NCBI GenBank assembly: GCA_018222865.1
Contig: JAAEZM010000004.1
Span: forward strand, 172,460 to 236,459
Origin: Alphaproteobacteria bacterium
GTDB lineage: Bacteria; Pseudomonadota; Alphaproteobacteria; Caulobacterales; Maricaulaceae
Direction of reading: 5' to 3'
Length of the DNA: 64,000 bases
Shown here: in pieces, positions 1-64,000 of the stretch
Position numbering within the stretch: position 1 is the first letter of the stretch
Layout: each line of letters begins with the position of its first letter
Position numbers and translations under genes: made by a program
Notes under the pieces: model-generated
What the model was told of the DNA's origin: nothing
What the model saw: the letters and a program-made list of their open reading frames with translations, nothing else
The model's database searches: none

Positions 1-3
1 CTG

Positions 4-1944
4 ATGCGCCTTGGCGTTTGCTACTACCCCGAACACTGGCCGGAAGCCCGCTGGGCGGAAGACGCGCGTCAAATGTCCGAACTCGGCCTATCACTCGTGC
101 GAATTGGCGAGTTCGCCTGGTCGCGCTTCGAGCCGGAACCGGGCCAGTATGACTGGGCCTGGTTCGATCGTGCGATAGAAACCCTGCATAACGCCGGATT
201 AAAGCTCATTCTCGGCACGCCAACAGCGACCCCGCCCAAATGGCTGGTCGACCGGGACCCATCAATGTTGGCCATCGACAAGCATGGACAAGCACGCGGG
301 TTCGGATCACGCCGCCATTACTGCTTCTCCAGTCAGAATTATCGACAGGAATGCCAGCGCATCGTGACCGCCATGGCTGAACGATATGGACAGCATCCAG
401 CCGTCGCCATGTGGCAAACCGATAACGAATTTGGCTGCCACGATACGATAGAGAGCTATTCGGAGCATGCTCGCCAGGCGTTCCGACATTGGCTGCGTCA
501 ACGCTACGGCGCTATCGCAGTGCTGAACACGGCCTGGGGAAATGTGTTCTGGAGCCAGGAATATCGGAGCTTTGAAGAGGTAGACCCGCCGGTCGGCACG
601 GTCACCGAACCGAACCCATCCCACGTCGTCGACTTTCAGCGTTTCAGCTCTGACCAGGTTGCAAGCTTTAATGCCGAGCAGGTCGATATTCTCCGGCACC
701 TGAGTCCGGGCAGAGAGATCACCCACAACTTCATGGGCGCATTCACCGCCTTTGATCATCACAAGGTCGGAGCGGATCTCGATCTGGCAAGCTGGGACAG
801 CTATCCGCTTGGCTTTCTCGACATGTCTCCATTCCCGGATGACCAGAAGCGCCGCTATCTGCGTCAAGGACACCCAGACTTTCAGGCCTTTCACCACGAT
901 ATCTATCGCGGCTGCTCGCCCAAATGGGGGGTTATGGAGCAACAACCCGGGCCAGTGAACTGGGCGCCCAACAATCCGGCACCGCTGGACGGCATGGTGC
1001 GACTTTGGAGCCTTGAAGCGCTTGCACATGGGGCCGATCTTGTAAGCTGGTTCCGCTGGCGCCAATGCCCCTTCGCTCAAGAACAAATGCATGCCGGACT
1101 ACTACGTGTCGATGCTGAACCCGCTCCCGCCTTCGCAGAAGCCACACAGGTCGTGCAGGATGTTGAGCTTATTTCCGGGCATGTCACAAAACAGGCGCCC
1201 ATAGCTCTGCTCTGGTCTTACGATGGTCAGTGGATGCACCACGCCCAGCCGCAAGCCGAAGGACTGGACCTTCTGCGCCAGACGTTCGAAACCTACGCTG
1301 TGCTTAGGCGCCTGGGGCTTGATATCGATATTGTGTCACCTGAGGCCGATATCTCTGGTTATGACCTCATCATAATACCCGGCCTGCCCTTCATCAGCGA
1401 GGCGAGTTTGAAACGTCTTGATGCGAGCGGCGCACAGATTTTATGCCTGTGTCGAACGGGTTCGAAAACCGAGGATTTCCAAATCCCGCCCAACCTCGCC
1501 CCGGGTGCCCTGCAGGATTATTTGCCGCTCAAGGTCACCCGTGTGGAGAGCCTGCGAAGCGGCTGTGTTGAAACCGTCGAAATTGACGGTGAAAGCCGTC
1601 AGGTCGAACGCTGGCGCGAAGCCCTCGAGACCCGCTTGCCCGCACGCGCCCGTTTTTCTGACGGCGCTCCCTTCTGGGTGCAAGAAAAGTCCTGGCATTA
1701 TCTGGCCGGCTGGCCGTCAGGTGAACTCCTGGGCCATGTCATTGCCAGCCTGGCGCTCGAAGCGGGACTTGATGTGGTTCTGACGCATGAAGACGTCAGA
1801 CTGCGCAGCCTTGGCAGCCTGCGCTTCGCCTTCAATTACGGACCCGAACCGGTCAATCTCGCTCACATGGCGCCCGCAAACGCCGAGTTTGTGCTTGGCG
1901 GAATGGAGCTCGCACCAGCAGGCGTTGCCGCCTGGCGGATCTAG
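4..1944 (+). CDS. GH42 family beta-galactosidase
   Basis: Cytoplasmic glycoside hydrolase expected to release terminal beta-galactosyl residues from oligosaccharides. The N-terminus (MRLGVCYYPEHWPE) and barrel pattern are those of family GH42. The likely acid/base is Glu142 in TDNEFGCHD and the likely nucleophile is Glu312 in GVMEQQPG; both are present. The 646 residues fit the usual catalytic, trimerisation and C-terminal domains. There is no signal peptide. The ATG at 4 fits family starts, but the region upstream is outside the window. Its TAG stop lies in a CTAG shared with the stop of the convergent symporter, so the two genes touch tail to tail. A role of the symporter in feeding this enzyme is inferred only from position. 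Confidence 0.93.
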   Translation: MRLGVCYYPEHWPEARWAEDARQMSELGLSLVRIGEFAWSRFEPEPGQYDWAWFDRAIETLHNAGLKLILGTPTATPPKWLVDRDPSMLAIDKHGQARGFGSRRHYCFSSQNYRQECQRIVTAMAERYGQHPAVAMWQTDNEFGCHDTIESYSEHARQAFRHWLRQRYGAIAVLNTAWGNVFWSQEYRSFEEVDPPVGTVTEPNPSHVVDFQRFSSDQVASFNAEQVDILRHLSPGREITHNFMGAFTAFDHHKVGADLDLASWDSYPLGFLDMSPFPDDQKRRYLRQGHPDFQAFHHDIYRGCSPKWGVMEQQPGPVNWAPNNPAPLDGMVRLWSLEALAHGADLVSWFRWRQCPFAQEQMHAGLLRVDAEPAPAFAEATQVVQDVELISGHVTKQAPIALLWSYDGQWMHHAQPQAEGLDLLRQTFETYAVLRRLGLDIDIVSPEADISGYDLIIIPGLPFISEASLKRLDASGAQILCLCRTGSKTEDFQIPPNLAPGALQDYLPLKVTRVESLRSGCVETVEIDGESRQVERWREALETRLPARARFSDGAPFWVQEKSWHYLAGWPSGELLGHVIASLALEAGLDVVLTHEDVRLRSLGSLRFAFNYGPEPVNLAHMAPANAEFVLGGMELAPAGVAAWRI

Positions 1945-3383
1945 CGAGGCAGACCAACAAACTCTTCGCGGTTTCCAAGCACCAGACGGTTATAGACCAG
2001 GGCAATCGTGATTGAGGCGACCAGTGTGATCAACATCAGATGGATGTAGTGCAATGGGGTCCAGGCGAAGGTGAAGGCCCCATAGATCACGGTGCCTGAC
2101 AGCACACCTGTCATGGCCGCCCCGGCCCCCACATTGCGGAAAACCAGACCCACAATAAAGGCCGAGAGGATTGGCATGGACAGAAGGCCGAAGAGTTGCT
2201 GCACCAGATTGATAATGCTCTCCGCGCTTTGATAGAGCGGAACCAGTGCGATCGAGCTGGCCACAAACAGCAGAGTGATCACCATATTCATCCGCCCGAC
2301 ATTGGGCGTTGAGTCAAAATAGGTCTCGTGAATATCGAGGACGTAAAGCGTCGTCGATGAGTTGAGCACTGAGTTGAAACTGGTCAATACGGCCGCCGCG
2401 ATCATCGCGGCAAAGGCCCCGGATAACCAGGGCGGCAGCACAGCCGCCACAACCTGCCCGTAAGCCGCATCCCCCACATCACCGAAGAGTTTGTATGCGG
2501 CGATACCCGGGATGACGACGATCGCTGGCACAATCAGCAAACGGATGCCGGCAGCCGCAAGGACGCCTTTCTGAGCCTCCTTCAAGCTTTTCGCCGCCAT
2601 GGCCCGCTGCGTAATGGTCTGATTGGTGCTCCAGTAGAAAATCTGAATGAAAATCATACCGGTCAGCAAAGTATGCCAGGGGATAGGGGATTCATTATCA
2701 CCAATAAGGGTCAAACGTTCCGCAGGGATGCCGGAGAAGTCAAAATCAATGGCCATCAAGGCCAGCACGACGACCAGAACGGCGACTCCCAGAACCCCAA
2801 CGCCCGATATGGCATCCGATACCGCGACAGCGCGCAAACCGCCAAAAATCGCGTAAGCGGAACCAATAAGCGCCAGCGGTATCGCAAAGGCCAGGATGGG
2901 CCAGTCCACACCGAACATGGATTTGAGAAAGAGCGAGCCGGTATAGAGCATGACCGGCAAGAAGACGATGACATTGCCGGCGAGGAATAAAAAGGCAATT
3001 AAAGCCCTGATATTCCTGTCATTATAGCGTTGCCCCAGGAGTTCTGTCGTGGTCCGGCAATTATTCTTGTAATAGATCGGGAGAAAGATGAAGGCGAGAA
3101 TGATCAAACCTGCGACAGCCGCCAATTCCCACCACGCCAAGAGCAGCATTTGATTGCCATTCATACCGACCAGCTGATCGGTCGACAGATTGGTCAGTGT
3201 GATCGACCCCGCGACCAAGATCCAACCGAGACTGCGACCAGCGAGAAAATACTCGCTCTCATCATCCGCATCAGCGGTCCTTTTCATCGCCGAAACACGC
3301 CACCAGGTCAGGGCGCCGATTGCGATCGTCAAAGCCGCGAAAATTCCGATCTGCAGCGGATTAAGCGCTAGATTGTCTTCCAT
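1941..3383 (-). CDS. Sodium:solute symporter (SSS/SGLT family)
   Basis: Inner-membrane protein of 480 residues with about 13 hydrophobic segments, beginning with a short outward N-terminus. The segment EYFLAGRSLGWILVAGSITL and the following NLSTDQLVGMNG are typical of the sugar and inositol branch of the solute:sodium symporter family. The ATG at 3383 is preceded at 7 bases by GGGGAGA, a good ribosome site. The substrate cannot be read from sequence; a galactoside or monosaccharide is suggested by the adjacent GH42 enzyme. The gene ends inside the CTAG that also ends the beta-galactosidase. About 165 bases separate it from the upstream nucleoside transporter on the same strand, with no clear terminator between them. 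Confidence 0.88.
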   Translation of the reverse strand: MEDNLALNPLQIGIFAALTIAIGALTWWRVSAMKRTADADDESEYFLAGRSLGWILVAGSITLTNLSTDQLVGMNGNQMLLLAWWELAAVAGLIILAFIFLPIYYKNNCRTTTELLGQRYNDRNIRALIAFLFLAGNVIVFLPVMLYTGSLFLKSMFGVDWPILAFAIPLALIGSAYAIFGGLRAVAVSDAISGVGVLGVAVLVVVLALMAIDFDFSGIPAERLTLIGDNESPIPWHTLLTGMIFIQIFYWSTNQTITQRAMAAKSLKEAQKGVLAAAGIRLLIVPAIVVIPGIAAYKLFGDVGDAAYGQVVAAVLPPWLSGAFAAMIAAAVLTSFNSVLNSSTTLYVLDIHETYFDSTPNVGRMNMVITLLFVASSIALVPLYQSAESIINLVQQLFGLLSMPILSAFIVGLVFRNVGAGAAMTGVLSGTVIYGAFTFAWTPLHYIHLMLITLVASITIALVYNRLVLGNREEFVGLPR

Positions 3384-3548
3384 GATTGTCTCCCCGCCAG
3401 CACGGTGGAGAACTTCGACTTACTTCACAAGAGACCGCTTGCAGATTGTTGGGACCTGAACACCGGGCGTGACGGAGCGCGCCACAAGCCATCACTAAAC
3501 GCCTCCTGCTCTGCATCTGGCGCCATGTCTGGCTTCGCCAATTACGAC

Positions 3549-4775
3549 TCAGCCGGTGAACAGCATGCCGGCGATTGCTGCGCTCATCAGGTTGGAGAGC
3601 GAACCGGCCAGAACCGCGCGCAGGCCGAAACGGGCGATCTCTGCCATGCGATCCGGCACCAGACTGCCCAGCCCGCCCAGCAGGATCCCGACAGAGCTGA
3701 GATTGGCGAAACCGCATAGCGCTATGGTGAGGATGGCCTGACTGCGCGGAGAAAACGCCTCAAGACTGCCGGACAGCGTCAGATAGGCCACGAACTCGTT
3801 GATCACCAGTTTTTCACCGACGATCGCTCCAGCGGCCTGCGCTTCCGCGATGGGGATACTCAACGCCATCATCAAGGGTGATAGAAGCAGGCCGAGCAGG
3901 TATTGGATGGTAATGCCTTCCAGGCCGAACAGGCCGAAAATGAAAGCAATCAGCCCGTTCAAAAGAGCGATCAAAGACACGAACGCGATCAACATCGCAC
4001 CGATATTCAAGGCCAGCTGAAGACCATCCTTCGCGCCCACGGCCGCGGCCATGACCACATTGGCGTGACGCTCCCTCTCGGATGATGCCTTCACGATGGT
4101 CTGAGCTTCATCACGATCATCATCGCCCGGCATGATTATGCTGGCCATGAGCAGCCCGCCCGGGGCGGCCATGAAACTGGCGGCCAGGAGATACTCCACG
4201 CTTATGCCAATCTGCGCGTAGGCGGCCAACACGGTACCGGCAACTGAAGCGAGCCCCGAGGTCATGATGGCGAAAAGCTGGGGCTGTGTAATCTTGTCGA
4301 GATAGGGCCGAATAATCAGAGGCGCCTCGGTCTGTCCCACAAAGATATTTGCGGCGGCATTCAAGGAAACCACGCGTCCGCTGGACAAAACCGTGTCCAA
4401 GGCAACACCGACGATCCGCACCACCCATTGCATAATGCCGATATGGTAGAGCACCGACATCAGCGCCGAGAAGAAGATCACAACAGGCAGAACATTCAGC
4501 GCAAAACTGAAGCCAACCGATTCCGATACCAAGGGCCCGAACACCATCTCAATACCGGTGGCTGAATAGGCCAGCAGCCCCGTTATTGCTGTGGAGAGCG
4601 CGGCGAGGATATCGCGACCGATCGGCAGGTAGAGAACCAGCGCACCAATCGCGCCCTGCAATAGCAGCGCGCTAATCACCGTCCTGAAACGGATTTTGCG
4701 CCGGTTTGTCGAGAACGCGAACGCGATCAGCAATAATAAGCCAGCACCCAGACCGGCAATCAGATTGGCACTCAT
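3549..4775 (-). CDS. nupC: Concentrative nucleoside transporter, NupC/CNT family
   Basis: Inner-membrane nucleoside:cation symporter of 408 residues, the usual bacterial CNT length. The CNT signature [18 protein letters not shown] is present near the middle, followed by a second conserved block around [13 protein letters not shown]. Hydrophobic segments are spread over the whole length, with the nucleoside-binding scaffold in the C-terminal two thirds. The ATG at 4775 follows a GGGGGA stretch. It lies 94 bases downstream of thymidine kinase on the same strand. Uptake of thymidine and other nucleosides followed by phosphorylation would form a salvage unit; this is inferred from neighbourhood. 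Which nucleosides it carries is unknown. Confidence 0.92.
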
Positions 4776-4869
4776 ACGCCAATGTCCCCCTGACCGTATC
4801 TAACGGCCTTCGTGTCGCGACGGTCGCCTCTCTGGCACCCCCGTCAATTCAAGCCATCCCATAGGCCCG

Positions 4870-5472
4870 TTACGCTTCGGAACCGGCTCCGGCCTTAACC
4901 CGCTCTAACCAGTGTTTGCGGCAGAGCGAAACATAGGCATCTTTTGAGACGCCTACCTGCTGGCCTTCCGTAACCGCATCCCCGGATGCATCAAGGCGAA
5001 GACTCATTGTCGCCTTGCGACCGCAAAAGCAGATGGTCCGCGCCTCACGCAGATCATCGGCGATTGCAAGAAGCGCCGCGGAGCCTTCGAACAGCTTGCC
5101 CTGAAAATCTGTTCTCAAGCCGTAACACAAGACCGGTATGCCCAGCTCATCGCCAACCCGAGCCAGTTGCCAGACATGGTCGCGACTGAGGAATTGGGCC
5201 TCATCGACAAACACGGCATCCAGACCGTTCTCGGCCTGATGGGCCATGATCCGCTCGAACAGGTCCTGCTCGTGACGATAAATATGTGCCCGGGCACGCA
5301 AGCCAATCCGGGATTCGATATCCCCGAAGACGGCGGACTCGTCATCGGCATGATGTTCAGACGTCCAAAGCATGACCTTCATGCCGCTTTCGCCGTAATT
5401 GTGCGCAGCTTGCAACAAGATGGCCGATTTACCGGCATTCATAGCGCTATAGGTGAAGTAGAGTTTGCCCAT
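4870..5472 (-). CDS. tdk: Thymidine kinase (type II)
   Basis: Phosphorylates thymidine with ATP to dTMP in the cytoplasm. The 200-residue protein has the P-loop SAMNAGKS (residues 9-16), the DEAQF motif with the catalytic Glu91, and the zinc-lasso region: Cys148 and Cys150 on one side and Cys184 and His187 on the other. The first pair is Cys-x-Cys rather than the more common Cys-x-x-Cys, and the last ligand position is His, so zinc binding may differ slightly. No helix-hairpin or fusion domain is present. The neighbouring nucleoside transporter supports a salvage role. Confidence 0.94.
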   Translation of the reverse strand: MGKLYFTYSAMNAGKSAILLQAAHNYGESGMKVMLWTSEHHADDESAVFGDIESRIGLRARAHIYRHEQDLFERIMAHQAENGLDAVFVDEAQFLSRDHVWQLARVGDELGIPVLCYGLRTDFQGKLFEGSAALLAIADDLREARTICFCGRKATMSLRLDASGDAVTEGQQVGVSKDAYVSLCRKHWLERVKAGAGSEA

Positions 5473-5709
5473 GACCTGATGTCAGCTTGCCCCAGCGGCG
5501 GCCGATCACCGGCCCTTCATCACCACCAGATAAGCCCAGTGAAAGCGGCAGATCAATCAGGCGAACGCACTGCCCGACACCTTCCAGGATGATCTTGAGG
5601 TCAAGTCGGGATGATCTAAGTGAGCGACGCCCCAGGGCGCTTTCGTAAAAACCGCAAGAAAGCCCGCGAGGGGGGACTGAACGCTAAAAGCATGATGCGA
5701 CATCAAAAC

Positions 5710-6261
5710 TCAGTCGGGCAACTCACCAGTTTCGTCATCACTTCGGCGAAGATTGACACCATTGCTAAATGCGATCTCCCCGCTTTCCTCATCGAGCCGA
5801 AATCTTGAAATCGATAACGTGTCTGCAAAATAGGAAATCGTCAGGCGCCCGGTTGGTTGATCTGCACTGCTGTCCGCCACTTCGTCGAGAAATGCGCGCC
5901 ACCCGAGCGGTGCAAGTTCAAAGCGAGAGACCCGGTAGTTTTGGGCGCTGGCGCCATATTCGCTCGCACCGGTCGACGTTACAACTTCGCAGGCAAATGC
6001 CATGAGCTCCGCGCGATAGACGATACGCCCAGGGTCGGTAAACTCGAGGCGCGCCGCAAGGTAGGCGCGATTAGGCGGCACATATACCTCTCGAGTATGC
6101 GGAATTGACACCCGACCACCGTGTCTGCCATCGACATACTCCAAGGCCCCTGTCCAGGCACCGGCCAGGTCGGACAGGGAAGCCTGCAGATCGGCGCAAG
6201 GTGTTGACGACTGGCTCAGGACCGTTGCCAGGAAACCGGTCATTATCATGAAAACCCCCAT
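5710..6261 (-). CDS. Secreted protein of unknown function
   Basis: Up to 183 residues with a hydrophobic N-terminal signal (MIMTGFLATVLS) and a likely cleavage after a small-residue stretch. The mature part has a beta-rich, lipocalin-like texture (LAGAWTGALEYVDGR near its start and LTISYFADTLSISRFRLDE near its end) and two cysteines that could form a disulfide. I do not recognise a named family. The ATG at 6261 has no ribosome site; the in-frame ATG at 6249 lies 7 bases after a run of five G and could be the real start. The gene stands alone, with no operon partner. Confidence 0.6.
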   Translation of the reverse strand: MGVFMIMTGFLATVLSQSSTPCADLQASLSDLAGAWTGALEYVDGRHGGRVSIPHTREVYVPPNRAYLAARLEFTDPGRIVYRAELMAFACEVVTSTGASEYGASAQNYRVSRFELAPLGWRAFLDEVADSSADQPTGRLTISYFADTLSISRFRLDEESGEIAFSNGVNLRRSDDETGELPD

Positions 6262-6586
6262 TTCGATCGGTGCATTCTAGCCGCCGGCATGGCTGGAGCG
6301 TCCCAATTCGACCTGTAGGTCGTCCTATTTGGGGATCGGGACTTGGCCCGCGCATGGGCCAGGATTGTGCCAGCCATAATCTCGGCAGCCAATCCGCGAT
6401 AAAGCCCTGCAAGCGCAAGACTTTATGAGGACAAAACCTCTACTTTTTTCGCGCCTTCACTCGGCCGCACGCAGATTTTTACGAATTGGGACTGTGTCGG
6501 TGAATATGGGTCATCCAAGCCAGGAGCTTGCGGCATCAACGGTCTGCGTCGGAAGCGTCGACGTCTACTTGAAAGGACCCAGAATA
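6262..6586. other. Intergenic region between secreted protein and serine hydrolase
   Basis: This divergent spacer of 325 bases holds the promoters of both flanking genes. Two short hairpins are visible, GACCTGTAGGTC near 6310 and TGGCCCGCGCATGGGCCA near 6342. Neither is followed by a T run, so they look like operator or RNA elements rather than terminators. An in-frame extension of the hydrolase to 6425 is open but has no signal peptide or ribosome site. No other gene is supported. Confidence 0.4.
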
Positions 6587-7720
6587 ATGACCTTGAAATT
6601 GATCACCCTGGCAGCAGTCTCAACAAGCTTCCTAGCCTCACTGACAGGTTGCGCTAGTCAGGCTGTTGCCCAGCCCGAAAATGAAACCCGTTATTTATCC
6701 AGACAACACGCCCATTTTGATGCACTGATCCCCGGCCTTCTCGAAGCGCATAATGTGCCGGCGATCACCTTTGCTGTTGTATCGAGCGATGGTGTCGGGT
6801 TCGCGGCCGCCTACGGTGAGGCTCGGCCTGGCGTGCCCGCGACCACGCAGTCCATGTTCAATATGGCCTCGGTCACAAAGCTTCTTGCTTCCGAAACGGT
6901 GTTGCAGATTGCCGATGCCGGTCTGATCGACATTGATGTCCCGATGGCCCCTGTATTTGTGGATCCGGATGTCGCGGCCGATCCCCTAAGCCAGCGCCTG
7001 ACACCACGTCACGCCCTGGCGCACCAGTCTGGCTTCCCCAACTGGCGTTCAATGAATGATGATGGCCGCCTCGCCTTCCAGTTCGAACCCGGCACTCGCC
7101 CCGGTTATTCAGGAGAAGGCTATAATTATGTGGCACGCTATGTGGCTCAGATTACCGGCAGCAGCTTCGACGAGCTTATCCGAACCTACACGCTCGAACC
7201 CGCCGGCGCACGGTATGCTGCTTTCAGCCATGAAAGTGGGCTCGGTGACAACTTCACCTGGTCGAAACTGCCAGACGGCTCCTTCGTCGAGGCTGATATG
7301 CAGACATGGAGCGCGGCAGATGACCTCTACGGGTCTGCCAGCGCCGTAGGCCTGGTTCTATCCAACATGCTCACCGAGGGGAGCCTCAGCGCAGAGCTGG
7401 AAGCTGATCGCCGCACGATACAGTTTGATATGACCGAAGGGTTCTGCTCCCAAGGCCCCATCGCGGCGATCTGCCCGAACGCCATGGGTTTCACTCTGAC
7501 CGGGATTGCCTTCGAATACGCGGACGAGACTGTGTTTTGGCAGGGCGGAGGCGATGCGGGCGAAAGTGCCGTCGCCTTTATGGTGCCCGAACGGGATTTC
7601 GGCATGGTCATCATTGCGAATTCGGCAAGCGGTCGACGCCTTTTCTCGACCATTGCCGAAGTCTTTTATGACAATGAGGACTTCATAGCGTTTTTGGAAT
7701 TCCAAGGTTCGCAGGAATAA
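6587..7720 (+). CDS. Lipoprotein serine hydrolase, class C beta-lactamase fold
   Basis: A 377-residue member of the beta-lactamase/D-Ala-D-Ala carboxypeptidase-like serine hydrolases (PF00144). The start ATG at 6587 follows AAAGGA at 9 bases and yields a signal peptide with lipobox LTGC (Cys22), so the protein is probably lipid-anchored outside the cytoplasm; longer in-frame starts lack this. The nucleophile motif SVTK is at residues 95-98. The second motif reads YSG (Tyr174) where classical enzymes have YSN, and the third reads WQGGG instead of HxG or KTG. These changes argue against a real beta-lactamase and for an esterase or peptidase of unknown substrate. The AraC regulator starts 70 bases downstream on the same strand. 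Confidence 0.85.
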   Translation: MTLKLITLAAVSTSFLASLTGCASQAVAQPENETRYLSRQHAHFDALIPGLLEAHNVPAITFAVVSSDGVGFAAAYGEARPGVPATTQSMFNMASVTKLLASETVLQIADAGLIDIDVPMAPVFVDPDVAADPLSQRLTPRHALAHQSGFPNWRSMNDDGRLAFQFEPGTRPGYSGEGYNYVARYVAQITGSSFDELIRTYTLEPAGARYAAFSHESGLGDNFTWSKLPDGSFVEADMQTWSAADDLYGSASAVGLVLSNMLTEGSLSAELEADRRTIQFDMTEGFCSQGPIAAICPNAMGFTLTGIAFEYADETVFWQGGGDAGESAVAFMVPERDFGMVIIANSASGRRLFSTIAEVFYDNEDFIAFLEFQGSQE

Positions 7721-7790
7721 TCATTCAAACGCCTATAAGGGCCGCCGCTCTTTCGCCGCGGCGGCCCAACACATTGCAGGGAAGCATAAT

Positions 7791-8894
7791 ATGGCGCCAG
7801 ATCTCGAGCCGCTTTTCGCCTGGATTGCGGGACACACTATAGTGCTGACCATCATTGTTACTGCCCGACAACCCGGGCGGGCAAATGCCTGGATTCTAAC
7901 GGCATTTATTGTGTCCAGCATAAGCTATTTTGCCTTCAAGCTTGGCTATCTAAGTCCGGATAGCGTCTCTGCAAGGCTTGTGCTTTCGCCTCTTCTTGCG
8001 TCTGAGACGCTCGCCGGGAGCCTGCTCGCTCTTTATGTGTTCACAACGCTCTACAAGACGCCACGGCTAGTTTTTTTGTGCTTTCTGGGACTGCCACTTG
8101 TCGAGGCGGCAATAATTTGGCTGTCACTTCTCAGTGTCGGAGAGACAGCTACGGTCCACCTCGCACACATTTTTATTCCTGCAGGCCAGCTCTATATCCT
8201 GTGTGTCGGAGTCGGGACGATCTGGCTCCTGCTGCAACACTTTCGAGCCTATGAATCTGAACTGGCGGATAATCGGCGAAGCGTTTTTCACCTTCTCATA
8301 GCGCCATCATCGGCTGTATTCGTGCTGAATCTGACCTGGATCATCCATTATTTCGGCGCTGATATCCCGGCCTCCATTCTGGCGACCCGGAACGTCATCC
8401 TGTTCATGGCAATCATCCTGCAGGGGTGGCTAATCGCCTATCTTCTTTATGGAAACATGGCTGCGCACGGCCTCCCGTTTCCTTTCGCCATCCGGAGACC
8501 TTTCCTCCCGCACCCTGCGGCCAAAGGCGGCATCAATGCCGATCCTCGATCATCGCAAGACTTCATTCGGGTGAAGAAACTACTGGAGGATGAACGCCTT
8601 TATCTCGACGCAGACCTCTCACTTGAACGCCTGGCGCGCCATATCAGCCTCAACCGTAGCCGACTATCAGCGGCGATCAATGCAGACGGCGCCACCAATT
8701 TTAGCGGCCTGATCAATTCCCTACGCGTTGATTATGCGAAGGAATTGCTCTCGAAAACTGAGCTTTCTGTGATCAAAATTGCCTTTGAGTCGGGGTTTAA
8801 CTCAAAGTCGACCTTCAATCGTGTCTTCAAGGACATGGTCGGCCTCACCCCTCGCAACTGGCGTGCTTTCAAACAGTCACAGTCAGAACACTGA
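7791..8894 (+). CDS. Membrane-anchored AraC-family regulator
   Basis: The 367 residues fall into two parts. Residues 1 to about 235 contain roughly seven hydrophobic helices, starting with EPLFAWIAGHTIVLTIIV. Residues 265-360 form an AraC-type double helix-turn-helix, with the C-terminal signature around VIKIAFESGFNSKSTFNRVF. AraC proteins with a seven-helix N-terminal sensor are known in Alpha- and Gammaproteobacteria and in Bacteroidetes. They would read a lipid or membrane signal and bind DNA from the membrane. The gene follows the lipoprotein hydrolase by 70 bases, which suggests they may be co-transcribed or functionally linked; that link is inference. Confidence 0.87.
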   Translation: MAPDLEPLFAWIAGHTIVLTIIVTARQPGRANAWILTAFIVSSISYFAFKLGYLSPDSVSARLVLSPLLASETLAGSLLALYVFTTLYKTPRLVFLCFLGLPLVEAAIIWLSLLSVGETATVHLAHIFIPAGQLYILCVGVGTIWLLLQHFRAYESELADNRRSVFHLLIAPSSAVFVLNLTWIIHYFGADIPASILATRNVILFMAIILQGWLIAYLLYGNMAAHGLPFPFAIRRPFLPHPAAKGGINADPRSSQDFIRVKKLLEDERLYLDADLSLERLARHISLNRSRLSAAINADGATNFSGLINSLRVDYAKELLSKTELSVIKIAFESGFNSKSTFNRVFKDMVGLTPRNWRAFKQSQSEH

Positions 8895-8925
8895 CCAGCG
8901 CGACACGAAATCCGGTGGAAAGAAG

Positions 8926-9015
8926 TGGCGGAGAGAGAGGGATTCGAACCCTCGGAACGCTTGCGCGCTCAACGGTTTTCGAGACCGCCCCGTTCGACCA
9001 CTCCGGCACCTCTCC
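8926..9015 (-). tRNA. tRNA-Ser (anticodon CGA)
   Basis: On the minus strand the sequence folds into a class II tRNA: acceptor GGAGAGG paired with TCTCTCC, D-arm, anticodon stem GCGGT/ACCGT enclosing loop CTCGAAA, a long variable arm (about GAGCGCGCAAGCGTTC), and T-arm GGGTTCGAATCCC. The anticodon CGA is at 8979-8981 and reads UCG serine codons. The discriminator G is at 8929 and the CCA end is encoded (8926-8928). It lies between the AraC gene and the DUF2891 gene. Confidence 0.97.
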
Positions 9016-9018
9016 GCA

Positions 9019-9060
9019 CGGGGACAGGCGTAATGACTGAGTGGTCGGACAAAATCAAGT
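9019..9060 (-). promoter_or_regulatory. Probable tRNA-Ser promoter
   Basis: Reading toward the tRNA on the minus strand, TTGATT is followed after 16 bases by TCATTA, ending about 15 bases before the mature 5' end. This fits a sigma-70 type promoter. The same segment recurs 115 bases further upstream, next to a tRNA-Ser-like fragment. Confidence 0.5.
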
Positions 9061-9174
9061 GGGAGCGCTGCCGATGGCAGCGCGGGCGACCACTCCGCCA
9101 CCTATGCGCCACGGCTTCGCGCCTCACGGCGATCCGGGGCAGGCGTAATACCCGAGTGTTCGAATAAAATCAGG
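9061..9174 (-). pseudogene. Relic of a second tRNA-Ser gene with its promoter
   Basis: On the minus strand, bases 9110 to about 9085 carry AGGTGGCGGAGTGGTCG, matching the acceptor/D-arm start of the intact tRNA-Ser at all but one position over that stretch. The remainder of the tRNA is lost and replaced by a perfect hairpin, GCGCTGCC-gat-GGCAGCGC (9065-9083). Upstream, 9136-9173 is a degenerate direct repeat of 9021-9058 (about 31 of 39 bases), which is the tRNA promoter region. The simplest reading is a tandem duplication of promoter plus tRNA, followed by decay of the distal copy. Confidence 0.55.
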
Positions 9175-9211
9175 ACTACGCACCGCCCATCAAGGCGGTG
9201 CCATGCTGGAC

Positions 9212-10324
9212 CTAAAGCCCGCGCTGCGTGGTCAGATAGGTCGCAAAACTGCCCAGCCAGTGACTTCCGGAGTAATGCTCATCAGAGACGGATGCGATTC
9301 CGGTTTGCGTATGCTCGGCAGCGCTCGCCAAAAGCGAGGCCTGTCTGGGATCGCCCTCGGGCAAGCCTGCCGCCATGCCTTCAAGCGCCCAAGCCCGAGA
9401 CAGATTCAATCCATCCAGATGCACCAATTTGCCGTCGGAGGCGTCAAAGACCACGCCCGGCGCCAGCCAGTCCGTCGACCCATCCTCCGGAATTTGCGGC
9501 AAGAAGCTGGATAGCCAGTCCGCGAACTCTGCCGGAGGCAGAATGCGCCGCATGAGATCGGCTTCCATCAAACAGGGAGACAGGAAATCCTCACCCGAGG
9601 GCTCGTAGGCAAGCGGACAATCGACATCCGCGAGATGGAAGGTGCGGACTTTCTCCACGACCAAGGTCTCAAACTCAGTATTTTCAACCCTTCGGGCGTA
9701 ATCGATCATCAAACCGAATGCGAAAGCCGTTTGCGCGTGAGTCCCAAGACGGATCGGATAGGCGAGATTTGGCAACCAATCCTCGATCTGGGCGACGATC
9801 TCAGTCTCCAGCGGTCGCAGGGTTTCGCGCCATTCGCGCTGCAGGCTGCCTTCACTTTCATCAAGTTCCGCAATGAGTTGCAGGAACCAGGCGAGGCCAT
9901 AAGGGCGCTCGAAGGACCGGCGCCCGCCTTGAACATAGTAAGCGACCTCACCCGCTATATTCTGATCCGTGAAACTCTGTGCGAGTGCCGCCTCTATCGC
10001 AGGCCGCATGGGCGTTTCAGGATCGGTCGCTAGGATACGGGTCAAAAGCCAGTGACCGTGAACCGAGGAATGCCAATCATAACAGCCATAAAAGGCCGGA
10101 TAGAGCTCGCTTGGAGGGCGCGCATCCTCATCGCTCTGCAGGACATGGCTGATCTTGTTCGGATATTCCTGGTGCACACAGCTCAAGGCGAGATCCGCGA
10201 AGCGATCTTCAACCACCCCGGCACGCGGCTCGGGCCAGGTAAGAGGCGCGGCTGTGTCCTCCTCGAACGCCGGGCTGCACCCGACAAGCACGGCGAGCGC
10301 TGCTCCACTAATCCCTAAACGCAT
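9212..10324 (-). CDS. DUF2891 family lipoprotein
   Basis: A DUF2891-type protein of 370 residues. The chosen ATG at 10324 follows AGGGGG at 7 bases and gives a short signal peptide ending in a lipobox-like LVGC; an open extension to 10393 lacks both. The conserved segment ELYPAFYGCYDWHSSVHGHW and the later HYSGSHWLGSFATYL are hallmarks of the family, which has a predicted alpha/alpha-barrel fold and no established biochemical role. The Trp/His-rich cleft suggests a carbohydrate-active or lyase-like enzyme, but that is only inference. It is flanked by tRNA-Ser and the ribosomal protein block and appears monocistronic. Confidence 0.82.
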   Translation of the reverse strand: MRLGISGAALAVLVGCSPAFEEDTAAPLTWPEPRAGVVEDRFADLALSCVHQEYPNKISHVLQSDEDARPPSELYPAFYGCYDWHSSVHGHWLLTRILATDPETPMRPAIEAALAQSFTDQNIAGEVAYYVQGGRRSFERPYGLAWFLQLIAELDESEGSLQREWRETLRPLETEIVAQIEDWLPNLAYPIRLGTHAQTAFAFGLMIDYARRVENTEFETLVVEKVRTFHLADVDCPLAYEPSGEDFLSPCLMEADLMRRILPPAEFADWLSSFLPQIPEDGSTDWLAPGVVFDASDGKLVHLDGLNLSRAWALEGMAAGLPEGDPRQASLLASAAEHTQTGIASVSDEHYSGSHWLGSFATYLTTQRGL

Positions 10325-10587
10325 GTGATGCCCCCTGAAGTCGCGATTGGTGCGTATGACCATAACGACACGCGGTTCAGCGTAAACCATCATTGGGCGC
10401 GTGACCTTGGCTTTGCGTCATGGTTTAGAGTGCGCCCATGTTCATTCTTGATGCCGTCCTGCGCTTTGGCGCGCTTTTCCGTCTTTTGGCCGTCATTATG
10501 CTGGCCCTCAGCGCCAAGTCGGCCCGTCAGACCCGGCTCTCGCCGCGACGGCTGCGGCGCAGGCGGTGTAAATCGCGCCAAGGCCAC

Positions 10588-10625
10588 GGGCAGGTCACGC
10601 ACAGCTTGCGTGGACCTGCCCTTTT
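10588..10625 (+). terminator. Intrinsic terminator upstream of rplU promoter
   Basis: The arms GGGCAGGTCACGCA and TGCGTGGACCTGCCC form a 14 bp stem with one bulge, followed by TTTT. It lies 3 bases before the rplU -35 box and would insulate the ribosomal operon from upstream transcription, or end a short transcript starting near 10430. Confidence 0.8.
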
Positions 10626-10627
10626 CA

Positions 10628-10655
10628 TTGACTCTGCGCACAAGCTGCGTATAAC
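10628..10655 (+). promoter_or_regulatory. Sigma-70 type promoter of rplU-rpmA
   Basis: TTGACT (10628-10633), 16 bases, then TATAAC (10650-10655). The predicted start near 10662 gives a leader of about 135 bases before rplU. The leader contains a small hairpin CTGCG-caaaat-CGCAG and two copies of GGCCGGTT. Confidence 0.65.
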
Positions 10656-10796
10656 CCCCGCTCCTGCCCGCATAGCGACTGCTCTGCGGGCCGGTTTTAT
10701 TTCGACAACGCTGCGCAAAATCGCAGTGAAGAAAAAGGACCTCGCGGCCGGTTCCTGAAGCGCCCGACGAGATCGAAGATTGAAGGATTAATGATC

Positions 10797-11462
10797 ATGT
10801 TTGCAGTGATCAAAACCGGCGGCAAGCAATACCGCGTCGCCACCGGAGACGAAATCCGGGTTGAGAAACTCGAAGGCCAGGCTGGCGATACGCTGGATCT
10901 TGGCGATGTTCTGCTGCTGGGCGGCGAGAGCGGCGTAACCGTCGGCTCCCCGACCGTTGAAGGCGCGCAAGTGATCGGCGAGCTTCTGGCCACCGACCGC
11001 GACCGCAAGATCATCGTTTTCAAGAAGCGTCGCCGTCAGAACTACCGCCGCACCAAGGGCCACCGTCAGTGGGGCACGACCGTGCGCATCGCGGAAATCG
11101 TTGCGCCGGGTGACAAGGCCAAGACGAAGCTGAAGACCACGACGGCCCCGGTGGCTGACGAGGCTCCTGCTGCCAAGGCTCCGGAGACCAAGGCTGCGCC
11201 GAAGAAAAAAGCGGCTGCGCCTAAAGCTGAAGCCAAGACTGAGGCTCCCGCTGCTGCAGCAGGCAATGATGAACTGACCAAGCTGACGGGTGTTGGCCCG
11301 GCGCTTGCGACGAAGCTGAATGATGCCGGCATCACGTCCTTCGCCCAGATCGCGGCGTGGACGGAAGCCGATATGGACGCTCTTTCCGAGACCATCACCG
11401 GTCTTAAGGCGAAAGCTGAAAAGGGCGATTGGATTGCAGCCGCCAAAGATCTGGCCGGCTAA
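10797..11462 (+). CDS. rplU: 50S ribosomal protein L21 with C-terminal HhH extension
   Basis: Residues 1 to about 102 are a standard L21 (MFAVIKTGGKQYRVATGDEI), which binds 23S rRNA domain V. After it comes a low-complexity Ala/Lys/Pro/Glu linker (about 105-155), then a helix-hairpin-helix-like domain beginning LTKLTGVGPALATKLNDAG and running to the end. The total is 221 residues, about twice a minimal L21. Two in-frame ATGs exist; 10797 is preferred because AAGGA lies 9 bases upstream, against 3 for the ATG at 10791, and because L21 proteins normally begin MFAVI or similar. rpmA follows after 16 bases, the usual operon. The extension is found in some alphaproteobacterial L21s and may add DNA or RNA contacts; its role is unknown. 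Confidence 0.95.
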   Translation: MFAVIKTGGKQYRVATGDEIRVEKLEGQAGDTLDLGDVLLLGGESGVTVGSPTVEGAQVIGELLATDRDRKIIVFKKRRRQNYRRTKGHRQWGTTVRIAEIVAPGDKAKTKLKTTTAPVADEAPAAKAPETKAAPKKKAAAPKAEAKTEAPAAAAGNDELTKLTGVGPALATKLNDAGITSFAQIAAWTEADMDALSETITGLKAKAEKGDWIAAAKDLAG

Positions 11463-11478
11463 GTAGGAGGACTAATCA

Positions 11479-11748
11479 ATGGCTCACAAAAAAGCAGGCG
11501 GTTCGTCCCGTAACGGTCGCGATAGTGCAGGCCGACGCCTTGGCGTCAAGAAATCCGGCGGTCAGCATGTGATCCCGGGCAATATCATTATCCGTCAGCG
11601 CGGCACCAAGGTGAATCCGGGCGAGAATGTCGGCATGGGCAAGGACCATACGCTTTTCGCTCTCACCGAAGGCCGAGTGAAGTTCGCGAAGAAGTCGGGC
11701 GGCAAGTCCTTCGTCTCCGTCGAGCCGATCGCAGACGCAGCCGAATAG
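11479..11748 (+). CDS. rpmA: 50S ribosomal protein L27
   Basis: An 89-residue L27. The N-terminus [20 protein letters not shown] reaches the peptidyl-transferase centre in known ribosomes and is intact, with no Firmicutes-type cleavable prefix. The ATG at 11479 is preceded by a textbook AGGAGG. It is co-transcribed with rplU and followed by an intrinsic terminator before the acetyltransferase gene. Confidence 0.98.
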
Positions 11749-11811
11749 AACGGTTCATGACATATCGGACCGTTCGCTCATCCAGCGGGGTCCGACACGC
11801 GCAATAGCGCC

Positions 11812-11847
11812 AAAGGGGAGACGGGCCACCGCCTCCCCTTTTGTTTT
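11812..11847 (+). terminator. Intrinsic terminator after rpmA
   Basis: The arms AAAGGGGAG-a-CGG and CCG-c-CTCCCCTTT form a 12 bp stem with one mismatch, followed by TTTTGTTTT. It ends the rplU-rpmA transcript. The acetyltransferase starts 24 bases beyond, so that gene needs its own promoter or read-through. Confidence 0.85.
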
Positions 11848-11871
11848 CTCCCCGCATCGATGGAGACCAGT

Positions 11872-14642
<2,771 letters not shown>

Positions 14643-14650
<8 letters not shown>

Positions 14651-15296
14651 AGCGCGCTCAACGCCAGTTCCGATGCAGGGCCTGATCCGCGCACCTGGCG
14701 CGACCGCACCCTTGCGCGGGGAGTATTTGCCCCCGGGCGCCAAGGTCGGCCTGTTTGGCGGCAGCTTCGATCCGCCTCACAAGGGTCACATGCATGTCGC
14801 GCTCACCGCCATGCGACGCCTCGAGCTAGATCGCGTGTGGTGGCTCGTCTCACCGCAAAACCCGCTTAAAAGCCGCAAGGCCAATGATTTGGAGACCCGG
14901 CTCCAGCGCGTGCGTGACTTCGCTGACAAGCCGGGCATGGTTGTCACCGATGTGGAAGCCCGGCTGGGCATTCAGCATACGGCCGCACTGATCAAGGCGC
15001 TGAAAACCCGCCACCCGAAAAATCGCTTTGTCTGGCTTATGGGGGCAGACAATCTGGCCAGCATCCATCGTTGGCAGGATTGGACTGAGATTGTCGAGAG
15101 TCTGCCCATTGCCATCATCTCACGCCCGCTCGATCCAGTGCGTGCGCGACTGTCGATGATGGCGTCTCGCTATAAGTGCTCGCGACTTCGTGAAGGAGAG
15201 GCAAAAAGCCTCCCCTTTAAATCCGCTCCTGCATGGACCTATCTTATTGAACCGTTACAATCGGCATCATCTACGCAGCTGCGCACGAAACTCTGA
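14643..15296 (+). CDS. nadD: Nicotinate-nucleotide adenylyltransferase
   Basis: Transfers AMP to nicotinate mononucleotide in NAD synthesis. The nucleotidyltransferase motif GSFDPPHKGH is at residues 40-49 and the family segment GADNLASIHRWQDW is in the middle. The product is 217 residues from the ATG at 14643, which overlaps the proB stop; an internal ATG at 14673 would still keep all motifs. An open extension further upstream inside proB is not supported. The order proB-nadD-rsfS is common in Alphaproteobacteria, here interrupted by egtD. Confidence 0.93.
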
Positions 15297-15322
15297 ACTC
15301 CCCAAATAGGCAGGACAAAAAC

Positions 15323-16327
15323 ATGACCGACCGAGCCCTCGGCCGTCAGCAGGCTCACGCCGCACTCGACTTCTTCGAAGATCAGCACCCGCCCGCTGGC
15401 GATTTTTTGCGCGATGCCCTTGATGGCTTTGCAGCAACGCCCAAGCGCGTCCCGCCGGTCTATTTCTACGATGCCAAAGGGTCCGGCCTGTTCGACCAGA
15501 TCACGGATCTGGAGGAGTATTATGTCACGCGGACCGAGCTCAGCATCCTCGATTCCATTATGCCGGAATTGGCTGAGCGAGCGGGACCGGGCGCCGTTGT
15601 AGTTGAACCGGGGTCTGGCTCCAGTGTGAAAATTCGCAAACTCCTCGACGGGCTTGATAATCCCGCTGGATATCTGGGACTGGATATTTCCAAGACCCAT
15701 CTCATCAATGCCGTCGCTGATCTGGCGGAGAGCTATGCCGATGTCTCCGTCGGCGCGGTGTGTGCCGATTTCACGGGCGGACTGAATATCGATCATTTGC
15801 CTCTTCCTGAGGGTCGTCGGGTGATTTTCTTCCCCGGATCTACCGTCGGGAATTTCGAGCCGGACGCGGCCCGCAATCTGTTGAAGGGCTTCCGCAATGG
15901 AATGCGCAGCGGCGATGCTGTCCTGATCGGTGCGGACCGAGTGAAGGATGAAGCGCGCCTGGTCGCAGCTTATGATGATGCGGAGGGCGTAACGGCTCAG
16001 TTCAATCTCAATTTGATCAACCGGATCAATCGGGAACTGGACGGAACGATTGATGCCGGCGCGCTCAAACACCTGGCGATCTGGAATAGCGAGAAGTCTC
16101 GAATCGAAATGCACCTCGAAGCCAAGCGCGATATGCGCTTTGCCATTTCCGGCGAGCATTTCGAGATGAAGAAGGGCGAGCGCATTCACACCGAAAACTC
16201 GCATAAATTCACCCTGGCAAGCTTCTCAACCCTTGCTGAGAGCGCCGGTTTCACGGTCACCAAGACTTGGTCCGATGCCGAAAACCTGTTCACACTCTTC
16301 TGGCTCGAACCTTGCTGGGAAGCGTGA
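15323..16327 (+). CDS. egtD: L-histidine N-alpha-methyltransferase (EgtD-like)
   Basis: SAM-dependent methyltransferase expected to trimethylate histidine to hercynine, the first step of ergothioneine synthesis. The 334-residue protein has the EgtD N-terminal block FYDAKGSGLFDQITDLEEYY and the SAM-binding segment VVEPGSGSSVKIRKLLD. The C-terminal half carries NSEKSRIEMHL and the acidic pattern of EgtD. No egtB or other ergothioneine gene is in the window, although egtB is usually adjacent. It sits between nadD and rsfS with short spacing, as if inserted into the housekeeping operon. Substrate assignment rests on family resemblance. Confidence 0.86.
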   Translation: MTDRALGRQQAHAALDFFEDQHPPAGDFLRDALDGFAATPKRVPPVYFYDAKGSGLFDQITDLEEYYVTRTELSILDSIMPELAERAGPGAVVVEPGSGSSVKIRKLLDGLDNPAGYLGLDISKTHLINAVADLAESYADVSVGAVCADFTGGLNIDHLPLPEGRRVIFFPGSTVGNFEPDAARNLLKGFRNGMRSGDAVLIGADRVKDEARLVAAYDDAEGVTAQFNLNLINRINRELDGTIDAGALKHLAIWNSEKSRIEMHLEAKRDMRFAISGEHFEMKKGERIHTENSHKFTLASFSTLAESAGFTVTKTWSDAENLFTLFWLEPCWEA

Positions 16328-16371
16328 TATAAGAATATTTGTTGTATAGGTGGTCAGAAAGGACGCCCGCC

Positions 16372-16794
16372 CTGTCTATTGAACAATCCCAGCCGGTTCA
16401 GGGAGAGACGGCCTCTGCCGTCCGCGTTACCGGTGATGAAGGCCCGATCGAGGCATTGGAAACCCTGATCCTCGACACTTTGGACGACGACAAGGCCGAA
16501 GATATTGTCGCCATCGACCTGCGTGGAAAATCATCCGTCACAGATTTCATGGTCATCGCCTCCGGGCGGTCGGCGCGTCATGTCAACGCGCTGGCGGATC
16601 ATCTGCTGCGCGCTCTCAAAGAAGCCGGACGTGGATCTGCTCGCGTTGAAGGCCTGCAGGCCTGCGACTGGGTGCTGATCGATATTGGCGATATCGTCAT
16701 TCACCTCTTCCGTCCGGAAGTGCGCACTTTCTACAATCTTGAAAAGATGTGGTCGGTCGAGCCAGAGAATGCCGCGGAAAGCGCGCTCTCCTAA
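16372..16794 (+). CDS. rsfS: Ribosomal silencing factor RsfS
   Basis: RsfS binds L14 and blocks 30S-50S joining when nutrients are scarce. The conserved core starts at ETLILDTLDDDKAEDIVAID, with DFMVIASGRSARHVNALADH and the end WVLIDIGDIVIHLFRPEVR. There is no ATG, GTG or usable TTG with a ribosome site. The in-frame CTG at 16372 lies 8 bases after AGAAAGGA and gives 140 residues. The only other upstream options are TTG codons at 16339 and 16342, which have no Shine-Dalgarno and would add residues not typical of RsfS. A CTG start is rare and is proposed here from spacing only. rlmH begins immediately after the stop. Confidence 0.9.
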   Translation: MSIEQSQPVQGETASAVRVTGDEGPIEALETLILDTLDDDKAEDIVAIDLRGKSSVTDFMVIASGRSARHVNALADHLLRALKEAGRGSARVEGLQACDWVLIDIGDIVIHLFRPEVRTFYNLEKMWSVEPENAAESALS

Positions 16795-17265
16795 GTGAAG
16801 CTCACCATAGCCGCGCTCAGCCGGATCAAGTCCGGCCCCGAGCGCGAGATGCTTGACGATTATCTCAATCGCGCTTCGGCCACAGGTCGACCGTTAGGTC
16901 TCGGCCCGTTGGGCGAAACGGAAATCGATAATCGCGCGCTGAAAACCAAACGCGAGGAAAGCCAGGCACTGGCTGCGAGCCTGCCTGGCGATGCCCGCCT
17001 TGTGCTTCTCGATGAGCGCGGCAAATCCATGCCGGCTCGCCAACTCGCCCGAACGCTCGAGCAATGGCGCGATGAAGGCGTGCGAGACGCTGTATTCTGC
17101 ATTGGCGGCGCTGATGGCCATGACCATGCGGTCCTTCCCCGGCCGCACTTGATGCTCGCCTTTGGCAATACGGTCTGGCCGCATAAATTGGTGCGGATCA
17201 TGCTCGCCGAACAGCTCTATCGCGCCGTCTCCATTCTTGCCGGCTCGCCCTATCATCGCGATTAG
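16795..17265 (+). CDS. rlmH: 23S rRNA pseudouridine-1915 N3-methyltransferase
   Basis: SPOUT-class methyltransferase acting on assembled 70S ribosomes at position 1915. The 156 residues include LLDERGKSMPARQLA, the trefoil-knot segments FCIGGADGHD and LAFGNTVWPHKLVRIMLAEQ, and the terminal PYHRD, all as in the family. The start is GTG at 16795, directly abutting the rsfS TAA, so the two genes are coupled. The hydrolase genes often found next in Alphaproteobacteria are absent. Confidence 0.96.
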   Translation: MKLTIAALSRIKSGPEREMLDDYLNRASATGRPLGLGPLGETEIDNRALKTKREESQALAASLPGDARLVLLDERGKSMPARQLARTLEQWRDEGVRDAVFCIGGADGHDHAVLPRPHLMLAFGNTVWPHKLVRIMLAEQLYRAVSILAGSPYHRD

Positions 17266-17378
17266 ACGCGTCTCCAGATCGGCCGGTTGGCAAAAACAGC
17301 TGTTTCCGTGATCGAAGCGTCACAAACGCCATGCTATCACCCTTGAAAATCATCGATCCTTGTCTGTAGGGGCCTCCC

Positions 17379-19328
17379 ATGAGTGAAGCATTCGAGCGCG
17401 ATTTCGAAGACCAGCCGGTTAATCCGACAATTGATCAATCGCCGACCATCAATGATGTCATCGAACAGCGCTATTCCCGACGCGGTGTCATGGCTCTCAT
17501 GGGCAGCGCCGCCATTGCTGCAACAACCCCACTGGCCGGTTGCGCCCAATCTGCGACGGATGAAACAACCACCGAAGCGGCAGCGGAAGACTTTGTCGAA
17601 CTGGCACGCGGCGTCGACACCAACCACCAGACTGCAGGCGGGCTTGAGGATCAAATCGTGATCCGTTGGGGTGACCCGCTTTTCGACGGCATCGGCCCGT
17701 TCAACCCGCTCGCCCAAAGCGTTGCGGATCAAGAAAACCGCTTTGGCTATAATAATGACTATATCGGCTTTGTAGCCCTGCCCGATGACGAGAATGGCAA
17801 TCAACGCGCCCTTCTCTGCGTCAATCACGAGTACACGATTGGCAATCTGATGTTTTCCGGTCGCGCTGGCCGCGCCGGCACGGCTGAAGAGGCTGCGATC
17901 GAGCAGGCGGCCCATGGCGGTACGATTGTGGAGATCGTCAATATTGATGGCGCTTGGAGCTATGTTCAGGGCTCGCGCTACAACCGCCGCATTACAGCTC
18001 GCACTGAGGGCATGGAATTGACGGGCCCCGCCGCGGGTCATCCGCGTCTGGCAACCACAGCAGATCCGGAAGGTCGCTTTGTTATAGGCACACTCAATAA
18101 TTGCGCTGGCGGCATCACGCCCTGGGGCACGTATTTGATGGCTGAAGAGAATTTCAACGGCTATTTCTCCGGAGAAGCCGCCGGTCCGGAACAAGCCAAT
18201 CACGAACGCTATGGCGTGCCGGGTGGCTGGTATAATTGGGCTGAGTATGAGGCGCGTTTCGATCTCGCACGCGAGCCGAATGAGCCCAATCGCTTTGGCT
18301 GGGTTGTTGAAATCGACCCGATGGATCCGCAATCTACGCCCAAGAAGCGTACGGCGCTGGGCCGTTTCAAGCATGAGGGCGCTGAGAGCCTCGTCGCGCC
18401 AAGTGGTCAGGTCGTCCTCTATATGGGCGATGATCAGCGCTTCGATTATGTCTATAAATTCGTCACTGCGGGCCGTTTCAACGCCGATGACCGAGCAGCC
18501 AATCGCGACCTCCTGGACGAGGGCACACTCTATGTGGCGCGCTTTGATGCCGATGGGAGCGTGGAATGGATGCCCCTGGTCTACGGCCAGGGCCCGCTGA
18601 CCGAAGAGAACGACTTTTCCAGCCAGGGCGAGGTCCTTATTGAGACCCGTCGCGCGGCCGATCTTCTGGGTGCCACGCCGATGGACCGGCCGGAGGATGT
18701 TCAACCGAATCCTCAAAACGGCACCATCTATGTGATGCTGACCAATAACTCCCGGCGGAGCGAAGATCAGACCGATGCCGCCAATCCGCGCGGCCCGAAC
18801 CGCTTTGGCCACATTATTGAGATCACCGAGCCAAATGGTGACTTCACCTCCACGACTTCCCGCTGGGAAATTCTGGTTCGCTGCGGTGATCCGGCTGATC
18901 CGGCTATTGGCGCGGAATGGGGTCCAGGTCTCAGCGAAAACGGCTGGTTTGGCTCGCCAGACAATGCGGCCATGGATAGCGCCAATCGCCTTTATGTCTC
19001 GACCGATGGGAGTGAAGTGCTCAACCAGTGCGCCAATGGCGTCTGGCGTGTTGAAACCGAAGGCCTTGAGCGCGGCTATTCCCGCCTGATGTTCCTGGCA
19101 CCGACAGGGGCCGAGATCTGTGGCCCGCGTCTGTCAGACGATGAGAACACCTTCTTCCTCGCCGTACAGCATCCAGCGGATGGCGGAGAAGACTTCCCCG
19201 GTCACGCGCGGGCTTCGACCTTTGATGATCCATCAACGCGCTGGCCGGATTTCGCGCCGGACATGCCACCGCGTCCGGCCGTTGTCGCATTGACCCGAGC
19301 TGACGGAAAGACCTTCTCCGAGGTCTAG
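17379..19328 (+). CDS. phoX: PhoX-type alkaline phosphatase (DUF839)
   Basis: Secreted phosphomonoesterase of the PhoX family, which uses calcium and iron. The N-terminus holds a Tat signal with RR at residues 34-35 (YSRRGVMALMG) and possible lipobox LAGC at Cys55. The 649-residue length and blocks such as GTYLMAEENFNGYF, KHEGAESLVAPSGQVVLYMG and NNCAGGITPWGTY are those of PhoX. The ATG at 17379 follows AGGGG. The export route is Tat, in line with cofactor insertion in the cytoplasm. An unrelated PhoA-type phosphatase lies at 42.3 kb. No convincing Pho box was found upstream. Confidence 0.92.
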   Translation: MSEAFERDFEDQPVNPTIDQSPTINDVIEQRYSRRGVMALMGSAAIAATTPLAGCAQSATDETTTEAAAEDFVELARGVDTNHQTAGGLEDQIVIRWGDPLFDGIGPFNPLAQSVADQENRFGYNNDYIGFVALPDDENGNQRALLCVNHEYTIGNLMFSGRAGRAGTAEEAAIEQAAHGGTIVEIVNIDGAWSYVQGSRYNRRITARTEGMELTGPAAGHPRLATTADPEGRFVIGTLNNCAGGITPWGTYLMAEENFNGYFSGEAAGPEQANHERYGVPGGWYNWAEYEARFDLAREPNEPNRFGWVVEIDPMDPQSTPKKRTALGRFKHEGAESLVAPSGQVVLYMGDDQRFDYVYKFVTAGRFNADDRAANRDLLDEGTLYVARFDADGSVEWMPLVYGQGPLTEENDFSSQGEVLIETRRAADLLGATPMDRPEDVQPNPQNGTIYVMLTNNSRRSEDQTDAANPRGPNRFGHIIEITEPNGDFTSTTSRWEILVRCGDPADPAIGAEWGPGLSENGWFGSPDNAAMDSANRLYVSTDGSEVLNQCANGVWRVETEGLERGYSRLMFLAPTGAEICGPRLSDDENTFFLAVQHPADGGEDFPGHARASTFDDPSTRWPDFAPDMPPRPAVVALTRADGKTFSEV

Positions 19329-19364
19329 CGGGCGCACCTTGAAGGGGCGGATGAAAATCCGCCT

Positions 19365-19565
19365 CTAGAAGGCTTCCTGGGATTTCAGGCCAAGGGCCCG
19401 GAAGATCATCGCTGCAGGGCAAAAGCCGGTGAAGGCCGACTGCAGCATGTTCGCGCCGACGAATGCTGTCAGCAAAAGCCACCACGGACTGACGAAGTTC
19501 GCGAGCAGCAGGGAGATGAGAACCATCGTCCCCGCCAAGGCCATTACGGCACGTCCAACAGTCAT
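19365..19565 (-). CDS. DUF2892 small membrane protein
   Basis: A 66-residue protein with two hydrophobic helices (around VMALAGTMVLISLLLANFVS and WWLLLTAFVGANMLQSAF) followed by the conserved GFCPAAMIFRALG. That block, with its Cys-Pro, is the DUF2892/YgaP-membrane-domain signature. Such proteins occur next to rhodaneses and sulfide regulators. Here the gene starts 1 base after the RND pump and ends the adaptor-pump transcription unit, so a role in sulfur or persulfide handling at the membrane is likely by context. Its biochemical role is not known. Confidence 0.85.
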   Translation of the reverse strand: MTVGRAVMALAGTMVLISLLLANFVSPWWLLLTAFVGANMLQSAFTGFCPAAMIFRALGLKSQEAF

Positions 19566-19566
19566 A

Positions 19567-22500
19567 TCAGACCTCTTCTTTCAGTTTGGGGGTGTAGGGC
19601 GCGTCCGCGTCCTTGAAGATGATGTAGATGGCCGGGATCACCAGCACCGTCAGGAGAGTCGATGAGGCCAGGCCGAAAAGAAGTGAAATGGCCAATCCCT
19701 GGAAGATCGGATCGCTGAGAATGGTCGCTGCTCCGATCATTGCGGCGATGGCCGTCAATAGGATCGGCTTGAAGCGGATCGCGCCCGCCTTGAGCAAGGT
19801 CTCGCGCAGGCTGTCGCCTGCTTCAGCGCCATGCCGGATAAAGTCCACCAACAGGATCGAATTGCGCACGATAATCCCCGCCAGAGCGATAAAGCCGATC
19901 ATGGATGTTGCGGTGAAAGCGGCGTCGAAGATCCAATGGCCCAGGATAATGCCGATGAATGTCAACGGGATGGGCGTCAGGATGATAAGCGGGACGCGGA
20001 AGGAACCGAACTGGGCAACGACAAGAACATAAATGCCCAAGATCGCCACGCCGAAAGCAGCGCCCATATCGCGGAAGGTCACATAGGTGATTTCCCATTC
20101 GCCATCCCACAGCAAGGTCACCTCATCATCAACCGGCGGCTGGCCGTACATGCGAATGGTCGGGCGCGGAACCTCCTCGCTCCAATTGCGCTCATCCAGA
20201 GCCGCCTCGACGGCGAACATGCCGTAGATCGGCGCTTCGAATTCACCCGCCAGCTCCGCCATGACCATCTCCGCATAACGCCCATCGCGGCGATAAATGG
20301 GATGAGAGCCCAGCTCCTCGCGGACCGAGATGACGTCGCCGAGCTCCACAACGCCGCGATCTCCCGGCAGGAGATTTGCCGGAACCGGGGTTGAGGACAG
20401 TCGCTCGGACCAGTTCAGCTCTTCACGCGGCAAGGCGATGCGGATCTCAACCGGGTTACGCCCCTCTCCGCGATGGGAATAACCCACCGGTGCGCCATCA
20501 ATGAGATAATGGATCGTGTCGTACACATCGGACTGGCGGACACGGAAATATTCCAGGCTGTCCTGATCGATCGCCAGCCGCAGACGTGGCCGTTGCTCGC
20601 CAAAACTATCATCGACATCAACGATGTAGGGAATGCTTTCAAAGGCCGCGCGAACCTCGCCGGCAACCGCGCGGCGTGTCTCGGCATCGGGTCCATATAT
20701 CTCTGCCAGCAAGGTCGCCAAAACAGGGGGACCTGGGGGGATTTCGGCCACGCGGATCGCGGTGCCCTCCGGAGCATCCAGCCCGACGAGAAGCGCTCGC
20801 GCTTCCAGCGCGATATCATGCGAGGCCCGGTCACGATGGTGTTTGGGTTCAAGATTGACCTGGAGATCGCCCTGCTCCGGTCGCTGGCGCAGGAAGTAGT
20901 GCCGCACCAGACCGTTGAAATTAAACGGTGCAGAGGTACCGGAATAGACCTGGATCGAAGTGGCCTCGGGCAAGGCGGCCAGTCGGTCTGCAGCCTCCAT
21001 GAGCACGCGCTCTGTACGTTCCAGGCTGGAGCCTTCAGGCAAATCGACGATCACCTGGAATTCTGACTTATTGTCAAACGGCAGGAGCTTCACCGTCACC
21101 GTTTGGGTGAAGAAAAGCGCCATTGAGCCCAGGGTCAGAAAACCGACTGAAAGCAACAGGATCCACGCATTGCGCCGGCTCTTTACAACAGGCGCGGCGA
21201 TGATGCGGTACCAGCGGCCGAGAATGCCCTCTGCATGATCATCATGCCCCGCCGCATCCGCTTCATTTCGCACTGCGATCAGTTTCATCAGCCAGGGCGT
21301 CAGAATAACCGCGACAAAGAAGGAGAAGATCATCGCAGCAGATGCGTTGACCGGGATCGGCGCCATATAGGGGCCCATCAAGCCGGACACGAACAACATC
21401 GGCAAAAGCGCAGCAACAACCGTCAAGGTCGCGACAATGGTTGGATTGCCGACCTCGGCGACCGCCTCAATCGCGGCTTCCACTCGTCCGCGCCCATCCT
21501 TCATCGCCCAGTGCCGGGCGATATTCTCAATCACAACAATGGCATCATCGACGAGGATGCCGATCGAGAAGATCAAGGCGAAAAGCGAAACCCGATTGAT
21601 GGTGTAGCCCATCAAGTTGGAGGCAAAGAGGGTCAGAAGAATGGTGGTCGGGATGACGATGAAGATCACCACGCCCTCACGCCAACCGATGACAAAGGTC
21701 ACCAGGATAACGATGGACACCGTTGCGAGAACAAGGTGGAAGAGAAGCTCATTCGCCTTCTCATTCGCCGTCTCGCCATAATTCCGGGTGACCTCAACCT
21801 CGACCCCCTCGGGGATCAAGGACCCACGAAGCAGCTCCAGACGCTCAAGGATTTGTTCGGAGACGACAACGGCGTTCGCACCCTCCCGCTTGGCTATTGC
21901 GAGGGTTACGGCCGGCAAGCGTGTCCAGCTATCATGATGATCATCACGGGTCAGCGTCCAGGCGCGCGCATTCGCCGGTTCAGCCCCCACCACGACATCG
22001 GCGACATCACGGACATAAACCGGGCGCCCGTCGCGCGAGGTCAGCAGAAGCAGTCCGATATCACGCTGGCCTTGCAGTGTCTGCCCGGCTGTGACCGCCA
22101 GTGCCCGGTCTAACCCGGTCAGATTTCCCGCCGGGAAGGACCTGTTCGCCTCCGCAATCCGACCTGCGAGTTGCTGCAAGGTCACGCCGTATTGTGACAG
22201 ACGTTCAGGATCGGGTTCGACCCGGATCTGATCAGAACGACCGCCGACGATATAGCTCAGACCAACATCCTCGACCGACATCATAGCCGCGCGCAATTCC
22301 TCGACGAGAGAATAAAGCGCCCTGTCATCCCAGTGTTCGGCCTGATCGGGATTGGGCGACAGCGTCAGCGTGACGATGGCCACATCATTGATTCCGCGCC
22401 CGACGATCAAAGGCTCCGGAATCCCAATCGGCATCCGGTCCATATTCGCTCGAATTTCCTCATGAATCCGGACGATTGCGTCATCAGGGTCTGTCCCGAC

Positions 22501-22803
22501 ATCAAACCGTGCCGTCACCATGACCTGATTGTCTTCGGTCTGGGAATAGACGTGCTCGACCGCATCAACCGACCGAATGATCGCCTCAAGCGGTTCGGTC
22601 ACCAGCTCCACCGCATCAGCGGCCTGAAGCCCATCTGCACGCACGGCAATATCCACCATGGGTACAGAGATTTGGGGTTCCTCTTCGCGCGGGATCACCA
22701 TCAGCGCGATCAAACCCACAGCGAGCGAGCCCAAGAGCAGGAGCGGCGTCAGCGGAGAGCGGATGAAGGCTTTTGTGAGATGACCAGAAAAACCGAGTGT
22801 CAT
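19567..22803 (-). CDS. RND efflux transporter, sulfide-island copy
   Basis: Inner-membrane proton-driven pump of 1078 residues with the RND layout: TM1, a large periplasmic loop, TM2-6 including the GILVDDAIVVIENI helix, a second loop, and TM8-12. It belongs to a branch beginning LTKAFIRSPLTPLLLLGSLA, distinct from HAE1 drug pumps such as the second RND gene in this window. The start ATG overlaps the adaptor stop as ATGA, so synthesis is coupled. No outer-membrane channel is encoded nearby. The position inside a rhodanese/SqrR/SQR block suggests export of a sulfur or thiol compound, but the substrate is not shown by sequence. Confidence 0.92.
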   Translation of the reverse strand: MTLGFSGHLTKAFIRSPLTPLLLLGSLAVGLIALMVIPREEEPQISVPMVDIAVRADGLQAADAVELVTEPLEAIIRSVDAVEHVYSQTEDNQVMVTARFDVGTDPDDAIVRIHEEIRANMDRMPIGIPEPLIVGRGINDVAIVTLTLSPNPDQAEHWDDRALYSLVEELRAAMMSVEDVGLSYIVGGRSDQIRVEPDPERLSQYGVTLQQLAGRIAEANRSFPAGNLTGLDRALAVTAGQTLQGQRDIGLLLLTSRDGRPVYVRDVADVVVGAEPANARAWTLTRDDHHDSWTRLPAVTLAIAKREGANAVVVSEQILERLELLRGSLIPEGVEVEVTRNYGETANEKANELLFHLVLATVSIVILVTFVIGWREGVVIFIVIPTTILLTLFASNLMGYTINRVSLFALIFSIGILVDDAIVVIENIARHWAMKDGRGRVEAAIEAVAEVGNPTIVATLTVVAALLPMLFVSGLMGPYMAPIPVNASAAMIFSFFVAVILTPWLMKLIAVRNEADAAGHDDHAEGILGRWYRIIAAPVVKSRRNAWILLLSVGFLTLGSMALFFTQTVTVKLLPFDNKSEFQVIVDLPEGSSLERTERVLMEAADRLAALPEATSIQVYSGTSAPFNFNGLVRHYFLRQRPEQGDLQVNLEPKHHRDRASHDIALEARALLVGLDAPEGTAIRVAEIPPGPPVLATLLAEIYGPDAETRRAVAGEVRAAFESIPYIVDVDDSFGEQRPRLRLAIDQDSLEYFRVRQSDVYDTIHYLIDGAPVGYSHRGEGRNPVEIRIALPREELNWSERLSSTPVPANLLPGDRGVVELGDVISVREELGSHPIYRRDGRYAEMVMAELAGEFEAPIYGMFAVEAALDERNWSEEVPRPTIRMYGQPPVDDEVTLLWDGEWEITYVTFRDMGAAFGVAILGIYVLVVAQFGSFRVPLIILTPIPLTFIGIILGHWIFDAAFTATSMIGFIALAGIIVRNSILLVDFIRHGAEAGDSLRETLLKAGAIRFKPILLTAIAAMIGAATILSDPIFQGLAISLLFGLASSTLLTVLVIPAIYIIFKDADAPYTPKLKEEV

Positions 22804-23771
22804 GGCTGCACCAAACGATCACCGGCAGCAATGCCACTGAGGATTTCGACACCGGTTTCAAGCACTTCACCCCGGAGCACAACCACGTCCCGGATACCGT
22901 CCTCCATTTGAAGGCGGACATAGTCGGTGCCAAAACGGGTGAAGATCAGATCAGGGGGAATGATGATGGCGGAGCGGGTATCTACGGCCACATAAACGCG
23001 GACTCTTTCTCCGACAAAAAAGCTCCCAAGCCCTTCTACGACCGCGTCAGCCACCACGCGGCCATCCGCAATACGCGGATAGATTTGACGGATCTGGCCT
23101 TGAGAGGCGATCTCTGTGCCCATGGTCGCCGCATCAACAGCGATAGGGTCACCGACGGATATCGAACGCGCATGCCGCTCGGGCAAGCGAAGGCGCAGCA
23201 GGTAGAGGTCGGATGCAATACTCGCGACCGGTTCACCGCCGAGCACAACACTTCCAGCCGTCACTTCCACCGACAGGACGCGACCACTTGTAGGCGCCAG
23301 CACATCCCCTTCACGGGCCTGCTGAACCAGCACATCGCGCGCGCGGCGTGCAGATGCGAGCTGATTGATCAGGACGTCGACCTCAGTCTGCGCCTCATCC
23401 AGCCGCGCCTGCGGGAAGATCCCGCGCTCAAACAGGTCTTGCGCCCGCTCCAGATTGACCTGGGCTTGCGCCAATTGAGCCGCCAGCGCTGTCGCTCCGG
23501 CATTGGCAGAGCCGATTTGGGGTGCGAGCTGGTCATTGATGACAACGGCGAGCACATCGCCGGCTTCAACCGCATCTCCCTCATCAACCCGCAATTCGCC
23601 GATCGTCCCGGCGATACGGGCGCGCGCGCTGACCGTATCGATGCTTTCCACGGTCGCGAAGACCGCTTTGCGATCAGATATCTCGCTGACAGAGACGAGA
23701 TGGGATCCATCGTCTTGCGCCATGACTGGCGAAGCGATGACCAGGGACAGGACGATCAGCGCGCGCAACAT
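22800..23771 (-). CDS. RND periplasmic adaptor (membrane fusion protein)
   Basis: A 323-residue HlyD-like adaptor. The ATG at 23771 has GAGG 5 bases upstream and starts a signal peptide (MLRALIVLSLVIASPVMAQ); a longer open frame to 23909 lacks both. The lipoyl halves flank a helical hairpin (QLAQAQVNLERAQDLFERG), followed by beta-barrel and membrane-proximal segments. It would link the pump at 19567 to an outer-membrane channel encoded elsewhere. It lies 11 bases after the rhodanese gene, in the same transcript. Confidence 0.91.
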   Translation of the reverse strand: MLRALIVLSLVIASPVMAQDDGSHLVSVSEISDRKAVFATVESIDTVSARARIAGTIGELRVDEGDAVEAGDVLAVVINDQLAPQIGSANAGATALAAQLAQAQVNLERAQDLFERGIFPQARLDEAQTEVDVLINQLASARRARDVLVQQAREGDVLAPTSGRVLSVEVTAGSVVLGGEPVASIASDLYLLRLRLPERHARSISVGDPIAVDAATMGTEIASQGQIRQIYPRIADGRVVADAVVEGLGSFFVGERVRVYVAVDTRSAIIIPPDLIFTRFGTDYVRLQMEDGIRDVVVLRGEVLETGVEILSGIAAGDRLVQP

Positions 23772-23782
23772 ATTGACCTCGC

Positions 23783-24136
23783 TCAGGCTACTGGATCGAC
23801 GACCTTGCCGGTCGCGGGGTCGATTTGAACCGTCGGCAAACCCGCCGCTTTCCACGCCATCAGACCGCCCTTCATATGCGCGGTGATGTTCACGCCAGCC
23901 GCCTGACAACGCTCAAGCGCGTCCATGGAGCGCTTGCCGGAGCCGCAATGCAGAATGACGTCGCGGGTGCCATCAATCGGCAATGATGCCGGATCGAAAG
24001 TGGAGAGCGGATGCAGGCTGGCACCGTGCAGGCGCTCAGTCGCGAATTCGCGCGGCTCGCGCACATCGATGATTACGGCCTCATTGGCGTTCACAGCTTC
24101 AGCTACAGCCTTGGGGTCAATCTCTCGGAGACTCAT
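23783..24136 (-). CDS. Single-domain rhodanese sulfurtransferase
   Basis: Transfers sulfane sulfur through a cysteine persulfide. The 117 residues form one rhodanese domain, with DVREPREFATERLHGA as the N-terminal motif and the active loop CGSGKRS starting at Cys64. No signal peptide, so cytoplasmic. It is the first gene of the minus-strand unit rhodanese-adaptor-RND-DUF2892, divergent from the SqrR-like regulator and quinone reductase. In sulfide-oxidising bacteria such rhodaneses take polysulfide made by SQR to thiols or sulfite; this is the likely role. Confidence 0.92.
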   Translation of the reverse strand: MSLREIDPKAVAEAVNANEAVIIDVREPREFATERLHGASLHPLSTFDPASLPIDGTRDVILHCGSGKRSMDALERCQAAGVNITAHMKGGLMAWKAAGLPTVQIDPATGKVVDPVA

Positions 24137-24166
24137 TGGATGCTATCCCTCTTCCAAAGAACTTCA

Positions 24167-24214
24167 TTGACATCTAATTTAGTTACTTCTACTTTAGTGT
24201 CAACTAATGATTAG
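24167..24214. promoter_or_regulatory. Overlapping divergent promoters and operator of the sulfide island
   Basis: Rightward promoter: TTGACA (24167-24172), 17 bases, TACTTT (24190-24195), toward the regulator. Leftward promoter: TTGACA on the minus strand (24203-24198), 16 bases, TAAATT (24181-24176), toward the rhodanese. The two perfect -35 boxes form the ends of an inverted repeat, and CTAAT-g-ATTAG (24204-24214) is a second palindrome next to the rightward start site. Both promoters occupy the same 37 bases, so one bound repressor could close both. Confidence 0.65.
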
Positions 24215-24220
24215 AGATCC

Positions 24221-24568
24221 ATGCACGAAATAGCTCAGACACCCGCCGCACAAAGCCAACTCGCCGATCTGCAAGCACAGGCCGGCGAGGCAGCTGGCTT
24301 CCTGAAACAGCTCGCCAATGAGAAGCGCCTTTTGATCCTTTGCCGTCTGGCAGAGAGCGAGGCGACAGTAAGTGAGCTGTGCGAAATGGCTGGCCTGTCC
24401 CAATCCGCAATGTCGCAACACCTCGCGAAGATGCGGTCGGAGGGCCTGGTCGAGGGGCGCAAGGCCGGGCTGCAGGTGCACTACTCCATCGCGGACCCGC
24501 GCTGTGTCGGGATCCTCGACCATCTGAAATCGCAATTCTGTACAGCCGCGGAGGAGCTCAGCGGCTAG
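24221..24568 (+). CDS. sqrR: SqrR/BigR-type persulfide-sensing ArsR repressor
   Basis: A 115-residue winged-helix repressor of the ArsR family. The recognition helix lies in AGLSQSAMSQHLAKMRSEG. Cysteines occur at residues 41, 54, 95 and 107; Cys41 and Cys107 sit at the same numbers as the redox pair of Rhodobacter SqrR, which forms a polysulfide bridge and releases DNA when sulfide is present. No metal-binding ELCVCDL motif is seen. It is divergent from the rhodanese operon and upstream of the sulfide:quinone oxidoreductase, the standard regulon. Derepression by persulfide of both directions is inferred. Confidence 0.9.
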   Translation: MHEIAQTPAAQSQLADLQAQAGEAAGFLKQLANEKRLLILCRLAESEATVSELCEMAGLSQSAMSQHLAKMRSEGLVEGRKAGLQVHYSIADPRCVGILDHLKSQFCTAAEELSG

Positions 24569-24620
24569 CTGCCATCATGCGGGCCGGAACCGCAGAGCGG
24601 ACGGCCGAAAGGGAGGAGAC

Positions 24621-25907
24621 ATGGCACATATCGTAGTTCTCGGCGCCGGATTGGGTGGCGTCCCTATGGCTCTGGAGGCCCGGCGAGAGCTCGGGCGCGA
24701 GCACAAAGTCACCGTCGTTTCCGACAAGGACACGTTTCACTTCACCCCGTCCAATCCCTGGGTCGCCGTAAACTGGCGAAAGGCCGAGCAGATCAAAGTC
24801 GATCTCGCGCCCATGCTCAACAAGCGCAAGATTGACTTCATACACGCTGCCGCGACCGATATTCTGCCAAAAGAAAACGCCATCCAGCTCGAGAATGGCG
24901 AAAAACTCTCCTATGATTATCTGGTGATCGCGACCGGGCCCGAACTCGCCTTTGACGAGATTGAAGGCCTTGGCCCCCATGGCGGTCACACCCATTCAGT
25001 CTGTCATGTGGACCATGCGGACGAAGTCAGCAAAACCTGGGAAGATTTCTGCGCCGATCCTGGCCCCATCGTCGTCGGAGCAGTTCAGGGCGCATCCTGT
25101 TTCGGACCGGCTTATGAATTCGCCATGATCCTGGAAACCGACCTGCGCAAGCGCAAGATCCGGGACAAAGTGCCTATGACCTTTGTCACCTCGGAGCCCT
25201 ATGTCGGCCATCTCGGCCTTGACGGTGTCGGGGACACCAAAGGGCTGCTTGAGAGCGAAATGCGTAACCGGCACATCAAGTGGATCACCTCGGCGCGCGT
25301 CACGAAGGTGGAAGCTGGCCTCATGCATGTCGAAGAGGTGAATGAGGACGGAAGCATCAAGAAGAAGCACGAACTCCCGTTTGGATACTCGATGATGCTG
25401 CCGGCATTTCGCGGCATTCCAGCGGTCCGCGATGTTGAAGGCCTGGTCAATCCGCGGGGCTTTGTTCTGATTGATGAACACCAGAGAAACCCTAACTACT
25501 CCAACATCTTCTCCGTCGGCGTATGCGTCGCCATTCCGCCAATGGACACCTATGCCGTACCTGTCGGCGTTCCCAAAACCGGCTTCATGATCGAAAGCAT
25601 GGTGATGGCAACAGCGCGCAATATCCGCGATGAGCTGGCCGGTAAGGAGCCCCGCCATATGGCGACCTGGAACGCCGTATGCCTTGCTGATTTCGGTGAT
25701 GGCGGCGTCGCCTTTGTGGCCATGCCGCAAATCCCGCCACGCAATGTAAACTGGTCAGCCGATGGCGGCTGGGTCCATCTGGGCAAGGTGGCGTTTGAGA
25801 AATACTTCCTCGGCAAAATTCGGGCTGGCCAGGCGGAACCCTTTTATGAACGCGCCGTATTCGACATGATGGGCATTCATAAAATCAAACCCAAAGAAAA
25901 CGCCTGA
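24621..25907 (+). CDS. sqr: Sulfide:quinone oxidoreductase
   Basis: FAD enzyme that oxidises sulfide to sulfane sulfur and passes electrons to quinone on the cytoplasmic face of the membrane. The 428 residues begin with the dinucleotide motif GAGLGGVPMAL and contain VIATGPELAF. Cysteines at 128 (HSVCHVD), 160 (GASCFGP) and 354 (NAVCLADFG) align with Cys128, Cys160 and Cys356 of the Acidithiobacillus ferrooxidans enzyme, the catalytic set. The C-terminal GGWVHLGKVAFEKYFLGKIR provides the amphipathic membrane-binding region. The ATG follows GGGAGGAGAC. It lies 52 bases after the regulator and is likely co-transcribed with it. Confidence 0.93.
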   Translation: MAHIVVLGAGLGGVPMALEARRELGREHKVTVVSDKDTFHFTPSNPWVAVNWRKAEQIKVDLAPMLNKRKIDFIHAAATDILPKENAIQLENGEKLSYDYLVIATGPELAFDEIEGLGPHGGHTHSVCHVDHADEVSKTWEDFCADPGPIVVGAVQGASCFGPAYEFAMILETDLRKRKIRDKVPMTFVTSEPYVGHLGLDGVGDTKGLLESEMRNRHIKWITSARVTKVEAGLMHVEEVNEDGSIKKKHELPFGYSMMLPAFRGIPAVRDVEGLVNPRGFVLIDEHQRNPNYSNIFSVGVCVAIPPMDTYAVPVGVPKTGFMIESMVMATARNIRDELAGKEPRHMATWNAVCLADFGDGGVAFVAMPQIPPRNVNWSADGGWVHLGKVAFEKYFLGKIRAGQAEPFYERAVFDMMGIHKIKPKENA

Positions 25908-25918
25908 CCTCTGCAAAA

Positions 25919-25947
25919 GGGGGTTTGCCATGGCTCGGCAAGCCCCC
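25919..25947. terminator. Hairpin between sqr and enoyl-CoA hydratase
   Basis: The arms GGGGGTTTGCC and GGCAAGCCCCC form an 11 bp stem with one mismatch and a 7-base loop. No T run follows on the plus strand; a TTTT follows on the minus strand. It probably ends or attenuates the sqr transcript, but is not a canonical intrinsic terminator in that direction. Confidence 0.45.
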
Positions 25948-25958
25948 AAGATCGCCGC

Positions 25959-26744
25959 ATGACCAATGCCGATCTTTATCTCCAGCGCTTCGACCATCAT
26001 GCCGAGCTCGTGCTCAACCGACCGGCGAAGCGCAACGCCATGACAGAAGCCATGTGGGCGCTTATGCCCGAGCTTCTGGACGAAGCGGCTCAGGCTCCGC
26101 AGCTACGCTGGTTGATTGTCCGCGGAACAGGCGGACATTTCGCCTCTGGCGCAGATATCGGCGAGTTCGAGAGCATCTATGCTGATCCAGCACGCGCTGA
26201 GCGCTATAATGACAGTATTGGTCGCGCGCTGGACGCCCTCGCTGACTTTCCCAAGCCCAGCCTCGCGCGCATTGAAGGTGTTTGCATCGGCGGCGGCTGC
26301 GGAATTGCACTGTCTTGCGACCTTCGTTTTTCCAGTCAGACCAGTCGCTTCGCGATCACTCCTGCCAAACTCGGCCTGGTTTATCCGATGAATGATACAC
26401 GACGCCTCGTCGAAGCTGTCGGCATCGCCATGGCGAAGGATATCCTTTATTCCGGCCGCGTTCTCGACGCTCAAGAGGCCCACGCCACTGGTTTGGTCCA
26501 GCGCTGCCTGCCGGGCGAGGCGCTCGACGCGGAAATCAAGGCCTACACCGACCTCCTGATGCAGCGCTCAAATCACTCCGCTCGGATGACCAAACGCCTG
26601 ATCGCCCTCATCCAGAACGGACAGGATCAAGAGTGCGAAGAGACCCGCCGGATCTTCCATGAAGCCTTTGAGGGAGATGACTTCAAGGAAGGCTACCAAG
26701 CCTTTATGGAGAAGCGACCGCCGCGATTCCCGGATCCCAAATGA
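25959..26744 (+). CDS. Enoyl-CoA hydratase/isomerase family protein
   Basis: Crotonase-fold enzyme of 261 residues. The oxyanion-hole segments GTGGHFASGADIGEFE and GVCIGGGCGIALSCDLRF are intact. The acidic residues that define classical hydratases are not obvious in the second block, so the reaction (hydration, isomerisation or hydrolysis of an acyl-CoA) is open. The ATG at 25959 starts shortly after a hairpin. The stop overlaps the ATG of the CoA-transferase gene (ATGA), so the two are translated together and probably act on the same acyl-CoA substrate in a short catabolic route. Confidence 0.88.
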   Translation: MTNADLYLQRFDHHAELVLNRPAKRNAMTEAMWALMPELLDEAAQAPQLRWLIVRGTGGHFASGADIGEFESIYADPARAERYNDSIGRALDALADFPKPSLARIEGVCIGGGCGIALSCDLRFSSQTSRFAITPAKLGLVYPMNDTRRLVEAVGIAMAKDILYSGRVLDAQEAHATGLVQRCLPGEALDAEIKAYTDLLMQRSNHSARMTKRLIALIQNGQDQECEETRRIFHEAFEGDDFKEGYQAFMEKRPPRFPDPK

Positions 26745-27871
26745 GCAAGACAGACGCCCCCCTTCAGGGACTAAAAGTCATCGAAATGGCGCGGATCCTG
26801 GCTGGCCCCTGGGCGGGTCAGACGCTCGCTGATCTTGGCGCCGAAGTGATCAAGATCGAAAGCCCGGCAGGTGATGACACCCGAAGCTGGGGCCCACCCT
26901 GGATTGAGACCGAGACCGGCGAGAAGACAGCCGCCTATTTTCACGTCACCAATCGCGGAAAGCGCTCGCTGGCAATTGATTTTTCCGATCCAGATCAACG
27001 CGATAAACTTCTCGCCCTTATTGCTGATGCTGATGTGCTGATCGAGAATTACAAAGTCGGCGGATTGAAAAAATACGGACTCGATTACGATAGCCTCCAT
27101 GCCCGCTTCCCCAGGCTGATCTATTGTTCGGTTACCGGGTTCGGACAGACCGGCCCCTACGCTCATCGTGCCGGGTATGACGTGATGATCCAGGGCATGA
27201 GCGGGGTCATGGACATCACCGGCGCCGCCGATGGTCCGCCTCAGAAAATGGGCGTTGCCTTCGCCGACATCTTCACCGGACTATACGCCACAATCGCCAT
27301 CCAGGCTGCGCTCGCCCAGCGCGAGAAAACTGGCAAGGGGCAGCAAATCGACATGGCGTTGCTCGACTGCATGGTTGGCGTGCTCGGCAATCAAGCGATG
27401 AATGCCATGGTCACCGGGCAGACACCCAAGCGAATGGGCAATGTCCACCCCAATCTTGTTCCCTATCAGGACTTCCCCGTTTCGGACGGCCATATCATCA
27501 TCGCTTGCGGTAATGATCGGCAATTCACAAAGCTCTGTGAAGTTCTAGGCTTAAGCCGAGAGACGCAAAAACGTTTCGACACCAATCCCAAGCGTGTGGC
27601 GGGGCATGCGGAACTGGTAGAAGAAATTTCCAAAGCCAGCATGCAGCACAGCCAGAGCACGCTTCTGGAGCGACTCGAAGCGGCAGGCATTCCCGCAGGA
27701 CCAATCAATTCGATAAGCGAGGCGCTCAGCGATCCTCAAATCGTCCATCGCGGCCTTGTCGATCTCTCCGGACCGGCTCCCAAACTTCTGAATCCAATTA
27801 AATTTTCTGGGTCTTCGTTCGAAAATACGGCACCCGCTCCCGATCTGGACGAGCTTTCAAGCAAGCGCTGA
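26741..27871 (+). CDS. Class III CoA-transferase (CaiB/BaiF family)
   Basis: Family III CoA-transferase of 376 residues, moving CoA between carboxylic acids. It opens with LQGLKVIEMARILAGPWAGQ, and LADLGAEVIKIESPAGDDTR follows, both hallmarks of the family. The catalytic Asp is expected near residue 165, in the GVAFADIFTGLYATIAIQAA region. Interlocked dimers are usual for the family. Overlap with the hydratase gene suggests a paired activation and hydration of one acid. The acid itself cannot be named. Confidence 0.9.
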   Translation: MSKTDAPLQGLKVIEMARILAGPWAGQTLADLGAEVIKIESPAGDDTRSWGPPWIETETGEKTAAYFHVTNRGKRSLAIDFSDPDQRDKLLALIADADVLIENYKVGGLKKYGLDYDSLHARFPRLIYCSVTGFGQTGPYAHRAGYDVMIQGMSGVMDITGAADGPPQKMGVAFADIFTGLYATIAIQAALAQREKTGKGQQIDMALLDCMVGVLGNQAMNAMVTGQTPKRMGNVHPNLVPYQDFPVSDGHIIIACGNDRQFTKLCEVLGLSRETQKRFDTNPKRVAGHAELVEEISKASMQHSQSTLLERLEAAGIPAGPINSISEALSDPQIVHRGLVDLSGPAPKLLNPIKFSGSSFENTAPAPDLDELSSKR

Positions 27872-28084
27872 TTCGCACCGCACCCCGGCAACATCCGGCG
27901 CGAAGCCTCTTGCGCGCGCGTGGATGTGCATACACGTACGCGCGCGAGCGTTATTAGGCAAAACAATAATTTTGCTCACCCGCGTCATCCGGGGTGAACA
28001 AAAACACGATTATTGCAAAATTATCCTTGCAATCCTTGTGGAGACGCGTAACGCTGCACTGCAACAGAGTTAAGGAGGGTTCCA
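27872..28084 (+). promoter_or_regulatory. Upstream region of the ilv-leu operon with stacked inverted repeats
   Basis: Four symmetric elements occur before the leader peptide. They are an imperfect 32-base palindrome with GCGCGCGT/ACGCGCGC ends (27914-27945), GCAAAA-n6-TTTTGC (27958-27975), the hairpin TCACCC...GGGTGA (27976-27997), and ATTGCAA-n8-TTGCAAT (28012-28033). The first or third may terminate the CoA-transferase transcript. The AT-rich last one is positioned like an operator or activator site for the amino acid operon. I cannot identify the -10/-35 pair with certainty. Confidence 0.45.
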
Positions 28085-28231
28085 ATGGACCCGCGTAGGC
28101 AAATCGCTAGAGCGAAGACCACCGCCGCCCCTTCGGGCGAGCGGTCGACTAGCCTCGGCCTCCTCCTTGTACTCGTACTTGTGATTATTACCGCCCAAAT
28201 AATGGGAGCGGCGCTCACGCCTGCCATCTAG
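28085..28231 (+). CDS. Branched-chain amino acid leader peptide (ilv-leu attenuator)
   Basis: A 48-residue open frame with an excellent ribosome site (AAGGAGGG, 5 bases before the ATG). Codons 24-35 read [12 protein letters not shown]: eleven of twelve are Leu, Val or Ile. This is the classic design of the leader peptides of ilv and leu operons, where ribosome stalling reports low charged tRNA. The frame ends 23 bases before an intrinsic terminator and 80 bases before ilvD. The Arg/Lys-rich first half contains a potential 10 bp RNA hairpin (28121-28145). It is too short and too skewed to be an ordinary protein, and a regulatory role is the best reading. Confidence 0.88.
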
Positions 28232-28287
28232 GACACACCAGAGAGGCAGACCTGAAAAACCCCGCTCCCAACCGGAGCGGGGTTTTT
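28204..28287 (+). promoter_or_regulatory. Attenuator: antiterminator element and terminator before ilvD
   Basis: The terminator is AAAAACCCCGCTCC, a 5-base loop, then GGAGCGGGGTTTTT (28255-28287): a 9 bp GC stem extended by A/T pairs and a T run. GGGAGCGG at 28204-28211, in the last codons of the leader peptide, is perfectly complementary to CCGCTCCC at 28262-28269, the 5' arm and first loop base of the terminator. Stalling at the Leu/Val/Ile codons would free 28204-28211 to pair and prevent termination. A local GAGC-ggc-GCTC hairpin (28206-28216) could hold the same element when the ribosome moves on. Confidence 0.85.
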
Positions 28288-28311
28288 CGTTTTGGCCGCA
28301 CAGGACGAAAA

Positions 28312-30030
28312 ATGACCCACACACCGCGCAAAAACTCAGACGCCATTACAGCAGGACCAGCTCGTGCTCCCGCTCGCGCCATGCTGCGTGCAACGGGGAT
28401 GCAGGATTCCGATTTCGACAAGCCGATGATCGGGGTCATCAACACCTGGACCACAGTGACGCCGTGCAACATGCATCTCGACCGCCTCGCAGAACCGGTG
28501 CGTGAAGGTGTGCGCGAAGGCGGCGGTCATCCGGTTGATTTCAACACAATCGTTGTCTCCGATGGCATCTCCATGGGCACGCAGGGCATGCGCGCATCGC
28601 TGATCTCGCGAGAGGTTATCGCTGACAGTATCGAGCTGGCTGTTCGCGGGCACTCTCTGGACGGGGTGGTTATCCTGGTCGGCTGTGACAAGACCATACC
28701 GGCCGCAGCCATGGCCCTGGTCCGCATGGATATCCCAGGCTGCATCCTCTATGGCGGCACGATCATGCCCGGCCGCAAGGGCGATCAGGACCTGTCCATC
28801 CAGGACGTATTCGAGGCTGTCGGCGCCCATGCTTGTGGCGCTATGGACGACAAGACCTTGGCCGAGGTCGAGAAGGCGGCCTGTCCGGGCGAAGGCGCTT
28901 GTGGCGGACAGTTTACCGCCAACACCATGGCCATGATCCTGTCCATGCTGGGTCTTTCCCCCATGGGCTTGAACGATATTCCGGCTCCCCACCCGGATAA
29001 AACCGAGGCGGCGCGCGCTTGCGGCCGCCTCACCATGTCACTGGTCGAAGCTGGCAGCTCGCCGCGCCGCTTCATTTCCCCCCCAAGCTTGAAGAACGCT
29101 GCGATCGCAGCTTCGGCCAGTGGCGGCTCCACCAATGCTATCCTGCACCTGGCCGCCATTGCTGCCGAGGCAGGTGTGCCGTTTTCCATCGATATCTTTG
29201 ACGAGGTATCGGCAAGCGCGCCAGTCATCACGGATCTCAAGCCAGGTGGCCGTTTTCTGGCGCATCATATGTTCCTGGCTGGCGGCACCCGCGTTTTCGG
29301 CAAGAAGCTGATGGAGGCGGGCCGTATCGCGGATACGCCAACCGTCACAGGCAAATCCCTGTTTGAGGAATTCGCTGAGGCTGAGGAAGCGCCCAATCAG
29401 CGCGTCATCTATTCGGTGGACAATCCTGTGAAGCCAGATGGCGGTTTCCGAGTGCTCTATGGCGATCTCGCGCCGGAAGGCGGCGTGCTGAAGCTGTCGG
29501 GCCATTCTCGCAGCGAGTTTGAAGGCACAGCGCGTGTTTTCGAATGCGAGGAAGATGCCTTTCAGGCGGTCGAGTCCAATCAGATCAAGGCCGGTGACGT
29601 CGTCATCATCCGCTGCGAAGGCCCGCAGGGTGGGCCAGGCATGCGGGAAATGCTCGGCGTTACCGCAGCCTTGGTCGGCCAGGGTTTGAGCGAGGATGTC
29701 GCCTTGATCACCGACGGCCGTTTCTCTGGCGCCTCAAAAGGCTTCGTTATCGGTCACGTCTCGCCGGAGGCAACTGCCGGTGGACCGATCGGACTGATCC
29801 GAGAAGGCGACACGATCCGCATTAATGTCTCCGATCGCCGCATCGATATCGATGCTGACCTGGACGCCCGCCGAGAAGGCTGGACGCCCCCGGCGCCCAA
29901 TCAGATGGGCGGCGTCTTCGACAAGTTTTCACGCCTGGTCAGCTCCGCCTCCAAAGGCGCAACCACCAGCCAGGCCCCCGCACCTCAGCAATCAAGCCAA
30001 CCCGCTTCCGACCAGGAGATCTTTGCATGA
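28312..30030 (+). CDS. ilvD: Dihydroxy-acid dehydratase
   Basis: Iron-sulfur dehydratase for the third common step of valine and isoleucine synthesis. The 572 residues include the cluster-ligand cysteines in [16 protein letters not shown] and [16 protein letters not shown]. The C-terminal domain carries [12 protein letters not shown] and the conserved [20 protein letters not shown]. The ATG at 28312 has AGGA 6 bases upstream and comes 24 bases after the attenuator terminator. The last 30 residues are a Ser/Gln/Pro-rich tail. It is the first structural gene of the nine-gene operon; ilvC overlaps by ATGA. Confidence 0.97.
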
Positions 30031-31055
30031 CCCGCCCATCACAAGCGCCGGCGAAACGCCGCGCCGACTTCGAAGTCGACACTTCCGCCTTCAAGGCCGA
30101 GACCATCGCCGTGATCGGCTATGGCAGCCAAGGTCGCGCCCACGCCATGAACCTCAAGGAAAGCGGCTGCAATGTCGTGGTGGGTGTCCGTGCAGGCGGT
30201 CAAGGCGCCAAGCGCGCCGCAGAGGACGGGCTGCGGACGGCGGAACCGGCAGCGGCGGCGAAAGAAGCCGATATCGTGATGATCCTCACCCCGGATATGA
30301 GCCATGAGGAGATTTTCCGCGAGCAAATCAAGGACCAGCTCGAACCCGGCAATGCTGTGATGTTCGCGCATGGTTTCTCTGTCCACTTCGGACGTGTCGC
30401 TCCGGCGAAGGATGTCGATGTCATGCTGGTCGCGCCCAAGGGCCCTGGCGACCTGGTCCGCCGGGAGTATGAGCGCGGGCGCGGCGTGCCATGCCTTTTC
30501 GCCGTCCATCAGGACGCAACCGGCAGAGCCCGCGAGCGCGCCCTCGCCTACACCGCTTGTATCGGGGGGGCGAATTCTGGCGTCATCGAAACCTCGTTCG
30601 CGGAAGAGACCGAGACTGATCTGTTCGGCGAGCAAGCCGTTCTGTGCGGCGGCGCGACCGAGCTGGTTCTGGCCGGATATGAAACCCTGACCGAAGCCGG
30701 CTATCAGCCCGAAGTCGCCTATTTCGAATGCCTGCATGAGCTCAAGCTGATCGTTGATCTGCTCTATGAGGGCGGGCTGGAGAAGATGCATGAATTCATC
30801 TCCGAAACCGCAATCTATGGCGATTTGCGCTCCGGCCCGCGCGTCATCAATGACGAAACCCGAGCCCGTATGCGCGAGGTCCTGAAGGATATTCAGGATG
30901 GCACCTTCGCCCGTGACTGGATCACTGAAAACCAGGCCGGAAAGCCGCAATACACCGCTTTGCTGCGCAAGGATCTCGACCATCCAATCGAGAAAACCGG
31001 CGCCCAGCTGCGCGCGGACATGCCCTGGCTCCAACCCGGCGCCAACGCGCACTGA
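30027..31055 (+). CDS. ilvC: Ketol-acid reductoisomerase (class I)
   Basis: Isomerises and reduces acetolactate or acetohydroxybutyrate with NADPH and magnesium. The 342 residues fit the short class I enzyme. The nucleotide-binding loop is [17 protein letters not shown], the active-site acidic set lies in [16 protein letters not shown], and the helical domain includes [19 protein letters not shown]. Translation is coupled to ilvD through the ATGA overlap, and ilvB starts 23 bases after its stop. Confidence 0.97.
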
Positions 31056-31078
31056 AATGATCGACGGAGTGTAGGATC

Positions 31079-32779
31079 ATGACCGCCCTTCCCATCACCC
31101 TGCCCGAAGCAGAAACCCAGCAGCGCACCACCGGTGCGCATTGGGTCGTTCGGACGTTGGAAGAGCTCGGCGTACACCGGATCTTCGGCTATCCGGGGGG
31201 CGCGATTATGCCCGTCTATGATGCGCTGGTCGGCTCCAAACTGGAACACATTCTGGTCCGCCATGAACAGGCCGCGAGTTTCGCGGCCGATGCCCAGGCA
31301 CGCCTGTCCGGCAAGGCCGGGGTCTGCTTGGCGACCTCCGGACCGGGCGCCACCAACCTCCTGACCGGGATCGCCAATGCCTATATGGACAGCGTTCCCA
31401 TGGTTGTGCTGACCGGTCAGGTCCCAACAGGCCTGATGGGGACAGACGCCTTCCAGGAAGTCGACGTCTTCGGCATGAGCCTGCCCGTCGTCAAACACTC
31501 CATCATCGTCCGCGAACCGGAGGAGATTCCCGCCCGCATCCGCGAAGCCTTTGCGATCGCAGAAAGCGGGCGCCCCGGTCCCGTCCTTGTGGATCTGCCC
31601 AAGGACACGCTTCAGGCAGAGGTTGGACAACCTTACCCCCCTCAATCTCTGCCTGCAGCAAAGCCGTCGCCAGCGTCCAGCTCCGAGATTGATGCGGCGA
31701 CGGCTTTGCTGGCCTGCGCGAAACGACCCGTCTTCTACATGGGTGGCGGAATTGGTCTGGGCGGTGCCGTCGAAGCGGCGCGTGACTTCATGGCGCGGAC
31801 GGGTATTCCCGCGGTCTCGACGCTCAAGGCCATGGGCTGCGCTCATCCCGATGCGAAGAACTATCTGGGCATGTTGGGCATGCACGGCACCCGCGCCGCG
31901 AATATGGCGGTTCAAGACAGCGATCTTCTGATCTGTTGCGGCGCTCGTTTTGATGACCGTGCCACGGGCAAGCCGGATAGTTTTGCCCCGGATGCCCGCA
32001 TCATCCACATGGATTTGGATGCGGCGGAGATCGGCAAGCTGCGCAATGTGGACGCAGGAATTGCTGGCGACCTTGCTGACGCTCTGGCGCGTTTGGATCC
32101 GGGCTATCTCGACATTGATCCGTGGCGGCAGGTGTGTTCCCAGCGAAAAACAGAGTTCGCCTTTCGCTATGATGACGCGCCGGGCTCGGGGATTTTTGCG
32201 CCGGCCTTGCTGAAACAGCTTTCAGAAGCCGCCGGAGATGATTTCATTGCAGCCTGTGATGTTGGCCAACACCAGATGTGGGTGGCCCAGCATTGCCGCT
32301 TTTCCCGCCCGGAACACCATTTGACCAGCGCTGGCCTGGGGGCCATGGGCTATGGCTTGCCGGCCGGCATTGGTGCCGCGATGGAGCGTCCAGATGCACA
32401 AGTCATCACCGTAACCGGCGATGGCTCGATCATGATGAATATCCAAGAGCTGGCCACCGCGCGCCGCTATAGCGTGCCGGTAAAAATCCTGTTGCTGGAT
32501 AATTCCTCCCTGGGCCTGGTGCGTCAGTGGCAGGAATATTTCTTCGATCAGAATTTCTCCGAGATCGATCTCTACGACAATCCCGATTTCGCTGAAGTAG
32601 CCCGCTCCTTTGGCGTTGAAGCTTTCACCATCCATTCCCGTGCGGAAGTGCCCGCAGCGATTGACCGCCTGTTGTCGGCGACCGGTCCAATCCTGGCGCA
32701 CTGCCTGATCGATCCGCGCGAGAACGTCTGGCCGCTTGTGCCGCCAGGCAAATCCAATGCCGACATGATGGAGGACTAG
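31079..32779 (+). CDS. ilvB: Acetolactate synthase, large (catalytic) subunit
   Basis: Thiamine-diphosphate and FAD-dependent enzyme making acetolactate and acetohydroxybutyrate. The product is 566 residues. The N-terminal domain has FGYPGGAIMPVYDAL and the catalytic Glu in VRHEQAASFAADAQAR. The C-terminal ThDP motif is GDGSIMMNIQELATA, closing with NN-like NSSLGLVRQWQEYFF. The stop TAG is immediately followed by the ATG of the small subunit, consistent with stoichiometric synthesis. It could equally be called ilvG or ilvI by convention; sequence does not decide. Confidence 0.96.
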   Translation: MTALPITLPEAETQQRTTGAHWVVRTLEELGVHRIFGYPGGAIMPVYDALVGSKLEHILVRHEQAASFAADAQARLSGKAGVCLATSGPGATNLLTGIANAYMDSVPMVVLTGQVPTGLMGTDAFQEVDVFGMSLPVVKHSIIVREPEEIPARIREAFAIAESGRPGPVLVDLPKDTLQAEVGQPYPPQSLPAAKPSPASSSEIDAATALLACAKRPVFYMGGGIGLGGAVEAARDFMARTGIPAVSTLKAMGCAHPDAKNYLGMLGMHGTRAANMAVQDSDLLICCGARFDDRATGKPDSFAPDARIIHMDLDAAEIGKLRNVDAGIAGDLADALARLDPGYLDIDPWRQVCSQRKTEFAFRYDDAPGSGIFAPALLKQLSEAAGDDFIAACDVGQHQMWVAQHCRFSRPEHHLTSAGLGAMGYGLPAGIGAAMERPDAQVITVTGDGSIMMNIQELATARRYSVPVKILLLDNSSLGLVRQWQEYFFDQNFSEIDLYDNPDFAEVARSFGVEAFTIHSRAEVPAAIDRLLSATGPILAHCLIDPRENVWPLVPPGKSNADMMED

Positions 32780-33076
32780 ATGAGCCACACCTTGAACATT
32801 CGGATCGCCGACCGTGAAGGCGCCCTGGTGCGTCTTATCGGTCTTGTGGAACGCCGCGGCTATGAAATCTGCGCCATGGATAAATCTGCCGGTGATGCAG
32901 GCATTGCAGACATCACCATGCAAATCGCGCCTCGCGGCGGCGAACGCCGGATTGATGTCCTGATGCGCCAGGTCGCCCGGCTCTTCGACGTCCACGCCAT
33001 CCGGCAAGGCATGCCGGCCCACATCGCTGCCGGCACAGCCCGACCAGGAGGCTTCCAATGTCGACATCCTCAGTAG
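32780..33076 (+). CDS. ilvM: Acetolactate synthase, short regulatory subunit (IlvM type)
   Basis: A 98-residue protein with one ACT domain (TLNIRIADREGALVRLIGLV, then the DKSAGDAGIADITMQI strand). It is far shorter than the roughly 160-residue IlvH/IlvN subunits usual in Alphaproteobacteria and matches the IlvM length, lacking the C-terminal domain. IlvM subunits typically give little or no valine feedback inhibition, so control here may rest on the attenuator; that is inference. The ATG directly follows the ilvB stop, and its 3' end overlaps leuA by 19 bases. Confidence 0.88.
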   Translation: MSHTLNIRIADREGALVRLIGLVERRGYEICAMDKSAGDAGIADITMQIAPRGGERRIDVLMRQVARLFDVHAIRQGMPAHIAAGTARPGGFQCRHPQ

Positions 33077-34638
33077 AGCCAAGCCCCCACGATCGCGTCC
33101 GCATATTCGACACGACGCTGCGTGATGGCGAACAAGCGCCGGGCTTCTCGATGACGCCCGAGCAGAAGATCGAACTCGCCCATCTGCTTGCGAGCCTGAA
33201 GGTCGATGTCATTGAAGCCGGGTTTGCCGCTGCATCACCTGGTGACAGTGCAGCCATACGGCGTATCGCGTCAGAGATTAATGGTCCGACCCTCTGCTCG
33301 CTCGCCCGCACAACGCTTTCCGATATCGATGCCGCCGCAGAAGCGCTCGCGCCTGCGCGACATCGCCGTCTCCATATCTTCCTGGCCACCAGCCCCATCC
33401 ACCGCGAAGCGAAGCTGCGGATGTCGCGACTGGAAGTGCTCAAGGCGATTGAGACCGCTTTGACCCATGCGCGCGGCACATTCGATGAGATCGAATTCTC
33501 CGCGGAGGATGCCCTGCGCACTGAGGAAGACTTCCTGGTGGAGGCCATGAGCTGCGCAGCCGCATTTGGAGCCGATGTGCTCAATGTGCCCGACACGGTC
33601 GGTGTCAGCGAACCCGGGGAAATCCGGCGCATTTTCGAAATGCTCTGTGAGCAGGTCGATCGGCCGGATCATGTCGTCTTCTCTGCGCATTGTCACAATG
33701 ATCTGGGTCTGGCTGTCTCGAACAGTCTTGCCGCGGTTCAGGGCGGCGCCCGACAGATCGAATGCGCCATAAACGGGATTGGTGAAAGGGCAGGCAATTG
33801 CTCTTTGGAAGAAGTCGTCATGGCGTTGAATGTGCGCCCCGACATCTATCCCGCCGCGTCCAGCGTCGATACGACCCAACTCTGGGCAACCAGCCAGAAA
33901 CTCATGCGTTTGACGGGAACAACCCTGGCGCCCAACAAGGCGATTGTCGGAAAAAATGCCTTTGCTCATGAAGCCGGTATTCATCAGCACGGCATGATTG
34001 CTGACCGGCGCACCTATGAAATCATGACACCGGAAAGCGTTGGCGCGCCCGGCACCGCATTGGTGCTTGGCAAGCATTCCGGCAAGCACGCGCTCAATCA
34101 ACGTTTGGCACAGCTGGGCTATCAACCGGATCCGGAACGCCTGGACGACGTCTTCAAGGCGTTCAAAGCGCTTGCCGATGCCCATGGGGAAGTCATGGAT
34201 GCGGATCTTGTGGCCATTATGGAGGGCTACTCCCCCAGCGGCTCGGTCTGGACTGTCTTGCGGACAGAATTGCGGACGACTGCAGGGCCTCAGCCCAAGC
34301 AGTTTGCGCGCGTAGAGCTTTCCCACCCCGAGCGTGGTCGCGTATCCGACATTGCCTCCGGTGAAGGTCCGGTGGCGGCTGCCTTCGCCGCGGTCCAAAC
34401 CATAACCGGCATGAAGGCTGATATCATCTCATTGGAAACACGGATGATCCGTGCGCGCGAAGGCCGTGAGTTCCTCGCCGAGATCGAGGTCGAACTAGAC
34501 GGAGACCGCGTCCGGGGCCGGGCGCGCGGCCCCGACATCGTCACCGCAGCCATAGACTCTCTGCTCTTCGCTTTCGAGCGTCACCAACCCTATCACCGCC
34601 AACCGGCGGAGACGGCCATGCATGCGGCCGCGAGTTAA
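33058..34638 (+). CDS. leuA: 2-isopropylmalate synthase
   Basis: Condenses acetyl-CoA with 2-ketoisovalerate, committing carbon to leucine. The 526 residues begin with the HMGL-like catalytic motif RIFDTTLRDGEQAPGFSM; SAHCHNDLGLAVSNSLAA and GNCSLEEVVMAL follow. HEAGIHQHGM lies before the linker, and the C-terminal LeuA allosteric domain (about 400-505) is present, so leucine feedback is expected. The start overlaps ilvM by 19 bases, and ilvE follows after 11 bases. Confidence 0.96.
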   Translation: MSTSSVEPSPHDRVRIFDTTLRDGEQAPGFSMTPEQKIELAHLLASLKVDVIEAGFAAASPGDSAAIRRIASEINGPTLCSLARTTLSDIDAAAEALAPARHRRLHIFLATSPIHREAKLRMSRLEVLKAIETALTHARGTFDEIEFSAEDALRTEEDFLVEAMSCAAAFGADVLNVPDTVGVSEPGEIRRIFEMLCEQVDRPDHVVFSAHCHNDLGLAVSNSLAAVQGGARQIECAINGIGERAGNCSLEEVVMALNVRPDIYPAASSVDTTQLWATSQKLMRLTGTTLAPNKAIVGKNAFAHEAGIHQHGMIADRRTYEIMTPESVGAPGTALVLGKHSGKHALNQRLAQLGYQPDPERLDDVFKAFKALADAHGEVMDADLVAIMEGYSPSGSVWTVLRTELRTTAGPQPKQFARVELSHPERGRVSDIASGEGPVAAAFAAVQTITGMKADIISLETRMIRAREGREFLAEIEVELDGDRVRGRARGPDIVTAAIDSLLFAFERHQPYHRQPAETAMHAAAS

Positions 34639-34649
34639 GGAATATAACC

Positions 34650-35606
34650 ATGTCCATCCAGGAAACCGACTTCATCTGGCGCAATGGCGAGCTCATCGAC
34701 TGGCATGAGGCGCAAACCCATGTTCTGAGCCATGCTCTTCACTACGGAACCTCTGTCTTTGAAGGTATCCGGGCCTATCAAACACCGTCAGGGCCTCAGA
34801 TTTTCCGCTTGAAGGAGCATGTACGCCGCCTCTTCGACAGTGCGAAAGTCTATCACATGCCCCTCCCCCATACACAGGAGGAGCTGGAGGAAGCCTGTCG
34901 CCATGTCGTTCGCTCGAACCGGCTCAATGATGCCTATATTCGGCCCATCGCCTTCTTCGGATACGGCGGAATCGGCGTACTCCCGGGCGAGGCCTCAAAA
35001 GTCGATATCGCTATCGCCGCCTTCCCCTGGGGGGCTTATCTGGGCGAAGACGCTCTGGCCAAGGGCGTGAATTGCTGCATCTCCAGCTGGAACCGTCCGG
35101 CGCCCAACACCATTCCGACCGGGGCCAAGGCTGGCGGCAATTATTTGTCATCCGTCCTGATCTCTCACGAAGCCCATTCGCGCGGCTATGACGAGGGTAT
35201 CGGGCTGGATGTGAATGGCCTGGTTTCAGAAGGTGCGGGTGAGAACATCTTCGTCATCTCCGACGGGGTTATCCGCACCCCTCCAAGCTCCGCCTCCATC
35301 CTCTCGGGCCTGACCCGCGATGCGGTTATCAAGCTTGCTGAAGCTGAAGGCTTTGATGTTCGTGAGCAGACCCTGTCTCGCGAGAGCCTGTATGTCGCTG
35401 ACGAGATCTTCTTCACCGGCACGGCCGCAGAAATCACCCCGGTTCGCTCAGTCGACGATCATGTCGTACGCGCTGGCGGACGCGGACCTATCACCGAATT
35501 GATGCAGAAGCGCTTCTTTGGACTGTTCAGCGGAGAAACCGAGGATCGCTGGAACTGGCTGACACCGGTTCATGATGACGCGATGGAGGTGCAGCATGTC
35601 GCGTAG
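34650..35606 (+). CDS. ilvE: Branched-chain amino acid aminotransferase
   Basis: PLP-dependent class IV aminotransferase performing the last step for Val, Leu and Ile. The 318 residues include [18 protein letters not shown] near the start, the PLP lysine in [12 protein letters not shown], and [19 protein letters not shown]. The ATG at 34650 follows a weak AAGGA. Its 3' end overlaps the leuC start by 11 bases, and the leuC ribosome site (GGAGGT) lies inside it. Confidence 0.96.
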
Positions 35607-37005
35607 CCTGTTCGAGAAGGTCTGGGATGAGCACCAGGTCTGCGCCGAAACAGACGACACGCCCGCCATCCTCTATATTGATCTTCACCTTGTACACGAG
35701 GTCACCTCACCCCAGGCGTTTTCGGCCTTGGATGCGAAAGGCCTGAAGGTACGGCGCCCGGACCGGACGCTGGCGACGATCGATCATTCGACGCCGACAC
35801 TGCCCTTCCACAAGGGGATGTCGCCGCCCTATGCGAGCGATGCGAATGCGGCCCAGGTCGAGCGTCTCTACGCCAACACAGCGCATCACCGCATAGAGCT
35901 GCATGGCTGGGAAAGCCCTCATCGAGGCGTGGTGCACGTGATTGGACCCGAACTCGGCGCGACCCAGCCCGGCATGACGATTGTGTGTGGCGACAGCCAT
36001 ACAGCGACACATGGAGCTTTCGGTGCGCTGGCGTTTGGCATTGGCACAACGGAGGTTGGGCATGTCTTGGCGACACAATGCCTTTTGCAACGCAAACCCA
36101 AGTCCATGCGTATCCATGTGTCGGGTCAGCCAGGCCCCGGGGTTTCGGCCAAGGACATTATCCTCGCCATTATCGCCCGGATCGGTATCGATGGCGGGAC
36201 GGGTCATGTGATCGAATACACCGGGGAAGCCATTGAAGCACTCGACATGGAGGGCCGCATGACCCTTTGCAATATGTCGATCGAAGCCGGAGCTCGGGCG
36301 GGCCTTATTGCCCCGGACCAAACCACATTCGACTATCTCCAGGGACGCCCGCATGCTCCCTCTGGCGCTGAATGGGATGAGGCTGTGGCCCACTGGTCGG
36401 ACTTGCGATCCGATCCGGACGCCCAGTTTGACAAAATGGTCGAGATTAATATCGACGCCCTCAAACCCGTTGTGACCTGGGGTACCGCTCCGGATACCGG
36501 CATCGCCATCGACGCACAGATCCCGCCCCCCAAAACGGCGTCCGACGCCAAGGCACTCGACTATATGCAATTGCAGGCCGGCCAGGACATAGCGGGCGCC
36601 AAGGTCGATCGAGTCTTCATCGGCTCTTGCACAAATTCGCGGCTCAATGATTTGCGCGCAGCCGCAAGTGTCATGAAAGGGCGCCGCATTCCCGCAAGCG
36701 TGACCGCACTTGTCGTTCCGGGCTCGGTGATTGTGAAACGTCAGGCCGAAGACGAAGGCCTGGACAAAGTTTTCAAAGCGGCCGGCGCTGAATGGCGTGA
36801 AGCGGGCTGCTCCATGTGCATCGCGATGAACGGCGATAAGGGTGCGCCCGGCGAGCTGATCGTCTCAACCTCCAACCGGAATTTCGAAGGCCGTCAGGGC
36901 CCTGGCGTCCGCACCGTGCTGGCCAGCCCGGCTGTCGCGGCAGCGGCGGCTGTAACGGGCCAGATCACCGACCCCGCCAAGCTGAAACAGGTGGCACATG
37001 CCTGA
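35596..37005 (+). CDS. leuC: 3-isopropylmalate dehydratase, large subunit
   Basis: Aconitase-type 4Fe-4S subunit of isopropylmalate isomerase, 469 residues. The ATG at 35596 has GGAGGT 5 bases upstream and starts [15 protein letters not shown], as in other LeuC proteins; an open frame 24 bases longer is not needed. Cluster cysteines are in FIGSCTNSR and in the later [13 protein letters not shown] pair. [20 protein letters not shown] is the conserved substrate region. It overlaps leuD by 8 bases. Confidence 0.96.
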
Positions 37006-37573
37006 AACCTATCCCTTCTCCTCCCGCAGCTTCGTCCTGCATCAAGAAAACATTGATACCGATCAGATCATTCCCGCCCGTTTCCTGACAACAACCAGCC
37101 AGGCAGGGCTTGGCCGTTATGCCTTCCATGACTGGCGCTTTGATGGCAATGGCATGCCTAGGAATGACAATCCACTTTCCGGTTGCGATCCGCATACGAC
37201 TTCGATTTTGGTCACCGGCCGCAATTTCGGGTGTGGATCATCGCGGGAACATGCCCCTTGGGCGCTTTTGGACTTTGGTTTCCGGGCTGTGATTTCCAAC
37301 GAGATCGCCGATATTTTTCACTCCAATGCGGCCAAGAATGGCCTCTTACCGATCATTGCCCCGCAAAGTGCTCACGCTTGGCTGATGGAGCATCCGGGAG
37401 CAGGCATCCATATCGATCTTGAAAGCCAAACCGTTGAAATTGATGGCTTCGACAGCTTTCATTTCGATATCGAACCATTCGCGAAACACTGTCTGATTGA
37501 AAACACGGACCCACTCGGTTTTCTCATCAGCAAGATGGATGAGATCAAGCGATATGAGGAGGCAAGAGCATGA
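36998..37573 (+). CDS. leuD: 3-isopropylmalate dehydratase, small subunit
   Basis: Partner of LeuC, 191 residues. It carries the swivel-domain motifs [33 protein letters not shown] and [14 protein letters not shown]. Its start lies inside the last codons of leuC, and its stop overlaps the leuB ATG (ATGA), so the two isomerase subunits and the dehydrogenase are translationally coupled. Confidence 0.97.
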
Positions 37574-38661
37574 CCTATCGGATCACGCTATTGCCCGGCG
37601 ACGGGATTGGACCCGAGGTCACGCGCGTCGCCCGAGCGGCTATCGATCGCGCGGCCGAGATCAGCGGTTTCAAAGTCGCATTCACGGAGCACGCCTTTGG
37701 CGGGGCCTCGATTGACCAATATGGAGAACCGCTGACAGAAGCGACCCTGGCGGCCTGCCAGTCAGCCGACGCCATCTTCCTGGGCGCTGTCGGCGGGCCG
37801 AAATGGGATAATGCCTCGGCACGCCCGGAGGCCGGCTTGCTTGCCTTGCGCAAAGAGCTGGGTGTCTATGCCAATCTCCGTCCGGTGAGCGTCCATCCAG
37901 CGCTTTCCGACCGGTCTCCCCTGCGCCCGGAGCTTATCGAAGGCGCAGATCTTTTGATCGTGCGGGAGCTGACGGGCGGGATCTATTTTGGCGAGCGCGA
38001 GCGAGGCCCGGACTGGGCCTCGGACAAATGCACCTATTCACAAGGTGAAATCGAGCGTGTCGCCCGGATCGCCTTCGAGACAGCGCGGTTGCGCCGCGGC
38101 AAGCTCACCTCCGTGGATAAGGCGAACGTCCTGACAACGTCGAAGCTCTGGCGCGAGACCGTCACGGCCATGGGTTCGCGGGAATATCCCGATATCAGCC
38201 TGGACCACATGTATGTCGACGCTGCAGCCATGCATCTCATACGCGCGCCCCGCGATTTCGATGTGGTTCTGACAGAGAATATGTTCGGCGATATCCTGAG
38301 CGATGAAGCTTCCATGCTGCCCGGTTCCATTGGTCTTCTGGGATCAGCCTCTCTTGGCGATGAGCGCCCCGGACTGTTCGAGCCCATCCATGGCTCCGCC
38401 CCGGACATCGCCGGGCAGGACAAGGCCAATCCGTTCGGAGCAATAGAAAGCGCCGCCCAATTGCTTGAAAGCGGGCTGGGCGAAGCAAAAGCAGCACAAC
38501 ATCTCCGCGACGCCGTTGCCCAAATGCATGAAGCGAGAGAATGGACAGCTGACCTGGGTGGCGCGCTGACATGTTCACAAGCCGGCATTAAACTGCTGGA
38601 ACGCCTCGATCAGCTTCCAACCGATCAGGTGACGCCATCAGTGAAAGCGGTCGCGAGCTAA
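37570..38661 (+). CDS. leuB: 3-isopropylmalate dehydrogenase
   Basis: NAD-dependent oxidative decarboxylase giving 2-ketoisocaproate, the leucine precursor. The 363 residues include LLPGDGIGPEVTRVA, VRELTGGIYFGERERG, SVDKANVL and the metal-binding segment TENMFGDILSDEASMLPGSI, all intact. It is the last gene of the operon; acetate kinase converges from the other strand 53 bases beyond. No clear hairpin terminator is visible in the gap. Confidence 0.97.
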   Translation: MTYRITLLPGDGIGPEVTRVARAAIDRAAEISGFKVAFTEHAFGGASIDQYGEPLTEATLAACQSADAIFLGAVGGPKWDNASARPEAGLLALRKELGVYANLRPVSVHPALSDRSPLRPELIEGADLLIVRELTGGIYFGERERGPDWASDKCTYSQGEIERVARIAFETARLRRGKLTSVDKANVLTTSKLWRETVTAMGSREYPDISLDHMYVDAAAMHLIRAPRDFDVVLTENMFGDILSDEASMLPGSIGLLGSASLGDERPGLFEPIHGSAPDIAGQDKANPFGAIESAAQLLESGLGEAKAAQHLRDAVAQMHEAREWTADLGGALTCSQAGIKLLERLDQLPTDQVTPSVKAVAS

Positions 38662-38714
38662 GGCCCAAGGGAGTAACATCCGTGAAATCCGACCTTAACG
38701 GGGGAAGATGATAC

Positions 38715-39896
38715 TTATGTGGAGGTTTCCCTGGCGAGGCAGTTTGCCGCATGTTTAGCCAGCATTGCCTCCTCGTCTGTGCGTATTGACCACAGAGTGA
38801 CCCTTGAAGTGGGTTGAGAGATTTTCGGGCCACCCTCGGCATTCCGCTCCGGGTCGAGTTTCGCACCAAGCCATTCCAGCCCATTGGCGATTTGTGCCCG
38901 GACACTGGGAGAGTTTTCCCCAATCCCTGCCGTGAATATGACGGCATCCAGCCCACCTAATGCCGCCGCCAGAGACCCGATCTCTCGCTGACACCGATAT
39001 ACGAAATATTCGACCGCTTCTTTCGCCCGCGGCTTCTCGCTGGTTTCCAAGGCCCGCATATCACCGGTCATGCCGGACAGCCCCTTCAACCCAGATTCCT
39101 TGTGCAGCAGATGCGCAAGGTCAGCTGCGCTCATCCCCTCAACCTCCTGAAGGTAAAGCAGCACACCAGGATCAATATCGCCGCAGCGCGTCGACATGGG
39201 CAGACCGGCCAGGGCGGTGAAACCCATTGTGGTTGCCACAGATACGCCATCGCGGAGCGCACACATGGAAACCCCCGAGCCCAAATGAGCTATGATCACC
39301 CGCTCGGCGGGGTGGCCATCCATGACGGACGACATCTGACTGGCGATGAATTCATAGGAAAGCCCATGAAAGCCATAGCGTAAAACGCCCTGGTCGAAAT
39401 ATCGGTGCGGCAGCGCAAAACGTTGCGCTTTTGCGGGCTGGCTACGATGGAAGCCCGTATCAAAACAGGCGATCTGAAGCGCATCCGGCCAGCGCGCGCC
39501 AGCGTAGTCGATACCCGCCAGATTATAAGGCTCATGCAAGGGTGCGAGGGGCGTCAGCGTTTCAAGCTGGGCCCTGATGGTTTCGCTGACGATAATCGGT
39601 GCCGCATAATCCGCTCCGCCATGAACGACGCGATGCCCCACGGCGCGAAGGGTCTTGCCTGCAAGCGCCGATGTGATCACTTCGAGCAAGACGGGCCAGG
39701 CCGCATCACTATCCTTCGCATCCACGATGCGATGCTCGGATTTATCGCCAATGGTAATCGCGAGCGCCGCATCCGGACCAATAGCGCTGAGATGAAACCG
39801 CGCGAGTAATTCGCCCGCACGCTGATTTTCAAGGGCATAAAGACCGGCCTTGAGACTCGATGACCCTGCATTCAGTGTTAGAATTACATCCGTCAT
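38715..39896 (-). CDS. ackA: Acetate kinase
   Basis: Interconverts acetyl phosphate and acetate with ADP/ATP. The 393 residues open with LTLNAGSSSLKAGLYAL (phosphate-binding) and include HRVVHGG, VIIAHLGSGVSMCALRDG and the C-terminal FTAGIGENSPSVR. The ATG at 39896 has GGAGA 7 bases upstream. It is divergent from the MaoC-phosphotransacetylase fusion across a 176-base promoter region, so the Pta-AckA pair is likely co-regulated. Confidence 0.96.
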   Translation of the reverse strand: MTDVILTLNAGSSSLKAGLYALENQRAGELLARFHLSAIGPDAALAITIGDKSEHRIVDAKDSDAAWPVLLEVITSALAGKTLRAVGHRVVHGGADYAAPIIVSETIRAQLETLTPLAPLHEPYNLAGIDYAGARWPDALQIACFDTGFHRSQPAKAQRFALPHRYFDQGVLRYGFHGLSYEFIASQMSSVMDGHPAERVIIAHLGSGVSMCALRDGVSVATTMGFTALAGLPMSTRCGDIDPGVLLYLQEVEGMSAADLAHLLHKESGLKGLSGMTGDMRALETSEKPRAKEAVEYFVYRCQREIGSLAAALGGLDAVIFTAGIGENSPSVRAQIANGLEWLGAKLDPERNAEGGPKISQPTSRVTLWSIRTDEEAMLAKHAANCLARETST

Positions 39897-40072
39897 TGGT
39901 TTTCTCCGCTCAGACCGGCCACAATCATCTCAGGATTGCGTCCTAGATCGACAGGACACAAGATTGATGTCAAAGACTTGCGGCATGACGCCGCGGCGAA
40001 CCAGCATGCGATCCAATCGTCACAGCTGCATGCTTAGACACACACCTCAATTGCTTCACCCCGGGGGACAGC

Positions 40073-41467
40073 GTGCCAATTATCCAGAACCGCACCTATG
40101 AAGAGCTGACGATTGGCGAAACCGCTTCGGTCGAGCAGGTGCTGAGCGAACGCGATATCGCCTTGTTCGCGGCCATGTCCGGCGATGTAAACCCCGCGCA
40201 TATGGACGAAGCCTATGCCGAGGACACGGTGTTTCACGAGGTGATCGGCCATGGCATGTGGGGCGGCTCGCTGATTTCAGCGGTATTGGGGACACAGCTG
40301 CCCGGACCCGGGACCATCTATCTCTCGCAGACGCTCAAGTTTCGTCGGCCGGTCAAGGTTGGCGATACCGTACGCGTGATTGTGACCGTGCGAGAAAAAG
40401 GGGAGAAGAACCGCGTCATTATCGACTGCCAATGCCTCAACCAGGATAACGACACGGTCATAGAAGGCGAAGCCATGGTGATCGCCCCGGTCGAGAAGGT
40501 CCGTCGGGAGGCGACTGAGCGTCCGCGGGCGGTTCTGTACGAACGCGGTGAGCGCATTAAGGACATGATCGAGCGCGCGCGCAGCCTCCCGCCGCTGAAG
40601 GTAGCTGTCGTGCATCCTGTTGAAGAAAACTCCTTGGGCGGTGCGCTTGGCGCGTTTGACGCGGGCCTTATCGAACCCGTCCTTGTCGGTCCGCGCGCCA
40701 AAATCGAAGCAGCCGCAAATGACCTGAACGCGAAACTCGAGGGCATCGAGATCATTGAAGCTGAACATTCACATGCGGCTGCGGAGATCGCCGTGAAAAT
40801 GGCTGCGCGCGGCGATGTGGAGGCCTTGATGAAAGGCGCGCTGCATACCGATGAAATCATGGGTGCCGCCCTTTCACGTGCCAATGGCCTGCGTACGGAA
40901 CGCCGGGTCAGCCATGTCTATGTCATGGACACGCCCTCCTACGACAAATTGCTTCTGATTTCCGACGCCGCGATCAATATCGACCCGGATTTGGAGGCCA
41001 AGCGGGATATTACCCAGAATGCGATCGATCTTGCCCATGCACTGGGCGTTACCGAGCCCCGCGTCGCCATTCTCTCCGCGGTTGAAACTGTTTATCCCAA
41101 ACTTGCCTCGACCATCGACGCGGCGGCCTTATGCAAGATGGCAGATCGCAAACAGATCACTGGCGGCATCGTCGATGGACCGCTGGCTTTCGACAATGCC
41201 ATTTCCAAGGATGCGGCGGAAGACAAGGGGATTATCTCCCCGGTCGCTGGCGCAGCTGATGTGCTGATCGTTCCGGACCTTGAGGCGGGCAATATGCTGG
41301 CAAAACAGCTCGATTATCTCGCTGGCGCCGTCGCTGCGGGATTAGTGCTCGGTGCGCGCGTACCGATCATCCTCACCAGCCGCGCCGAAGGTGTTTTGCC
41401 GCGTATGGCATCCTGCGCGGCCGCCAGCCATCTTGCGCACGCGCGCGCAGCGGCGATCAAGCCATGA
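40073..41467 (+). CDS. MaoC hydratase / phosphate acetyl(butyryl)transferase fusion
   Basis: A 464-residue two-domain protein. Residues 1 to about 140 form a MaoC-like hot-dog hydratase with the active-site Asp and His in SGDVNPAHMDEAYAE and VIGHGMWGGSLI. Residues 175-464 are a PTA/PTB phosphotransacylase with ENSLGGALGAFDAGLIEPVL and LEAGNMLAKQLDYLAGA. The fusion is known in Alphaproteobacteria next to ackA and a fabI-like gene. The start is GTG at 40073 with GGGGGA upstream. It would make acyl phosphate from acyl-CoA for the divergent acetate kinase; the MaoC domain's substrate is not known. The 3' end overlaps the fabI remnant by 11 bases. Confidence 0.92.
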   Translation: MPIIQNRTYEELTIGETASVEQVLSERDIALFAAMSGDVNPAHMDEAYAEDTVFHEVIGHGMWGGSLISAVLGTQLPGPGTIYLSQTLKFRRPVKVGDTVRVIVTVREKGEKNRVIIDCQCLNQDNDTVIEGEAMVIAPVEKVRREATERPRAVLYERGERIKDMIERARSLPPLKVAVVHPVEENSLGGALGAFDAGLIEPVLVGPRAKIEAAANDLNAKLEGIEIIEAEHSHAAAEIAVKMAARGDVEALMKGALHTDEIMGAALSRANGLRTERRVSHVYVMDTPSYDKLLLISDAAINIDPDLEAKRDITQNAIDLAHALGVTEPRVAILSAVETVYPKLASTIDAAALCKMADRKQITGGIVDGPLAFDNAISKDAAEDKGIISPVAGAADVLIVPDLEAGNMLAKQLDYLAGAVAAGLVLGARVPIILTSRAEGVLPRMASCAAASHLAHARAAAIKP

Positions 41468-41729
41468 TATTCACACCGCCATCGATATAGTGAACACCGC
41501 CAGTGACGGACTTGGCGCGATCGCTGGCGAGATAGCGCACAGTGGATTGTAGCGCCGCTTTGACCCGTCCCATTATGTTGTAGCGGTCGACCACTTCCTC
41601 AGCGCCATGATAGCTGATCGTCATGATCGACCCGCCAGGCGACAACAGCGGTAGAGCCGATTTGACCATGCGGATGAAGGAGTGACAGGAGATATCCATC
41701 GCCTCCGCAAAACCCTCTCTCGAGCAATC
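41457..41729 (-). pseudogene. fabI: Remnant of enoyl-ACP reductase fabI
   Basis: About 90 codons that read as the C-terminal part of FabI. REGFAEAMDISCHSFIRM is followed by the active-site region RYNIMGRVKAALQSTVRYLA, keeping the Tyr and Lys of the family. The sequence then jumps straight to the last 23 residues, SVTGGVHYIDGG and beyond. Around 45 residues are missing between these blocks, and the whole N-terminal nucleotide-binding half is gone: the frame starts right after the msrB stop codon. fabI normally follows the Pta/ackA fusion genes in Alphaproteobacteria, so this is the decayed third member of that set rather than a transferred fragment. Confidence 0.82.
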
Positions 41730-42188
41730 TCAGCCCTCGGCCACCACGTCGAAGTGCTTGCGGTAGGCGCCATAGCCTTCTGCTTCCAGCTCATCGAGCG
41801 GGATGAAGCGCAAGGAGGCAGAGTTGATGCAATAGCGCAGCCCGCCACGATCACTTGGGCCGTCTGTGAAAACATGTCCGAGATGGCTGTCACCATGTGT
41901 CGAGCGAACCTCGGTGCGGATCATCCCATGAGTGGTATCGCGCAATTCCTGGACATGCTCGCCTTCGACCGGCTTCACAAAGCTCGGCCAACCGCAGCCG
42001 CTATCATATTTGTCCATCGAGGTGAAAAGCGGCTCACCCGAGACGATATCCACGTAGAGGCCGACGTCCTTATTGTCGGTATACTCACCGGTGAAAGGCC
42101 GTTCAGTCCCATTTTCCTGGGTGACGCGGTATTGCTCGGCATCAAGACGGGCAATGGCATCAGGGTCTTTGCTGTAAGTCTTGTTCAT
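41730..42188 (-). CDS. msrB: Peptide-methionine (R)-S-oxide reductase
   Basis: Reduces methionine-R-sulfoxide in proteins. The 152 residues include [16 protein letters not shown] and the catalytic [13 protein letters not shown] with Cys120; Cys65 may act as the resolving cysteine. The four zinc cysteines of many MsrB proteins are absent ([12 protein letters not shown] replaces the second CxxC), so this is the zinc-free type. No signal peptide, so cytoplasmic. The stop codon directly borders the fabI remnant, which suggests a deletion brought the two together. Confidence 0.95.
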
Positions 42189-42279
42189 GAGGCTCTCCTT
42201 TCAAGCGGGAACACAGCTGAGATAGGCGGCCCTGGGCGCTACGCCAGCCCGCTCCCGGAAAAGTGAAATCCTGGCGGGG

Positions 42280-43788
42280 TCACTCCACCTCATCCACGCC
42301 CCAGCCATAGGCCTCCACGATAAGATGAAAGATCGTATTCTGCTCGATTGACCCTGAGAAATAATGCGCGCGTGGTCCGTTCGCAAAGAGCGCGACATCC
42401 GTACCCGAATGTGTCTCAGAGCGAAGGTGCACCGCCGAGCGTTGCTGGAAATCTCGGTCCAGCACCATCTCTTGCGTGAGCGGCGCATCATCAGGCCGCC
42501 GCGGATTGGGGCCGTTGAGATAGGAGAGCGTGGTGTAGGGCTGACCATCCTGATCAAGATAGAGAAAACTATCGCTGCCCGGCTCCATCGGATCCGCCGA
42601 CCGAACGAGACCGAGAATGGGATTTCCGCGAACCGGATACCCAGCGATCTCGAAAGTGTGACCATGGTCCGCGGTGACCAGGATCAGTGTGTCTTCGAGA
42701 TCCACCCGCTCCAAAGCCGCCGCAATCGCTGCGTCAAAGGCCTGCATATCGGTTAAGGCGCGGTAGGCATTCGTTCCATGGTGCGCATGATCCACGCGGC
42801 CCGCTTCAACCATCAGAAAAAACCCATCCTCATTGCCGGAGAGGCGATCAATCGCAAAGCCCGTCAATTCTGCCAGGGAGGGTTCTTGCGCACTATCGCG
42901 ATCCGCCTCGTAGCTCAGGTGAGAATCGGTAAAAAGCCCAAGCACAGGAGGGCCCGATTGCGGGTCCAGCGCACGCAAGCCCTCTGCATCTGAGACATAA
43001 TCCCGGCCCATCGCCTGCCATTCACGGGTCAGGTCGCGACCGTCGCCTCGTCGACCGCCGGCCTCTTCGGGAAGGAAATTGGCACGCCCGCCGCCAAGCG
43101 CCAGCTCTAGGCCGTTGCCATGGTCAAACGAAATGAGCTGAGTGGCGATATCCTGACAACCAAGCTGAGTGGCATAAGCTGGCAGTTCCGAGTCGTTTTC
43201 CCAATTCCGAGAGATCGAGTGCGCATACATGGTAGCCGGAGTGGCATGCGTGATGCGGGCGGTTGAAACGACACCGGTCGATAGCCCACGCTGCTCCGCC
43301 AGCTCCATAAGCGTCGCCGGCACAATGGCATCCTCGACACAAGCATCCACGAATTGATCACGGGTCAGCGAAATCGCGCCCGTACGGGTTTTGACACCCG
43401 TGACCATGGCCGTGGCCGTCGCAGCGGAATCCGGGACCTGCCGGGTCGCATCATAGGTCCGCACCAGAGCGGAATTCGGGAAGTCTTCAAAACTGAGAAG
43501 GTTTTCAACCCCGGACTCCCCGCGCGCTTGACCATCAAAAATTCGCGCTGCGGTGATGGTCGAGATACTCATGCCATCAGCAATAAACAGAATGACATTC
43601 TGCGCTTCCTGCATGCGCGGCTGCATCGTCAGGCGGGCCTGCACCTCACCCCGCGCCCGATCCCAGGTTGCATCCGCATAGCGTTCAGCATCAACGGATA
43701 TCGTCTCGTCGACCTGCGCATGGCCAGAAAAGCTGGCCGTGGCCGCTGCCATGGCCGCAACCGCCCACCGTGTCATTGAATTCGTCAT
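42280..43788 (-). CDS. phoA: Alkaline phosphatase, PhoA family
   Basis: Periplasmic phosphomonoesterase, 502 residues from the ATG at 43788, which follows GGGGAG at 6 bases; a start 21 bases upstream is weaker. The signal peptide ends near FSGHAQ. The metal-binding Asp is in LFIADGMSIST (Asp71), the nucleophile is Ser121 in VPDSAATATAMVTGVK, and the later motifs EAGRVDHAHHGTN and ILVTADHGHTFEI supply the remaining zinc and magnesium ligands. Sec export is expected, unlike the Tat-exported PhoX at 17.4 kb. The TauE-like permease is 78 bases upstream on the same strand. Confidence 0.94.
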   Translation of the reverse strand: MTNSMTRWAVAAMAAATASFSGHAQVDETISVDAERYADATWDRARGEVQARLTMQPRMQEAQNVILFIADGMSISTITAARIFDGQARGESGVENLLSFEDFPNSALVRTYDATRQVPDSAATATAMVTGVKTRTGAISLTRDQFVDACVEDAIVPATLMELAEQRGLSTGVVSTARITHATPATMYAHSISRNWENDSELPAYATQLGCQDIATQLISFDHGNGLELALGGGRANFLPEEAGGRRGDGRDLTREWQAMGRDYVSDAEGLRALDPQSGPPVLGLFTDSHLSYEADRDSAQEPSLAELTGFAIDRLSGNEDGFFLMVEAGRVDHAHHGTNAYRALTDMQAFDAAIAAALERVDLEDTLILVTADHGHTFEIAGYPVRGNPILGLVRSADPMEPGSDSFLYLDQDGQPYTTLSYLNGPNPRRPDDAPLTQEMVLDRDFQQRSAVHLRSETHSGTDVALFANGPRAHYFSGSIEQNTIFHLIVEAYGWGVDEVE

Positions 43789-43866
43789 GTTCGTCTCCCC
43801 GTCAGACAAAACGCTGCTTATTCTATTCCTGTGACGAATACTTATCTGTCGCTGTACGTGCCAAAG

Positions 43867-44628
43867 TCACGCTAGGAAACTGCGATAAAGGAGTCTGGCT
43901 GCCACAATGAGTATGAGCAGGGCAGTAGCTTGGCGCAAACGCTCCACGGGCAGGATCGCAATACCCAACCGATTGCCAAGCCAACCGCCGATCAGCACAA
44001 TTATGGGCAGGCTGTAGACCCAATTCGGGACCTGCAGCCCATCCGCTCCATCGAGCCCCATTAGCTGTCCGGCCAATCCAGCACTCGAATTGACCAGAAT
44101 GAAGAGACTGGCCGCCGCAGCGATCTCGCGCTCGCTTGCCCAGCGGATCAAATAGAGGATTGGCGCCAGGAATATGCCGCCCCCAATCCCCACAAGACCG
44201 GCAAGAAAGCCTGCGCCGGCCCCGACGGGGTATAAAAGCCATTCGGGCAGGCTGCCTTGATCGGAAGCCAGGCGCGGTTGGATAAGAAGGAGCCCGCCGG
44301 TCGCAGCCAGCGATAGCCCCAGGACAAGAACGAAGACGTCTTCGCCGATGGGCAACAGCCCACCCAGCCAAGCCAGGGGGACTGAGACCAGCATGGCAGG
44401 TGCAAGACGACGAACAGGCAAAAGGTCGGCAGCGTGATACCGCCAGCAACTGCCGCTTACGACCAGGATATTGCAGATCAGGGAGACAACCGGGATGAGC
44501 CGGTAATCAATCTCCGCAAGGACCAGAAGCGCTGTATAGGTTGACCCGCCGCCAAAGCCGACGCTGGCATAAAGCACAGCCACTAAAAAAAACGCGACGG
44601 GCAGAAGGGTCACAAGCATGGTGGGCAC
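43867..44628 (-). CDS. TauE/SafE-family sulfite exporter-like permease
   Basis: A 253-residue integral membrane protein with about eight helices and the internal repeat of the TauE/SafE family. The first half has VGFGGGSTYTALLVLAEIDY, and the second has FLAGLVGIGGGIFLAPILYL. Members export sulfite, sulfoacetate or related anions; the substrate is unknown here. It may be linked to sulfur chemistry elsewhere in the window, but it is 18 kb from the SQR island, so this is only a possibility. It lies upstream of phoA and is divergent from the molybdenum cofactor operon. Confidence 0.9.
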   Translation of the reverse strand: MPTMLVTLLPVAFFLVAVLYASVGFGGGSTYTALLVLAEIDYRLIPVVSLICNILVVSGSCWRYHAADLLPVRRLAPAMLVSVPLAWLGGLLPIGEDVFVLVLGLSLAATGGLLLIQPRLASDQGSLPEWLLYPVGAGAGFLAGLVGIGGGIFLAPILYLIRWASEREIAAAASLFILVNSSAGLAGQLMGLDGADGLQVPNWVYSLPIIVLIGGWLGNRLGIAILPVERLRQATALLILIVAARLLYRSFLA

Positions 44629-44772
44629 TCATAGCGAGCCAACCCGGCATAGACCAGCTGTACAGCCCATCCATCTGCCCGGACTAGCGTTTTTGTGAAC
44701 ACATCTTGTCTTGGTCTTCGGCCTGATCTGATTATGTCTCTTGTGACAGAGGCCTCATAAATTCGCGCACCG

Positions 44773-45792
44773 ATGAATATCCACACGCCCCCTTCTCCGC
44801 CGCGTCCGCTCGAAGACGCTTTTGGCCGTCGCATCAGCTATTTGCGCCTGTCCGTGACGGATCGTTGTGATCTGCGCTGTACCTATTGCATGAAGGCACG
44901 GCCTGAATTCCTGCCGAAGTCCGAGGTTCTTTCACTTGAAGAGCTGACCGAGCTTGCCCAGGCGTTTATCCGGCGCGGCGTCACCAAGATCCGGATTACC
45001 GGTGGTGAACCGCTGGTTCGCCGCGATGTCGTGACCCTGATCGAAAATCTGGGGCAGGAGATTGGTCAGTCCGGGCTCGAAGAGCTTTGCCTCACCTCCA
45101 ACGCTACTCAAATGCCGCTTTATGCCGAGCGTATAGCCGCGGCCGGCGTCAAGCGCGTCAATATTTCCCTGGACACGCTCAATCCGCGGCGCTTTGCCGA
45201 GCTGACCCGTACAGGCCAATTATCGCGGACCCTGGACGGTATAGCCGCGGCCAAGGCGGCAGGGCTGGCAATCAAGATCAACACAGTCGCCATGAAGGGC
45301 GATAATGAGCACGAAATAGAGGACTTGATCAGCTGGGCCCACGCAGAAGGGTTTGACATCACGCTGATAGAGGTCATGCCGGTGGGCGAGGTTGAGACGC
45401 ATCGCTCAAATCAATTCCTTCCCCTATCCGTGGTTCGCGAACAATTGGAAACGCGTTGGACGCTCAAGGACCTCCCCGACAGCACGGGTGGACCGTCGCG
45501 CTATGCGCGCATCGCGGAAACGGGCGGACGGATCGGCTTTATCACCCCATTGACCCAGAATTTCTGCGCCGGCTGTAACCGTGTGCGCCTTACCTGCACC
45601 GGCAAACTCCATTTATGCCTGGGCCGTGAGGGTGCGCTCGACTTGCGCGCAGCCCTGCGCGAAGGTGGACCAGGCGCGGTGGACGCCCTGCTTGATCAGG
45701 CCATGAACATCAAACCAGAGGCGCATGATTTCTCCGTCGCTCCTGGAAGTCAGCCATCTGTCGCGCGGTCGATGGCGGAAACAGGAGGCTAG
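44773..45792 (+). CDS. moaA: GTP 3',8-cyclase
   Basis: Radical-SAM enzyme starting molybdopterin synthesis from GTP. The 339 residues have the N-terminal cluster motif CDLRCTYC, the family segment ITGGEPLVRRDVV, the C-terminal cluster cysteines in FCAGCNRVRLTCTGKLHLCL, and the C-terminal Gly-Gly tail that reaches the active site. It is the first gene of moaA-D-E-B-C-moeA; moaD begins 4 bases after its stop. Confidence 0.97.
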   Translation: MNIHTPPSPPRPLEDAFGRRISYLRLSVTDRCDLRCTYCMKARPEFLPKSEVLSLEELTELAQAFIRRGVTKIRITGGEPLVRRDVVTLIENLGQEIGQSGLEELCLTSNATQMPLYAERIAAAGVKRVNISLDTLNPRRFAELTRTGQLSRTLDGIAAAKAAGLAIKINTVAMKGDNEHEIEDLISWAHAEGFDITLIEVMPVGEVETHRSNQFLPLSVVREQLETRWTLKDLPDSTGGPSRYARIAETGGRIGFITPLTQNFCAGCNRVRLTCTGKLHLCLGREGALDLRAALREGGPGAVDALLDQAMNIKPEAHDFSVAPGSQPSVARSMAETGG

Positions 45793-45796
45793 ACCT

Positions 45797-46039
45797 ATGC
45801 TCCACATCCGCTATTTCGCCTCGCTTCGCGATCAGATGGGACGGACTGAAGAAAGCCTGGAAACCACAGCGTCCACGCCAAAAGCCCTTATTGCGGAGTT
45901 GCAAGCGCGTGACCGCCAAGCCGAGCTTCTCGGCGAGCCCTTTGTTCGCATTATCATCAACGATGAAATCGCCGAATTGGAGAGCCCTCTCAGCCCGGGT
46001 GATACGGTCGCCTTTTGCCCGCCTTTCAGCGGAGGCTGA
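45797..46039 (+). CDS. moaD: Molybdopterin synthase small subunit
   Basis: Ubiquitin-like sulfur carrier of 80 residues, ending in the required FSGG. The ATG at 45797 has AGGAGG 8 bases upstream, and the start LHIRYFASLRDQMG matches the family; an open frame 72 bases longer lies in moaA and is not used. The C-terminal glycine would be adenylated and thiocarboxylated by MoeB, which is not in this window. moaE starts one base after the stop. Confidence 0.94.
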   Translation: MLHIRYFASLRDQMGRTEESLETTASTPKALIAELQARDRQAELLGEPFVRIIINDEIAELESPLSPGDTVAFCPPFSGG

Positions 46040-46040
46040 T

Positions 46041-46511
46041 ATGGCGCAGATAGAGGTTGAAGTCCTGGACCAGCCGTTTGACCCCGCTGCCGCCCTGTCC
46101 CGGCTTTCTGGCAACGATGCGGACTGCGGCGCTGTTGCGAGCTTTCTTGGACAGGTCCGCGGTGAAGGCGAGCTGATCGCTTTGGAGCTCGAGCATTATC
46201 CCGGTGTGACCGATAAGGCGCTGAAGCGCATTGCCCACACAGCCACCGAACGTTGGAACCTGTCCCGGGTCATCATTCTTCACCGGGTTGGGCGCATGGA
46301 AACCGGCGAACCGATTGTCTTTGTGGGCGCGGCTGCCCCACATCGCCGGGCAGCGCTTGATGCGACCGGCTTCATGATCGATGTGCTCAAAACCGAAGCG
46401 CCCTTCTGGAAGAAGACCCATACTGTTTCGGGATCGCATTGGGTGGAAGTGCGAGAAAGCGACAATGCGGCCAGCGCGCGCTGGCTCAGCGATAAAGGTG
46501 TAACCGAATGA
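46041..46511 (+). CDS. moaE: Molybdopterin synthase large subunit
   Basis: Catalytic subunit of 156 residues converting cyclic pyranopterin to molybdopterin. The conserved LELEHYPGVTDKALKRI and HRVGRMETGEPIVFVGAAAPHR are present, and PFWKKTH holds the catalytic lysines. The ATG at 46041 follows GGAGG at 5 bases. The stop overlaps the moaB ATG (ATGA). Together with MoaD it forms a heterotetramer. Confidence 0.95.
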   Translation: MAQIEVEVLDQPFDPAAALSRLSGNDADCGAVASFLGQVRGEGELIALELEHYPGVTDKALKRIAHTATERWNLSRVIILHRVGRMETGEPIVFVGAAAPHRRAALDATGFMIDVLKTEAPFWKKTHTVSGSHWVEVRESDNAASARWLSDKGVTE

Positions 46512-47023
46512 CTGAAATTCCGGCGTCTGTAGGTTTTGCGGTTCTCACAATTTCCGATACGCGCGATGAAACAAGCGACCGCACGGGCCCCTGGCTGCGC
46601 ACTCAAATCGATGAAAGCGGGCATCATGTTGTTGATCACGGGATCATACCGGATGATATCGGGATGATCCGGGCGAAAATCTCGGCGTGGGCCGCCGATC
46701 CGGCCATCCACGCCATCATCACCACAGGCGGTACCGGCCTGACCGGGCGCGATGTCACGATCGAGGCTATACGGCCGTTATTCGACAAGGAAATGGACGG
46801 GTTCGCCGCGGTGTTTCATCAGGTGAGCTACCAGTCCGTCGGCGTCTCAACCATCCAATCGCGGGCCATGGCAGGCATCGCCAACGGGACATATATATTC
46901 GCGATTCCAGGTTCGATGGGCGGCTGTAAAGATGCCTGGAACCATGTGCTCAAGGATGAGTTCAATCGTGATCACAAACCCTGCAATCTTGTCGAACTCA
47001 TCCCGCGACTGAAGGAAAGCTGA
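46508..47023 (+). CDS. moaB: Molybdopterin adenylyltransferase, MoaB/MogA type
   Basis: A 171-residue protein of the MoaB/MogA family that adenylylates molybdopterin before molybdenum insertion. It contains VLTISDTRDETSDRTG, the nucleotide loop TTGGTGLTGRDVTIEA and FAIPGSMGGCKDAWNHVL. The size and N-terminus favour MoaB over MogA. It is co-transcribed within the operon, overlapping moaE, with moaC 5 bases downstream. Confidence 0.94.
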   Translation: MTEIPASVGFAVLTISDTRDETSDRTGPWLRTQIDESGHHVVDHGIIPDDIGMIRAKISAWAADPAIHAIITTGGTGLTGRDVTIEAIRPLFDKEMDGFAAVFHQVSYQSVGVSTIQSRAMAGIANGTYIFAIPGSMGGCKDAWNHVLKDEFNRDHKPCNLVELIPRLKES

Positions 47024-47028
47024 CACTC

Positions 47029-47520
47029 ATGAGCACGTCCAAGCTAACGCACCAGGATGAAGATGGCCGCATTCGCATGGTCGATGTCGGCGACAAGCCG
47101 GTGACGACGCGGCGAGCGGTCGCGCGGGCTGAGCTCCACATGTCAAAATCCGCTTTCGAGGCGATACGCGATGGCCAGGGCCCAAAAGGTGATGCGCTGC
47201 AGACGGCGGAACTGGCGGGCATCATGGCAGCAAAACGGACCTCAGACCTCATTCCACTTTGCCATCCCCTGCCCTTGACCAAGGTCAAGATGACCATCGA
47301 GCCCATAAATGACCAATCTGCGTTTGAGATACGGTCCGAGGTTCGCACGGACGGCAAGACCGGCGTTGAAATGGAAGCTTTGACGGCCGCGTCCATAGCC
47401 GCATTGACGCTCTACGATATGACCAAGGCGATCGATAAAAGCATGCGGGTAGAGGGGCTCTGCCTGGTTGAAAAATCCGGTGGTCAGTCCGGCGATTACC
47501 ATCTCGAGGCCAAGGCATGA
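47029..47520 (+). CDS. moaC: Cyclic pyranopterin monophosphate synthase
   Basis: Converts the MoaA product to cyclic pyranopterin monophosphate. The 163 residues include MVDVGDKPVTTRRAVA and KRTSDLIPLCHPLPLTKV (active-site His and Cys region). EALTAASIAALTLYDMTKA follows, ending in the conserved DK before the C-terminus. It overlaps moeA by 4 bases. Confidence 0.97.
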   Translation: MSTSKLTHQDEDGRIRMVDVGDKPVTTRRAVARAELHMSKSAFEAIRDGQGPKGDALQTAELAGIMAAKRTSDLIPLCHPLPLTKVKMTIEPINDQSAFEIRSEVRTDGKTGVEMEALTAASIAALTLYDMTKAIDKSMRVEGLCLVEKSGGQSGDYHLEAKA

Positions 47521-48704
47521 TCCGCCTGGAGGAGGCCCGGGCGCGCGTATTGGCACTTGTAACGCCCATGCCGCAGGAGATTATACCCTTGGTGGAGGCC
47601 CAGGGCCGTGTTCTTGCGATGCCGGTCCTCGCCGCCTGGCCTCAACCCGCCCAGGATTTGTCCGCTATGGATGGTTATGCCGTCCTGAGCGACGATCTCG
47701 CCAACACGCCAACAGACCTGGTTCTCATGGGAGAATCTGCGGCAGGCCACGGTTTTGATGGTGCACTTCGCCCTGGCCATGCGATCCGGGTCTCAACAGG
47801 TGCTGAGGTACCCGCCGGTGCCGATCAGATTGTGATCCAGGAGAATACTAAGCGCGAGGCTGACATCCTTACCGTCATGGATGAACCGCGCCCGGGTGCC
47901 CATATTCGCCGGACCGGTCAGGACTTCATCACGGATGAGGTTTTGGGACAGCCTGGATTGCGCCTTCGCGGTGAAAGCCTCGCCCTGCTCGCCGCGGGGG
48001 GCACTGACGCGCTACCCGTTGCGCGCCGGCCGCGGATCGGCGTGATGGCCAGCGGCGATGAACTTGTCGCGCTCGGCGAATGGCCAGGCCCCGGCCAGAT
48101 CGTTAACTCCGTCACACCGGGCCTTATGGGATTGATCAAAAGCTGGGGCGGACAGGCCGTCGATCTGGGTATCGCTCGGGACGCGCCGCAAAGCGTCGCG
48201 GATAAACTCGAGAAAGCGAAAACCCAGGCGCTCGATCTTGTAATCACCATTGGCGGTGCATCGGTCGGCGACCATGATCATTTAAGACAGGTGTTTCAGG
48301 ACCGCGGCGGGTCTCTCTCGTTTGAGAAAATCGCCGTCAAACCAGGAAAACCGACATGGTTCGGCCAGTTGGGCGAGCAACTTTTCCTTGGACTGCCCGG
48401 GAACCCCGTTTCAGCGCTGGTGGTTGCTCGGCTTTTGCTGAAGCCGGCAATCGAAAGAATGCTCGGACAGGATACAGCGCTCGTCTTAGCAAAGGCGAAG
48501 ACAACGCAAGCCTTGCCAGCCAACGGTCCACGCGAGATGTTTTTACGGGCTGAACATGTCGAGGGTGACCAGATACGACCCTTCGGAAAGCAGGATAGCT
48601 CTGTCGTGTCCGCACTGGCGAAGTCTACTTGCCTGATCCGGCGCGATATCAATGCCCCGCCCGTCGAAACGGGCGGGGAAATAGAGATCCTGCGCCTGGA
48701 CTAG
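47517..48704 (+). CDS. moeA: Molybdopterin molybdenumtransferase
   Basis: Inserts molybdate into adenylylated molybdopterin. The 395 residues include the conserved segments DLSAMDGYAV near the start, RRTGQDF, and the MPT-binding-like TIGGASVGDHDHL followed by GLPGNPVSALV. Four-domain architecture and length are standard. It ends the operon; its TAG stop lies in a CTAG shared with the stop of the convergent RND pump gene. Confidence 0.96.
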   Translation: MIRLEEARARVLALVTPMPQEIIPLVEAQGRVLAMPVLAAWPQPAQDLSAMDGYAVLSDDLANTPTDLVLMGESAAGHGFDGALRPGHAIRVSTGAEVPAGADQIVIQENTKREADILTVMDEPRPGAHIRRTGQDFITDEVLGQPGLRLRGESLALLAAGGTDALPVARRPRIGVMASGDELVALGEWPGPGQIVNSVTPGLMGLIKSWGGQAVDLGIARDAPQSVADKLEKAKTQALDLVITIGGASVGDHDHLRQVFQDRGGSLSFEKIAVKPGKPTWFGQLGEQLFLGLPGNPVSALVVARLLLKPAIERMLGQDTALVLAKAKTTQALPANGPREMFLRAEHVEGDQIRPFGKQDSSVVSALAKSTCLIRRDINAPPVETGGEIEILRLD

Positions 48705-51700
48705 ACCGGCTTGGTCTCGGCACCTTCGACAGGCTGACCATCCGCTTCACTCGCCTCGCTTTCGAGACGGCGGCTCATCCAGTTTGGTGTCTTCGTGTAT
48801 CGACCCAGAACGCTATAAGCGACGGGTACGACGAACAGGGTGAAGAGGGTTGCAACCGCTACACCCGCGAAGATCACGACACCAATGGTGATACGGCTTT
48901 CCGAGCCTGGTCCGGTTGCCGCCATGAGCGGGAAAGCGCCGATTGCGGTCGACATGCCGGTCATCAGGATCGGGCGCAGGCGCGTTTCAGCACTATCGAG
49001 TGTGGCCTGCATCACGTCCCGGCCTTCTTCCCGCAGCTGATTGGCAAACTCCACGATCAAAATGCCGTTTTTCGCGGCCAGGCCAATCAGGATGACCAGA
49101 CCAATCTGCGAGTAGATATTGAGGCTTGAGCCAATCAGATCGAGCCCGAACAAGCCGCCCGCCACCGCGAGCGGTACCGTCAGCATGATCACGAAAGGCT
49201 GGATGAAGCTCTCAAACTGAGCCGACAGAACCAGGAAGACAATCAGTAGCGCCATACCGAACGCAAACAGCATCGCTGTATTGGCCTCGAGGAATTCCTT
49301 GGCTCCACCCAGGAAAGTCGTACCAAATCCTGGTGCCAATTCGCGTGCCGCCCAGCTATCCAGCCAGTCAACGGCCTCGCCCAGGGTATATCCCTCCGCC
49401 AGCGTCGCCGAGATGGTGATCGCGCGTTGGCGATCAACCCGGTTGCGCGAAGAGGCTTCACCGACTTCACGAAGGCTGACCAGATTGGAAAGCGGGATCA
49501 GGGCGCCGTTTTGCCCCGAGACATAGAGGGTCTCAAGATCCTGAGAACTCGCACGATCCTCCCGGCGATTTTCCAAGATCACATTATAAGCCTCACCGCG
49601 CTCAATGAACTGACCGATCCGACGGGAACCCAGATGCGTCTGCAGGGTCTGACCGATTTCAGCCACCGACACACCCAGCGCTGCTGCACGCTCTCGATCA
49701 ATATCGACGACCAGGCGCGGGCTGTTCGGCTGATAATTCTTGCGGGCACGCAAAAGGTTCGGGTTTTCCGACCGGATTGAAGCCAGCAAGCGCTCCGCTT
49801 CTGCATCGAGAGCCGTATAGTCCGGCCCCTGGAGGACAAACTGAACATCATCGCCATTGCCACCGCCACGGATAGAAGACCGCATGGAGGCAAAAGCGCG
49901 AACGCCTGTGAGCTGACCAAAGCGGCCATTAATCTCACCGACAATCGCGCTGCCCTCGCGGCGCTCATCCCATGGGACCATCGTGCCGATGACAATACCG
50001 GAATTAAAACCGGAACCACCCCAGCCCGGAGCTACGATCAGCACACGGTGGAGCTCCCCGCGCTCGACATAGTCCAGCATGATGTCTTCGATCTGCGCCG
50101 ACTGCTCGGCCATGTAATCAAAGCTGGCCCCTTCCGGACCTGAGAAGAAACCGAAGAAGGACCCGCGATCTTCCGGCGGTGTTAGCTCCGACGGCAGACG
50201 CTCGACAAGAAACCAAGATCCGACCAATGCGATACCAACGACCGGGATCATCAAAAACGGCTTGGCGATAGCGATCTGGAGGCTATCGCGATAGCTGACC
50301 CGCAAGCGTTTGACGATATTGTCCACCCACTTTGCCGGACCGCGCGCCTCGCGGGATGGAGATAAAAGCTTGGACGCCATCATCGGAGACAGGGTGAGCG
50401 CGACAAAGCTGGAAATCATCACAGCCGCTGCAATGGTCAAAGCCAGCTCGGTGAAAATGCGCCCGATAAATGCAGGCAGGAAAACAAGCGGCACGAAGAC
50501 AGCGACAAGGACAGCCGTGGTCGCAACAACAGCAAAGAAAACCTGGCGCCCACCACGTAGCGATGCCAGGGCCGGTGCTTCGCCCAGATCCACCCGGCGC
50601 TGGATATTTTCGAGCACCACGATGGAGTCATCGACCACCAGGCCAATCGCCAGAACCAGGGCAAGAAGCGTCAGTATGTTGATCGAGAAACCGGCCATGG
50701 AGAGCACGCCGAATACGCCGATCAAACAGACCGGCACAACAGCGGCAGGGATGAAAGCAGCGCGGAAACTGCCAAGGAAGAGGTAGATCACGAGCACCAC
50801 CAGCGTCGCGGCAAGAGCCAGTGTTCGCCAAACCTCCTTGATGGATTCCTCGATGAAAACGGTTTCATCGGAATTGACGATCAGCGACATTCCTTCCGGC
50901 AGAAGCGGGCGAATACGATTGGCCTCGGCCTCAATCAGATCCGCCACTTCCACCGAATTTGCCTGGCTTTGTCGGACAAAGCCAAGCCCGGTCATGTTAT
51001 TGCCATTGCCCCGGAAGAGTGTGCGCGGCTCCTCGGCCTCCAAGGCGACATCAGCGACCTCTGCCAGACGGATGACATGCCCGTCCGCACTATTGCCGAT
51101 TGGCAAGCGGGCAAAGCTCTCGGGATCGTCGAATAATCGCTCAACCCGGACAACAATCTGCGTGTCAGAGGTCTCAACGGAACCGCCAGGCACTTCGACA
51201 TTCTGGGTACGCAGGGCGTTTTCGATATCTGCAACGGTCACCGAGCGCGCCGCCATGGCGGCTGGATCAAGCCAGATACGGATCGCATACCGGCGTTCAC
51301 CACCAATGCGCACCTGAGCGACACCATCGATCACGCTAAAACGATCAATCAGCGTTCGCGCGGCATAGTCGGAAAGTTCCTCTCGCGTCATACGGTCAGA
51401 CATGAGCGAGTACCACATGAACGGCCGCGCATCGCTATCCTGTTTGCGGACCTCGATCTCTTCAACATCCTGAGGCAATCGATCGCGGACGCGTGCGACC
51501 GCGTCTCGAACATCATTCGCTGCCGCTTCGATATCGCGATCCAGAGTGAAGGTGATGGAGACACGCGAATTCGCATCACGCGATGAAGACGTGATCGTAT
51601 CGATACCATCGATACCGGAGAGCTGATCCTCAATGATCTGCGTCACACGGTTTTCGACAACTTCCGCATTTGCGCCCGGATAGGACGCAGACACGGAGAC

Positions 51701-51832
51701 GATCGGCTGGTCAACATCGGGAAGTTCGCGAAGCGGGAGGTCGCGTAAGCCTAGAACGCCGAAAACGACAATCAGCGCGCTGGCGACGAATGCGAGAACG
51801 GGGCGGCGGACCGCAATATCAGAAAGCGTCAT
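48701..51832 (-). CDS. RND multidrug efflux transporter (HAE1-like)
   Basis: Inner-membrane pump of 1043 residues. It begins LSDIAVRRPVLAFVASALIV and has the two large periplasmic loops, the TM4 region GLVVDDSIVVLENIQRRVD with the proton-relay aspartates, and a C-terminal tail after the last helix. It resembles hydrophobe/amphiphile efflux pumps of the AcrB branch. The start overlaps the stop of its adaptor, so the pair is coupled. No TolC-like channel is present. The stop is shared in CTAG with moeA. Confidence 0.94.
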   Translation of the reverse strand: MTLSDIAVRRPVLAFVASALIVVFGVLGLRDLPLRELPDVDQPIVSVSASYPGANAEVVENRVTQIIEDQLSGIDGIDTITSSSRDANSRVSITFTLDRDIEAAANDVRDAVARVRDRLPQDVEEIEVRKQDSDARPFMWYSLMSDRMTREELSDYAARTLIDRFSVIDGVAQVRIGGERRYAIRIWLDPAAMAARSVTVADIENALRTQNVEVPGGSVETSDTQIVVRVERLFDDPESFARLPIGNSADGHVIRLAEVADVALEAEEPRTLFRGNGNNMTGLGFVRQSQANSVEVADLIEAEANRIRPLLPEGMSLIVNSDETVFIEESIKEVWRTLALAATLVVLVIYLFLGSFRAAFIPAAVVPVCLIGVFGVLSMAGFSINILTLLALVLAIGLVVDDSIVVLENIQRRVDLGEAPALASLRGGRQVFFAVVATTAVLVAVFVPLVFLPAFIGRIFTELALTIAAAVMISSFVALTLSPMMASKLLSPSREARGPAKWVDNIVKRLRVSYRDSLQIAIAKPFLMIPVVGIALVGSWFLVERLPSELTPPEDRGSFFGFFSGPEGASFDYMAEQSAQIEDIMLDYVERGELHRVLIVAPGWGGSGFNSGIVIGTMVPWDERREGSAIVGEINGRFGQLTGVRAFASMRSSIRGGGNGDDVQFVLQGPDYTALDAEAERLLASIRSENPNLLRARKNYQPNSPRLVVDIDRERAAALGVSVAEIGQTLQTHLGSRRIGQFIERGEAYNVILENRREDRASSQDLETLYVSGQNGALIPLSNLVSLREVGEASSRNRVDRQRAITISATLAEGYTLGEAVDWLDSWAARELAPGFGTTFLGGAKEFLEANTAMLFAFGMALLIVFLVLSAQFESFIQPFVIMLTVPLAVAGGLFGLDLIGSSLNIYSQIGLVILIGLAAKNGILIVEFANQLREEGRDVMQATLDSAETRLRPILMTGMSTAIGAFPLMAATGPGSESRITIGVVIFAGVAVATLFTLFVVPVAYSVLGRYTKTPNWMSRRLESEASEADGQPVEGAETKPV

Positions 51833-52953
51833 TGCGGGCTTGCTCCTCCAATACCGGCAGGCGCGCCGCCGCCAGCACCCGGCCCGCCTTCGCGCTCGGT
51901 GACATTGACGGGCATACGGTCACGGACACGGTGGACACCCTGGCCGACAATTTCCTGACCCGCTTCCAGACCACTCACAACTTCGATAAGGTCGCCAGAC
52001 CGGCGGCCCAGCTCGACAGACACCTGGCGCGCTGCGGTTCCACGCTCGCCTTCCTCGATGACAAAGACATAAGTGTCCTCAAGAAAGCGCACGATGGCGC
52101 TACCCGGGATGGCTGGATTGGATCGGATATCACGACGGATCTCGACGCCCATCAGCTGACCCGGACGCAAACGCCCATCGGCATTGTCGATCTCCGCACG
52201 GACTGTGACGGAACGCGTGACCGGATCAATGCGGCTGTCAATCTGAGCGATCAAACCGTCAAATACATCATCCGGATAGGCTGAAGTCGTCGCAAGAACC
52301 GGCAGTCCTGGCTCGATGGCTGACACAAAACGCTCTGGCACGGTGAAGTCGAGTTTCACCACTGAAGTATCATCAAGGGTCGCGATTGGATCCGCCGGAC
52401 GAACCAGTCCACCAACGCTGACCTCGCGCAGGCCGACGACGCCAGAGAACGGTGCTCTCACGATGCGGTCAGCCAGTTGCGCCTCGATTGAGCTCACGCG
52501 GGCGCCTGCTCGCGCCACCGCAGCATTGGCCTCATCCAGTCGCTGACGCGTGACCACACCACGCTCGATCAGATCATTGGCACGTTCCTGGTCTGCCTGT
52601 GCTTCACGCAAGGTCGCACGCGCTTCGGCCAGGTCTGCTGCCTCCTCCGTATCGGTCAATTCGACAAGAATATCGCCAGCCTCGACACGTTGCCCGGATT
52701 CGAAGTTGATCCGCGAAATCGTGTCTGAAACGCGCGCCGTAACGACAACGGTCTCATTGGCGCGCGCCGTCCCCAGCGCCTCCACGATATCGGCGAACTC
52801 CACATCGGAAACCTCAAAAGCCATCACAGGCAGGGCGCCACCGCGCCAGCCGCCGGATTGTTCTTCTTCAGCCGTCAGGGTCCGGAATGCGACAACAGCC
52901 GTCATGCCCAGAAAGATCGCCAAAACGACGATAAGAAAGGAAGCTTTACGCAT
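51829..52953 (-). CDS. RND periplasmic adaptor of the HAE1-like pump
   Basis: A 374-residue membrane fusion protein. The ATG at 52953 has AAGGAGA upstream and starts the single membrane anchor MRKASFLIVVLAIFLGM; an open frame to 53001 adds nothing family-like. It has lipoyl halves, a coiled-coil hairpin (RATLREAQADQERANDLIER), a beta-barrel and a Gly/Pro-rich tail. It forms the adaptor-pump pair with 48701-51832. The promoter must lie within the 103 bases after the methyltransferase gene. Confidence 0.92.
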   Translation of the reverse strand: MRKASFLIVVLAIFLGMTAVVAFRTLTAEEEQSGGWRGGALPVMAFEVSDVEFADIVEALGTARANETVVVTARVSDTISRINFESGQRVEAGDILVELTDTEEAADLAEARATLREAQADQERANDLIERGVVTRQRLDEANAAVARAGARVSSIEAQLADRIVRAPFSGVVGLREVSVGGLVRPADPIATLDDTSVVKLDFTVPERFVSAIEPGLPVLATTSAYPDDVFDGLIAQIDSRIDPVTRSVTVRAEIDNADGRLRPGQLMGVEIRRDIRSNPAIPGSAIVRFLEDTYVFVIEEGERGTAARQVSVELGRRSGDLIEVVSGLEAGQEIVGQGVHRVRDRMPVNVTEREGGPGAGGGAPAGIGGASPQ

Positions 52954-53056
52954 AATCTGTCTCCTTGCGGCGGAATATGCGCCGAAGATCCCCCAGATCA
53001 AGCTGGGTAACGGTATTCACAATCACGTGGCTGTGATCATGCCTGCCTGAAACGCA

Positions 53057-54178
53057 TCAGCGCAGCGTATCCGTCTGGTAGAGCCGCACTTTCAATCCAC
53101 CATGATCAATAATGGGGCCCGGCTTGTTGAAGGGCAGCCGAGTCGCCTTCGCCAGCGCGGTTTCCGAGGTAATAAGTCCCACGCGCCAATCCTTGAAACG
53201 CGTCTTCAGAACCTGGCCGATCGTGTCATAAACAGAGTAGAGGGCTTTTTTATTGCCAATCCTGCCGCCATAGGGAGGATTAATTATTATAAGCCCCGGC
53301 TCGCAGTCGGGGCGCTCAAGATCCAGGATCGGGGCATGTGTGAAGGAACACGCTTCGAACACGCCCGCCTCTTCCGCATTCTGGGCGCTCATTCGAATGG
53401 CCCCAGCATCGCGATCCGAACCATAAAACCGCAAATCTGTCGGTTTGGTCTTTATGGAAGCCTTTAGGGCCTTGAACGCCGAAGCATCGAAGCCCGCGAA
53501 TTGCTCGAAGGCGAAACGGCGCGCTCGGCCGGGCGCCAATCCCAAAGCCATCTCTGCGGCCTCAATCACGAATGTGCCTGACCCGCACATGGGATCGATG
53601 ACATTTTCTGCGCCATCATATCCGCACGCCCGGAGAAATAACGCGGCCAGGGTCTCGCGCATGGGCGCCTTGTTGACCGCTGCCTTATGGCCGCGCTTGT
53701 GCAAAAGTTCGCCTGAACTATCGAGGCTGATCGTGCAAAGATTATCCTCGATACGCACCCGGATGCAGATCTCTGCACTATTATCGATTTCAGCCCCGAA
53801 CTCTTCGCGGAGCGCCGTCTCGATACGCTGTGTCGCGGCGCGGGCATGATAGATTTTTGACCGCCGACAGGTCGTCTCCACTCGCAGTGGAACGCCAGGC
53901 TTGAGAAATTTCGCCCATTCAAAACGACGCGCGCGCTTGTCCAGCTGCGCCATGTGGACGACACGGAATGATCCAATACGTGCAAGGACCCGGTTGGCGC
54001 CCCGCAATACCAGATTGGCGCGCCAGACCTCCGGCCACCCCCCCATGATCTGAGCGCCGCCCGGCGTCCTTTTGGCGTCAGCAAAGCCGGACGCGCGCAT
54101 TTCTTCGGCCAGAAGGGCTTCCATTCCGGGCGCGCAGGCGCAGAAAATCTCGAAGGCTTGATCGTTTTCCATGCCCAT
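53057..54178 (-). CDS. THUMP-domain class I RNA methyltransferase (RlmL/YpsC-like)
   Basis: A 373-residue RNA methyltransferase: an N-terminal ferredoxin-like and THUMP part (1 to about 160), then a Rossmann methylase with DPMCGSGTFVIEAAEMA as the SAM motif and NPPYGGRIG as the catalytic motif of N2-guanine or N6-adenine methylases. This resembles the RlmL N-terminal half that makes m2G2445 in 23S rRNA; the fused RlmK half is absent. Starts at 54178 or the in-frame ATG at 54172 are both possible. The exact target base is not determined. Confidence 0.88.
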   Translation of the reverse strand: MGMENDQAFEIFCACAPGMEALLAEEMRASGFADAKRTPGGAQIMGGWPEVWRANLVLRGANRVLARIGSFRVVHMAQLDKRARRFEWAKFLKPGVPLRVETTCRRSKIYHARAATQRIETALREEFGAEIDNSAEICIRVRIEDNLCTISLDSSGELLHKRGHKAAVNKAPMRETLAALFLRACGYDGAENVIDPMCGSGTFVIEAAEMALGLAPGRARRFAFEQFAGFDASAFKALKASIKTKPTDLRFYGSDRDAGAIRMSAQNAEEAGVFEACSFTHAPILDLERPDCEPGLIIINPPYGGRIGNKKALYSVYDTIGQVLKTRFKDWRVGLITSETALAKATRLPFNKPGPIIDHGGLKVRLYQTDTLR

Positions 54179-54229
54179 AACTCGCTGAGCGAGCGCCGGT
54201 AGGCAAATCTAAGGCGCAGTCAGACGCGG

Positions 54230-55489
54230 CTAGTAGGATGCATAATCGGCCCGGAAACCCGCTGACTTCAAGGCGTCGTGGATCTGGTTCATGTGATCAC
54301 CATCCTGCGCCTCAAGAGAGATATCAATATAGGTGACCTTGGCCGGCAGGTCTGAAAACGTCTTGTGATAGGCCACGTCTGTAACATTCCCGCCAGCAAC
54401 GGAAATCACCTCGGAAACTGCGGAGAGCTGACCGGGCACGTCCAGGAGCTCAATACGGAAACGGGCCAATCGGTGAGAGCGCGCCAAATCGCGCAGAAGA
54501 ACTGAAGACAAAAGTCGCGTGTCGATATTCCCCCCCGAGATCACCAGTCCGACTTTCTTGCCTTTGAATCGTTCTGGATGCGCAAGAAGTGCTGCCAGCC
54601 CGGCTGCTCCGGCGCCTTCTGCGAGCACGCGCATCCGGGTGAGGTAGAGATTGAGCGCCCGCTCAATACCGTGTTCATCGACCAGAAGAACATCATCAAG
54701 AAGCTCACGCAGGAGATGCCCGGGCATTTGCCCCGGATCACGCACGGCGATGCCCTCGGCCAGGGTCACCCCGCCAACCGGCGCCTCGCGTCCGTGAAAC
54801 GCATTATGGGTAGACGGGAAAAGTTCAGCCTGGACACCCAGGAGCTCGACGCCCGGCTTCAAGCGCCGCGCCGCCATCGCCATACCTGAGGCCAATCCCC
54901 CTCCACCGACTGGCATGACCAGGGTATCGAGGTCCGGCTGGGCCTCCAGCATTTCCTTTGCGACGGTCCCCTGTCCGGCAAGAACATAAGGATCATCGAA
55001 CGGGTGGATGAAGACACAGCCCTGCTCCGCGCACCATGCCTGTGCGAGCGTACTGGTTTCATCAAAGTTATCACCGGCAAGTTCGACCTTGGCCCCGAGG
55101 TCTCGGGTCGCATTCACCTTCACATTCGGTGTGCCCCGCGGCATGAAGATCACCGTTTCAACGCCAAGCGCCGCACCATGACGGGCCACGCCCTGGGCAT
55201 GATTCCCGGCCGAAGCGGCAACAACGCCGCGCTGTCGTTCTCCCGGAGACAGGTTTGCCAGTCGCGCATAAGCACCGCGCTCCTTGAAAGAGCCTGTGAC
55301 TTGCAAGCTTTCCATTTTCACCCACACCTCACACCCGGTGAGCGGCTCCAGCATCGGCGCGCGGAGCATGGGTGTATTGAGAATCCCGCCAAAGCCCGCC
55401 TCGTGAAGCGTCTCCACAAATCGCCCTGCCTCCTCAAGCAAAGGGTGGGGCCGTGTGTCTACGGGGTTATGGGCTGCAGCAGGCATCAT
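54230..55489 (-). CDS. ilvA: Threonine dehydratase
   Basis: PLP enzyme making 2-ketobutyrate from threonine, the first step specific to isoleucine. The 419 residues have the PLP lysine in VTGSFKERGAYARL, AASAGNHAQGVA, the glycine loop VMPVGGGGLASGMAMA and a single C-terminal ACT domain (about 340-415), the shorter form with one regulatory domain. The ATG at 55489 has GGAG 8 bases upstream. It is preceded on the same strand by an Ile-rich leader peptide and an intrinsic terminator. It completes the branched-chain pathway of the ilv-leu operon 16 kb away. Confidence 0.95.
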   Translation of the reverse strand: MMPAAAHNPVDTRPHPLLEEAGRFVETLHEAGFGGILNTPMLRAPMLEPLTGCEVWVKMESLQVTGSFKERGAYARLANLSPGERQRGVVAASAGNHAQGVARHGAALGVETVIFMPRGTPNVKVNATRDLGAKVELAGDNFDETSTLAQAWCAEQGCVFIHPFDDPYVLAGQGTVAKEMLEAQPDLDTLVMPVGGGGLASGMAMAARRLKPGVELLGVQAELFPSTHNAFHGREAPVGGVTLAEGIAVRDPGQMPGHLLRELLDDVLLVDEHGIERALNLYLTRMRVLAEGAGAAGLAALLAHPERFKGKKVGLVISGGNIDTRLLSSVLLRDLARSHRLARFRIELLDVPGQLSAVSEVISVAGGNVTDVAYHKTFSDLPAKVTYIDISLEAQDGDHMNQIHDALKSAGFRADYASY

Positions 55490-55522
55490 GGGGAAACTCC
55501 GTCATGGGCATGCCGGCGCAAC

Positions 55523-55603
55523 AAAAAACCCCGCTTCGATTGAAGCGGGGTCGATCTGCTGCCAATCCGGCGGGAAAGTCAGGCAGAAGCGATCTCCGCT
55601 CCC
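55523..55603 (-). promoter_or_regulatory. Attenuator: antiterminator element and terminator before ilvA
   Basis: Reading on the minus strand, CCCCGCTTC (55550-55542), a 4-base loop and GAAGCGGGG (55537-55529) form a perfect 9 bp stem followed by a run of six T. The element GGGAGCGG (55603-55596) near the end of the leader peptide can pair over 7 bases, with one G-U, with CCGCTTC of the terminator 5' arm (55548-55542). The layout repeats that of the ilvD leader, including the same 8-base element. Confidence 0.83.
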
Positions 55604-55716
55604 GGATTGGTAATCTCGATAATAATGAGGGCAATAAGCACAGCTGAACAGCCCGACAGCTTAACCGCGGTCGGAACAGGGTCCATATCGGCTCGCATTT
55701 CAGCACTTTCGCGCAT
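55579..55716 (-). CDS. Isoleucine-rich leader peptide (ilvA attenuator)
   Basis: A 45-residue open frame with GAGGA 7 bases before the ATG at 55716. Codons 26-35 read VLIALIIIEI: eight of ten are branched-chain, and five are Ile. The Ile bias matches the end product of ilvA, while the leader before ilvD is Leu/Val-rich. The frame stops 28 bases before a strong intrinsic terminator and about 90 bases before ilvA. It is shorter than a normal gene and has no known protein resemblance, so a regulatory leader is the best explanation. Confidence 0.85.
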   Translation of the reverse strand: MRESAEMRADMDPVPTAVKLSGCSAVLIALIIIEITNPGAEIASA

Positions 55717-55785
55717 GATTATTCCTCAAACATGAGCAAAACCATGCACCCATGGAAGATATATGTCCAGCACTGTTTTGCTGAC

Positions 55786-58700
55786 CTACCAGCCAATACG
55801 TACACCGGCTCGAGCACCAACCTTACCAGTTTCACGGCCGTAGCCGACGCCGAAATTCGCCGACCAGCGATGATCGATCCGAGCCGCGCCGGAAATTGCG
55901 AGTGCATCGGAACCGTCGAAATGCCCCCAATTGGCAGACAGAGCGAATTGTTCGTCCTGCTGCAGCCAGGTTGAACCTGAAAGGGCGTTCGCGATGGCGA
56001 TACCATCCATATTTTGCTGGATCTGGCCTTCATTGCGCTGGACCTGCATGGCGAGATCCTCGATCGACCCTCGCATCTCCGTCATGTCGAATTGAAGTGC
56101 CTCGATCGCCAGCGTGTTGTCAGCAATCGCCAAGGCATTTTCACCGATCCGCGTCGTATTGGCTGTGACCCGCGAATTGGTCAGCACAATCGCGGCAGAG
56201 TTTGCATCTATATCAACGCGGTTCGACGCGATATTGACGGTGTTCGTATCGATATCTGTCCGGTTCGTCGCGATCGCTGCCGTGTTCGTGTCGATATCAG
56301 CGCGGTTTGAGGCAATGGCAGACGTATTGGCATCGATGTCAGTACGATTATCCGCAATCGCTGCCGTGTTCGCATCAATATCTGTACGGTTGTCCGCGAT
56401 GGCGGCCTCATTGGCCGTGATCCGCACCTCGTGATCATCAACCTGCGTTTCCAGATCAATCAGGCGCTGGCCCGATCCGACCACCCCAGCCTTGAGCAAT
56501 GCGATATCTGCGGCGTTCACCGCTATGTCCGATGTGTTGGAGGAGATGTTGCCGGTATTCGCGGCAATATTCCCGGCATTGGTGGAAATACCCGACGTAT
56601 TCGATGCGATATTCCCCGCATTGGTCGAGATATCGGATGTGTTTGATGCGATATTGCCAGCATTACTCGCGATGTCAGACGTGTTGGCCGCAATGTCCGA
56701 GGCATTGTCTGACACGTCTGAGGTCAGCCCTGATATCGCACCGGTATTTGTCCCAATATCGGTGCTGTTAGTCGCGATATCTGCCAGAGCCGCTCCATCA
56801 TCCGATGCGAGATTGCCATCGGCATCCACAGTGACGAAACCATCCACGGTGCCCTGAGCACTGCTGGAGGCAGTGCTAGGAATGCCAGGCAGGGTGACCG
56901 TCTGCGTTGCGGTACCGATCACGATCTGATCGATGCGCGTCGTCGTAACACCAAAGCCCAACGCCATAGAGTTCTCGAAGGATGCCGCAGCCCCGGCCCC
57001 GACGGCCGTCGCATTATCCGCGGATGCTGACGCTGCTTCGCCGACCGCCAGCGCGTATTCGGCACTCGCCTGCGCGTTTTCGCCCAGCGCTGTCGCGGAG
57101 ACGGCAGTGGCGAGGGCCCCTTTACCAAAGGCAGCAGTATCGGCGGCCGTTGCCTGAGCCCCTGCACCGATTGCGGTAGAGCCGGACGCGACGGCGCCGT
57201 CACCGATCGCGACAGCACCCTCGCTTGAGGCTGCGGAATCGCGGCCCAGGGAGATCGCACCTTCAGCGCTTGCAGAAGAGGCAGCCCCGATCGCGATAGC
57301 GTCTGTACCGGACGCGGTGGCGTCCGAGCCCGTCGAGTTCACCACATAATATCCAAGATCAGACGTTAGAGACTGCAAACCGCTAATGTCAGCGGTGTTG
57401 GTCGTGATGTCCGACGCGTTCGTGGCGATATCGGTCGCGTTATTGGAGATGTCTGCCAAACTCGCTCCGCCGTCGGAAGCGAGATTGCCATCGGCATCCA
57501 CGGTCACGAAACCGTCCACCGCGCCCTGCGCGCTGGTCGAGGCAGCTGAAGGCAGCCCCGCCAATGTGTAGGTATTGGACGTATTACCCAGAGCAAACTG
57601 GTTCTGCGCCGTCACGCTCACACCATTGCCGATCGCAATGGAGTTCTGCTCGCCCGCAGAGGCCTGGTAGCCAAGAGCCAGGGCCTGATCGCCGGTCGCG
57701 GAGCTGGAATCACCCAATGCGGTCGCGCCTTCGCCGCTCGCCGTAGAGCCGACACCGATCGCAATCGCAAAATCATTGGAAGCGGTAGCATTCGCGCCCA
57801 AGGCCATCGCTTGTTCACCGGTTGCCGCAGCACTGGCACCAACCGCAATGGTCAACTCGTCCGTCGCTGAAGCCGATTCGCCGATGGCGATCGCGTCATC
57901 ACCTGTCGCACTGGCATTCGCGCCCGTAGAATTGACGGCGAAATATGTATTCGCAGCCCCCGACTGCAGGCTTGAAATATCTGAGGTGTTCTGGTCGATC
58001 TGCGACTGAGCTGCCCCACCATCAGAGGCCAGATTGCCATCGGCATCGACCGTCACGAAACCATCGACCGTTCCCTGCGCCGCCGTTGCCGCCGCCGTTG
58101 GGATACCCCCAACAGTGAGGGTTTCCGAGGATGTCCCAAGAGCAATCTGATTAGCCCGTGTCGCTACAGCCCCGGTGCCAAGAGCCAGACTTCCATCAAA
58201 TGTTGCAGAAGCGTTCCGACCAATAGCAATTGCATTCTCTGCCGAGGCCTGGGCCCCTAGGCCCACGGCCAAGGCATAGGCTTCATCGGCAACCGCGTCA
58301 GAACCGATCGCTATGGCACCGCTGGCGAGCGCCTGCGCCCCTCTCGCATCGGAGTCGGCATCATCTCCCCCGATCGCGAGCGCACTCTCGGCAGTCGCAA
58401 AAGCGCCCTTTCCAAGCGCTGTCGCATCTTCCGCCGTGGCCACAGAATCAACGCCCAGAGCCGTTGCATTCCTGGAATCGGCCACCGCATCATGCCCTAT
58501 AGCCGTCGAGCTGAAACCGGTAGCCTGCGCATCTTCGCCTACCGCGAGCGTGTGAGAATTCGTAGCTTGGGCCCGTGATCCTATCGCCGTAGCGTCTTGG
58601 AAACTCGCAGTCGCGCCACCTCCAATAGCCAATGCATCATCAGCAGATGCACTCGCATTATCGCCGATGGCAATCGTTTGATCCACTGACGCCGATGCGG

Positions 58701-61700
58701 CATCACCGATTGCGACGGCCCCGGCGCCGGATGAAGAGGCAGCAGAACCTAAAGCAATAGCGTTTGCGTCTGAAGCGATACTGTCTGCGCCGATGGCAAT
58801 AGCGCTATCTCCGGTCGCTAAAGCTCCGATCTCATCATCGTCGACATCTGTACCGATAGCGATAGAGTTTGTCCCAGATGCTATCGACCACGCTCCAAGC
58901 GCCGTTGCTTCCGCACCGTCCGCGAGCGCAGCGGCGCCAATGGCTGTGGTCTCGAACGCTGACGCTTCTGCAATCACACCGACAGCGACAGACGCTTCCG
59001 CGCTCGCAGTCGAACTGTCACCAACCGCCGTCGCGAAGATGTCGCTGGCCAAGCTATCATTCCCCAAAGCGGTCGCGCCATCTTCGCTGGCGGTCGCACT
59101 TTCCCCAAAGGCTGAAGCCCATTCTCCTGACGCTTCTGAACCCTGGCCGACCGCCGTCGCGTTCTCAGCGCTGGCGATTGCGCTTTCGCCGATAGCCGTC
59201 GCGTCGTCTTCGGAGGCGACGGAGTTCGCGCCGAGCGCGGTGGCTTGAGCGGACGAGGCCAGCGACGCATTACCGAGCGCAGTCGCGTCCTCATCGCTCG
59301 CAGCCGCGCTTTCGCCGAAGGCCGAGGCCCATTGTCCGGTGGCGGACGCGCCTTGACCAATGGCGACTGAGTTTTCTGCGGACGCAGTCGCACCCTGGCC
59401 GACAGCCGTAGCGTCATCAGCACTTGCGCTTGCGCCTCGACCGATCGCGGTTGTTTGCGTACTGGACGCGGATGCGCTTTCCCCCAGCGCCGTGGCATCA
59501 GCTGCAGAGGCGACGGAGTTTTCTCCGATCGCGCTGGACTGATCGCCCGTCGCTGATGCTGCCATGCCGAAGGCTGCCGCGTCCGCGCCGGTCGCAGCCG
59601 AGCCGCCGCCGACCGCGGTAGAACCGGAGGCGATAGCACCGCGACCGATCGCTACGGCGTCTTCATTGGACGCTTCGGAGGCCTCACCGATCGCAATAGC
59701 TCCTGCCTGGCTCGCCGCAGCACCCACCGCACTGTCGGTAGTGTCGCAAGCCTCGCTGGCACCAATCGCGATGGCGCCGTCGGCCGAAGCGCTGGCCTCA
59801 CAGCCTTGGGCGATGGATTGCGTGCCGGAGGCTGAGGCGTAAGAACCCAAAGCCATGGCTTCCAGTGCGGACGCTGCGGCGTCGCGCCCCAGAGCCATCG
59901 CCTCAAAGGCAGTCGCTGAAGCGTCATCGCCGATAGCGATAGTCCAGCTTTCGGTGGCGCGCGTGCCAGTTCCGTCGCCATCGCCATCGCCACCGATGGC
60001 AATTGCGACATTGGCTGATGCCTCGGTGTTATTACCAATAGCGACCGATTGAGTGCCGCTGGCTACGCTTTCCCGGCCTAGGGCCAGTGCGTCAGTGGCC
60101 GAGGCAGCCGCCTGCTCGCCAATGGCAACCGCACTTAGGCCGCTTGCAATTGCGCCAAGAGCGCTATCCGTGGTGTCGCAATCCTCACTGGCACCGATAG
60201 CGATAGCGCCATCTGCGCTCGCGCTGGCCTCACAGCCTTGAGCGATTGCCTGATTGCCAGACGCGGTGGCTGTATCGCCAAACGCCAGTGCCTGCGCACC
60301 ACTGGCGAGGGCATCCACGCCAACCGCGACCGTGCCGGCATCAAAAGCGCCAGTTCCCGAGCCGATAGCGACACCATTCTCACCGCCGCCATCTGCCTGG
60401 TAACCCAACGCAATCGCGCCTTCGACGTCGGCGTTAGAACTTTCACCGATGGCGATGGCGTTCGTGGCCGTGGCGTCGCTGTCAGAGCCAAGAGCCAGCG
60501 ACCCGGTTCCCGTCGCATTGGCGTTGTCACCAAAGGCCGAGGAGTCGATACCGGACGCATTGGCATTCACGCCCACTGCGGTTGAGTCGATATTCGACGC
60601 GGTCGCGCTATCGCCGATCGCCACACCATCATCGCCCGTCGCCTCTGCATCACTACCCAGAGCGATGGCGTTACTACCGGAGGCGACCGATTCATCGCCG
60701 ATGGAGATGGCGTCACTGCCAGACGCAGCAGCCTGGTCGCCAATGGCAATAGCATCGGTAGCTGAGGCAGAGGCCTGCGCGCCAATCGCCACGGAATCGA
60801 TGCCGCCGGCATCAGCGGCCCGGCCCACTGCGACACCATCGGCTGCATCGGCGAGCGCGTCAGCACCCAGCGCGATCGCGTAATCACCCGACGCCTGGGC
60901 GCCGACTTGAACGGTGACATCATTGGGGTCATCCACATCATCGCCGTCACTGCCGATGGCAATTGAACCTTCGCCGGTCGATAGAACTGAGCGACCGAGG
61001 GCCACACTACGCTCACCAAAAGCGAGCGCGCCGGAGCCGACACCTACCGCGTCGACCACCGCAGACGCACCAGCACCAACAGCGGTGGCGTCCGTGCCAG
61101 CGGCGCTAGAGCCATTGCCAAGCGCGGTCGCGTCATTCGCCGTTGCGTCGGCGTTAAAGCCGAGTGCAGTTGCGCCGGCGCCTGTAGCGGTAGCGCCGCT
61201 ACCCACAGCAGTGGTCTGGGAGGCTGAAGCGACGGCGGCATCACCCAAAGCTGTTGAATCGCTGCCGCTGGCATCTGCGCCCACACCGCATTGAACCGAG
61301 TCCGTTCCGGCTCCATCGGCGCAGGCCGCAGAGACATTCGCCGCCCGGATGACCAGGCTTTTGCCGGTGACTTCATCTTCCGGCTCGCTCGAAACCGTCG
61401 CGGCTGTTTCGAAGTCCTGAATGATCTGGAGCGCACGCGTCAGGGCCGCTTCGGTTTCCGCATCGTTCGCATCATCATCTTCATCGATCGCAAGCGCGAC
61501 GACGGCACCCGCCAACACGGCCAGAAGCGCCGGCTCGGCAGCAATCGCCGATGTAGCCGGCTGAGCATCGCGCGCGCGCAAGTGCGCGATTTCAGCCCGC
61601 GTCTCATTGAGTTCGGACCGAAGCGCCTCCAGCTCCATCAGCACCGCGTTAAGGACTGCGGCCTCGCCCTGGGCACCCGGCTGGTGCCCCTGTGTTCGCA

Positions 61701-61848
61701 GATGTCGATCCTCAACTCCCAACCCACCCTGTCCGGAAATACCAATATAGGGCAGGGTTTGAGCATGTGCTGAAACACCGTCCAGCCCGGCTGAGGCCAG
61801 AGCCATAAGGGCCCCGGCCGAAACCATAAGGTTCGACACTTTCATCAC
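55786..61848 (-). CDS. Giant trimeric autotransporter adhesin (YadA-like)
   Basis: A 2020-residue type Vc secreted adhesin, the largest gene here. It has a signal peptide (to about residue 30), an N-terminal coiled-coil (MELEALRSELNETRAEIAHL), an Asp/Glu-rich spacer, then from about residue 160 to 1760 dozens of YadA-head 14-residue repeats of the type AxAIGxxAxASxxxA. Three similar neck modules containing VDGFVTVDADGNLASD follow the long head and two shorter heads. The stalk is Asn/Thr/Asp-rich (NTSDIASNAGNIASN and DIDANTAAIADNRT types). The last 70 residues are the YadA anchor ending in Trp. Cysteines at 176/187, 539/557 and 683/701 are unusual for such passengers. The ATG at 61848 follows GGGGA at 6 bases. 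It should form a long surface fibre for adhesion or aggregation. Confidence 0.93.
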   Translation of the reverse strand: MMKVSNLMVSAGALMALASAGLDGVSAHAQTLPYIGISGQGGLGVEDRHLRTQGHQPGAQGEAAVLNAVLMELEALRSELNETRAEIAHLRARDAQPATSAIAAEPALLAVLAGAVVALAIDEDDDANDAETEAALTRALQIIQDFETAATVSSEPEDEVTGKSLVIRAANVSAACADGAGTDSVQCGVGADASGSDSTALGDAAVASASQTTAVGSGATATGAGATALGFNADATANDATALGNGSSAAGTDATAVGAGASAVVDAVGVGSGALAFGERSVALGRSVLSTGEGSIAIGSDGDDVDDPNDVTVQVGAQASGDYAIALGADALADAADGVAVGRAADAGGIDSVAIGAQASASATDAIAIGDQAAASGSDAISIGDESVASGSNAIALGSDAEATGDDGVAIGDSATASNIDSTAVGVNANASGIDSSAFGDNANATGTGSLALGSDSDATATNAIAIGESSNADVEGAIALGYQADGGGENGVAIGSGTGAFDAGTVAVGVDALASGAQALAFGDTATASGNQAIAQGCEASASADGAIAIGASEDCDTTDSALGAIASGLSAVAIGEQAAASATDALALGRESVASGTQSVAIGNNTEASANVAIAIGGDGDGDGTGTRATESWTIAIGDDASATAFEAMALGRDAAASALEAMALGSYASASGTQSIAQGCEASASADGAIAIGASEACDTTDSAVGAAASQAGAIAIGEASEASNEDAVAIGRGAIASGSTAVGGGSAATGADAAAFGMAASATGDQSSAIGENSVASAADATALGESASASSTQTTAIGRGASASADDATAVGQGATASAENSVAIGQGASATGQWASAFGESAAASDEDATALGNASLASSAQATALGANSVASEDDATAIGESAIASAENATAVGQGSEASGEWASAFGESATASEDGATALGNDSLASDIFATAVGDSSTASAEASVAVGVIAEASAFETTAIGAAALADGAEATALGAWSIASGTNSIAIGTDVDDDEIGALATGDSAIAIGADSIASDANAIALGSAASSSGAGAVAIGDAASASVDQTIAIGDNASASADDALAIGGGATASFQDATAIGSRAQATNSHTLAVGEDAQATGFSSTAIGHDAVADSRNATALGVDSVATAEDATALGKGAFATAESALAIGGDDADSDARGAQALASGAIAIGSDAVADEAYALAVGLGAQASAENAIAIGRNASATFDGSLALGTGAVATRANQIALGTSSETLTVGGIPTAAATAAQGTVDGFVTVDADGNLASDGGAAQSQIDQNTSDISSLQSGAANTYFAVNSTGANASATGDDAIAIGESASATDELTIAVGASAAATGEQAMALGANATASNDFAIAIGVGSTASGEGATALGDSSSATGDQALALGYQASAGEQNSIAIGNGVSVTAQNQFALGNTSNTYTLAGLPSAASTSAQGAVDGFVTVDADGNLASDGGASLADISNNATDIATNASDITTNTADISGLQSLTSDLGYYVVNSTGSDATASGTDAIAIGAASSASAEGAISLGRDSAASSEGAVAIGDGAVASGSTAIGAGAQATAADTAAFGKGALATAVSATALGENAQASAEYALAVGEAASASADNATAVGAGAAASFENSMALGFGVTTTRIDQIVIGTATQTVTLPGIPSTASSSAQGTVDGFVTVDADGNLASDDGAALADIATNSTDIGTNTGAISGLTSDVSDNASDIAANTSDIASNAGNIASNTSDISTNAGNIASNTSGISTNAGNIAANTGNISSNTSDIAVNAADIALLKAGVVGSGQRLIDLETQVDDHEVRITANEAAIADNRTDIDANTAAIADNRTDIDANTSAIASNRADIDTNTAAIATNRTDIDTNTVNIASNRVDIDANSAAIVLTNSRVTANTTRIGENALAIADNTLAIEALQFDMTEMRGSIEDLAMQVQRNEGQIQQNMDGIAIANALSGSTWLQQDEQFALSANWGHFDGSDALAISGAARIDHRWSANFGVGYGRETGKVGARAGVRIGW
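56811..58077 (-). repeat. Three direct DNA repeats encoding the adhesin neck modules
   Basis: Copies of 46 bases lie at 56811-56856, 57483-57528 and 58032-58077. Their first 16 bases are identical in all three, and the first two copies differ at 5 of 46 positions. They encode the module around VDGFVTVDADGNLASD. The equal length and spacing of 672 and 549 bases make recombination between copies a possible source of head-length variants. Confidence 0.8.
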
Positions 61849-62369
61849 TAATCCCCTTGGTGCGCATTCCCCCGCGCACCGGATGCAGATCCCCCCACCC
61901 GCAAGTCGAGGGCCAAGAGCAATCCATTAATAATAGATTAATACCGGGGAGGAGTCAGCCGGTTTCGACGGATGCAAGGTGGAGGCTCGCATTACTGACA
62001 AACTGAGAGCTGGGACCGTGATGAAATTCGAGAACGCTGCCGCCACTGCGAATGAAGCCAAGCCTTCAGCGAGCGTCGATTCCCGAAGTGAATAATGCCA
62101 CCAATGATGACATCTACTGACAATTTGATTCAATAAGTGATTATTATTCAATGCGCTCGATAAACCTCGGGACGCATAGTCGAGTCAGAACACCGCGCGC
62201 ATGCCAAGGACATGCACTCAATCACTCCTGACACACAGCCGGAAAAGGGCAGCAGAGATAAATGTCAGTAAGGACCGGGAGTTCGGACCCGTTTTTCTAT
62301 GTCACCTACATGTCAGGGAGGGCGTCAGGCTCATGGCGACCCGACAAACCGCTGAACAATCTGTGGCGT

Positions 62370-62609
62370 TCAATGGGCGTGGACAACACTCCGGGTCCGG
62401 AACCAGGCGGTGATGTGAGATGTCGCCAGAGAGTCAGCGCCATTGGTTGTGATCATCCGCTCGGTCGCCTCCAGCATTTCAGCAAAACCACCATAGAATA
62501 AGAGCCCGAGGCCGGTTGCCGCCAGAACACTTACCGCATAGCCATAACCCCCCTCCGGCCAGTGACGCGCCGCACTCAGACTGACAAACAGCGGCAATGG
62601 ATGACACAA
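62370..62609 (-). pseudogene. Possible membrane protein fragment
   Basis: A 79-codon open frame with one clear hydrophobic helix (YGYAVSVLAATGLGLLFYGG) followed by FAEMLEATERM and an ITAWF segment. The order of a membrane helix, an acidic patch and an aromatic stretch faintly recalls the start of PAP2-type phosphatases, but no catalytic motif follows and the frame stops. It may be the decayed 5' part of a gene or chance. No ribosome site is obvious. Confidence 0.22.
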
Positions 62610-62722
62610 AGCCCGGACGGCCCAATTTCAAAAGCATCCTGCCTACGCATTCTTGCCTCGCCTTAACTTGACAGACCGGGTGAAAGAAAATCCATATTTA
62701 GACGGCTTGCGCCGCCCGGCGC

Positions 62723-62735
62723 GTTATATGATAAC
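62723..62735 (+). promoter_or_regulatory. Zur box
   Basis: GTTATATGATAAC is a near-perfect palindrome (GTTAT-atg-ATAAC) that matches the GTTATA-n-TATAAC type site bound by Zur in Alphaproteobacteria. It lies 50 bases before the zinc gene's ATG and downstream of a TTGACA (62668-62673) whose -10 is less clear. Zinc-bound Zur would repress the downstream unit. Confidence 0.75.
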
Positions 62736-62785
62736 GGTTTGTGGATCGCCATCTGTGCGCGCCTTTCCAAGCAGGAGACTGTAGT

Positions 62786-63388
62786 ATGACCCTGGCTCTG
62801 CCGTTTTACGTTCTAATGTCCGCAACCTTGGTCCAGCACGGCGCCCACGTGCACGGTCAGGCCGACCTCGCCATCGCGATGAATGCGGACGGCAGTATCG
62901 AAATGGAATTGCGCAGCAATGCCTATAATTATCTGGCCAGCGGCAGCGAGGCCGATGAGCACGATGATCATGGGCATGATGATCACGATCACCACGGCCA
63001 CGACGACCACGCGCATGATGATCACGATGACCATGGACACGACGACCATGGACATGATGACCATGACGATCATGCCAGCGAGGACGACCCCTGGATTGCT
63101 GTCGAGGCGCATATGAGCGGTGTCGGAAACGTCTTCGATTTCGGCTCTGCGAATTGCGAACTCACCCTGGTCTCCTTTGAGCAGGTGGAAACGCCGGACG
63201 GTCATATGGACGTGATAGCAAGTTATGCAGGCCGATGCGCAGCACCTGCTCGCATGGGTATGATCGAGACCACAATGTTCGACACTTATCCCGCCTTGGA
63301 AAACATCGTCGGGGTCTATATCGGTCCGGAAGCACAAAGCGCTTTCTCCCTGACGCGTGAGACCATACGGACACAATTGACTCGATGA
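62786..63388 (+). CDS. zrgA: ZrgA-type zinc uptake protein, His/Asp-rich (DUF2796)
   Basis: Periplasmic zinc-binding protein of 200 residues. The ATG at 62786 has CAGGAGA 7 bases upstream and starts a signal peptide (MTLALPFYVLMSATLVQHGA); the GTG at 62741 is not needed. The domain start HVHGQADLAIAMNADGSIEM is the DUF2796 signature. Residues 57-97 are almost pure His and Asp, a metal-buffering segment. The C-terminal part is a standard ZrgA beta domain. The stop overlaps the ATG of an ABC transporter ATPase, as in zrgABC sets. Control by zinc through the upstream Zur box is likely. Confidence 0.9.
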   Translation: MTLALPFYVLMSATLVQHGAHVHGQADLAIAMNADGSIEMELRSNAYNYLASGSEADEHDDHGHDDHDHHGHDDHAHDDHDDHGHDDHGHDDHDDHASEDDPWIAVEAHMSGVGNVFDFGSANCELTLVSFEQVETPDGHMDVIASYAGRCAAPARMGMIETTMFDTYPALENIVGVYIGPEAQSAFSLTRETIRTQLTR

Positions 63389-64000
63389 CCGCACCCGCCA
63401 TTCGTATTGACGACCTTCAGCATGCCTGGCCCGGCGGGCCGCCCATTCTAGACATTCCAGAATTCCAGCTGGACGCAGGCGAGAGCGCGTTTCTCGCCGG
63501 CCCCAGCGGTAGTGGAAAAAGTACGCTCCTTGGGCTGATCGCCGGCATCACGCCGGTACAGGCAGGCCGTGTATGCGTTCTGGGCCGGGAGATGGATCCG
63601 TCCAAGCCTGCGCTTCGGGACCGTATCCGCGCGGACGAAATCGGCATGATCTTCCAGCTCTTCAACCTGGTGCCCTATCTCAGCCCGATCGAGAATGTTC
63701 TCCTTCCGCTCAACTTCTCCGCCAAACGCCGCAAGCTGATCGCGGCGAGTGGCCACTCGCCGACGGAAGAAGCCCGCCGCATCCTGCTCGCGCTGGGTCT
63801 GGACGATGATCTCATTTCCCGCGCTGCGGCACGGCTCAGTGTTGGACAGCAGCAGCGTGTCGCTGCGGCCCGCGCAATCATTGGCTCACCTGGCGTGATC
63901 GTCGCCGACGAGCCGACCTCAGCGCTGGATGAGGACAGTCGCGATACCTTCCTTGATCTGCTTTCCAGGGAAGCGCGGGCCAATGGCGCCGCTCTTCTTT
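63385..64000 (+). CDS. ABC transporter ATP-binding protein (3' end outside window)
   Basis: At least 205 residues of an ATPase that continue past the window edge. The Walker A is GPSGSGKST, the Q-loop lies in IFQLFNLVPYLSP, the signature is LSVGQQQRVAAARA (LSVGQ in place of LSGGQ), and Walker B is VIVADEPTSALDED. This branch (LolD/MacB/ZrgB type) works with FtsX-like permeases. The ATG overlaps the zrgA stop (ATGA), so the pair is coupled and the ATPase probably powers zinc uptake; the permease should follow outside the window. Confidence 0.92.
   Translation, partial: MTAPAIRIDDLQHAWPGGPPILDIPEFQLDAGESAFLAGPSGSGKSTLLGLIAGITPVQAGRVCVLGREMDPSKPALRDRIRADEIGMIFQLFNLVPYLSPIENVLLPLNFSAKRRKLIAASGHSPTEEARRILLALGLDDDLISRAAARLSVGQQQRVAAARAIIGSPGVIVADEPTSALDEDSRDTFLDLLSREARANGAALL

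Follow-up and report, generated by a model that had tools for sequence, protein, structure and literature searches.

The region in front of ilvD in the window, that is, the whole stretch of 64,000 nucleotides analysed here, raises the question of whether a short open reading frame and the hairpin behind it switch the following biosynthetic genes on and off. A preliminary description of this DNA had proposed a transcription attenuator with a leader peptide and a ready antiterminator, and folding, conservation and the parallel with E. coli ilvL all support that mechanism. We conclude that the ilv-leu operon is very probably preceded by an ilvL-type, ribosome-mediated transcription attenuator. 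It is a real, ordinary switch of a well-known kind, which a specialist would expect, and the existing understanding of how such switches work is unchanged. The analysis provides a firm call of a regulatory gene that length-based annotation would miss, and it broadens the range of ilvL-like attenuation to take in the complete ilv-leu pathway of Maricaulis and of many of the relatives examined, both alpha- and gammaproteobacterial.

A leader frame precedes nine biosynthetic genes

The leader peptide gene, identified by sequence and by conservation in Maricaulis, lies on the forward strand from the ATG at 28085 to the stop codon TAG at 28229–28231 (28085–28231, 48 codons). Its ribosome site is the Shine-Dalgarno sequence AAGGAGG at 28072–28078 on the same strand, 6 nt 5′ of the ATG. 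Eleven of the twelve codons 24–35 (28154–28189, forward strand) encode Leu, Val or Ile: codon 24 and codons 26–35 are branched-chain codons, written as CTC/CTT, GTA/GTG and ATT (6 Leu, 3 Val, 2 Ile), and codon 25 encodes Gly. The 48-codon frame, its strong ribosome site and the eleven branched-chain codons had all been named in the preliminary description, and each was found as described. Judged by sequence, the region thus has a short, conserved frame with a ribosome site and putative regulatory codons for the product of the operon, as an attenuator of this class would.

As a chance test, 420-nt tiles from other parts of 80 related loci (the best 80 of 582 IlvD relatives), both strands included, were scanned for runs of at least 8 Leu, Ile or Val codons in 12 that are preceded by a start codon and followed closely by a stop. 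Such runs occurred in 49 of 6544 tiles, and runs of at least 10 in 12 in only 5 of 6544. Mononucleotide shuffles of the upstream regions gave a run of at least 8/12 in 104 of 3270 cases; the regions upstream of ilvD themselves had one in 83 of 109 loci (the best 80 of 582 relatives plus 30 from family genomes). A family for the leader was sought in Pfam, NCBIfam and Rfam and none was found, and a search for a sigma-70-type promoter of the leader found none. The stretch from the upstream gene to the leader includes an inverted repeat at 27960–28015 (TTTTGCTCACCC / GGGTGAACAAAAA), perhaps the terminator of that gene.

The claim that nine biosynthetic genes follow was correct. On the forward strand these are ilvD (dihydroxy-acid dehydratase, the first structural gene, 28312–30030), ilvC (30027–31055), a gene for an ilvG-type acetolactate synthase large subunit (31079–32779), an ilvM-like small-subunit gene (32780–33076), leuA (33058–34638), ilvE (34650–35606), leuC (35596–37005; we chose this start, and the open reading frame list has 35572), leuD (36998–37573) and leuB (37570–38661). 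The ilv and leu assignments are from NCBIfam; the large subunit matched NF006524 (acetolactate synthase 2 catalytic subunit) at 851.9 bits with a cut-off of 738, and the 98-residue IlvM-like protein matched NF008362 at E 1e-10 and 41.4 bits, below the curated cut-off of 68. The IlvM-like frame overlaps leuA by 19 nt. Intergenic gaps are at most 23 nt and several genes overlap; the next frame after leuB (38715–39896) has the opposite orientation. Only one other relative of the acetolactate synthase large subunit was found in this genome (E 1e-20), and it is 32% identical, and the switch may therefore control the only biosynthetic form of the enzyme.

The terminator shares a segment with an alternative pairing

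An intrinsic terminator is located on the forward strand at 28255–28287, with 28260–28268 paired to 28274–28282 and A28255–28259 paired to U28283–28287. The textbook terminator claimed to follow the leader frame is therefore present, and it stands before the first structural gene, as expected of an attenuator of this class, at a distance of 24 nt. A pattern-based terminator scan gave no site at 28255–28287; our guess is that the stem runs into the U tract and so defeats the pattern.

The preliminary description had also pointed out an exact complement between the leader and the terminator, and the pairing was reproduced. GGGAGCGG at 28204–28211, its sole forward-strand occurrence in the 64-kb window, pairs with CCGCTCCC at 28262–28269 (one of five forward-strand occurrences) through 8 Watson-Crick pairs out of 8, and U28203–A28270 lengthens the helix. 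Based on folding and pair counts, we define segment 2, the 5′ arm of the antiterminator, as TGGGAGCGG (28203–28211, forward strand) and its partner, segment 3, as 28262–28270 (forward strand), of which 28262–28268 doubles as part of the terminator 5′ arm. Segment 2 falls in Met-Gly-Ala-Ala codons. The same evidence places a middle hairpin on the forward strand at 28221–28249 (28221–28225 with 28245–28249, CTGCC/GGCAG), and the leader stop codon sits inside it. Across the genus, CTGCC/GGCAG is near-invariant in sequence, beyond pairing alone. The middle hairpin may be a polymerase pause hairpin.

Folding of partial transcripts

To locate the switch point, the RNA from the ribosome front edge to the growing 3′ end was folded, and the front edge was assumed to be 13 nt beyond the first base of the A-site codon. 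When the RNA was exposed to 28272, antiterminator pairing was 1.00 without a ribosome and equally at all 12 codons tested in the range 1–36, and it was 0.04 at codon 38 and 0.00 at codons 40, 42, 45 and 49. By this computation the switch lies between codons 36 and 38, the run's final branched-chain codon being number 35. RNA extending only to 28268 gave antiterminator values of 0.61–0.87 and then of 0.07 or less. Extending the RNA to 28291 brought the terminator to 1.00 and made it the equilibrium state in every tested case. Since the finished RNA at equilibrium always favours the terminator, antitermination must be kinetic, chosen during RNA synthesis. In the model, the antiterminator and the terminator exclude each other, and the antiterminator would be exposed while the ribosome stalls and covered once it advances, as in attenuators of this class.

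The preliminary description had suggested folding 28060–28320 with and without 28150–28200 blocked. The terminator formed both with and without the block, so that the block changed nothing. When the RNA ended at 28272, the antiterminator did form, whether 28150–28200 was blocked or free; the block was again without effect. Blocking 28200–28239 instead abolished the antiterminator in the same folding test. In this model, then, the outcome depends on whether segment 2 is covered and not on the release of a protector.

In the textbook trp model, a 1:2 hairpin serves as the protector. A search by folding found no strong 1:2 protector hairpin here; codons near 36–38 paired only weakly and locally with segment 2 in the finished RNA. 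Because only this weak 1:2 pairing was seen, a two-state model with masking by the ribosome is preferred. Without any ribosome, the fold predicts read-through, that is, antitermination. All 18 Maricaulis leaders have ATA, an Ile codon, shortly 5′ of segment 2 (codon 39 in the window, 28199–28201). Segment 2 would be masked by a ribosome that paused at this codon, which therefore cannot serve antitermination in this model.

Conservation within Maricaulis

Leader DNA was detected by DNA similarity in 17 of 18 other genomes of the same genus. The one genus genome without it, G006 (90% complete), also gave no ilvD match at E 1e-50. By the same measure it was found outside the genus in 1 of 6 same-family genomes and 0 of 16 same-order genomes. 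The family match (locus L019, genome G022) is weak at the DNA level; its terminator is similar in sequence, and it lacks a branched-chain run. It was left out of all genus counts; these and the codon counts refer to 18 sequences, the window plus 17.

In the window and the 17 same-genus genomes, the run, segment 2, middle hairpin and terminator are all kept, and a frame of 43–54 codons is present in all 18 sequences compared. The N-terminal half of the leader peptide varies. In 11 close pairs, which share genomes and hence are not independent, differences at the three codon positions numbered 11, 17 and 42.

The antiterminator and middle hairpin are 97.5% paired over 17 distinct genus rows, compared with 29.8–50.2% when slid, and their covariation score was reached by 8 of 500 shuffles; a shuffle count of this kind is no probability. 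Double changes occur at two pairs, G-C to C-G in G010 and C-G to U-A in the window. The terminator pairing is 100% paired with one double change, and its score was reached by 32 of 500 shuffles. In G010, segments 2, 3 and 4 are all altered and both pairings persist. The outermost antiterminator pair is unpaired in 4 of 17 rows and the innermost pair of the middle hairpin in 2 of 17. As most pairs in the genus are invariant or changed on one side, covariation rests on few events. The comparison of relatives that the preliminary description had proposed shows, within the genus, that 17 of the 18 other genomes retain the leader frame, the codon run and the two pairings.

Distribution among ilvD loci

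We surveyed 110 ilvD loci: 80 named loci (the best 80 of 582 IlvD relatives) and 30 from family genomes, the latter read in 30 of 44 matching genomes after 59 family genomes had been searched. L100, whose contig begins inside ilvD, was dropped from the upstream scan, which left 109 loci. The run (at least 8/12) was present in 81 of 85 loci in which ilvD heads an ilvD-ilvC operon and before 0 of 16 ilvD genes that have leu genes upstream on the same strand. The four operon-head exceptions are L043 and L061, each with a 7/12 run, L081, with only 227 nt of upstream DNA, and L129. In L129 (genome G051), an 11/12 run lies at about −484 to −427 before ilvD, with other DNA between. The 16 internal-ilvD loci belong to the gammaproteobacteria Dyella, Luteibacter, Rhodanobacter, Tahibacter and Pinirhizobacter (L070, L072, L075, L077, L079, L080, L083, L085, L087, L088, L094, L096, L097, L099, L102 and L107). 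Among loci without a detected ilvC, the run was found in 2 of 8, and one further locus had no upstream DNA.

A run-terminator pair was obtained in 77 of 109 loci by pattern; the other 32 were without a run or a terminator by pattern. The segment best complementary to the terminator starts 10–17 nt after the run in 45 of the 77 and elsewhere in 32. The arm was better than 5% of mononucleotide shuffles in only 53 of 77, a result that counts against the attenuator. For the Lysobacter group (Lysobacter, Luteimonas, Arenimonas, Dokdonella and kin), 17 of 18 leaders were aligned, L105 having failed the terminator pattern. One position is C-G in 12 of these leaders, U-A in 4 and unpaired in 1. The covariation score was reached by 9 of 500 shuffles, and two of five measures, the changed-pair and pair-type counts, were not above shuffles (423 and 500 of 500).

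No covariation was found in an alignment of 29 other non-Maricaulis leaders, in which the score was reached by 471 of 500 shuffles at 87.2% paired and some rows are misaligned. This counts against the attenuator reading for those groups. The 29 rows, mostly alphaproteobacterial by title, come from 38 named non-Maricaulis loci with a leader region outside the Lysobacter group and include none of L110–L139; L092 was left out because it failed the pattern, and L033, L035, L039, L043, L044, L053, L059 and L064 were left out by hand. Several Brevundimonas leaders retain only 4–5 antiterminator pairs. L018 and L030 have an identical leader, and L053 and L138 read alike; given such repeated rows and close kin, the counts are of loci and not of independent events. 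One row of the 29, L040, is titled Bordetella, and its ilvD-ilvC operon and leader are very like those of Brevundimonas diminuta L045; it is perhaps a contig from a misbinned or misnamed metagenome-assembled genome.

These counts bear on the view that termination is constitutive, that the leader frame is there by accident and that a promoter or repressor alone would set ilv expression. A protein regulator could indeed act here, yet run, segment 2 and terminator are retained together across families, and in 45 of 77 loci the complementary segment has the 10–17 nt spacing from the run (elsewhere in 32). We consider this view very improbable.

Codon choice in the run

Codon counts cover the stretch of 17 codons that closes with the ATA preceding segment 2 and are totals for the 18 Maricaulis leaders, which are related and hence not independent. 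The 118 Leu codons comprise 65 CTC, 51 CTT and 2 CTA, with no CTG, TTG or TTA; the 44 Val codons comprise 31 GTA, 11 GTG and 2 GTC, with no GTT. In 16 genes of the window, CTG makes up 40% of 460 Leu codons, and GTC and GTA make up 47% and 9% of 373 Val codons, so the run avoids CTG and GTC, the commonest Leu and Val codons of these genes.

Leaders of the Parvularcula, Brevundimonas and Lysobacter groups also lean to CTT, GTA and ATT; this cross-group count covers 83 leaders with at least 8/12, and five Nitrospirales/Nitrospira loci had been left out beforehand. In the Lysobacter group, compared with its own ilvD genes, CTT accounts for 29 of 79 versus 1%, ATT for 24 of 30 versus 8% and GTA for 19 of 57 versus 1%, and most of the Val codons are GTC (34 of 57). 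The 22 leaders of the wider family outside the genus show a weak lean for Leu and Val (CTG 24 of 102 versus 33%), and GTG is their commonest Val codon.

The genome has one typed tRNA-Leu gene each for GAG, CAG, TAG, CAA and TAA and one typed tRNA-Val gene each for TAC, GAC and CAC, besides one contig-edge tRNA of unassigned type. CTC and CTT are read by the GAG tRNA and GTA and GTG by the UAC tRNA, and the CAC tRNA may read GTG too. In the genus, CTC and CTT account for 116 of the 118 Leu codons, and GTA and GTG for 42 of the 44 Val codons. On this basis it is conceivable, though we hold it only tentatively, that the leader senses single tRNA isoacceptors rather than amino acids and that one codon-tuned attenuator moved with an ilv-leu operon between the alpha and gamma classes. 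A structural reason for the codon choice, instead of tRNA sensing, is possible. According to the charging theory as set out in PMC1183508, codon choice sets sensitivity, and the model study outlined in PMC3783181 places leuL foremost, with ilvL similar, among E. coli leaders very sensitive to tRNA supply. The codon bias is the one point worth following. With it, theories of isoacceptor-selective charging can be tested by comparing many leaders.

Codon choice also bears on the idea that the leader is a genuine gene for a small membrane protein, with the run as its transmembrane helix, the terminator ending its gene and ilvD having its own promoter. The run is hydrophobic enough for a membrane helix, the close pairs differ chiefly at third codon positions, and the sole Pfam entry listed at E up to 10 is PsbL (E 0.27, 11.7 bits, cut-off 33). 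However, a run composed nearly entirely of Leu, Val and Ile with so extreme a codon choice (0 of 118 Leu codons CTG), a variable N-terminal half, and a segment just behind the run that is complementary to the terminator all speak against such a protein. NCBIfam gave no match at E 0.001, and the run stands before 81 of 85 operon-head ilvD genes and 0 of 16 internal ones (in the best 80 of 582 relatives plus the 30 family loci). We therefore regard a membrane protein as a highly unlikely explanation.

Proposed mechanism

Purely translational control, in which a stalled leader ribosome would free the ilvD start with termination unchanged, is hardly credible: the leader stop is 80 nt from the ilvD start, but the two are separated by a complete intrinsic terminator, U run included, and neither terminator arm covers the ilvD start at 28312.

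In the attenuator, transcription would begin at a putative promoter upstream of the leader, and a ribosome would translate the 48-codon leader close behind RNA polymerase, the two being presumably coupled. If charged Leu, Val or Ile tRNA, the likely signals, were short, the ribosome would wait in codons 24–35 and its front edge would stay short of base 28203. Segment 2 (28203–28211) could then pair with segment 3 (28262–28270) around the middle hairpin, and with this antiterminator formed, the polymerase would continue into ilvD and the eight genes behind it. If all three amino acids were plentiful, the ribosome would run over segment 2, segment 3 would be left for its terminator partner, and the terminator would form and stop transcription near 28287. 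Most likely, the nine genes are thus switched on when leucine, valine or isoleucine is scarce.

Relation to known attenuators

E. coli ilvL (MG1655, NC_000913.3, 3950322–3950420) was refolded likewise, by minimum free energy only. Its run at codons 15–20 ends in VVVIII, its switch falls between codons 18 and 20, and its segment 2 is GTGCGGGG (L181, 1388–1395), in the Pro-Cys-Gly-Ala codons after the run. The window has a similar masking point and the same layout as ilvL, with segment 2 after the run, a middle hairpin that contains the stop codon, and a terminator arm that is segment 3, and it would work in the way ilvL does. Both operons also carry an ilvG-type acetolactate synthase, ilvG of MG1655 being marked as a pseudogene. 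The leader of the window is longer (48 versus 32 residues), as is the spacing from run to segment 2 (13 versus 5 nt), and unlike E. coli ilvXGMEDA, the operon of the window has ilvC, leuA, leuC, leuD and leuB and no ilvA.

Pfam PF08046 (IlvGEDA_leader) matches E. coli ilvL at 4.2e-17 and gave no match at E up to 10 to the leader of the window, to that of one other Maricaulis or to two Lysobacter-group leaders. Similarly, Rfam RF02744 (Rev39_5p_UTR) scores 143.6 bits against the E. coli ilvL region, with a cut-off of 88, and did not match the window at E up to 5. BLASTP of the leader against the E. coli ilvL peptide gave E 11 over 12 residues sharing GAAL, which is not significant. Thr_leader (RF00506) reached 33.2 bits over 28235–28291, covering the terminator and preceding bases, which is below its gathering score of 55. 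The enteric leu leader has Leu codons and a terminator-antiterminator; its family, Leu_leader (RF00512), gave only 21.2 bits, on the opposite strand, with a gathering score of 50.

No publication on this leader in Maricaulis was found among the hits listed by a weak search, most subscription journals being outside its coverage. Leader attenuation of Caulobacter crescentus ilvBN/ilvIH (Tarleton 1994, as described in PMC4117421), and an alphaproteobacterial ilvB leader peptide with the Sinorhizobium ilvIH element (Vitreschak 2004, via PMC1273637 and PMC2573895), are known from these secondary accounts. As there described, they resemble the window in leader-peptide attenuation of a branched-chain operon and differ from it in preceding ilvBN/ilvIH; the likeness is by description.

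The preliminary description had regarded attenuation over a whole nine-gene operon as unusual. This was not borne out, as large attenuated operons are common among the relatives examined. In 44 of the 80 named loci (the best 80 of 582), the full set ilvC, ilvB, leuA, leuC, leuD and leuB follows ilvD on the same strand, and the leader run is present in 41 of these 44, the others being L043 and L061 (7/12 each) and L100. A published example is Staphylococcus aureus ilvDBNCleuABCDilvA with a Leu-rich attenuator peptide (PMC5794164). As presented there, that operon is like the one in the window in having ilvD first, a leader-peptide attenuator and nine genes, counted from its name, and it differs in having Leu as the signal, CodY as a second control, and another phylum and gene order.
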